A stretch of 28,234 nt of DNA from a virus (IMGVR_UViG_3300029914_000105:1-28234), one strand, 5' to 3'. Positions 1 to 28,234 are shown, numbered from the stretch's first letter. Numbers and translations are program-made. The notes: a model not told the origin generated them from the sequence alone.

Positions 1-697
1 CGGACACAACAATATCCATGCCCATATAACGCTTCACGACGCCATTCTCCAGAACGCCACCGTTCTTGTTGAAGTCCGAGGACGTGACCTGGGCCTGATT
101 GCGGAGGTCGGCGTGCTGCTGGGAACCAATGACCAGAGTGATGCTCTTGTCTTCGTCCAGAGCGTGATACTTTTCGAGAATGCGATAGGCTTCATTCAGC
201 TTCGCAACGGTCAGGCCGACCGCGGCGGAGGCGGCGAAGTCGCCGGCGATCTGGAAGTCGGTCGTGTCCCAGGCTTCCGTCGAGAGGGAGCCGGTGTCGG
301 TGCCGATGGTCGAGGTCGCGGTGGCGGCGCGGATGATTTCATCGTCCCAAGCGCGACCACAAGCCGCGGCAGCGCGAGCCACGAGCTGGCTCTTGGGGTC
401 GATGGGGGTCTTGAGCTGGTCGAAGTTGTCGATGTACTGATCGGCTTCCTTGTCGATGGGGACGATCCAACGGCGGGAATAATCCTGCTCCTCATACTGC
501 TTGGGAGCGAAGCGGCCCTGCGGGGTCTTCATAGACAGGGCGCCAAGGAACTGCACCGGGCTCGCCATCTTGGCGCCCGCGTGGGAGCCTTCCATGACGC
601 GACCGCGCAGAAGCGAGGACTGCTGTTGCAGCTTCAGACGCAGGAGCGTCGAAAACTGAAGTTGGAACAAGTCGGTCAAGCCAGCGTCGGTCGTCAT
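1..697 (-). CDS. Major capsid protein, N-terminal 232 residues (runs off left edge)
   Basis: Forms the icosahedral head shell. The reading frame starts at ATG 697-695, ten bases after an ACGGAG ribosome binding site, and stays open to the window edge, so the C-terminus is missing. The protein begins MTTDAGLTDLF and contains a run like the capsid proteins of BPP-1-type podoviruses: RRWIVPIDKEADQYID around residues 70-85, then DPKSQL, ARAAAACGRAWDDEII and a Gly/Ser/Thr-rich turn. Position supports the call: it follows the scaffold gene in the head module. It has its own promoter and a leader of about 130 nt, separated from the scaffold gene by a terminator. Only an antisense frame of this stretch gives a long open ORF on the plus strand, and that is a shadow. 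Family assignment is from recognised sequence character plus gene order. Confidence 0.85.
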   Translation of the reverse strand, partial: MTTDAGLTDLFQLQFSTLLRLKLQQQSSLLRGRVMEGSHAGAKMASPVQFLGALSMKTPQGRFAPKQYEEQDYSRRWIVPIDKEADQYIDNFDQLKTPIDPKSQLVARAAAACGRAWDDEIIRAATATSTIGTDTGSLSTEAWDTTDFQIAGDFAASAAVGLTVAKLNEAYRILEKYHALDEDKSITLVIGSQQHADLRNQAQVTSSDFNKNGGVLENGVVKRYMGMDIVVS

Positions 698-833
698 GGA
701 CGAAACTCCGTTAAAATTCTATGGGAGGGCCGTGTCCATAAAGGGGGCCGGGACGCCCCGCCCGGGGCCGATGTCGCGCACGCGGCATCCGGAGGGGGAC
801 TGCTCCCGCCCTGCGCGAGCCGGTTGGGAGCCT

Positions 834-848
834 CGCAACATTATTGCG
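834..848 (-). repeat. Repeated element CGCAATAATSTTGCG, capsid promoter copy
   Basis: Minus-strand CGCAATAATGTTGCG. Identical to the copy at 6406-6420 and one base different from those at 6503-6517 and 6598-6612. The centre is the capsid -10. Confidence 0.75.
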
Positions 849-866
849 CGCAATTTTATTTGTCAA
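838..866 (-). promoter_or_regulatory. Capsid promoter with a palindromic operator between -35 and -10
   Basis: On the minus strand TTGACA (866-861) is followed after 17 bases by TAATGT (843-838). The spacer holds a perfect 12-bp palindrome, ATTGCGCGCAAT (843-854), so a protein bound there would compete with RNA polymerase. The predicted start is near 831, giving a GC-rich leader of about 134 nt before the capsid ATG. The -10 lies inside the repeated CGCAATAATSTTGCG element also found at the portal promoter. The -35 and spacing are seen directly; regulation is inferred. Confidence 0.65.
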
Positions 867-885
867 GCGGAAATTTGAAATTTTC

Positions 886-895
886 TTGCGCGCAA
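886..895. promoter_or_regulatory. Second TTGCGCGCAA palindrome upstream of the capsid promoter
   Basis: A perfect 10-bp palindrome, identical in its core to the one inside the capsid promoter and centred about 42 bp further upstream, roughly four helical turns. It overlaps the T-rich tail of the scaffold terminator. Two spaced operators would allow cooperative binding or looping. No binding protein is identified in this window. Confidence 0.4.
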
Positions 896-928
896 TAAAA
901 CACCGCCTGACCGTGAGGCCAAGCGGTG
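894..928 (-). terminator. Factor-independent terminator after the scaffold gene
   Basis: Read on the minus strand, CACCGCTTGGCC (928-917) pairs with GGTCAGGCGGTG (912-901) around a TCAC loop, a 12-bp stem with two G-T pairs. TTTTATT (900-894) follows immediately. It lies 25 bases after the scaffold stop and just before the capsid promoter, so it isolates capsid transcription from the upstream head operon. Confidence 0.85.
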
Positions 929-945
929 CTGTTAAGTGCCTATGA

Positions 946-960
946 CGAAAGATTATTGCC
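946..960 (-). repeat. Repeated element, copy over the scaffold stop codon
   Basis: Minus-strand GGCAATAATCTTTCG, a variant of the element that contains the scaffold TAA stop. No TTGACA lies upstream, so it may be a binding site or chance similarity. Confidence 0.35.
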
Positions 961-1819
961 GGGCGGCCTTGCGGAAGTTGTTGATGAGGTTCGTCAGGTT
1001 GTCGAACTCTTTCTTGGCCTGCTCGTCGCCATTACTGAAGCGGTTCGCCCATTCCGTGTCCGCCATCTTGGCGTCCAAGGTCTTCTGAGCGTCGGCCTCG
1101 GAGCCATAGCCGTCCGTGCCCATGGGCTGGTTTAGAACGAGCTTGTCCTCGCCGGTCTTCATACCAATCTGGCGGAACATCTCCATCACCTTGGAATAGC
1201 CGACCGACTTCTCCAGTGCGTCCACTGCCGTTTGGTCGATCCCGAGCGACTTCGCCGTGTTCTTGGCGATCAACAGATTGGTCGGGGCGTTGGCGCCCCA
1301 CTTGAGGCCAAGGGCTTCCTTCTCGTTCAGGAGCGCAGCTTCCGCCGCCGCAACGTCGCCGCCCTTGTTCGCAGCCTGGAAGTCAAGCAGCGCCTTCAGG
1401 ACAACCGGGGCGTCGGTCTTGGAGACGTGGGCCTTCTGAAGCGCGGGACGCAGCGCGTCGATAAGCTTCTGGTCGAGGTCACCGTCGGCCGGCTTCAGAG
1501 AGGAGAAGTCATATTCCTTCGCCTCTTTCGGGACACCGACGCGCTCGTTGAAGCGGGCCCAGGCGTCCACGTCCGCGGCGTCCTTCGGCATCTTGATGAT
1601 GTCGTTGGCTGGCGCACCGATCAGCTTCTCAGCCTGCTGGTGCGACGTGATCGCCGTGCGAAGGGCGGTGTTGATGTCGAGCTTGTCATAGCCGCGATTT
1701 TTGATGTAGTCCATCATCGGGGCGTCGAATACGCCAGCCGCATCCTTGGGGACTACAACATCCATCCATGGGGTTGCGCCACCGTTTCCGCCGCCAGCGG
1801 GGGTTCCTTCAGCACTCAT
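953..1819 (-). CDS. Head scaffolding protein
   Basis: Internal scaffold that guides capsid assembly and leaves the head before or during packaging. The 288-aa protein is acidic and mostly helical, with a Gly-rich N-terminus (TPAGGGNGGATPW), no enzyme motif, and a short basic C-terminus ending NNFRKAARQ. A basic helical tail is typical of scaffolds, where it touches the capsid protein. It sits between the portal/Bbp19 genes and the capsid gene, the usual scaffold position. The start at ATG 1819-1817 overlaps the preceding stop (ATGA) and follows GGAGAAAATAA, so translation is probably coupled to the Bbp19-like gene. A strong terminator follows 25 bases downstream. The assignment rests on composition, length and gene order more than on a conserved motif. 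Confidence 0.75.
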   Translation of the reverse strand: MSAEGTPAGGGNGGATPWMDVVVPKDAAGVFDAPMMDYIKNRGYDKLDINTALRTAITSHQQAEKLIGAPANDIIKMPKDAADVDAWARFNERVGVPKEAKEYDFSSLKPADGDLDQKLIDALRPALQKAHVSKTDAPVVLKALLDFQAANKGGDVAAAEAALLNEKEALGLKWGANAPTNLLIAKNTAKSLGIDQTAVDALEKSVGYSKVMEMFRQIGMKTGEDKLVLNQPMGTDGYGSEADAQKTLDAKMADTEWANRFSNGDEQAKKEFDNLTNLINNFRKAARQ

Positions 1820-2100
1820 TTATTTTCTCCGTTTGCAACACCGACATTATCGCCGGTGTAAATGGCGAGAAGCTGCTCGACCGACAGTCCTAGATGGTTG
1901 ACTATACGCAAGTAAACCTCCCTGCGCCCATCCAAGTTTGCTGCCACCCGGGCATCCGGGTGGAATGTACTTTCATGCGCGCGACAGAAGCGCGCCAAGT
2001 CCTGCATGACCAAGACGTTCGCCGGCTGCATCTGCTGGAACGTCAACTGATAGGCGCGCTTGCGCTTATCCATAAACCCAAAGAGTTCTCGAAGCCCCAT
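1816..2100 (-). CDS. Bbp19-like phage protein
   Basis: A 94-aa protein resembling Bbp19 of Bordetella phage BPP-1, a small conserved protein encoded beside the portal gene in many podoviruses; its role is not established. The recognisable core is VLVMQDLARFCRAHESTFHPD followed by R-x-AA-x-LDGRREVYLRIVNHLGLS, close to the family pattern of an FCRA motif, a Thr-Phe-x-x-Asp motif and a GRREVxLRI helix. The start is ATG 2100-2098 after AGGAGATCAGG. It lies 12 bases after the portal stop and overlaps the scaffold start, so it belongs to the portal-to-scaffold transcript. It may be a head-completion or head-to-tail joining factor, but this is inference from position. Confidence 0.75.
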   Translation of the reverse strand: MGLRELFGFMDKRKRAYQLTFQQMQPANVLVMQDLARFCRAHESTFHPDARVAANLDGRREVYLRIVNHLGLSVEQLLAIYTGDNVGVANGENK

Positions 2101-2112
2101 CCTGATCTCCTG

Positions 2113-3819
2113 TTATTGCTGGCCCGGTGCGGGCAGCGGTTGCAAGGTCTGCTGTTGCGGCGGGAGCTGTCCGGTAGCGCCCTTCGCCTTCAGCATCGCG
2201 GCAGCGGCCGGCGCCGCCTGGATCGCTTCCTGGCGCTTCTGCGCTTCCGCGCGGGCCTGCCGCTTGGCGGCAACCTGTTCCGGCGAAGCGTTCCAGCTTT
2301 CCGGCATTCCGTTGATGTTGTTGACTTCCGGCATGATCGTATCGAAGTCGAAGGTGTCGAGCGGCGACGGGTCTTGGGTCGCGTTGACAATCAACAACGC
2401 CGTCTCCAGCGAGCGATTGAAGCCTGCCACATCCTGGGCGCGCATGTCGCGCGACAAGGGCGACGTGTAGTTCACGGTATATTCGCCCTTGGCTTCCGCC
2501 AACATCTGCGGCATCGGCGGCAGGAGATGCTGCGCCACCAACACGTCAAGTTCGCGGTCGATCAGTGGGCCGAGGTATTCGGACTGCTGGCGGCCAATAG
2601 TCGGGGCAATCAGGATGCCGCGCTGGGACATCATCTCCACGACCTGGGTGGCCGAGAAGACCTTGGGGTCGGAGTTGAGCAGCAGCTTGAACAGGTCCAC
2701 TAGGAAGAAGCCATCGATGCAGGCGCCCTCCTCATCCATCATCTCCTTCGAGACTTGGATGTTGCCGGAGGGCAGAACGCCGACCATCATCTCGCCGTCG
2801 GCGTTCATGAACCCAGGATTAATAGCCCCGGGTCGCAAAGAAAGAGCCGCAGAGCCATCATCGCCCGTGAGGAGAACCGGCGACGCCGCGCGGTGGCCCT
2901 GAGTAAGGAAATCACGCTTCTCCGCGTTGATAGTCTTGATCGAAGGCAGCGCAAGCATAGCGGGTGAGCGACCATAGACTTCTCCGGGTGTCTGGATGTA
3001 GCGCGAGATTGCGCACGGGAATTTGCGGTAGCCGCCTTCGCCGATCATCTCCTGCGTGGTCAGGCAAATATAGTAGCTGGCGAACCGCTTGCCCTTGGCG
3101 TCGAGGCGACCCGGGTCATAGTCGTCACCGCGCGGGGTCACGCGCTGCAAGAAGTCGAACGGCATCTGCTGGTATTTCTTCGCCTGCTCGATGAGGCGGG
3201 GCGGGCATTTGTCGCCGAACTGGCTGATCGCCTGCTGGGCGCTGAGCCGGAACCAGCGATTGTAGCCGCAAATGAGGCCCTGGTGGTTCTCGCGCAGGAA
3301 CATTTCGCCGAGCGGCAACGCCTTATAGCGGATGCCTGGGACCGGGCGGCCGGCCTCGTCGCACGCCTGATCGACATACATGCTCCCGGTGCCGAAGGCG
3401 CCGAGTTCTTCCCAGATGTTATAGTTCTGCCCGCTGAAGTTGGCGATAGGGGCGTAGCGATATTTGAACAGCGCCTTCGTCGCCTGTTCGAACCAGAGCC
3501 GCACTTGGCGATTCTTCATCAGGTAATCGGAGTTGGCACCCAGCATGTGCCACGTCATGTTGCGCGGCGTCAGCAGGCTGTCGAGGATCGCAGCAAAGCG
3601 AAAATTAGCAAGAGCAGCCCTTGTGTCAACCTGACGATCAGTCTTCTTCTGGCCGGGGAAATTGTAGTTGCCATAGAAGAACGTGTTCCGCGACGTGGGC
3701 CGCACAAGCTCCGCCACTTCTTCCCAATGCGAAGCGAACATCGCGCGCATAGTCTGAAGCTGAGAGAACTCAGCCATCGATTGGCCGAGGATACTGTCGA
3801 ATTGCTCATTAGTCGCCAT
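2113..3819 (-). CDS. Portal (head-to-tail connector) protein
   Basis: Forms the dodecameric ring at one capsid vertex through which DNA enters and leaves and to which the tail attaches. The 568-aa length and sequence match podovirus connector proteins of the T7 gp8/BPP-1 kind. The N-terminal region has WEEVAELVRP and NTFFYG, then LDSLLTPRNMTWHML. The middle has an FGTGSMYV turn, a QTPGEVYGRSPAMLALPSIKT stretch and LLTGDDG, and a helical C-terminal barrel precedes a Gln/Pro/Ala-rich tail. The start ATG 3819-3817 overlaps the stop of the 68-aa gene as TAATG; no good ribosome binding site is seen, so re-initiation is likely. It shares a transcript with the Bbp19-like and scaffold genes, driven by the promoter at 4099-4128. 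Confidence 0.93.
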   Translation of the reverse strand: MATNEQFDSILGQSMAEFSQLQTMRAMFASHWEEVAELVRPTSRNTFFYGNYNFPGQKKTDRQVDTRAALANFRFAAILDSLLTPRNMTWHMLGANSDYLMKNRQVRLWFEQATKALFKYRYAPIANFSGQNYNIWEELGAFGTGSMYVDQACDEAGRPVPGIRYKALPLGEMFLRENHQGLICGYNRWFRLSAQQAISQFGDKCPPRLIEQAKKYQQMPFDFLQRVTPRGDDYDPGRLDAKGKRFASYYICLTTQEMIGEGGYRKFPCAISRYIQTPGEVYGRSPAMLALPSIKTINAEKRDFLTQGHRAASPVLLTGDDGSAALSLRPGAINPGFMNADGEMMVGVLPSGNIQVSKEMMDEEGACIDGFFLVDLFKLLLNSDPKVFSATQVVEMMSQRGILIAPTIGRQQSEYLGPLIDRELDVLVAQHLLPPMPQMLAEAKGEYTVNYTSPLSRDMRAQDVAGFNRSLETALLIVNATQDPSPLDTFDFDTIMPEVNNINGMPESWNASPEQVAAKRQARAEAQKRQEAIQAAPAAAAMLKAKGATGQLPPQQQTLQPLPAPGQQ

Positions 3820-4025
3820 TATATCGTGCCAGTCATCAAAGATGTTACAGCACCGCCGGGTGCATTGGCGACCCCCGCGGATGATGCCTGCAAGTCCTGA
3901 AGTCGTTTCTTCTTAATCTTATCGGCAATATCAGCCGCTTCGTTCTTCGCAGCCGCGCTCAAGCCCAGGTCGCCGGCGGCGCCCATGATCTGGGACATGA
4001 TTGGGTTGGTTCCGGCGGCTGACAT
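3819..4025 (-). CDS. Small protein upstream of the portal gene
   Basis: A 68-aa protein, MSAAGTNPIMSQ..., not recognised. The first half is Ala/Gly/Met-rich; the second contains a charged helix, AADIADKIKKKRLQDLQ, and an Ala/Gly-rich end. Similar small Ala/Met-rich proteins often precede portal genes in podoviruses, but no function can be read from the sequence. I chose ATG 4025-4023 because GGAG lies six bases upstream. An upstream in-frame ATG at 4064-4062 would add MGTFVLFPYLELL but has no ribosome binding site. It is the first gene after the portal promoter, and its stop overlaps the portal start. Confidence 0.7.
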   Translation of the reverse strand: MSAAGTNPIMSQIMGAAGDLGLSAAAKNEAADIADKIKKKRLQDLQASSAGVANAPGGAVTSLMTGTI

Positions 4026-4098
4026 CAAAAGCTCCAAATAGGGGAACAGGACGAATGTTCCCATTCGACATTAAGGCCGAGACCCCTGCGCCGCCGCA

Positions 4099-4128
4099 AG
4101 ATTATTCCACGGCGCAAGGAAATGTCAA
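4099..4128 (-). promoter_or_regulatory. Promoter of the portal-to-scaffold operon
   Basis: On the minus strand TTGACA (4128-4123) is followed after 18 bases by TAATCT (4104-4099). The -35 begins four bases after the terL stop. The -10 is embedded in a copy of the repeated element (AATAATCTTGCG, 4095-4106), as at the capsid promoter. The predicted start is near 4092, leaving about 67 nt of leader before the 68-aa gene. The spacer also carries a TTGCGCC half-site. Confidence 0.6.
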
Positions 4129-4131
4129 GCC

Positions 4132-5622
4132 CTAACCCCAGAGGTCGCGCGGCGACAGTTCAGCCCCGTCGGCAATCTGAACACCAGGACCGCGGGAAGG
4201 CTTTTTTCCGCCCAACATCACCATCTTAGCCATCCGCTTCGACATCACGGCGATGCGGGTTGCCGACATCAGGTCATCTCGTTCCTTGACGATCAGCCCA
4301 TCCTTGCGGTGATAATTGTTAAATTCATCGAACCACTCAGTCAGGTGGGACGCAACTTTCAGTCGGCCGCTCTTAAACCGCTGATCCATCTCCAACACTC
4401 CGGCTTCGGTCGAATATCCGCCGTCGTCGAATTGAGCGTGCGCGGGACACATAAGCAACCCCTGGCCCTTGTAGAGCGACGCCAGTGTCTCGCCCGACCC
4501 CTTCTCGCGCTGGGCGCCGTCATGTGGCCAAGCGACCGGGACGTTTATGGCGACCCGCTTCATGGCGTCGGCGTGCTGGAGTGGGGTCGCGTCCGCCATG
4601 CGGATCGTGTGGTGGATGTGGATTACGTCCTTGTCCTTGTCATAGAGGATCAACACCGCGGCAAAAGGATGGGCGATGCCGAAGTCGATGCCCCAGAGCT
4701 TGCACCAGTGGGTTGGGATCACGGGGGAGGCCATCGCCGGCTCCTGAATGTTCAGCGGCGACACGGCGAACACGCGGCCTTCGCCGCGCATCGGTACGCC
4801 CATGAGGCGCGCGTCCCACATATACTCCGGGGTGTTCTGCTTGATCTCCTCGATGCGGTCGGGTGTCATGTGCGGGCAGTCATAGGCCGTCCCGACGATC
4901 TCTTTCATTCCGGGGCCGCCCTTCTGAAAACGGAGATAGACTTCCTTGATGCCCTTGATCGGGGTCATGGTCGTATAGATGATACCCTTGGTGGCGATCA
5001 GGCGCGCGAGACATTCGCCATAGATTTTCATGGGCGGGTCTTCATCGCACCAGATAAGATCGACACTGCGGCCCTGGAAGGCGTCCGGCTCCATCGTATA
5101 GGCAAGGAAGGTGAGTTCGGAGATGCCGCCGCTCTTGTGCCGCACGTGCACCGTGTCGATCAAGTCGGTCGTCCCGCGCGATGTCGAGGGGTCGCCAATG
5201 AAAGCGTCCTTCGGGATGTAGCCGGTGCCACGCTCCGACAAGACGCCGGGCTTTCCGACAAGCTTCTCCTGCGGCCCATCGCGCACCGCCTTGCCGTCCA
5301 CGCCGATGGCCCACGCCTTCACTGGCTTCGTGAAACGCTTGCCGAGCCACCAGTCTGGGTAGTCGCCCGTCAAATGACACGCCGTCTCAAAGGCGCCAGC
5401 TTCGGTCTTGCCCTGCTGGTTTCCCATGCGGAACAGCCGTTCCGTAAAGCCGAGGCCCGCGTCAAAAAATTCCTGCTGCTTGGGATAGGCAACGAAGTCG
5501 GCGATCTTGTTGAAGCGACGCTTCGTCTCCAGGGCGCGAAGCTCACGCTCCAGTTTCAGGAGGCGGTTCTTCCAGACGCGCTCTGTCTCGCCCGGGCGCT
5601 GTTCGAGATTGTCCATCGTCAT
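4132..5622 (-). CDS. terL: Terminase large subunit
   Basis: The ATP-driven motor and nuclease that cuts concatemers and pumps DNA through the portal. The 496-aa length is typical. The ATPase domain shows a Walker A variant GNQQGKT at about residues 67-73 and a Walker B LIWCDE at about 189-194. A coupling-type motif, TTMTP, lies near 217-221. The C-terminal RNase H-like nuclease begins at LWGIDFGIAHPFAA, with the first metal-binding Asp at 313 and a late acidic site in ERDDLMSATRIAVM. The start ATG 5622-5620 overlaps the terS stop as ATGA, so the two subunits are translationally coupled. A second Met two codons later (MDNLEQ) is possible. The sequence is of the T7/podovirus-like terminase type. 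The opposite strand is also open over most of this span, a common GC-rich artefact. Confidence 0.95.
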   Translation of the reverse strand: MTMDNLEQRPGETERVWKNRLLKLERELRALETKRRFNKIADFVAYPKQQEFFDAGLGFTERLFRMGNQQGKTEAGAFETACHLTGDYPDWWLGKRFTKPVKAWAIGVDGKAVRDGPQEKLVGKPGVLSERGTGYIPKDAFIGDPSTSRGTTDLIDTVHVRHKSGGISELTFLAYTMEPDAFQGRSVDLIWCDEDPPMKIYGECLARLIATKGIIYTTMTPIKGIKEVYLRFQKGGPGMKEIVGTAYDCPHMTPDRIEEIKQNTPEYMWDARLMGVPMRGEGRVFAVSPLNIQEPAMASPVIPTHWCKLWGIDFGIAHPFAAVLILYDKDKDVIHIHHTIRMADATPLQHADAMKRVAINVPVAWPHDGAQREKGSGETLASLYKGQGLLMCPAHAQFDDGGYSTEAGVLEMDQRFKSGRLKVASHLTEWFDEFNNYHRKDGLIVKERDDLMSATRIAVMSKRMAKMVMLGGKKPSRGPGVQIADGAELSPRDLWG

Positions 5623-6167
5623 AAGATGTCGCTTAGGTCGTTTGGGTCATGTTCTGACATGTCCTGTTGATGCGGCGAAACATCTTCATACTCCGCATCA
5701 ATCGGAGGCGGCAACTGCTTTGCCGGCAGATTGTTAGAAAGCAAAGATCGAACTTCGGCCAAGATGTCGGCCGCGCTGCGGTTGTCCGTCACGGTGACGA
5801 CCTGTTCTGTCTTGACGTGGTAGCCGGTGCGGTCGAGGATCGAATTGATCGCCTGAACTTTTCCGAGCTTCGCCTGCTCGACGAGGCGCTTCACCGCGAT
5901 GACCGACCCCTGCATGTTGAGGCGCCGCTTATTTTCTTCCGTGATCGCGGCTTGAACGTCGCCGCGGCTCGCGAGCCGACTGGCGCACGCATAGGCCGTG
6001 TTTTCGTTTTTGCTTTCGTAGCCGGCGAACTTGTAGGCCTGCGCAATGTTGCAGTCGAACACCAGGGCCGCGCAGACGAACCGACGCTGCTTCTCGTTGA
6101 GGGAGAGCATGGCGTCGCCCATGAGTTCTTCGGGCGGAACGAGGATTTCTTCGAGGTCTTGATCCAT
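5619..6167 (-). CDS. terS: Terminase small subunit
   Basis: DNA-recognition subunit that brings TerL to the packaging site. The 182-aa protein carries the Terminase_2-type signature: LNEKQRRFVCAALVFDCNIAQAYKFAGYE, an N-terminal helix-turn-helix, then a long helical region (RLASRGDVQAAITEENKRRL), and an acidic Asp/Glu-rich tail that may contact TerL. I start it at ATG 6167-6165 (MDQDLEEIL). An upstream in-frame TTG at 6239-6237 would add 24 residues, but that extension contains a TTGACA box and a GCTAAG palindrome that look regulatory. Neither start has a clear ribosome binding site. With the predicted transcription start near 6168 the mRNA would be essentially leaderless. It is the first gene of the leftward packaging operon. 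Confidence 0.88.
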   Translation of the reverse strand: MDQDLEEILVPPEELMGDAMLSLNEKQRRFVCAALVFDCNIAQAYKFAGYESKNENTAYACASRLASRGDVQAAITEENKRRLNMQGSVIAVKRLVEQAKLGKVQAINSILDRTGYHVKTEQVVTVTDNRSAADILAEVRSLLSNNLPAKQLPPPIDAEYEDVSPHQQDMSEHDPNDLSDIL

Positions 6168-6231
6168 GATAACTTTCTTAGCATCGTTGTTGATTTTGTC
6201 AAGCTCAATCTCGGATGCTAAGAAACTTAGC
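6168..6231 (-). promoter_or_regulatory. Putative terS promoter flanked by GCTAAG palindromes
   Basis: On the minus strand TTGACA (6202-6197) is followed after 16 bases by a weak -10, TAAGAA (6180-6175). A perfect inverted repeat GCTAAG-N3-CTTAGC lies upstream at 6217-6231. A degenerate copy, GCTAAGAAAGTTATC read on the minus strand (6182-6168), covers the -10. The other late promoters in the window also carry GCTTGACA. The -10 is poor, so activation may be needed, or the TTGACA may be chance. Confidence 0.4.
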
Positions 6232-6405
6232 CTACGCAAGAAAATTTCCGCGAGCGCGTTGATTTGGTAGCTTTTTCACACCGAAGCCGTTGCGGCGACC
6301 CACCCCGGCCCCCGCCCCGGTCTTTTGGGTCATAGGTCTTATTGTTTCAAAATACATGGTCCTAACGCAATTTTGTTTCAAGGATGGTCACCATGGCCGG
6401 ACTGA

Positions 6406-6420
6406 CGCAACATTATTGCG
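6406..6420 (-). repeat. Repeated element, control region copy 1
   Basis: Minus-strand CGCAATAATGTTGCG, identical over 15 bases to the capsid promoter copy and flanked by CGTTAG on the plus strand like copy 2. Confidence 0.7.
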
Positions 6421-6502
6421 CGTTAGGGGCGCCGCTGGCGGCGGTTTGACCATTGGGCGACCATAGATAGACCCCCGAAAACGAGAACAAACCATGAATA
6501 CG

Positions 6503-6517
6503 CGCAAGATTATTGCG
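6503..6517 (-). repeat. Repeated element, control region copy 2
   Basis: Minus-strand CGCAATAATCTTGCG inside a larger inverted repeat, CGCGCAA-N5-TTGCGCG (6501-6519). Confidence 0.7.
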
Positions 6518-6597
6518 CGTTAGCGGGTGATATGGCTCTGGGTGTCAAAATGAGGGTATGGGATGGATTGTTGCGCAAGCTTTGTAATTTTATTGCG

Positions 6598-6612
6598 CGC
6601 AAGATTATTGCG
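6598..6612 (-). repeat. Repeated element, control region copy 3
   Basis: Minus-strand CGCAATAATCTTGCG, joined to a TTGCGCGCAA palindrome at 6593-6602, the same pairing of element and palindrome as at the capsid promoter. Confidence 0.7.
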
Positions 6613-6675
6613 TGGATGGCGGCAAACGCAATAATCTTTCAATCGAAAATAGGCCAAAGATTGCTCTTGACTTTC

Positions 6676-6681
6676 TATAAT
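6676..6681 (+). promoter_or_regulatory. Early promoter -10 box
   Basis: A perfect TATAAT. The expected transcription start, seven bases on, falls at 6688-6689, exactly the first base of the long hairpin that precedes the first early gene. No consensus -35 lies 16-18 bases upstream (the hexamer there is GCCAAA), so an activator or alternative contacts would be needed. The coincidence of start and hairpin base supports a real promoter. Confidence 0.5.
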
Positions 6682-6688
6682 CCCGTGT

Positions 6689-6780
6689 TAGATTGCCTAG
6701 CTTCGCGCTTGGATGGAGGGGAAGTTACGGTACGCAAGCTTCCCGTCCGTCCCCAATAGCGCAAGCGCTAAGGCAATCTA
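6689..6780 (+). ncRNA. Long three-part hairpin: structured leader or small RNA
   Basis: A 92-nt stem-loop. The outer stem TAGATTGCCT (6689-6698) pairs perfectly with AGGCAATCTA (6771-6780). A bulged middle stem pairs AGC-TT-GCGC-TTGG with CCAA-GCGC-AA-GCT. An inner stem of about 12 bp pairs the strand 6713-6724 with CTTCCCGTCCGT (6739-6750) around a roughly 14-nt loop. There is no U-tract, so it is not a standard terminator. It begins at the predicted transcription start and ends 12 bases before the first early start codon, so it is most simply a structured 5' leader. Alternatives are a free small RNA or an RNase III processing site. It is not a tRNA: there is no cloverleaf and no T-loop motif. 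Confidence 0.55.
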
Positions 6781-6792
6781 GGATGGGAATAA

Positions 6793-6945
6793 GTGAAGAA
6801 AGAAAAAACCCCTAACCCAACGCAGTATCGGATTAGGACTGGCATACGAATTGAAATAGATGCATTGAAAGAAAAGAAGCGTGTCAAACTGGCGCATCAA
6901 AACGCATATCGGGCAGCGATCGGTCTGCCGTTAAAACCGGAGTAG
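6793..6945 (+). CDS. First early gene: 50-aa basic protein
   Basis: A short Lys/Arg-rich protein starting KKEKTPNPTQYRIRTGIRIEI after a GTG start (6793-6795), with AGGATGGG about seven bases upstream. Not recognised. It has a basic N-terminus, a short beta-like stretch (RIRTGIRIEID) and a helical KEKKRVKLAHQNAYRAAIGL segment. As the first gene behind the early promoter and hairpin leader it is a candidate for a host-takeover or regulatory protein, but that is inference from position only. The stop lies five bases before the next start codon. Confidence 0.55.
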   Translation: MKKEKTPNPTQYRIRTGIRIEIDALKEKKRVKLAHQNAYRAAIGLPLKPE

Positions 6946-6950
6946 GGCAA

Positions 6951-7124
6951 ATGCAAGTTGGGATATTTAGTCTTCACATGAGCGAGAAAACAGCGCAGCG
7001 TATTATAGTGCGTCTGCCAATGAACCCAACGTCAAACGACATTCAGCATGTATGGTGCCAGATTATCGCTGAAGATGAAAAAGCAAAGGCTGAAGCGCTT
7101 GCGCAACAATCTATCACAAAATAA
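6951..7124 (+). CDS. Small early protein, 57 aa
   Basis: Starts MQVGIFSLHMSEKTAQRIIVRLPMNP and ends in an Ala/Lys/Glu-rich helix (EDEKAKAEALAQQSITK). Not recognised. The ribosome binding site GGAG overlaps the end of the previous gene, ten bases before the ATG, so the two are probably co-translated. A second Met at codon 10 (MSEKTAQR) is possible but lacks its own ribosome binding site. The shape, a beta-rich N-terminal half and a charged C-terminal helix, would suit a small binding protein or enzyme inhibitor. No stronger statement is supported. Confidence 0.55.
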   Translation: MQVGIFSLHMSEKTAQRIIVRLPMNPTSNDIQHVWCQIIAEDEKAKAEALAQQSITK

Positions 7125-7206
7125 ATTCTGAAACCTCTTGCGCCCGTCCGCGTTTCGTGCTTAGTAGCGTCACCATTTCGAATTAAACCCCACGGAGGGA
7201 AAACGA

Positions 7207-7449
7207 ATGACCATTGATTATCCCAATATCCGCAAGGCAATCCATTGCCCAGTTTGCAAGCTTGATAAGCCCGCCGGCAATATTGTTTGCTGGGCTTGTT
7301 ATGGCCGCTATCTTTTCCGCTTTGGCATTCCCAAGGCAATCACAATCAAGCTGGATTTTGTGGAGGATGTTCTGTCAATCACGCGTGAATGTGCCAATGC
7401 GCGCGGTTACCTTGCCGCCCGCCCGGCTTTGCGCATTGTGAAGTCCTAA
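7207..7449 (+). CDS. Small zinc-ribbon-like protein
   Basis: An 80-aa protein with CPVC near residues 14-17 and CWAC near 28-31, a paired Cys-x-x-Cys arrangement that probably binds one zinc ion. The rest has no recognised domain; the C-terminal half is mixed helix/strand with ITRECANARGYLAARP. The start ATG follows CGGAGGGAAAACGA, a strong ribosome binding site. Its stop overlaps the next start as TAATG, so the downstream gene is coupled. Small zinc-ribbon proteins are common among phage early genes, where they can bind host polymerase or nucleic acids; whether that applies here is unknown. Confidence 0.7.
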   Translation: MTIDYPNIRKAIHCPVCKLDKPAGNIVCWACYGRYLFRFGIPKAITIKLDFVEDVLSITRECANARGYLAARPALRIVKS

Positions 7450-7655
7450 TGAGATACGAAGCAATCCACTTGCGCGGCCACCGTTATGCAGTTCGCCCGG
7501 TTGGCGCCCTTGGCACATGCGGATGGGTTTTGGGCCAAGCATGGACCGTCGCCCATATCAATGCGCGCAGTTCGGCCGAAGCCCTGCTAAAATTCCATTG
7601 TTCGCATTCTGGAAAACCCGCGATAGTGGAGGTCCGCGCCAATGACGCTGTTTGA
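7449..7655 (+). CDS. Hypothetical 68-aa early protein
   Basis: Starts MRYEAIHLRGHRYAVRPVGALG at an ATG overlapping the upstream stop (TAATG). An upstream in-frame start would run 20 codons through the previous gene and is unlikely. The pattern, alternating strands (YEAIHL, RYAVRPV, GWVLGQAW) followed by a helix (ARSSAEALLKFHCSH) and a last strand (PAIVEVRA), suggests a small alpha/beta fold. No family is recognised. Its end overlaps the next gene by 14 bases, consistent with the tightly packed early operon. Confidence 0.65.
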   Translation: MRYEAIHLRGHRYAVRPVGALGTCGWVLGQAWTVAHINARSSAEALLKFHCSHSGKPAIVEVRANDAV

Positions 7656-8052
7656 CCTTAGAACCATGGCGCAATGCGTTCATGCCTTGGCCCCCAATTA
7701 TACCGCGCGCAGTATTGCGCCCAGTACTTTTCCTGAGATAATGGAAGCCCCGGGCATTGTCTGGGACGGCGCCAGCGACGCGACCATATGGGGTGACGCT
7801 CACACTAATCACGCGTTCCGGGCATGGCATGACGCTTGTCACATTGCCGGACAATTCGATTTTACCTTGGCAGGGGAAATTGCGACGTGCGAAGCTCAAA
7901 AGAAAACCCTGTTACGTTTTGCGCCAAGGGCGCCGGCATGGGCTTTGCGGTTATTAGACGCTGAAATAACGGGTCAAGCTTTGCACTATGCGCAGCATGG
8001 CGCCTTTCCGTTGGATCAACGTCGCTTCGTTCTCGAAAGGCTGGCGCCATGA
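7642..8052 (+). CDS. Conserved-looking phage protein with HDxxH motif
   Basis: A 136-aa protein with a distinctive run of polar, possibly metal-binding residues: WHDACHIAGQFDFTLAGE around residues 62-79, then ITGQALHY and FPLDQRRFVLERL near the end. Motifs of this shape (HDxxHI, DFTxxGE, GQxxHY, FPxDQ) recur in short phage proteins of unknown function as I recall them, but I cannot name the family. The His/Asp/Glu pattern hints at a metal site or an enzyme of all-helical fold. It starts inside the end of the previous gene and its TGA overlaps the ATG of the 29-aa membrane peptide (ATGA). Confidence 0.65.
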   Translation: MTLFDLRTMAQCVHALAPNYTARSIAPSTFPEIMEAPGIVWDGASDATIWGDAHTNHAFRAWHDACHIAGQFDFTLAGEIATCEAQKKTLLRFAPRAPAWALRLLDAEITGQALHYAQHGAFPLDQRRFVLERLAP

Positions 8053-8138
8053 CCCTGTTTGAAATTTGCCTTTGCTTTTGGGGCGGCGTCGCCTTTGGCA
8101 TACTTGCTGCAACGGACCACCTATGGAAAAGACAATGA
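8049..8138 (+). CDS. 29-aa single-pass membrane peptide
   Basis: Reads MTLFEICLCFWGGVAFG and continues ILAATDHLWKRQ, a hydrophobic segment of about 18 residues with a charged C-terminus, so it would insert once in the inner membrane. Its ATG overlaps the upstream stop and its TGA overlaps the next ATG, both as ATGA. That makes it part of a chain of coupled genes and argues that it is translated despite its size. Function unknown; tiny early membrane proteins in phages can inhibit host functions or block superinfection, but nothing here tests that. Confidence 0.5.
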   Translation: MTLFEICLCFWGGVAFGILAATDHLWKRQ

Positions 8139-8287
8139 AAACGGCAAACTGGGCTGTTCGCTGGAGGGCGGCAAAATTCCTAGGTGACTATCTCCCCGCT
8201 GATTTTCTGGCCTTGGCATGGCGCATTGCCGCGACGCGCGAGGCGGTAGGTCACGACAAATTAAACCTAGGCCACTTAAGACCGTGA
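8135..8287 (+). CDS. Small basic early protein, 50 aa
   Basis: Starts MKTANWAVRWRAAKFLGDY at an ATG overlapping the upstream TGA, with GGAAAAG just before it. An alternative in-frame ATG at 8123 (MEKTMKTAN) gives 54 residues. The sequence is Trp/Arg/Ala-rich and mostly helical (ADFLALAWRIAATREAVGH), which may indicate an amphipathic, membrane-near or nucleic-acid-binding helix. Not recognised. After it, 42 bases without a gene precede the next ATG. Confidence 0.55.
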   Translation: MKTANWAVRWRAAKFLGDYLPADFLALAWRIAATREAVGHDKLNLGHLRP

Positions 8288-8329
8288 TTGCCGGAAGCAA
8301 TCGAATAAGACTAGAACGGGAATAGGACT

Positions 8330-8737
8330 ATGAGAAAAGACATTCACCAAGCGGCGCCATTGCCCCAGATCATGGCCACGATTTACTTCGGGGCGAATAT
8401 TCCCGGGGGGCGTAAAGCTCAAGGGCTCTTAGACGCGGTAACGGATAACGAGTTTGCGCGTTTCATCCGGGACAGTATCACCCCGCGTTTTCCCGGCTTC
8501 ACGCTTGCCAAGCTGGGGGGCTACTGGAAAGGGGAACCCGAAACAGTCCGCGTTGTGACCATCCTTGCTGAAGACGACAAGTCATTCCGCACAAATATTC
8601 GCATCATGGCGGAACACTATAAGTCAGACTTTGATCAAGAAGCAGTGGCCTACTCCTTTGCGCCGGTCGAGTTTACGCTTAATTGCTGGCCATATGGGCC
8701 GATAGGCGCCTATCACAAAGCAGGCCTTGGATATTGA
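8330..8737 (+). CDS. DUF3574-like early protein
   Basis: A 135-aa protein containing a FGANIPGG strand-turn, then FARFIRDSITPRFPGFTLAKLGGYWKG and a TVRVVTILAEDD strand. A Gly-rich start followed by F-x-x-x-I-TPRFP-G-F/L-T and a G-x-W turn resembles the pattern I recall for DUF3574, a small ferredoxin-like-fold family without a known function. The match is from memory and may be fortuitous. The start ATG follows an AGGA-containing leader (AATAGGACT). It stands alone between short gaps within the early operon. Confidence 0.6.
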   Translation: MRKDIHQAAPLPQIMATIYFGANIPGGRKAQGLLDAVTDNEFARFIRDSITPRFPGFTLAKLGGYWKGEPETVRVVTILAEDDKSFRTNIRIMAEHYKSDFDQEAVAYSFAPVEFTLNCWPYGPIGAYHKAGLGY

Positions 8738-8804
8738 CAGTTTGAGGGGCTTGCGCTATGCAGGCCCCTGATACGGGCAATACCGTCCGAAAAGGAAAAA
8801 TACC

Positions 8805-8978
8805 ATGCTGAGTTATAAGACCCCCGAGACTATCAAAGCGGACAATGCGCGCGCCGCTCAGATAATGAGTGACCAGGGCTATGATGTCCCGCACGGCGTC
8901 GCAACGGCGGCACGGACACTCAAGAAGCCCACGGAAACCATCCCGCAATTTCTGGCGCGTATCGGATACACTCGCTAA
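8805..8978 (+). CDS. Small early protein, 57 aa
   Basis: Starts MLSYKTPETIKADNARAAQIM after AAAAGGAAAAATACC, a good ribosome binding site. Helical N-terminal half, then YDVPHGVATAARTLKKPTETIPQFLARIGYTR. Lys/Arg/Thr-rich with no Cys. Not recognised. It is separated from both neighbours by 36-67 bases and each has its own ribosome binding site, so it is translated independently within the same transcript. Confidence 0.6.
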   Translation: MLSYKTPETIKADNARAAQIMSDQGYDVPHGVATAARTLKKPTETIPQFLARIGYTR

Positions 8979-9014
8979 TCAGTTTCAACGCTAAACCCCT
9001 TGGAGGGATAAGAC

Positions 9015-9203
9015 ATGACGCGCAAAGACTTCGAACTAATAGCCCGCACAATCCTAGACTTGCCAGTGATGACGCAGGAGGAAATAAACCCATCTCGCCG
9101 GATTGCAGTGGCGCGTGAGTTTGCCCATGCCCTACGTCGCACCAATGACCGCTTTGACGAGGAGCGCTTCCTAAAAGCGTGTGGGGTGGTCACCCATGTA
9201 TAG
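9015..9203 (+). CDS. Small RKDFEL-family early protein, copy 1
   Basis: A 62-aa protein beginning MTRKDFELIARTILDL and ending RFDEERFLKACGVVTHV. The gene at 10193-10366 encodes a clear relative (MNRKDFELVARAV at the start, FDPVKFLSQCGV at the end), so this is a paralogous pair within one operon. Short helical proteins with an N-terminal RKDFELIA and a C-terminal F-L-x-x-CG recur in phage genomes as I recall, without known function. The ribosome binding site TTGGAGGGATAAGAC is strong. Its end overlaps the start of the HhH-domain gene. Confidence 0.7.
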   Translation: MTRKDFELIARTILDLPVMTQEEINPSRRIAVAREFAHALRRTNDRFDEERFLKACGVVTHV

Positions 9204-9801
9204 AAAACATTGCCTTGGTTCCATTGCGCTGGCCATGCGCGCGGATATGACCATATTTAGACGCGGGGTTATGTTTGCTGTTTGCAGCATTCGCCAAGCA
9301 ACTATTAATGTGCCAGATCAATTGGGCGCCTTGTTTGAACCAACGGAGGACAATCACGAAAATCCTTTGTTCGGACACAAGTTCGGCGCCTGGGAATATA
9401 TCAACGACGACGCGAAATGCGTGGCAATCTGGCGCGAGCTGACACTGCTTCGGAACAACGTGCATGGTTGCCAAAAGGCAATCATGGAACTGTTGCGCAT
9501 CCCGGGCCTTGGAATTGTCAAAGCTGCATTCGTGGCGCAATTAATGGGCTTCAATGTCGCGTGCTTAGACGCGCGCAATATCAAACGCGAGGGGCGCAAC
9601 CCGCGCGCATATCGCACCGACGGAAAGTCGCCTGAAGCCTTGGCCCCAAAGGTTCGGGCTTACGTCTTAGAGACTTTCGGCCGCGCGGAGGAATATTGGG
9701 ACGCATGGTGCAAAGACGTGGCGCAAGCTTACCATCTTGAGCCCGAGGCGGTTTCGGCCTTGCACCTTTCAATAATCCCATCTAATTATGTTCCGTTCTA
9801 A
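9196..9801 (+). CDS. HhH-containing DNA glycosylase-like protein
   Basis: A 201-aa protein with a helix-hairpin-helix near residues 102-120 (IPGLGIVKAAFVAQLMGFN) followed by CLDARN, so that Asp125 sits where HhH-GPD base-excision glycosylases keep their catalytic Asp. The catalytic Lys of the endonuclease III type (GxGRKTA) is not aligned; a Lys lies one position later. It may thus be a monofunctional glycosylase, an HhH DNA-binding protein or a divergent enzyme. The C-terminal helices (LAPKVRAYVLETFG..EEYWDAWCKDVA) fit the same fold. I start it at ATG 9196, which overlaps the previous stop; an earlier in-frame GTG exists at 9181. Phage glycosylases may act on damaged, host or modified DNA. 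Confidence 0.6.
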   Translation: MYRKHCLGSIALAMRADMTIFRRGVMFAVCSIRQATINVPDQLGALFEPTEDNHENPLFGHKFGAWEYINDDAKCVAIWRELTLLRNNVHGCQKAIMELLRIPGLGIVKAAFVAQLMGFNVACLDARNIKREGRNPRAYRTDGKSPEALAPKVRAYVLETFGRAEEYWDAWCKDVAQAYHLEPEAVSALHLSIIPSNYVPF

Positions 9802-9815
9802 CCAAAGGAAAACCG

Positions 9816-10196
9816 ATGACCATCCGTAAAATTTCGTTGCTACTCCCGACGCATATCAAACCGCAACATTTCGGCCAGACCCCGCTCGCCTATTCGCACA
9901 AGGTCATCTCTAAGTTTGAGACTGCGCTAAAGGCATTGTCGCCGGCGCTAGTCCGGCACCAGCACATTCAAGAGCGGACAGAAGACCCCCAGACCGGCGC
10001 CCAATGGGAACAGCGGGTCCAGTATGACGTATGGGTCAACATGGGCGGCGAAGACCTTGCGCCCTTGGTGCAGCTTGTCCTGTCATCGCTGGACATCAAA
10101 AGCTTCACGGCCTTTTTAGGCGACGACTATCAGCGCATGACGCTCGACGCTTGTGAGGAAATTGTTGCGGGTCTTCACGTCTGGTGCGAAGAATGA
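9816..10196 (+). CDS. Hypothetical 126-aa early protein
   Basis: Starts MTIRKISLLLPTHIKPQHF after AAAGGAAAACCG. It reads as a compact alpha/beta protein: an N-terminal strand (KISLLLP), a long helix around VISKFETALKALSPALVRHQ, two strands with EQRVQYDVWVNMGGEDLAP, and a C-terminal acidic helix ending HVWCEE. No Cys-based metal site or catalytic triad stands out, and no family is recognised. Its TGA overlaps the next ATG, linking it to the second RKDFEL-family gene. Confidence 0.65.
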   Translation: MTIRKISLLLPTHIKPQHFGQTPLAYSHKVISKFETALKALSPALVRHQHIQERTEDPQTGAQWEQRVQYDVWVNMGGEDLAPLVQLVLSSLDIKSFTAFLGDDYQRMTLDACEEIVAGLHVWCEE

Positions 10197-10366
10197 ACCG
10201 GAAAGATTTTGAGCTAGTCGCGCGGGCCGTCAAGTCCATGCGCTTCCTTGAACCGCTGCAACGTGCCAACGTGGCGCACGCGATTGCGTCCGACATTGAG
10301 CGCGCGGAAAATTGTAGCGGGTTTGACCCGGTTAAATTCCTCTCCCAATGCGGGGTGAAAACGTGA
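10193..10366 (+). CDS. Small RKDFEL-family early protein, copy 2
   Basis: A 57-aa protein beginning MNRKDFELVARAV and ending in FDPVKFLSQCGVKT, paralogous to the gene at 9015-9203. Both keep the basic RKDFEL opening, a helical centre rich in Ala/Arg and a Phe-Leu-x-x-Cys-Gly-Val end. Copy 2 is shorter in the middle. ATG 10193 overlaps the previous stop as ATGA; an in-frame upstream start three codons earlier is less likely. Its own TGA overlaps a GTG start of the next gene. Confidence 0.7.
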   Translation: MNRKDFELVARAVKSMRFLEPLQRANVAHAIASDIERAENCSGFDPVKFLSQCGVKT

Positions 10367-10653
10367 GCGTCGCGCCAGAAACTTATGACCTGATCGAGAA
10401 GGCCACGCGGGGTTACCTAGCGGGCCTTGCGCGCGGTGTTCAAATCAGCACAGCGCAGCTTGTGGATGCGCTGTATGACAGCGATATGGAACGAGAGGTC
10501 GCCTTCCGGGCGATCAAAGCCTTGGCCTATGGCCGCCTGGCCGACTGCTGGAGTGCAGGGCCCCCAGTCATGCGATATGGTAAGGAAGTGCGGCCAAAGC
10601 TCTGGCACTCTCCGGTAGTTAAGACGTGTAAGCATTGTGGGGGCGAATTGTGA
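10363..10653 (+). CDS. Early protein with C-terminal CxxCGG zinc knuckle
   Basis: A 96-aa protein from GTG 10363, which overlaps the preceding TGA and has GGGGTGAAAAC just upstream. The alternative ATG at 10348 has no ribosome binding site. The N-terminal part resembles a winged-helix-like unit (TAQLVDALYDSD, then a helix of Ala/Lys residues ending KALAYGRLADC, then RPKLWHSP). The C-terminus, KTCKHCGGEL, is a short Cys-x-x-Cys-Gly-Gly knuckle shared with the 212-aa gene two positions downstream. A DNA- or RNA-binding role is plausible from these features, but unproven. Confidence 0.65.
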   Translation: MSVAPETYDLIEKATRGYLAGLARGVQISTAQLVDALYDSDMEREVAFRAIKALAYGRLADCWSAGPPVMRYGKEVRPKLWHSPVVKTCKHCGGEL

Positions 10654-10820
10654 GAGACGGCAGCACGGAAGCAGCGGTCCGCGAGGATTGCACCAAGGTC
10701 TATGGGGGCGTCTTCGGGCCCTGCCAATACCCGCGTTGCGCTTGCGACCACGCTATCGTTCGCCAGTATGACATGCAGGAAAAGATCAGGGACAAGGCAT
10801 CGAGAGGGGACTATGACTGA
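10650..10820 (+). CDS. Small Cys-rich early protein, 56 aa
   Basis: Begins at GTG 10650, overlapping the previous stop. An in-frame TTG at 10635 would add five residues. The protein holds four Cys, as DC-TK, GPCQYPRC and CACDH, so it may bind zinc. Acidic and basic residues alternate toward the C-terminus (QEKIRDKASRGDYD). Its TGA overlaps the next ATG. Not recognised, and too short for a confident domain call. Confidence 0.5.
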   Translation: MRDGSTEAAVREDCTKVYGGVFGPCQYPRCACDHAIVRQYDMQEKIRDKASRGDYD

Positions 10821-11458
10821 TGAAACGCACTCATGAAGTGGCCGCTTCCTTCGGTTTTTCGCCCGCTGCATGGCTTGCTATATCAAAGCAAGAACGCGCT
10901 AAAATGTATCAGCGCCAGTATAGGCCTCGCCGTCATAAACCTTATACTCGTGAAGAAGCCCTTGAAAGAAGACGTGCCACATATGAAAAGGTGAACCTTG
11001 CGCGGCGTGGAACTTATGACAAAAACGACCCTAAAATGAAAGCGAAAGTGGTGAGACAAAAAGAAACGTATCGTCAAAAACAGCTATTAAATGCGGCTGC
11101 TAATGATGCCGCGCTAGATGCAGCTATAGAAAATGCGGAGAAGAAAAAGCAACTAAAAATTCTCATGAAGGCTGATCCCGGTTTAAGAAAACAGATTTTA
11201 AAAGAGCGAGCGAGAGAGCGGAAGCGCGCCTTTCTCAAGACCGCGAAAGGCCGGGCGCAGCACCAAGCCAGGAAGAAAAAAAGGATCAAAGCAATTTTAG
11301 CGGACCCCGTTAAAGGCACCATTTATCGAGCAGCACGAGCCGCTAACAAAAGGGCAAGAACGGCACTTTTAAAACAGTGTCCGCATTGCGGTGGAGAAGT
11401 CACAGTAGACAGTTGGAAAAGGAAAATTGAACATGATAGACTACAAAACAGTCGCTAA
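10820..11458 (+). CDS. Lysine/arginine-rich early protein with zinc knuckle
   Basis: A 212-aa, very basic, largely helical protein. The N-terminus is MKRTHEVAASFGFSPAAW, followed by Arg/Lys/Tyr repeats (ERRRATYEK, ARRGTYDK, RQKETYRQK), a helical Ala/Lys region and dense KKK/RKR patches. Its end, CPHCGGEVTVDSW, matches the knuckle of the gene at 10363. The composition suggests nucleic acid binding. The DNA here is visibly more AT-rich than the neighbouring replication genes and uses AAA/AAT/TTA codons more often, which points to separate ancestry. HNH or intron endonuclease families were considered, but no HNH catalytic motif is visible. Confidence 0.6.
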   Translation: MKRTHEVAASFGFSPAAWLAISKQERAKMYQRQYRPRRHKPYTREEALERRRATYEKVNLARRGTYDKNDPKMKAKVVRQKETYRQKQLLNAAANDAALDAAIENAEKKKQLKILMKADPGLRKQILKERARERKRAFLKTAKGRAQHQARKKKRIKAILADPVKGTIYRAARAANKRARTALLKQCPHCGGEVTVDSWKRKIEHDRLQNSR

Positions 11459-11876
11459 AAAGTATCTTCGAGAAGAACCTAATAATCCCATTGCTGCTGC
11501 CAAACTAATGGCTACGGAAGCCAAAGGTGAGCTACGGGACCATCTTGTTATTTTGGGGGCTCAACAAGTCATCCGAAATTATTTAACAAGCGGGCGGAAT
11601 AGTTCTTCAAATCCAGTTCTACCTCATGAGGCTGCTCGTGCCGTGCGTGCGCGCTGGATGGACGAATATCGTTTATTTGATGGGACTGTCCCGCTTGCCA
11701 AGGCAACGGATAAAGACCTAGCCGACAGCGCCCGCAAACATGACGCGCAAGCGGCGGGCCATAATCGCACTGCCGCCTTCGAGCGCGCAGTTGCAGAACG
11801 CCTTGTTAAAACTGGCAAGACAGTGGAACAGGTTTTTTCAGACGAAACCTTGAAGAAGCTCAAGGCCGAACTTTAA
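11433..11876 (+). CDS. Last early-operon gene, 147-aa helical protein
   Basis: Starts MIDYKTVAKKYLREEPNNP at ATG 11433, eleven bases after AAGGAAAA. A TTG two codons upstream is possible. The start overlaps the end of the basic 212-aa gene. The protein is helical and charged, with GELRDHLVILGAQQVIRNYL in the first half, then RAVRARWMDEYRLFDG and a C-terminal EQVFSDETLKKLKAEL. Not recognised. It ends 21 bases before a strong plus-strand terminator and overlaps the 3' end of the convergent primase gene by 17 bases, so it closes the early transcript. Confidence 0.65.
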   Translation: MIDYKTVAKKYLREEPNNPIAAAKLMATEAKGELRDHLVILGAQQVIRNYLTSGRNSSSNPVLPHEAARAVRARWMDEYRLFDGTVPLAKATDKDLADSARKHDAQAAGHNRTAAFERAVAERLVKTGKTVEQVFSDETLKKLKAEL

Positions 11877-13737
11877 GCCGCCACATGCGCCCTTCGCCTG
11901 TCCCCTCGCATAGGGGGGACAGGTTATTCTTTTTCACGGCGATGGTCAGGGCGCGTTTTCGCATTCCAAGGAACTGAGCATAAGCCTCGTCCGTTTCATC
12001 GGGGCGTTGCCGGCACATAAGCGTGAGTAGCGCATGATTGGTGAGGGCATGATCGGGATTGAGAGCCAGGACCGACGCGATATTGGCGGCGGAGAACTCG
12101 TCGTTCTCGTCGGTCAAGATCGCCGCTTCCTTGGCGCTGGCGGGAATGAAGGCGAGGCCTTCCCCGTAATTGTGACCCTGATAGAGGAACGGCGCCTCAC
12201 GCTCCTCCGAGGTCTTCTGCTTCTGCACCCACATGCGGACCAGCTTGGCGTCTTTATCCGCGTCAATCCGCAGGACGGTATCGCAGCCCGCGTAAAGAGC
12301 GGAGGAACCGCGTGGCCCCTTCCCGTCGTTGGGCGTATGGTGCACCAGCACGACGGCGCATTTGAACGCCTGCTTGATTTTGTCGGCGACGCGGATGAAT
12401 TGCGCCATCTCACTTGCGCTGTTCTCCTCCAGGCCGACCAGGGCGCGGTTCAAGGTGTCAAGGAAGATGATACCCACGTCCTTGCCAGTCGCCTCAGCCT
12501 TCGCCGCGATGGATGCGCTGAAGGCCTTGTAATCGTCTTCGCTCTCGGTCCAGGCGGGCATATCGCCGGTCATGAAGAACGGGACTTCCCCCTCGACGCC
12601 ATAGGCAAGCTTCCAGGCCGGGAAGTCCTTGGCCGCCATGCGGGAGATGCCCTCGGCGGCGACGTAGAACGCGCATTTGCCGGCCAGGGCCACGTCACCG
12701 CCCAGTTTCATGGCGATGAAACTTTTGTAATGTCCCGAGGGGCCATAGAGCATGTTGACGGAATTGGTCGTGAAAATCTCGTCCAGGAGCCACACAGGGG
12801 GCGGCATATGGCGAAACTCGTCCTCCGCCATCCAGTGGAAGCGAGCGTGTTCTGCCGGCTCAGGAGCCGGCTGGAGCCGGGCCTCGTCCCGCAGTCTGTC
12901 GAGGATGGCGGGAGGGACCGCCTCCGTCACCGGCAGAACAGCCCACGCCCCTGCGTCGTTTTGGGAATAGAGAGCGGCGTTGGCGACTTTACCAGCCAGC
13001 TCGTCTATGTCCCAAGGCGGAACGCAGTGGCAATTCCAAAATGTGTCGATCAGTTCGGTCGCGCGGCCTTCGGAGAGGCCAAGGTTCAGGACTTCGGCGC
13101 AGACCTGATAGGTCCGAACGTCACCGCCTTGGCCCTGCCGAGCAACGTCGTCGCGCTCAACGTAATCAAGAAGCAGTCTCCTTGCTCGTCCAATCGCGCT
13201 GTCGCTGTCCAAGTCAGTTCCGGCGACAGCTTTAGTTGCTTCGCGAGCGCGTCCAGCATCTTGGGACACGTAATCGGGAAGCTCTGCGATGTCGCGGTCT
13301 TCGGTAAGCTTATAAGATTTTCCATTGACCTCTCCAGAAATTACAATGTAGCCGTTCTGCCCGCGGGTGTCCAGCTTTGGTCCGAGCTTGCTGACGCTAT
13401 TGGGGCAGAGGCAGAAATCGTCGCGGAAGATCAGGTGGCGTCCGCCGCGCGGCGTCTCATGTTCGCGCGTAAGCGGCAGGGGGCCACGCTCCAATTCATA
13501 ACGGAGCAGACTATCTTCGCCGACTGGGGGGTCAATATCGACAACGGCGAGGCCGGACGGCCCGAGTGCGACAGCCCAGTTGCAGCCAGGGTGATCTATA
13601 GCCCACTGTTCTATAACTCGCGGATCGTCGGTGGCGCGCGCGGGCCAATCCTTAAAGCCCGCAACCGGCGTTTTGGCGCCGGGGGCACATGGAAAGATTT
13701 TCCACCCTTTGGGGAATGTTGAATTTTCTTGTTGCAT
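11860..13737 (-). CDS. Primase-polymerase fused to RepA-like helicase
   Basis: Likely primes and unwinds at the replication fork. The N-terminal half is an archaeo-eukaryotic prim-pol-type domain: AVVDIDPP with D67 and D69 for metals, TPRGGRHLIF with H101, then DTRGQNGYIVISGEVNGKSY near 123-142. The C-terminal half is a RecA-like ATPase of the RepA kind: Walker A GPSGHYKS at 332-339, where an aromatic replaces the usual Gly before Lys; Walker B IIFLDT with D427; and VLVHHTPNDGKGPRGSSAL near 463-480 as the sensor region. A wHTH-like tail ends RMWRLKVRP. The 625-aa length fits such fusions. It is the only gene in 6793-25629 on the minus strand, and its 3' coding region contains the terminator of the convergent early operon. 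Confidence 0.88.
   Translation of the reverse strand: MQQENSTFPKGWKIFPCAPGAKTPVAGFKDWPARATDDPRVIEQWAIDHPGCNWAVALGPSGLAVVDIDPPVGEDSLLRYELERGPLPLTREHETPRGGRHLIFRDDFCLCPNSVSKLGPKLDTRGQNGYIVISGEVNGKSYKLTEDRDIAELPDYVSQDAGRAREATKAVAGTDLDSDSAIGRARRLLLDYVERDDVARQGQGGDVRTYQVCAEVLNLGLSEGRATELIDTFWNCHCVPPWDIDELAGKVANAALYSQNDAGAWAVLPVTEAVPPAILDRLRDEARLQPAPEPAEHARFHWMAEDEFRHMPPPVWLLDEIFTTNSVNMLYGPSGHYKSFIAMKLGGDVALAGKCAFYVAAEGISRMAAKDFPAWKLAYGVEGEVPFFMTGDMPAWTESEDDYKAFSASIAAKAEATGKDVGIIFLDTLNRALVGLEENSASEMAQFIRVADKIKQAFKCAVVLVHHTPNDGKGPRGSSALYAGCDTVLRIDADKDAKLVRMWVQKQKTSEEREAPFLYQGHNYGEGLAFIPASAKEAAILTDENDEFSAANIASVLALNPDHALTNHALLTLMCRQRPDETDEAYAQFLGMRKRALTIAVKKNNLSPLCEGTGEGRMWRLKVRP
11897..11934 (+). terminator. 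Early-operon terminator inside the primase coding region
   Basis: Plus strand: CCTGTCCCC (11897-11905) pairs with GGGGACAGG (11915-11923) around a 9-nt loop, followed by TTATTCTTTTT (11924-11934). It lies 21 bases after the last early stop and so ends early transcription. The same bases encode residues near the C-terminus of the minus-strand primase-helicase (LSPLCEGTGEGR region). Confidence 0.8.
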
Positions 13738-13760
13738 TTGGTCCCGACAGAAGCTATAGA
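13732..13760 (+). promoter_or_regulatory. Possible promoter of the replication operon
   Basis: TTGCAT (13732-13737), 17 bases, then TATAGA (13755-13760) on the plus strand; start expected near 13767 and the first gene at 13791. The -35 matches only three positions, so this is tentative. It overlaps the primase start codon. A TTGACA on the opposite strand (13787-13782) has no -10 at a workable distance. Confidence 0.3.
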
Positions 13761-13790
13761 GTTCTCACAATCGTCGAGGGGTTGTCAAGG

Positions 13791-14153
13791 GTGTCAATTC
13801 ACATTACGCCTGAACTTATGGAAATCAGCTATGAACGGCTGAGGCTGACGCGCCCGTTCCGGCGCTGGAAACTTCCGCACGCGGATGAAGTGATCTTTAT
13901 GGTCACAAACAAGGATGGCGAATACGGCGAATTTTGTTTCGACACTGTAAGGGCCAAGAGCAAGCCGACAATCAAGGTCAGTTGCGTGATGGTGCGCAGT
14001 CTGGACAAATTGGATGAAACGATGGCGCACGAGATGGGGCATTTTTATGAATATCGACAGGGGCGCCGCAGTGACGTGCACCATGGACGCTCGTTCCAGA
14101 AAATCGCGGACCAAATCTGCGCCGCGCACGGCTTTCGACGGGGCACCTTTTGA
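13791..14153 (+). CDS. SprT-like zinc metalloprotease
   Basis: A 120-aa protein with the zinc-protease motif HEMGH at residues 80-84 and a third ligand candidate in DVHHGRSFQ (97-99), the HExxH plus downstream HHG/F arrangement of SprT/Spartan-like proteases. In cells that family cleaves DNA-protein crosslinks at replication forks, which would suit its place at the head of the replication operon. The protein is close to a minimal catalytic domain. I start it at GTG 13791, nine bases after GAGGGG, because the upstream in-frame codons overlap the primase start and lack a ribosome binding site. Its stop overlaps the start of the helicase gene. The family assignment rests on motif spacing, and a WLM-type or other small metallopeptidase cannot be excluded. 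Confidence 0.75.
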   Translation: MSIHITPELMEISYERLRLTRPFRRWKLPHADEVIFMVTNKDGEYGEFCFDTVRAKSKPTIKVSCVMVRSLDKLDETMAHEMGHFYEYRQGRRSDVHHGRSFQKIADQICAAHGFRRGTF

Positions 14154-15802
14154 AACTTGATTGGGTGAACAGCACGGGCACATTCCGGCTTGATGTTCCG
14201 CGTTCGGAAGGGGTGGACATCAAGGCCCTGATGACCGGGCACGGCCTCGACTTTAGTGCACCCGCCAGCATCCCGGGCCACGCCGTTTTAATGACGCGGG
14301 AGCCGTTTGCTGCGGCGAGCTTCCGTGATAGTGCGACGCCCGCGGCCCTACACGAACTCCGTCATATCCTGGCGGAGATAGACGAAAGCCAGAAGCCGAC
14401 AAGCGGGGCGCACATCCGCGTCCCCGGGGATCAGGAGCTTTGGGGCTTTCAGAAAGCGAGTATCGAATATGCGCTACGCAGAAAATTCACCCTGGTTGCA
14501 GACCAACCGGGACTTGGTAAAACACCTATTGCGATTGCTTATGCAAACGAAATCAACGCTAGACGTGTTCTCTGTATCGTTCCAGCCAACATTCGAGGCC
14601 AGTGGGAGAAGCGGATCAGGCAATGGACCACAATGCGATGGCCTTACACTGTCTATCCCATCTTCTTCGGGCGGCACGGAGTACACCCTTCGGCTAACTG
14701 GACCATTGTTTCATATGATCTTGCGAGAAGCCCGGCGATTGGAGCCGCGCTGGCAAAAGGAACATACGACCTTCTTATTTTGGATGAAGGACACTATCTC
14801 AAGAACGCTGACAGCAAGCGCACTAGAGCGGTGTTTGGTGGAGGACTACATCGCGACTTTGATAGCCTTGCTTCCCGAGCAGGAGCCGTTATGGTCCTCA
14901 CCGGAACACCTTTACCTAATCGTCCAAGAGAAGCCTTTACGCTCGCCAAGGCGCTAGACTGGAATTGCATCGACTACATGACGGAGGAAGACTTTCGTTT
15001 TCGCTTCAACCCGAGCGAAGTGAAAGAAGGCGAACGCTGGAACCCTGCGACCGGCGCCTTCGAAACCTTTATGTACACAGACGAGCGGTCTGGGCGCCAC
15101 ATGGAGCTGCAGAACCGCCTCCGCACTTCGATCATGACGCGCCACCTGAAGCGCGAAGTGATGCCGCAGCTCAAGATGCCGAAGTATGACCTTGTGCAAG
15201 TCACCGAGACGGCGATTGTCAAGCAAGCCCTGGCGGCCGAGAAGATGCTCGACATCGACCCCGAAAGCTTGGCCGGCGCCGACGCCAAGGTGCTGGGCGA
15301 CTTCGCCGTCGTTCGCCACATGACTGGCGTCGCCATGGCGCCCCAAGTTGCTGAGTATGCGGAGATGCTAATCGACGGCGGCGAGGAGAAGCTCGTCATT
15401 GCCGGCTGGCATATCGACGTGCTGGACATTTGGGAAAAGGCTTTGGCCCGATATGGCGTCTTGCGTATCGACGGGCGCACCACGGCCAAGAACAAGGAAC
15501 GTCACGTCGCCGAGTTTCAAACCAACCCCTACAAGCGGATTATGATCGGCAACATGCAGTCGATGGGGACTGGCACTGACGGCCTTCAGGAAGCCGCCAG
15601 CCATATCCTGCTTGGGGAGCCGAGCCCCGTCCCAGGCGAGAACGAGCAGATGGTGGACCGGCTAGATCGAGGCGGCCAAGAGGGCCACGTCCTAGCGGAA
15701 TTTTTCGTCATCCCGAACAGTATTCTGGAAAGAATATTAGCCTCGGCTTTGCGGAAATTGTCCGTGACGCACAAGGCCCTTGACGAGAGCAACCCGATAT
15801 GA
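14150..15802 (+). CDS. SNF2-type DNA helicase/translocase
   Basis: A superfamily 2 ATPase likely involved in replication, recombination or removal of bound proteins. Motif I is DQPGLGKT (118-125), motif Ia CIVPANIRGQW, motif II DEGH (212-215), motif III TGTP (251-254). The C-terminal RecA lobe has a YGVLRIDGRTT strand, SMGTGTDGLQEA (motif V) and MVDRLDRGGQEG (motif VI). The start is a TTG (14150) that overlaps the preceding TGA, with GGGG upstream; a later Met at residue 28 would lose little but has no ribosome binding site. The DNA of roughly 14480-14940 is visibly AT-richer than the flanks, covering motifs I-III. The 550-aa length is normal for phage members. Confidence 0.92.
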   Translation: MKLDWVNSTGTFRLDVPRSEGVDIKALMTGHGLDFSAPASIPGHAVLMTREPFAAASFRDSATPAALHELRHILAEIDESQKPTSGAHIRVPGDQELWGFQKASIEYALRRKFTLVADQPGLGKTPIAIAYANEINARRVLCIVPANIRGQWEKRIRQWTTMRWPYTVYPIFFGRHGVHPSANWTIVSYDLARSPAIGAALAKGTYDLLILDEGHYLKNADSKRTRAVFGGGLHRDFDSLASRAGAVMVLTGTPLPNRPREAFTLAKALDWNCIDYMTEEDFRFRFNPSEVKEGERWNPATGAFETFMYTDERSGRHMELQNRLRTSIMTRHLKREVMPQLKMPKYDLVQVTETAIVKQALAAEKMLDIDPESLAGADAKVLGDFAVVRHMTGVAMAPQVAEYAEMLIDGGEEKLVIAGWHIDVLDIWEKALARYGVLRIDGRTTAKNKERHVAEFQTNPYKRIMIGNMQSMGTGTDGLQEAASHILLGEPSPVPGENEQMVDRLDRGGQEGHVLAEFFVIPNSILERILASALRKLSVTHKALDESNPI

Positions 15803-15857
15803 GATACAAGCGTTTCTATTGGCCCGCATGGGCGGGACTGGAAGGGGTTTGACAGCG

Positions 15858-15992
15858 ATGATTGCAACGCGCAAGATTACCCTACCTCCTGAAATCCCGC
15901 GGGCGGCGCCGCCAGCAGGCTGCACACCAGGGCAGGCGATAGTGTTGAATTTTGAACCACTGAAGGAGACGGGCATATGGCACAGCAGATGA
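15858..15992 (+). CDS. Possible 44-aa protein
   Basis: Begins MIATRKITLPPEIPRAAPPAG and ends with ETGIWHSR, overlapping the next start by 16 bases. GGAAGGGG lies 10-17 bases upstream, slightly far. It is Pro/Ala-rich with one Cys and unrecognised. It fills a gap that otherwise has no gene, but the case is weak; the same frame can be extended upstream into the helicase gene. Confidence 0.35.
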   Translation: MIATRKITLPPEIPRAAPPAGCTPGQAIVLNFEPLKETGIWHSR

Positions 15993-16630
15993 AGATTACG
16001 GGCGGCATGGTCGCCTTTGAGGACGGGCTGAAGAAGCCTGAGGAGTATACTCCGCCGAAGAAGGCCAGGGTCGAGCTGCGGTTCGATGTCGAGGATGGGC
16101 AGGACCCCCAGATTGTTTTGAATTACGCCCACGCATCTGCAGTGGCCAAGGTCCACGAGATGCTGCACGGCGTTGCACCCAAAGCCGCGGCTGCGGCCCC
16201 GGCGCCGTCTCAGCCTGCGTCTTCCCCTGCGCAGGCTGAGGCGGTAGCCAAGCCTAAGACGGGGCCCAAGGTGGGAGCAAACAAGAATAGCAGGACCAAG
16301 GCCGATCTCGAAGCTGAGATGCTTGCCGCCGCCGCGAAGCCGGCCCCGGCCCCTGTTGTTGAAGACGACAGTGTTGACAACATAGACGTTGTTGAAGACG
16401 ATGACATGAGCGACATCCTGGGCGAAGCTCCTCCGGCACCGATCACCGATAAGGAGTTGTCCGACGCCTGCGTGGCGAAGGCTGACAAGATGAAGTCTGT
16501 GGCCGGCTGGGAGCCGAAGAAAATCCGCGGACTTATCGAGAAATACACTGGCGCCCCCGGCAAGCATAACCGCGAAATTCCCGCGGCGAAGCGGCCGGAG
16601 TTCTTGAAGGAGCTTGACGCGCTGAAGTAA
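15977..16630 (+). CDS. Modular acidic protein of the replication operon
   Basis: A 217-aa protein in three parts. The N-terminal domain (residues 1-70) is a beta-rich unit (MKITGGMVAFEDGL, ARVELRFDVEDGQ, IVLNYAHASAVAKVHEML). The middle (71-125) is an Ala/Pro/Lys-rich linker, and an acidic segment (VVEDDSVDNIDVVEDDDMSDILGE) follows. The C-terminal helical domain (about 155-217) ends EKYTGAPGKHNREIPAAKRPEFLKELDALK. The ribosome binding site GGAGACGGGCAT is good. Unrecognised; the tethered two-domain layout and acidic region suggest a partner-binding or recombination-accessory protein, but this is inferred only from layout and neighbours. Confidence 0.7.
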   Translation: MAQQMKITGGMVAFEDGLKKPEEYTPPKKARVELRFDVEDGQDPQIVLNYAHASAVAKVHEMLHGVAPKAAAAAPAPSQPASSPAQAEAVAKPKTGPKVGANKNSRTKADLEAEMLAAAAKPAPAPVVEDDSVDNIDVVEDDDMSDILGEAPPAPITDKELSDACVAKADKMKSVAGWEPKKIRGLIEKYTGAPGKHNREIPAAKRPEFLKELDALK

Positions 16631-16707
16631 TCCCGCCCACTTGCACTCTGCTAAGTCGCACTAGAGATAGTCGGCCGCAGGGAAAGCGGTGAAGCTGGTA
16701 GGGGCTC

Positions 16708-16750
16708 TGAGCCGAGTGAGAGTGCTACAATCGCAAGCGCACTCGGCTCA
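16708..16750 (+). other. 11-bp inverted repeat in an intergenic leader
   Basis: TGAGCCGAGTG (16708-16718) and CACTCGGCTCA (16740-16750) are perfect complements around a 21-nt loop that contains CGCAAGCG. There is no U-tract, so it is not a simple terminator. It lies 27 bases before the next gene and may be an RNA-processing or translation-control hairpin. Confidence 0.6.
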
Positions 16751-16776
16751 TTCCCCGGCCCAATTTGGAGATGAAG

Positions 16777-16977
16777 ATGAACGACGATCCGCTGAATGAG
16801 TTTAACCACATGATGAAAGGCGTTGCGCTGGGGCGTCTAAACCCAGACACACTCTTGCTGCTTTCCATCGCCCGCGACACGCGGGAGCAGCTTGTGATGG
16901 CGCGCGAGAACCAGAAATATATCGAAGCGATTGCAAAATCAGGAGATGGGCATGACGAAGGACAACGAAGCGATTGA
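16777..16977 (+). CDS. Small helical protein upstream of the DUF2800 nuclease
   Basis: A 66-aa protein, MNDDPLNEFNHMMKGVALG, from the third of three possible in-frame starts (TTG 16765, ATG 16771, ATG 16777). I chose the last because GGAG is six bases away. It is a continuous helix-rich chain (PDTLLLLSIARDTREQLVMARENQKYIEAIAKS) with a charged end. Its last 26 bases overlap the nuclease gene in another frame. Unrecognised. Confidence 0.55.
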   Translation: MNDDPLNEFNHMMKGVALGRLNPDTLLLLSIARDTREQLVMARENQKYIEAIAKSGDGHDEGQRSD

Positions 16978-18322
16978 CGTAGCAAAACCGGTGTTGTGGA
17001 GAGACGGAAGCGTCACCCGACCGGAAGAACTGATCGAATATGCGGACGGCGTAGAACGTCCCGCGCATTCCGACAAAGGCGCCAGTGGCGCCGAGCGTTG
17101 GATGAACTGCCCCGGATCGTCGGCCCTCATTGCGGCCTTCGAGATGCCGGAGACTGATGAACCTTCCTATCGCGCCGAGGGTATCGCCATGCACGAAGCT
17201 GCGGCCCATTGCTTGGCCGCCGATGCTGACACCTGGGAAATTGTCGGCCAAAAGTTTCACGATGTCGAGATCACCGCCGACATGGCGAACGGCGTCCAGA
17301 TGTACCTCGACCGCGTGCGACCCGGGATCGACCGCGACAAGGGCTTCCATGGCGAACAGTTCTTCATCGAAGCGCGGTTGGCGGCGCCGGACATCCACGA
17401 GAAGATGTTCGGGTCGGTGGACTTCGGCGCCTTGGTATCGCGGCGGAAGACTGGTGAATGTAACGATGACGCCAAAGATGCTGCTTGGAAGACCGGCTTT
17501 CTCGACGTGACTGACCTGAAGGGTGGCGAAGGGATTGTGGTCGATCCCGACGATAATCCCCAGCTCAAATACTACGCCTTCATGTTGATCCACACCAAGT
17601 TTAACGACCTCGACGACGAGTTTCCCGTGCGTTTGACCATCGTGCAGCCCCGGGCATTCCACGTCGATGGGCCGATCCGGGAGTGGTGGACGACGGTCGG
17701 TGAGATCAAGGCCTGGGTCGTCCGCGATCTCCTGCCCGCCATGAGGTCAACCGACGATGAACTTCAGGCCGGCTCGTGGTGCCGTTTCTGCCCGGCCAAG
17801 CTGGTCTGCCCACTGCTCACTGGACTGTTCAAGGCCGCCGCCAGCTTTGACCCCAAGGCCGTGATCGAAGCGACGGACGTTGCCCTTGGCCTCTCCTATG
17901 GCAAGATCGAGGCCGTGAAGTTCTACCTAAAGGCGCTGGAGGAGGAAGTGTTTCGTCGGCTGCAGGCCAATAAGACCGTGGCCGGGACGAAGCTTGTGAA
18001 CAAGAAGGCTAATCGCGTCTTTAAGGAAACTGTCACGGTTCAAGTCGAGGGCAAGCCAGCCGAAGTCGATCTCGTCGGCTACATGAAGAAGACCTTTGGT
18101 GAGAGGGCGTTCACTGCGCCCGAGCTGCGGACGCCCGCGGACTTCGCCAGGCTGGGCGGCGCCGAAGCCGAGTTCGTCAAGCAGTACGCTTACACCCCGG
18201 TCACCGGCCTCACGGTCGCGCTAGAGACGGATCGTCGCCCTGGCGTCAAGGTTCAAACAGTGCAGGAACGGCTAGACCCCGCGATCCTCGCCAAACTCCA
18301 AGGAGAAGCCAGTGCCGAATAA
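16952..18322 (+). CDS. DUF2800 Cas4-like PD-(D/E)XK nuclease
   Basis: A 456-aa protein of the DUF2800 family, a RecB/Cas4-type nuclease found in phage replication-recombination modules. The N-terminal SGAERWMNCPGSSAL includes Cys53; the C-terminal CRFCPAKLVC gives Cys277, 280 and 286, the C..CxxC..C set that holds an iron-sulphur cluster in Cas4/AddB relatives. Catalytic residues fit D157 in GSVDFG and D188-L-K190 in TDLKGG, followed by NPQLKYYAF (motif Q..Y). A C-terminal extension (about 290-456) follows the nuclease. Start ATG 16952 is six bases after AGGAG. It sits beside the DUF2815 ssDNA-binding protein and polymerase, a common grouping for end processing and recombination. Exonuclease polarity is unknown. 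Confidence 0.88.
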   Translation: MTKDNEAIDVAKPVLWRDGSVTRPEELIEYADGVERPAHSDKGASGAERWMNCPGSSALIAAFEMPETDEPSYRAEGIAMHEAAAHCLAADADTWEIVGQKFHDVEITADMANGVQMYLDRVRPGIDRDKGFHGEQFFIEARLAAPDIHEKMFGSVDFGALVSRRKTGECNDDAKDAAWKTGFLDVTDLKGGEGIVVDPDDNPQLKYYAFMLIHTKFNDLDDEFPVRLTIVQPRAFHVDGPIREWWTTVGEIKAWVVRDLLPAMRSTDDELQAGSWCRFCPAKLVCPLLTGLFKAAASFDPKAVIEATDVALGLSYGKIEAVKFYLKALEEEVFRRLQANKTVAGTKLVNKKANRVFKETVTVQVEGKPAEVDLVGYMKKTFGERAFTAPELRTPADFARLGGAEAEFVKQYAYTPVTGLTVALETDRRPGVKVQTVQERLDPAILAKLQGEASAE

Positions 18323-18548
18323 ATACCCAACACTCACTCCGGTCGAACGCGCCGCCATGGTCAAGGCCGGTTGGCTCTACAATCCCCAGGCTGACATCTG
18401 GATGTTCGCGCCCAATGATATGCCCTTCTCGGAGGAGCAGAAGGATCACGACATAAAATTCTATGAGGATTTGTCGCGGGTACGGATTGACGCGACCTAT
18501 GGTCTAAACTACGCGACGACTGGGGACGCCCCCTACATAACCGATTGA
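18312..18548 (+). CDS. Hypothetical 78-aa protein
   Basis: Starts at a GTG (PNKYPTLTPVERAAMVKAGW follows) with AAGGAGAAGCCA upstream, overlapping the nuclease end by 11 bases. Contains AGWLYNPQADIWMF and an acidic helix, PFSEEQKDHDIKFYEDLSRV. Unrecognised, but the strong ribosome binding site and fit between two replication genes support it. A stop followed by TTGACA marks the start of the next promoter-like region. Confidence 0.6.
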   Translation: MPNKYPTLTPVERAAMVKAGWLYNPQADIWMFAPNDMPFSEEQKDHDIKFYEDLSRVRIDATYGLNYATTGDAPYITD

Positions 18549-18573
18549 CAAACACCTTGGCCCCGGGTATCTG
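18545..18573 (+). promoter_or_regulatory. Possible promoter of the ssDNA-binding protein gene
   Basis: TTGACA (18545-18550), 17 bases, TATCTG (18568-18573). The -35 is perfect and the -10 matches three positions. A start near 18580 would give a short leader before the 18610 ATG. It would allow extra expression of the SSB-like protein, which is needed in quantity. The spacer's GGCCCC can also pair with GGGGCT just downstream, so a weak hairpin is an alternative reading. Confidence 0.4.
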
Positions 18574-18609
18574 AGGGGCTTCTGAAGTTTAACAATGTAG
18601 GAGAATGAC

Positions 18610-19401
18610 ATGACTGAAGCAACACAGAAACCGCAGCTCGCTTTTAACGAAGGCTATCGCGGAACATACGTCAATATAATCGAAGCGCGTGCGTTTAAGA
18701 AGAAAGGCCAAGACAAGGGCGACCCGAAGTATGGTGCGTCTTTCATCATCGAGCCGGCATTCATCGACAAGGACGGCAAGCAAGTCATCGACCCGGCTTC
18801 CGATCTCGGTAAGTTGCAGGCTGAAGTTGCGCGGATGCTGAAGGCGAAGCACCCAGGCAAGAAGCTCATCATCGGCCGTCGCATGACCCAGGAAGAACTG
18901 GACAGCGGCGCCGCGGTTGAAGTCAATGTCCCATGGCAGAAGGGCGAAAAGCTCGTCGCTGCCATGAAGGGCAAAGACGGTGGCCCCGCCAGCGAGGACA
19001 AGAAGGCAGAGGCCCTTAAGCTCTATGCCGGCAAGATTGTCCTCAAGGGCTCCTCCAAGTATCGGCCGGCTATCGACGCCATTGAACCGGGGACGGGCAA
19101 GCTGTTAGCGTTCACTGGCCTGGAAGAAGGCGTCATCAAGGCGCAGGCTTCCAAGTTCTTTTACAGCGGCGCCTTCTTCCTCCCGACGTTCAGCCTGAAT
19201 TACTATGACGGCGACGAAGGAAAGCCGAGCGGCGTCTCTCTGTACCTGAACGCTCTGCTGTTCACCAAGGGTGGTGAACGCATCGGTGGGCGGACCCACA
19301 ATCCCGCGGAAGCCTACAAGGGCTACATCGGGAAGATCAGCCAGGAAGACCCCGGCAGCAATGCCGCGGTTGAAGAACTGTCCGAAGAAGAAGTATTCTA
19401 A
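18610..19401 (+). CDS. DUF2815 single-stranded DNA-binding protein
   Basis: A 263-aa protein of the DUF2815 family, thought to be a phage ssDNA-binding/annealing protein akin in role to T7 gp2.5. The core has alternating strands and a basic surface (NIIEARAFKKKGQDKGDPKYGASFII, KYRPAIDAIEPGTGK, then FFYSGAFFLPTFSLNYYD and GVSLYLNALLF). The chain ends in a short acidic tail with a terminal Phe (VEELSEEEVF), as in SSB and gp2.5, where the tail binds polymerase and other partners. It is encoded next to the DUF2800 nuclease and the polymerase, a recurrent trio. AGGAG lies nine bases before ATG 18610. It may have its own promoter. Confidence 0.88.
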   Translation: MTEATQKPQLAFNEGYRGTYVNIIEARAFKKKGQDKGDPKYGASFIIEPAFIDKDGKQVIDPASDLGKLQAEVARMLKAKHPGKKLIIGRRMTQEELDSGAAVEVNVPWQKGEKLVAAMKGKDGGPASEDKKAEALKLYAGKIVLKGSSKYRPAIDAIEPGTGKLLAFTGLEEGVIKAQASKFFYSGAFFLPTFSLNYYDGDEGKPSGVSLYLNALLFTKGGERIGGRTHNPAEAYKGYIGKISQEDPGSNAAVEELSEEEVF

Positions 19402-19413
19402 GGACAACGAAGT

Positions 19414-19476
19414 CCCGCCCTCGCCGGCTAAAATTACTGCACTTGTACGCGACCCGTGCAGGCCGGCGAGGGAGGG
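19414..19476 (+). other. Long GC-rich nested hairpin before the polymerase genes
   Basis: CCCGCCCTCGCCGGC (19414-19428) pairs with GCCGGCGAGGGAGGG (19462-19476), 14 of 15 positions. An inner stem, TGCAC (19438-19442) with GTGCA (19456-19460), closes the loop. No U-tract follows. The 3' strand contains GGAGGGG, 12 bases before the next ATG, so the hairpin could mask a ribosome binding site. It may instead be an RNase III site or a stability element for the SSB-like gene upstream. Confidence 0.65.
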
Positions 19477-19489
19477 GCACGGGGGCGCC

Positions 19490-19711
19490 ATGGCTGAAGT
19501 TGTAACCATCCGCCAGTTGTTTGATCGCTTCCGCGGTGTCCATGATTTTACCAAGGAGAGCATCTTGTATCTCCCGCATGAAGTCGTAGTCTATTGCGCA
19601 AGTGAGATCGTCTATGGCGTCCCGTCCACGGTCATTGTCGGCTTGGTTCAGGGGCGCCCGTCCACCGAAGTTGTTCTTGATTACTACCCACTCGACGGCG
19701 AATTGGAATGA
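19490..19711 (+). CDS. Hypothetical 73-aa protein upstream of polymerase
   Basis: MAEVVTIRQLFDRFRG at the start, strands EVVVYCASEIVYG and STVIVGLVQGRPSTEVVLDYYP later, acidic end DGELE. ATG 19490 is chosen over an upstream extension because the upstream codons lie within the SSB-like gene and the hairpin. Its TGA overlaps the polymerase ATG. Unrecognised; perhaps a small regulator of the polymerase, purely by position. Confidence 0.55.
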   Translation: MAEVVTIRQLFDRFRGVHDFTKESILYLPHEVVVYCASEIVYGVPSTVIVGLVQGRPSTEVVLDYYPLDGELE

Positions 19712-21798
19712 AAGTTCTAATCCACGACTACGAAACCTGTAGCTCGTGCGACCTGAAAAAATCCGGGTCGTGGCGATATAGTGAGTGCGTGACCACGGAT
19801 GTCCTCTGCCTCGCCTACGCCATTGACGACGGCCCCGTGCACGTGTGGCGCCCTGGTGATCCAATAGATGAACTCAACCTCTTGGCCGCGGCTCCTGACG
19901 TTCTCTGGACTGCTCACAATGCGGCGTTTGAGAAGGCCATACATCGAAATATAATGACGCCGGTCTATGGGCTCCTGCCAGTCCCAAACTCGCGCTGGCA
20001 CGACAGTCTCGCTCGCTGCGCTAATCTCTGCATACCGCAAGATTTGGATAGCGCTGTGCGCGTGCTGCGTCTGGCGAACTTGAAGGACGCGGAAGGTAGC
20101 GACTTGACTATAGGCTTGTCGAAGGCAGACCGGCACGGCAACTATCCTGAGATTACCCCGGCTATCTTAGACCGCGTGAGCCTGTATTGTATGGACGACG
20201 TGCGCGCGCAGCGTGAGCTTCATAATCGCGTGGGGTTCTTATCGACTGCGGAGACGCAGGTTTGGAAACTAGATCAGCGCATCAATGAGCGCGGCGTCTT
20301 GCTTGATCTGCCCCTGATCGACAAGATGCAGAAGATCGTGGACGACGCGACGGAGCCGCTCCTCAAGGAGTTCGGCGAGATCACCGGCCTTAAGGACAAG
20401 AAGGGCGTCGTCAAGCTGGCGAGCCCGAAGCTTAAGGATTGGTGTCACGCCCGCGGCGTCCTGATCCCGAATTTGCAACGCGAGACACTCATCGAGTGGC
20501 TCAAAGAGGAGGACATTGACAATGACGAATACGAAGAACTTGCCGGTGAAGACGACCCCCAGCGCGAGATCGACTTCATCCCGCCCGAGGTTCGGCGCGC
20601 CCTGCATATCAAGCAACTCGTCGGGTCTGCTAGTGTCAAGAAGCTTGCGCGTGCCCGCCAGTGCGTTAATTCGGATGGTCGAGCGCGCGGGCTCCTCCAG
20701 TATCATGGTGCTGGACCTGGGCTCTGGGCGGGCCGCATATTACAACCGCAAAACTTTCCGCGAGGAACCATAACCTCGGAGACGGATGAAAAAACTGAAG
20801 CGTTTGTCGCCCGCAAGGTCGATGCGCTCATGACAGGAGATGCCGGCTATGTTGAAACAATTGTGGGGCCTGCGGTGGAGACTGTTGTGTCTTCGCTACG
20901 CCATATCATTATCCCTAGTCCGGGGCGCGAGTTGGTTGTTGGAGACTTCGCCGGCATCCAGGCCCGCATCGCCCTGGCAGCGGCCGGGCAGCATGACAAA
21001 ACGGCGCTGATGGCGTCGGGCGCCGATGTCTATATCGACATGGCGTGCGAAATCTTCACGATGCCGAAGCCCGACTGGAGCAAAGGCAAGGACCACTTCA
21101 AGCCGCTCGTGAAGGCGTTCAAGGAACAGCACAACGAGAAGCGTCAGTACGGAAAAAATTCGATCCTTGGCCTCGGCTTCCAGATGGGCGCGAAGAAGTT
21201 CTTGAAGCGATACTGCAAGGGTAAGGACTTGGACTTCGCGCAAGGCGTCGTCGATACCTACCGTGACGAGTGGGCGCCGGAAGTGCCAAAGCTCTGGCGC
21301 GGGTTGGAAGATGCGGCGCGTGATACGGTATGGCACCGCACCCCGCATAGCGCCTACGGCGTCGAGTTTCGGCTGGAGGATATGTGGCTCACGGCGCGGT
21401 TGCCGTCCGGGCGCAAGCTTCACTACTTCAATCCGCAGCCCGTCAAGAAGGAGATGCCCTGGTCAACCGAGGAAGAACCCGATACCCGGCGCGCGTGGAC
21501 ATTTCAGGCCAAGAAGACGGGCAAGTGGGTGACGGTCGATGCGTTCGGCGGCCTCTTGACAGAGAACCTTGCTTCTGCTTTGGCGCGCGACCTGTTGGTG
21601 AACGGCATGTTCAAGGCCGAGAAAAATGGCTTGCCAATCGTCTTGACTGTACACGATGAAATTGTTAGTGATGCTGAGAAGCGGCCCGACAATGCAACCG
21701 TCCTGCGCCAGTGTATGGAGGACATTCCTGATTGGGCTCATGCGATGAAAATTCCAGTGGAGGCAGAGACGTGGGCCGGCGACCGTTACAGGAAATAG
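19708..21798 (+). CDS. Family A DNA polymerase with 3'-5' exonuclease
   Basis: The replicative polymerase. The N-terminal exonuclease has exo I DYET (D7, E9), an exo II-like NAAFE (71-75) in which Glu replaces the usual Asp, and exo III YCMDD (160-164). The polymerase domain has motif A VVGDFAGIQARIAL with D413, motif B R479-x3-K483-x7-F491 (LGLGFQMG), where Phe instead of Tyr corresponds to E. coli Pol I and predicts poor use of dideoxynucleotides, and motif C TVHDE (649-651). No 5'-3' exonuclease is present. The 696-aa length fits phage enzymes of this type. The ATG overlaps the upstream TGA. DNA near 19730-20150 and 20690-20960 looks somewhat AT-richer than the rest. Confidence 0.95.
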   Translation: MKVLIHDYETCSSCDLKKSGSWRYSECVTTDVLCLAYAIDDGPVHVWRPGDPIDELNLLAAAPDVLWTAHNAAFEKAIHRNIMTPVYGLLPVPNSRWHDSLARCANLCIPQDLDSAVRVLRLANLKDAEGSDLTIGLSKADRHGNYPEITPAILDRVSLYCMDDVRAQRELHNRVGFLSTAETQVWKLDQRINERGVLLDLPLIDKMQKIVDDATEPLLKEFGEITGLKDKKGVVKLASPKLKDWCHARGVLIPNLQRETLIEWLKEEDIDNDEYEELAGEDDPQREIDFIPPEVRRALHIKQLVGSASVKKLARARQCVNSDGRARGLLQYHGAGPGLWAGRILQPQNFPRGTITSETDEKTEAFVARKVDALMTGDAGYVETIVGPAVETVVSSLRHIIIPSPGRELVVGDFAGIQARIALAAAGQHDKTALMASGADVYIDMACEIFTMPKPDWSKGKDHFKPLVKAFKEQHNEKRQYGKNSILGLGFQMGAKKFLKRYCKGKDLDFAQGVVDTYRDEWAPEVPKLWRGLEDAARDTVWHRTPHSAYGVEFRLEDMWLTARLPSGRKLHYFNPQPVKKEMPWSTEEEPDTRRAWTFQAKKTGKWVTVDAFGGLLTENLASALARDLLVNGMFKAEKNGLPIVLTVHDEIVSDAEKRPDNATVLRQCMEDIPDWAHAMKIPVEAETWAGDRYRK

Positions 21799-21799
21799 G

Positions 21800-22321
21800 A
21801 TGCTAAAGATAATTCATTTCGATCTCGGGTCGAATATGGCTTTCGCTCACAATGGTTGTGAGGAGGTCGTAGTCACGGAGCATAGGGCGTTCGTTGGTTC
21901 CCGGCAGGAACGTGCGGCGGCGACGCTTGAGTGGATCGAACGCCGCTTCAGAGAAATGAAGAAGGCCGGGATAGCCTTTGATGTCGTGCATTACGAACGC
22001 CCTTTTGCCCGGGGTTACGATGCGACGAGATGCGGATGGGGGCTCGCTGGCATCATAGAAGCAGCAGCCGGCTCTAACACCGTCGTATTAGACAGTACGC
22101 CCCAGTCAATAAAAAGTTTCGCCCTCGGCAGTAAGAAGATCGCAAGGAAGAAGATGGAAAGTGCGGAACGCCGCATTGCCGCCGCCAACGAGAAGCTTGC
22201 CATGATCGAACGCGCGCAGGAACTGGGATATGGCGGCGACAACGAGCATGAAGCAGACGCGTTCATGGGGCTCAAATATGCTGAGCGATATTGCTCACGT
22301 TCAAAAGGAAAACTAAAATGA
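21800..22321 (+). CDS. RuvC-like Holliday junction resolvase
   Basis: A 173-aa nuclease with the RNase H fold of RuvC. Visible acidic positions fit the active site: D8 in IIHFDLGS, E66 in DVVHYERPFARG, and H150/D153 in NEHEADAFMGLKYAE. The centre has GLAGIIEAAA and DSTPQSIKSFALGSKK, typical of the family. It would resolve branched DNA before packaging. It starts at ATG 21800, two bases after the polymerase stop, with GGAAATAGG upstream, and its stop overlaps the next ATG. The assignment rests on the order and spacing of motifs. Confidence 0.82.
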   Translation: MLKIIHFDLGSNMAFAHNGCEEVVVTEHRAFVGSRQERAAATLEWIERRFREMKKAGIAFDVVHYERPFARGYDATRCGWGLAGIIEAAAGSNTVVLDSTPQSIKSFALGSKKIARKKMESAERRIAAANEKLAMIERAQELGYGGDNEHEADAFMGLKYAERYCSRSKGKLK

Positions 22322-23538
22322 CCGATAAACTTACCGACGGTCTATGTGTCGAAGCGTGCAGAACTCTGGAAAAAGAGGGCAGTCAAGTAAAGGCTGCGCT
22401 TGCCCTCGGTTTATCTCGTCAAGCATTTCAACAGCGCCTTGCTCAAGCCAAGCAACGCAACATCACCGCCCAGACTGTACTGCGCGACCCGGCCGAGAAG
22501 TACAAGGCCGAGAACGCCGGCCTCCGCGCCCAGGTCAAGCAGCTTCAGCACGAGGAAGAAACCGCCGCGGCGATCCGCGAACAAATCTGGAAGCTGGAGG
22601 CCCACGACCCGGCGCCGCCCGAGTGGCTAATACGTGAGGGCAAAGGTGGCGCCCGCGGTATGCCGATCCTGTTCGCGTCCGACTGGCACTATGGCGAAGT
22701 CGTCCGCGCCGAGGAAGTCGGCGGCGTCAATGTATTCAACAGCGAGATTGCGGCCAAGCGCATCAAGCGCATGACCGAAACCGCCATCGACTTGGCCTTC
22801 AATCACATGGGTAAAGCCAAGACGGTCTATCCTGGCATTGTTCTCGCCTATGGCGGCGACATGATCTCCGGCGATATCCACGAGGAGCTTGCCGTCACAA
22901 ACGACAAGACCCCGATCCAGTGTGTCAACGACCTGACCGACCTGATGGGCGCCCAGGTCGAGGCATTGGCGACGAAGTTCGGCCGCGTCCACGTTCCCTG
23001 CGTCACCGGCAACCACGGGCGCAACAGCAAGAAGATGCACTTGAAAGGTCGCGTATTCACTAGCTACGAGTGGAACATCTATTGCAATCTCGCGCGTGAG
23101 TTCAAGCGCAGCAAGAAGATCACATTCCAAATCCCGGAGCAGACTGATGCGCGCTTCAATGTCTATGGACACCGCTATCTGCTTACTCATGGCGACATGC
23201 TTGGGACGAAGGGCGGCGACGGCATCATCGGCGCGATTGGTCCGATCCGCCGTGGCGAAATCAAAGTCCGCAACTCGGAGAGCCAGATCGATCAAGACTT
23301 CGATACGATAATGATGGGCCACTGGCATCAAGAGATCGTGTTGCCGGGCCTGATCGTGAACCCGACGCTGAAGGGCTATGACGAGTTCGCTCGTTCGGTG
23401 CTGCGTGCGCCTTACAGCCGTGCGGCCCAGCTCCTTTGGTTCACGCATCCCGAGCACGGGATCACGTCGCGCTGGACGATTTATCTCCAGAGCCAGAAGC
23501 GTGCGAAGGAAACGAAAGTTCTGGAGTGGATGGAATGA
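22318..23538 (+). CDS. HTH-metallophosphoesterase fusion
   Basis: A 406-aa protein. Residues 20-45 (SQVKAALALGLSRQAFQQRL) form a helix-turn-helix of the DNA-binding kind, and a coiled-coil-like linker (about 58-95) follows. The calcineurin-like phosphoesterase domain has SDWHYGE (D122, H124), YGGDMISGD (D181), VTGNHGR (N232, H233), LTHGD and MGHWHQ, the full set of metal ligands. Such enzymes may be nucleases or nucleotidases; the HTH suggests DNA targeting. Start ATG 22318, overlapping the resolvase stop, follows AAAAGGAAAACTAAA. It closes the DNA-processing stretch of the operon and overlaps the small membrane protein gene at its end. Confidence 0.85.
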   Translation: MTDKLTDGLCVEACRTLEKEGSQVKAALALGLSRQAFQQRLAQAKQRNITAQTVLRDPAEKYKAENAGLRAQVKQLQHEEETAAAIREQIWKLEAHDPAPPEWLIREGKGGARGMPILFASDWHYGEVVRAEEVGGVNVFNSEIAAKRIKRMTETAIDLAFNHMGKAKTVYPGIVLAYGGDMISGDIHEELAVTNDKTPIQCVNDLTDLMGAQVEALATKFGRVHVPCVTGNHGRNSKKMHLKGRVFTSYEWNIYCNLAREFKRSKKITFQIPEQTDARFNVYGHRYLLTHGDMLGTKGGDGIIGAIGPIRRGEIKVRNSESQIDQDFDTIMMGHWHQEIVLPGLIVNPTLKGYDEFARSVLRAPYSRAAQLLWFTHPEHGITSRWTIYLQSQKRAKETKVLEWME

Positions 23539-23747
23539 AGCAGAGCAAACGACACTCCGCCATTGAAGCCTGTACGAACTCGATCTCCGGCATCGTCACG
23601 GGGTTCCTGTCGAACATCTTCATCCTGCCCTATATCATCGGGCACCCCGTTGACTGGCGCGAGGGCTGGGCTATAACTGCCGTGTTCACGGCGATCTCGA
23701 TTGCGCGGTCTTATATCGTGAGGCGCATTTTTAACTGGAGGGTATGA
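23535..23747 (+). CDS. Small DUF7220-like membrane protein
   Basis: A 70-aa protein starting MKQSKRHSAIEACTNSISG, with two hydrophobic segments (IVTGFLSNIFILPYIIG and GWAITAVFTAISIARSYIV) and a basic C-terminus (RRIFNWRV). Short proteins with MKQSxR..EA..N, a Phe-Pro turn and FTAxSxARSYxLRR are widespread in phages and, as I recall, classed as DUF7220; function unknown. The ATG overlaps the upstream stop. Two transmembrane helices could suit a lysis or inner-membrane role, but its place in the replication operon argues against holin. Confidence 0.75.
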   Translation: MKQSKRHSAIEACTNSISGIVTGFLSNIFILPYIIGHPVDWREGWAITAVFTAISIARSYIVRRIFNWRV

Positions 23748-23998
23748 TGGCGAAGTGGGTTCCTGATTTGCCGATGCACATTCCGCATGATGATTATTCT
23801 GCGGAAGCCTGTGAGATGCGGCTGCATCTTTATCAAGCGATGTTTGCCCGCTCGCGCGGTCGTGGCTTCCGCTTAGCGCCGGGCACAAGTCCGAAGCGCT
23901 GGAACCCGCGCCGTGGGCATAAGCCGTCCGTCACCCGCATCGACACGCTGTATCTGATCGCCCGCTATGGAGAACGCCATGCCAAATCCGCCGTTTGA
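23747..23998 (+). CDS. Hypothetical 83-aa basic protein
   Basis: Starts MAKWVPDLPMHIPHDDYSA at the second of two adjacent ATGs, five bases after GGAGG; the first ATG at 23744 is too close to it. It contains His/Pro-rich and Arg-rich stretches (ARSRGRGFRLAPGTSPKRW, NPRRGHKPSVTRID). Possibly DNA-binding; unrecognised. The end overlaps the cupin gene by 20 bases. Confidence 0.6.
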   Translation: MAKWVPDLPMHIPHDDYSAEACEMRLHLYQAMFARSRGRGFRLAPGTSPKRWNPRRGHKPSVTRIDTLYLIARYGERHAKSAV

Positions 23999-24509
23999 TT
24001 TCGCCGGCCGCGTCACCGATCACGACAAGGAGATCGCGTCTCAGTATATCGGCTCTCTGTATCGGCCGCCCGACCTAGTGATCGCGCCTAAAGGCTATGG
24101 CGAATATCTGTTCCGCTGGTATGTCATTCCGCGGAACAGGGAGGCGAATGTCTATTTCCATATCCAGACGCAGAGCGACCCCGAGCGGCCCCTGCATGAC
24201 CATCCCTGGGACAACACCAGCGTCATTTTGTCGGGCGGCTATGATGAAATTATAGACACCGAACCAGAGAGTATTATGGAAGGCCAGTGTTATACCGTGC
24301 AGCGTAATAAGGGCGACGTGATCCATCGGCCGGCTACCTGGGCGCATCGTCTGCTCTTGCCACTTTATCACCCCTACACCATGACCCTGTTCACGACGGG
24401 ACCGAAGGTTCGCAAGTGGGGCTTCTGGAAGAATGGAAAGTTCAAGCCCTATGAGGAAGTCACGGTCGAGGCGGCCGGCAAGTCCACATGGAAAGGGAGC
24501 ATGGAATGA
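23979..24509 (+). CDS. Cupin-fold phage protein
   Basis: A 176-aa protein with a cupin-like barrel: LHDHPWDNTSVILSGGYDE (H73, H75 and later Glu90) and KGDVIHRPATWAHRLLLP with H123, giving a plausible metal-binding set, then TLFTTGPKVRKWGFW. The HDHPWD and GxxxRxWGF motifs recur in phage cupins of unknown reaction. Possible roles are a metal-dependent oxygenase or an isomerase acting on a nucleotide or sugar. I start at ATG 23979, nine bases after GGAG; an in-frame ATG at 23967 adds four residues. It forms a coupled set with the next two genes (ATGA overlaps), suggesting a shared pathway. Confidence 0.75.
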   Translation: MPNPPFDFAGRVTDHDKEIASQYIGSLYRPPDLVIAPKGYGEYLFRWYVIPRNREANVYFHIQTQSDPERPLHDHPWDNTSVILSGGYDEIIDTEPESIMEGQCYTVQRNKGDVIHRPATWAHRLLLPLYHPYTMTLFTTGPKVRKWGFWKNGKFKPYEEVTVEAAGKSTWKGSME

Positions 24510-24802
24510 ATGCGAGCGAAGAACGAAAGGCGACGCCGATCTGGAGTGGCGTTCTGCGTTATTTCCCCGACGCCATTGCGGCTGTCGCCCGCCTGTCCAA
24601 GCGCGGCAACGACAAGCACAATCCCGGCGAGCCGCTGCATTGGGCGCGGGAGAAATCGAACGACCATGGCGACTGCATCCTGCGGCACCAGATGGAGCCG
24701 GACGCCATTGACGAGGACACTGGTGAGCTTCATGCCGTAGCCGTCGCATGGAGAGCCCTCGCCCAGCTTCAACTGCTGGAAGAAAAAAGGTTAGGCAAAT
24801 GA
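24506..24802 (+). CDS. dATP/dGTP diphosphohydrolase N-terminal-like protein
   Basis: A 98-aa protein matching the domain I know as dATP/dGTP diphosphohydrolase N-terminal (formerly DUF5664): SEERKATPIWSGVLRYFPDA, SKRGNDKHNPGEPLHWAREK, NDHGDCILRH, and HAVAVAWRALAQLQL. The conserved G-N-x-x-HNPG, LHW and DH..D..LRH residues are present. The family contributes to nucleotide-pool control, including in phages with altered purines, but many copies stand alone with untested activity. Start ATG 24506 overlaps the cupin stop. Only this single domain is encoded here. Confidence 0.8.
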   Translation: MNASEERKATPIWSGVLRYFPDAIAAVARLSKRGNDKHNPGEPLHWAREKSNDHGDCILRHQMEPDAIDEDTGELHAVAVAWRALAQLQLLEEKRLGK

Positions 24803-25629
24803 AGATCGCGGTCTATGCCATCTGCAAGAACGAGAAGAAGCACATCGAACGCTTCTACTATTCTTGCGCGGATGCCGACTATGTTGTGATCTGCGACACG
24901 GGATCGGATGACGGCTCCTGGGCAGAACTCAAGCGCAACGCGCACCATAATGATCGGCTGATCGTCCTCCAGGCAAACGTCATCCCCTTCCGGTTCGACG
25001 ACGCCCGCAACGCAGCCTTGGCCGCAGTCCCCGCCGATGTGGATTTCTGCGTCGCCATGGATATGGACGAAGTGCTGGAGCCGGGCTGGCGCGAGCATGT
25101 CGAGACGGGCTTCGCCAAGGGGGCCAATAGTATCGTCTTCACGTTCGATCCTGTGGCGAGCCGGCCCTTCGAGCAGAACAACCGCATCCACGCCCGCTCC
25201 GGCTTCCGCTGGGCCTATCCCGCCCATGAGGCCCTTGTCACGTCCCTCCATGGCGAAGTCGTCCATTACAAGGCGCCCGGGTTAGTGATGAAGCACTATC
25301 CCGACAACGATAAGCCGCGCTGCTATCTGAACCTCCTCGCCTGGGGCGAATGGGAGAACCCCATCGACCCGAGGATGAAGTTCTATTATGCCCGCGAGTT
25401 AATGTTCTTTAAGTATTACAAGGAAGCAATCGCCAAGTTCGACGAATATCGGGAGCTGACGATCAAGCTGAACTACGCCCACTTGATTGAGATCGCCGAC
25501 GCCAAGCACTGGCGGAGCGAGTGCGTGAAAGCCCTTGCTACCGCCTCAGCGGGCAGCCTGGACGCCGGCGATCAGGTCGGCCTGCTGGAAGTACCATCCC
25601 CCGGCCTCGTGGATACTGACGGCCTTTAG
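24799..25629 (+). CDS. Family 2 glycosyltransferase
   Basis: A 276-aa GT-A fold enzyme of the GT2 type: AVYAICKNEKKHIERFYYS for nucleotide-sugar binding, VICDTGSDDGSW, and a DxD-like motif VAMDMDEVLEPGW (88-91) for the metal. Typical acceptor-side elements follow (GFRWAYPAHEAL, VMKHYPDNDK). The acceptor could be DNA, a virion protein or a host surface glycan; none is shown. ATG 24799 overlaps the upstream stop. The last 28 or so residues (SAGSLDAGDQVGLLEVPSPG...) are encoded antisense to the endolysin C-terminus, so the tail may have been gained by read-through into the convergent gene. Confidence 0.88.
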   Translation: MKIAVYAICKNEKKHIERFYYSCADADYVVICDTGSDDGSWAELKRNAHHNDRLIVLQANVIPFRFDDARNAALAAVPADVDFCVAMDMDEVLEPGWREHVETGFAKGANSIVFTFDPVASRPFEQNNRIHARSGFRWAYPAHEALVTSLHGEVVHYKAPGLVMKHYPDNDKPRCYLNLLAWGEWENPIDPRMKFYYARELMFFKYYKEAIAKFDEYRELTIKLNYAHLIEIADAKHWRSECVKALATASAGSLDAGDQVGLLEVPSPGLVDTDGL

Positions 25630-25962
25630 AAGCGTCGCCTGGGTGGTCGGGGTTCCATAGAACGGAAATGGAACGTCCGCCCCCCAGGCGGTATAGTCAC
25701 AGACGCTTTCAACATACGCCGCAGTGTTATTCTCGGTTGGCGGCGCCCAGCGGGTGATTGCCTCCCGGAGCGTGCGGACGCCATCCTTGGTATAATAGGT
25801 GTGGAAGATTTCCGCCACGGCGCGGAAACCCATCACGGGAGACGTGAAAGTGCAGAAGTCAGGATCGGGCTGCACCGCGGCGAGGCCCTGCCAGGGCTGC
25901 CCGTGCCGGATGTTCCCGGGATTATTGTTGCGGACGGCGCGGATGGTGGATGGGTCAGTCAT
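25546..25962 (-). CDS. Lysozyme-like endolysin / P5-type peptidoglycan hydrolase
   Basis: A 138-aa protein starting MTDPSTIRAVRNNNPGNIRHG. NNNPGNIR..WQGL, followed by F..FTSPVMGFRAVAEIF and WAPPTENNTAAYVES, is the pattern often annotated structural protein P5 or lysozyme-like. It probably cuts peptidoglycan, either as the endolysin or as a virion enzyme; position in the lysis cassette favours endolysin. No signal peptide is visible, so it would need the holin. ATG 25962-25960 overlaps the upstream stop, with GAGGAAGAC before it. Its 3' end overlaps the convergent glycosyltransferase by 84 bases. Confidence 0.82.
   Translation of the reverse strand: MTDPSTIRAVRNNNPGNIRHGQPWQGLAAVQPDPDFCTFTSPVMGFRAVAEIFHTYYTKDGVRTLREAITRWAPPTENNTAAYVESVCDYTAWGADVPFPFYGTPTTQATLLKAVSIHEAGGWYFQQADLIAGVQAAR
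25636..25690. other. Nested hairpin just past the glycosyltransferase stop
   Basis: CGCCTGGG (25636-25643) pairs with CCCAGGCG (25683-25690), with further GG/CC pairs inside. An inner stem, GTTCCAT (25652-25658) with ATGGAAC (25668-25674), closes the loop. It begins seven bases after the plus-strand stop, inside the endolysin coding sequence. No U-tract; it could stall or process transcripts from either strand at this convergent junction. Confidence 0.5.
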
Positions 25963-26153
25963 GTCTTCCTCGCCTGGGCAGTCGGCACACAGTCACTCAC
26001 GATGCTCCACCCAGTTACGGTCTTGTCTTTCTGTATCATCGTCGCCGTGCCGCCTTCGGCCACCTCGCAATTAAAGGCGTCGGGGAAATACCCGTCGATG
26101 AACTGCGGTCCCGATTTACTCCAGACCAGAAAGATAAGGACGAAGATGGTCAT
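25959..26153 (-). CDS. Small protein with N-terminal membrane anchor or signal
   Basis: A 64-aa protein starting MTIFVLIFLVWSKSGPQF: a very short hydrophobic N-terminus, then a soluble part with two Cys (FNCEVAEGG and VSDCVPT) that may form a disulphide in the periplasm. It lies between the spanin gene and the endolysin and overlaps both (ATGA junctions). It could be a lysis accessory or inhibitor. Unrecognised. Confidence 0.6.
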   Translation of the reverse strand: MTIFVLIFLVWSKSGPQFIDGYFPDAFNCEVAEGGTATMIQKDKTVTGWSIVSDCVPTAQARKT

Positions 26154-26719
26154 TTGCTCGCCCCCACTTGTGCGGCGTGGTTTGCGGTAACCCAGCTTTC
26201 GAGGTCGTTTAGTTGCTGGGCGTTGCCTTGGCTGTTGCCTGCATATTGAGTGAACCAACTGGCCACTTCGGAAGCGGTAACGTCCGAGCAGTCGTCATCA
26301 GATTGGCCGGGGGCAAGATTGAGGGTTGCAGGATCGGTTGCGGAAGCGGCGCCGAACAGGACGCGAGCGAGGCCAACAGTAGGGCCAGGACAAGATATTT
26401 TATCGTGGACATAGGTGGGTATCTCCTTAGTGACGGTGACGGTATGAATTTCGACCTTGGTTTGGGATTGGGCTTCCGAGATCGCGGCAGCGGTATTCAC
26501 CGCGTCTTGCGCAGAGATTGAAGCGGCTTTCTCCGCAACAGCCTTAGTCTGGGCGGCGGCGTCGTCCGCTACGCGCTTCTCATAGGTGCCAAGCTCCCAG
26601 CGGTAGCCGGCGTAGAACCCGGCGCCCAGCAGCCCGACCAGGGCAAGTGCAGCGGCGCCCAGCTTGATCCAAGTGAGGTAGGGGGCGATGGCGGTTTCAG
26701 CGACATTAAGGAGGGGCAT
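26150..26719 (-). CDS. Rz: i-spanin (Rz-like)
   Basis: Inner-membrane half of the spanin pair that fuses the membranes at lysis. The 189-aa protein has an N-terminal transmembrane helix at about 17-39 (IKLGAAALALVGLLGAGFYAG), then a long Ala/Gln/Lys-rich periplasmic coiled coil (VADDAAAQTKAVAEKAASISAQD...), then VTKEIPTYVHD, a strand often seen in Rz proteins. An Rz1-type gene is nested in another frame, strong confirmation. The C-terminal portion (ending NHAAQVGASK) is longer than in lambda Rz. It overlaps the upstream holin-like gene by 14 bases. Confidence 0.87.
   Translation of the reverse strand: MPLLNVAETAIAPYLTWIKLGAAALALVGLLGAGFYAGYRWELGTYEKRVADDAAAQTKAVAEKAASISAQDAVNTAAAISEAQSQTKVEIHTVTVTKEIPTYVHDKISCPGPTVGLARVLFGAASATDPATLNLAPGQSDDDCSDVTASEVASWFTQYAGNSQGNAQQLNDLESWVTANHAAQVGASK
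26209..26412 (-). CDS. Rz1: o-spanin (Rz1-like lipoprotein), nested in Rz
   Basis: A 67-aa protein fully inside the Rz coding sequence in another frame. A signal peptide with lipobox LASC ends at Cys19 (MSTIKYLVLALLLASLASC), giving a lipidated outer-membrane protein. A Pro-rich mature chain follows (SAPLPQPILQPSILPPANL), characteristic of Rz1. AGGAG lies ten bases before the ATG. It would pair with Rz across the periplasm at lysis. Confidence 0.85.
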   Translation of the reverse strand: MSTIKYLVLALLLASLASCSAPLPQPILQPSILPPANLMTTARTLPLPKWPVGSLNMQATAKATPSN

Positions 26720-26924
26720 TGGTTTGACCCGTGGTTGCGGTGATGCGCGCCAGGACGATGGCGCCGAAGCAGAACAGCGCGACCCAATGCGTCACCCAGT
26801 CCGGTAGATAGTTTCGCAGAGTGTCGGGGAAGCCGATGATGGCAAGCTGTAGGGCACCGCTAACTGCCGCCACTTGGACTGATGCCCACTTCCATGCATC
26901 ACGCCAGTTCCAAATAAGTTGCAT
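26706..26924 (-). CDS. Holin-like protein, 72 aa
   Basis: A short protein with Trp-rich N-terminus (MQLIWNWRDAWKWASVQVA) and two hydrophobic stretches (SVQVAAVSGALQLAIIGF and HWVALFCFGAIVLARI) separated by DTLRNYLPDWV, then a polar C-terminus. This is the shape of class II phage holins with a DWRRAW-like start. It precedes Rz and would time endolysin release. AAGGAGTAACGCC lies before the ATG. Confidence 0.78.
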   Translation of the reverse strand: MQLIWNWRDAWKWASVQVAAVSGALQLAIIGFPDTLRNYLPDWVTHWVALFCFGAIVLARITATTGQTNAPP

Positions 26925-26928
26925 GGCG

Positions 26929-27189
26929 TTACTCCTTCGATGCGGCCGGCGCCCCTTTGGGCGGTTCGATCACAGTGGTCTTCGTGGTCGTCTCGGTGAC
27001 GGTCGTGGAGTTCGACTTGAAGAAGCGGTCATAGAACAGGACGGCATACCAGAGAAGGCCAGCGATAGTGGCGACCAGAACGAGGTATGGTTCTGCGCCG
27101 AGGAAGAACGCCCCAGCGGGAATAACCACCGCCGCCGCGTTAGCAGCGTGGTGGGCGACTGTATCGCTCCCGTGGATTGCTACTGACAT
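26929..27189 (-). CDS. Small lysis-cassette membrane protein, 86 aa
   Basis: Two hydrophobic segments (AAAVVIPAGAFFLGAEP and YLVLVATIAGLLWYAVLFY) followed by a Thr/Lys-rich cytoplasmic-type tail (TTVTETTTKTTVIEPPKG). Resembles a holin or antiholin partner of the next gene. AAGGTGCAGCT precedes the ATG; five bases separate its stop from the holin start. Confidence 0.7.
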   Translation of the reverse strand: MSVAIHGSDTVAHHAANAAAVVIPAGAFFLGAEPYLVLVATIAGLLWYAVLFYDRFFKSNSTTVTETTTKTTVIEPPKGAPAASKE

Positions 27190-27198
27190 AGCTGCACC

Positions 27199-27423
27199 TT
27201 AGAAAACCCATACCGCGACCACGGTGCCCAGCAGGACGGCAACGATCACGGCGATGACCTCGTGATGATGCCACATGTCGGCGATCTGGGCCTCAGCAGC
27301 TCCAAGTTCTTTCTGAGCCCAGGCCAAGTCGGCCTTCAGGTCGTCCACGATCTTGTTGTGCTGCGCGACGGGCACAACCTGATTGGCCCCGATGACGGAG
27401 GCGGAGGAAAGACTGTCGGCCAT
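27199..27423 (-). CDS. Tail-anchored small membrane protein, 74 aa
   Basis: A soluble N-terminal part with a coiled-coil-like stretch (NKIVDDLKADLAWAQKELGAAEAQIADMW) and a single C-terminal hydrophobic helix (VIAVIVAVLLGTVVAVWVF). First gene of the lysis cassette, right behind its promoter. It may regulate the holin. AGGAGTTCCCT precedes the ATG. Unrecognised. Confidence 0.65.
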   Translation of the reverse strand: MADSLSSASVIGANQVVPVAQHNKIVDDLKADLAWAQKELGAAEAQIADMWHHHEVIAVIVAVLLGTVVAVWVF

Positions 27424-27438
27424 AGGGAACTCCTGTTC

Positions 27439-27491
27439 GATTGAAATAAAATTTCAATCTGGAACCTAGGGCTGTGGCTAAAAGATGTCAA
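27439..27491 (-). promoter_or_regulatory. Lysis-cassette promoter with palindromic operator
   Basis: On the minus strand TTGACA (27491-27486), 17 bases, then TAGGTT (27468-27463). The start would fall near 27456, inside a perfect inverted repeat GATTGAAAT-N3-ATTTCAATC (27439-27459). The repeat has no GC-rich stem or long T tail, so it reads better as an operator than a terminator. The -35 starts nine bases after the tail fibre stop. Confidence 0.55.
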
Positions 27492-27499
27492 GCGAATTT

Positions 27500-28234
27500 T
27501 TATGATAAGGGGTAGATGCACATGCCATAAAGTGTGGCCCCAGAAAGGGTTGCGTTTTGTGTAGGTGACCCCGTGTTGGTTTGAATAGCAAAAGTTGTGT
27601 TGTTCGCTGTTGGGATACATTGCGTGGCATAGGTCGCAACTGTTGTGACCGTAAGGAAACCTTGTCGTGCTGATTGCTTATTGGCTACGGTTGCTGGTAG
27701 GCCACCGATAAGCGAGTTTGCTCCGTTGGTGTTCGTCGGATACTGAAGGCTGAAATAAGCAAACACCATGTTGCCAATGATAGTGTAACTGCCTGACGCC
27801 GCAGGAAACGACAAACCGGCGCCGCTACTATCAACGGGGGTCCAATTCCCGGTAGTCTGCGTGACGCCCGGTCCGGTTGCGCCAGTAGGCCCCGTAGGCC
27901 CAGTGCCGCCTGTTGCGCCAGTAGACCCAGTAGGCCCCGTAGGCCCCGTAGGCCCCGTAGGCCCCGTAGGCCCCGCGGGCCCAGTAGGCCCAGTGGGCCC
28001 AGTAGGCCCAGTGGGCCCAGTAGGCCCGGCGGGCCCAGTAGACCCCGCGGGCCCAGTAGACCCAGTAGGCCCGGTGGGCCCCGTAGGCCCCGCGGGCCCA
28101 GTAGACCCAGTAGACCCAGTAGGCCCGGTTGCGCCAGTAGACCCAGTAGGCCCCGCGGGCCCAGTAGACCCAGTATACCCAGTAGGCCCGGTTGCGCCAG
28201 TAGACCCAGTAGGCCCCGTAGGCCCCGTAGACCC
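27500..28234 (-). CDS. Collagen-like tail fibre, C-terminal part (runs off right edge)
   Basis: The frame is open from the right edge to the stop at 27502-27500, giving 244 residues. From 28234 down to about 27870 it encodes around 40 consecutive Gly-X-Y triplets, mostly GPT, GST, GPA and GAT with one GYT, forming a collagen-like triple helix. A beta-rich C-terminal domain follows: [20 protein letters not shown], then [21 protein letters not shown] and an end in GMCIYPLS, as seen at the tips of other trimeric fibres. It likely forms a host-contacting appendage. The start lies outside the window. Thr in the Y position could carry sugar, as in some bacterial collagen-like proteins. Confidence 0.82.
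27870..28234 (-). repeat. Tandem 9-bp Gly-X-Y coding repeats
   Basis: Degenerate 9-base units such as CCCGTAGGC and CCAGTAGGC repeat without interruption up to the window end, in frame with the tail fibre. Such DNA can change length by slippage and can be collapsed in assembly. Confidence 0.9.

Follow-up and report, generated by a model that had tools for sequence, protein, structure and literature searches.

The stretch of DNA analyzed here (the window) is a 28,234-base IMG/VR record from an uncultured virus whose portal protein is a podovirus-type head–tail connector (PF12236, Head-tail_con, E 1.2e-89). Between a control region and a convergent primase gene, the window carries a tight plus-strand run of small genes. 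A sequence-only reading had described this run as an operon of 16 genes bounded by positions 6793 and 11876; the bounds are correct, but a recount gives 17 consecutive plus-strand ORFs, which cover 95.2% of the interval. The genes and the elements that flank them are as follows.

6406–6420, 6503–6517 and 6598–6612, unstranded: operator cluster of three perfect CGCAA-N5-TTGCG palindromes, upstream of the promoter
6667–6694, plus: sigma-70-type promoter TTGACT-16-(TGT)TAGATT
6681–6788, plus: imperfect hairpin containing the −10 element, ending 4 nt before g01
6793–6945, plus: g01, 50 aa, GTG start, lineage-specific
6951–7124, plus: g02, 57 aa, lineage-specific, weak coding score
7207–7449, plus: g03, 80 aa, zinc-ribbon-like, lineage-specific
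7449–7655, plus: g04, 68 aa, lineage-specific
7642–8052, plus: g05, 136 aa, phrog_7806, RAWHDxxH...GE family
8049–8138, plus: g06, 29 aa, membrane-type peptide
8135–8287, plus: g07, 50 aa, lineage-specific
8330–8737, plus: g08, 135 aa, DUF3574
8805–8978, plus: g09, 57 aa, lineage-specific
9015–9203, plus: g10, 62 aa, MTRKDFELIA family, paralogue of g13
9196–9801, plus: g11, 201 aa, HhH-GPD-like viral family
9816–10196, plus: g12, 126 aa, lineage-specific
10193–10366, plus: g13, 57 aa, paralogue of g10
10363–10653, plus: g14, 96 aa, C-terminal CxxC
10650–10820, plus: g15, 56 aa, Cys-rich, lineage-specific
10820–11458, plus: g16, 212 aa, Lys/Arg-rich, C-terminal CPHCGG zinc ribbon, lineage-specific
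11433–11876, plus: g17, 147 aa, lineage-specific, with a tail-to-tail 17-bp overlap with the primase gene
11896–11924, plus: intrinsic terminator of the operon

Of the 16 junctions between these ORFs, ten overlap, by ATGA, GTGA, TAATG, TGATG or a longer stretch, and seven of the 17 ORFs fall below 60 codons, in keeping with the overlapping frames and very short genes described earlier. The zinc-ribbon, membrane and HhH proteins are all present (g03 with its CxxC...CxxC, g06 and g11, respectively) and the paralogous pair is g10/g13, which form a single HMM family; the zinc-knuckle protein survives only in part, the cysteines of g15 doing no more than suggest such a motif. For most ORFs the annotated frame has the best codon score among the six frames, with weak or tied scores for g02, g06, g10 and g16 and poor ones for g02 and g16, and Shine-Dalgarno sequences precede many starts. 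That g07 is coding is supported by a purifying pattern, since six of its seven differences from contig L002 are synonymous. L002 is the same virus as the window (99.87% identity), and both L002 and L003 were for this reason dropped as independent evidence elsewhere. The ORFs might be dispensable relics of little function, as the two poor coding scores and the 11 ORFs with no relative outside the window virus, which are called from frame, spacing and codon statistics alone, would allow; but given the ribosome-binding sites, the overlapping junctions, the dense coverage, the pattern in g07 and the conservation of g05, g08, g10, g11 and g14, we give this reading almost no credence.

The dedicated terminator proposed for the end of the run looks real, with a 12-bp stem followed by TATTCTTTTT, but it shares its DNA with the final codons of the primase gene that runs towards it. 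Terminator-like sites are no more frequent in the region than in shuffles, and this one stands out by the strength of its stem. Similar plus-strand terminators occur near the same place in L122 and L140 and not in five other relatives tested.

The records of the relatives G001, G002 and G006 span 43.1–44.6 kb and keep the gene order of the window, which probably makes the window some two thirds of a podovirus genome. The shared order consists of minus-strand scaffold, portal, terL and terS genes, followed by the plus-strand block and, beyond it, a convergent Prim-Pol/AAA primase-helicase gene and then genes for SprT-like, SNF2, exonuclease, ssDNA-binding and PolA proteins, with PolA identities of 50–56% in five relatives. 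The slot between terS (minus) and primase (minus) that holds the plus-strand early genes is complete in L011, L016, L091, L122 and L140, among others, and partly kept in L010, L012–L014, L093, L094, L104, L108, L127 and L144, several of which are short fragments. Many contigs carry all or part of the order portal, terL, terS (minus), control region, g05, g10, g08, g14, g11 (plus) and primase (minus); the window and most relatives being fragments, absence of a gene from them is no proof of its loss. A terL scan was tried as a source of further clade members and set aside, as it returned mostly other phages (early-family genes in 3 of 74). A DNA-level search of the whole block against phages gave no match, nor did Rfam, and no tRNA genes were found.

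Iterated HMM searches over the loci collected revealed relatives only for g05, g08, g10/g13, g11 and g14 (the last common to L011, L108, L140, L144 and L209), while the remaining 11 ORFs were found by the same searches only in the window virus; 13 of the small proteins, concatenated and compared with phages by tblastn, gave no match. Such turnover is as expected for genes that would interact with the host. The earlier description of the proteins as mostly unknown is apt, for only g08 carries a Pfam name (DUF3574; 56.2 bits against a cut-off of 25, E 3.3e-15). The notion that DUF3574 is universal in the clade was discarded, since G006 alone among five relatives examined gave a match, one below the cut-off; a literature search on DUF3574 in phages and on aGPT-PPlase-like enzymes found nothing relevant. 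The g05 family comprises 58 viral loci. Its invariant residues A58, R60, A61, W62, H63, D64 and H67, and the nearly invariant E79, suggest a metal or ligand site. Structure prediction, advocated as a check on the block, suggested a remotely glycosylase-like fold for g11 (see below) and gave a confident model of g05 (pLDDT 94.8). The PDB has no match to g05 by profile or by fold; among its matches in BFVD are proteins of Percy, LKA1, Scott and AS12.

The block appears to be an early (class I-like) operon served by a host-type promoter, and the early expression proposed for it is well supported by its position, by the recurring sigma-70-type promoter, by the five relatives in which no T7-type RNA polymerase was found and by named Autographiviridae, whose early genes at the left end include relatives of g05 and g08. 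The g05 homologue of UFJF_PfSW6 (Studiervirinae) is gene 4, ahead of the RNA polymerase gene, those of Percy and DoCa2 lie in the left-end block, and the g08 homologue of S-CBP2 is at the left end. T7-type RNA polymerase (PF00940), the single-subunit enzyme whose gene is a hallmark of Autographiviridae, was not found in the six records searched (G000, G001, G002, G005, G006 and G010, not all of them complete), and the positive controls UFJF_PfSW6 and Percy, both Autographiviridae, matched. The resemblance to the T7-type class I early regions of UFJF_PfSW6, Percyvirus and Pradovirus is thus one of layout, numerous small uncharacterised genes standing together at the left end before the replication genes, with the g05 family common to both and the g08 family common with cyanopodoviruses. 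In contrast to those phages, the window group has no detected T7-type polymerase, a gene content that is otherwise different, structural genes that are divergent on the opposite strand and a convergent primase gene.

Alternatively, the block could be mainly a DNA-metabolism (middle) cluster in which g11 would repair or process bases for replication and the small ORFs would be accessory replication factors. The g11 homologues of ParKuw1 and DSS3_VP1 do adjoin DnaB helicase or RNR genes, and the primase, SprT-like, SNF2, exonuclease and PolA genes come directly after the block. However, the terminator and the convergent primase separate these replication genes from the block, the left-end early blocks that hold g05 and g08 homologues in the named phages are apart from the replication genes, and turnover such as 11 of the 17 ORFs show is not typical of replication genes; we regard a middle cluster as unlikely.

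The promoter predicted to serve the early operon matches the sigma-70 consensus and recurs in relatives, with counterparts in L011 and L012 (TTGACT/A-17-TATGTT) and in L094 (TTGACT-17-TACGTT) and looser counterparts at the same place in L091, L093 and L108. In the operator cluster upstream of it, the three perfect palindromes are accompanied by half-matching sites at 6567 and 6627. G001 and G002 have three copies of CGCAA-N5-TTGCG at the same place and one and none, respectively, elsewhere, compared with an expectation of ~0.04 per genome. L094 has three copies too and L016 has three of a different palindrome, numbers seldom or never attained by dinucleotide shuffles. The trio of spaced palindromic operators that precedes the promoter in four phages, and a fourth copy of the motif overlapping a candidate capsid-gene promoter at 834, would be compatible with the lysogeny switch of a temperate phage, the block then being its lytic early operon and CGCAA-N5-TTGCG the site of a CI-like repressor. 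Against this, no repressor gene was recognised, and a search of six records for tyrosine integrase found none; a lysogeny switch seems to us distinctly improbable.

The promoter coincides with a long hairpin. The imperfect dyad of ~105 nt (42 pairs, −62.9 kcal/mol, z −8.4) takes in the −10 element and leaves the −35 element outside. The same geometry recurs in seven relatives (L011, L012, L091, L093, L104, L108 and L209); in the first six of these the hairpin begins 12–19 nt past a −35-like element (only TAGACT-like in L104) and stops just short of a start codon. Ahead of g14, L140 and L144 carry hairpins of a comparable kind, with weaker promoter matches. By BLAST there is almost no sequence similarity among the hairpins, and their MAFFT alignment was too poor for covariation counts. 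Hairpins were ranked by shuffle z-scores, a scan with lax criteria having given 2201 matches and no information, and the 110-nt scan window caps their length, the stems extending in larger windows. TTGAC is found at −12 to −19 in 7 of 50 hairpins with z ≤ −4 compared with 2 among the other 495 (binomial P 2e-7), in a test that was framed after the pattern had been seen and that includes the clade members that suggested it.

The early genes of T7 are preceded by RNase III processing hairpins. Both systems place a long imperfect stem directly ahead of the first early gene, but the present stem begins before the predicted start of transcription and takes in the −10 element. A role at the RNA level alone leaves the outer stem unaccounted for, because the predicted start lies ~20 nt inside the dyad, and the G-U counts of the two strands (24 and 16) provide no choice between an RNA and a DNA role. 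Promoter and hairpin also coincide in the promoters of the phage N4 virion RNA polymerase, which likewise drive early genes (PMC4496689), and in F-plasmid Frpo (PMC9849209). Here, in contrast, the −35 element is outside a dyad of some 105 nt. We found no earlier description of the promoter-embedded hairpin, which is a new element and, with the g11 family, the most unusual finding at this locus.

The g11 family is mainly viral and abundant. Two patterns retrieved at least 494 related contigs from IMG/VR, whereas the 50,697 named-phage records contain it in five phages (six records) and a short-peptide-pattern scan of 84,980 bacterial and archaeal genomes found three loci, two of them in MAGs; among the relatives, it is the block member present in most. 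Pfam, PHROG and NCBIfam have no fitting family, Pfam HhH-GPD giving no match above its cut-off, and a literature search found nothing relevant, so that by these searches the family is new and nameless. Across 31 sequences the HhH motif P-x-LG-x-VK is marked by invariant P103, G106, V108 and K109, and D125, invariant as well, aligns with the catalytic Asp of Ogg. The profile of these sequences matches the Ogg (8-oxoguanine glycosylase) structures 9o00–9o03 with E 0.001–0.02. The AlphaFold model (pLDDT 95.6) has as its three top Foldseek matches MjOgg (probability 0.98), an AlkA-like protein (0.89) and EndoIII (0.66), all of the HhH-GPD superfamily, with weak values (best E 0.16, TM ≤0.49). Profile and model point to a fold like that of the HhH-GPD DNA glycosylases, as a remote assignment.

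Compared with archaeal-type Ogg (MjOgg, PDB 3fhf; 9o00–9o03), g11 is alike in its HhH motif and aligned Asp and, judged by the remote matches of its model, may share the all-helical fold; it differs in occurring almost only in viruses, in a C-terminal WxxWCxxVA...S..H motif of its own and in having Val108 where the catalytic Lys would be, the invariant Lys109 adjoining. AP-lyase activity is not expected because of this Val108, and g11 likely excises or recognises an altered base. The sequence and the structure searches each led, if remotely, to the same superfamily.

As a whole, the locus is best explained, with a probability that we put at roughly 70%, as the early operon of a group of ~44-kb podoviruses in which searches turned up no phage RNA polymerase of the T7 type. 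Judging from the promoter sequence and its recurrence in relatives, host sigma-70 RNA polymerase would start at TTGACT-16-TAGATT, and the message would open with the long hairpin leader, cross the 17 overlapping genes and stop at 11896–11924. The hairpin may act at the RNA level, in 5'-end protection or RNase III processing, and the operator cluster probably lets a regulator shut the operon or alternate between it and the terS/terL operon that runs divergently. The gene set would be two-layered, with five recurring families (g05, g08, g10/g13, g14 and g11) and 11 small ORFs of the host-interaction type under rapid turnover, and g11 would most likely handle DNA bases through its HhH-GPD fold, by excision or altered-base recognition, without AP-lyase chemistry. 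What had been a list of nameless ORFs thereby becomes a delimited early module, built around a conserved core and testable gene by gene. A bolder version, which we entertain tentatively and on the doubtful side, is that the locus presents a promoter of a kind not described before, whose ~105-nt dyad, kept across a phage group in structure rather than in sequence and enclosing the −10 element and start, would gate or stabilise early transcription by extrusion or as a nascent RNA hairpin, and that g11 founds a virus-only class of HhH-GPD base-handling proteins lacking the lyase Lys.

The host-takeover and anti-defence roles suggested for the block are plausible from its position and turnover. 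PADLOC gave nothing convincing for ten proteins, nine of them from the block, and neither its defence and counter-defence families nor Lar in Pfam and NCBIfam matched. The only anti-restriction echo is that of the Lar zinc ribbon in g16, far below the cut-off (E 0.04–0.13). Of the block's proteins, g11 is the best understood, and it has the look of a protein that handles DNA bases, not of a classic inhibitor; its glycosylase-like fold predicts action on DNA bases, which are the substrate of restriction and base-modification warfare.

Beyond the three perfect copies of the CGCAA-N5-TTGCG operator upstream of the early-block promoter, the window carries a fourth copy at a candidate promoter for the apparent major capsid gene, which lies downstream on the minus strand and starts at about position 697.

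834-848, within 820-900, minus strand: fourth operator copy, overlapping the −10 of the candidate promoter
820-900, minus strand: candidate promoter TTGACA-17-TAATGT, upstream of the apparent major capsid gene

This overlap with the −10 suggests that late genes are also controlled by the regulator of the early-block operators. The operator copy at this promoter was not seen in either of the related viral records compared, G001 and G002. A CCACCCCGGTCTTTT-like element at 6298-6330 adjoins terS and recurs in four related loci (L011, L016, L094 and L144); it is possibly a packaging site or a late promoter.

Outside the podovirus clade of the window, six of the 87 proteins neighboring g11 loci (L017-L087) are C5-cytosine methylases (PF00145), an enzyme also present in CRP-9, and it is possible that the methylase and g11 are functionally linked. 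In L129 (4578-5036) and L128 a single ORF combines the g05 domain with g11's C-terminal WxxWC motif; a deletion seems to have fused the adjacent genes.

Elsewhere in the window, a match to PF18909 (E 1.6e-10) at 24500-24799 marks the N-terminal domain of a dATP/dGTP diphosphohydrolase, whose family is tied to changed nucleotide pools in some phages. GGCCC-rich repeats occupy 27850-28100; read on the minus strand, they resemble the collagen-type Gly-x-y repeats of tail fibres. The near-perfect palindrome at the contig end of L140 (1-88, z −19.7) is probably an assembly artefact.
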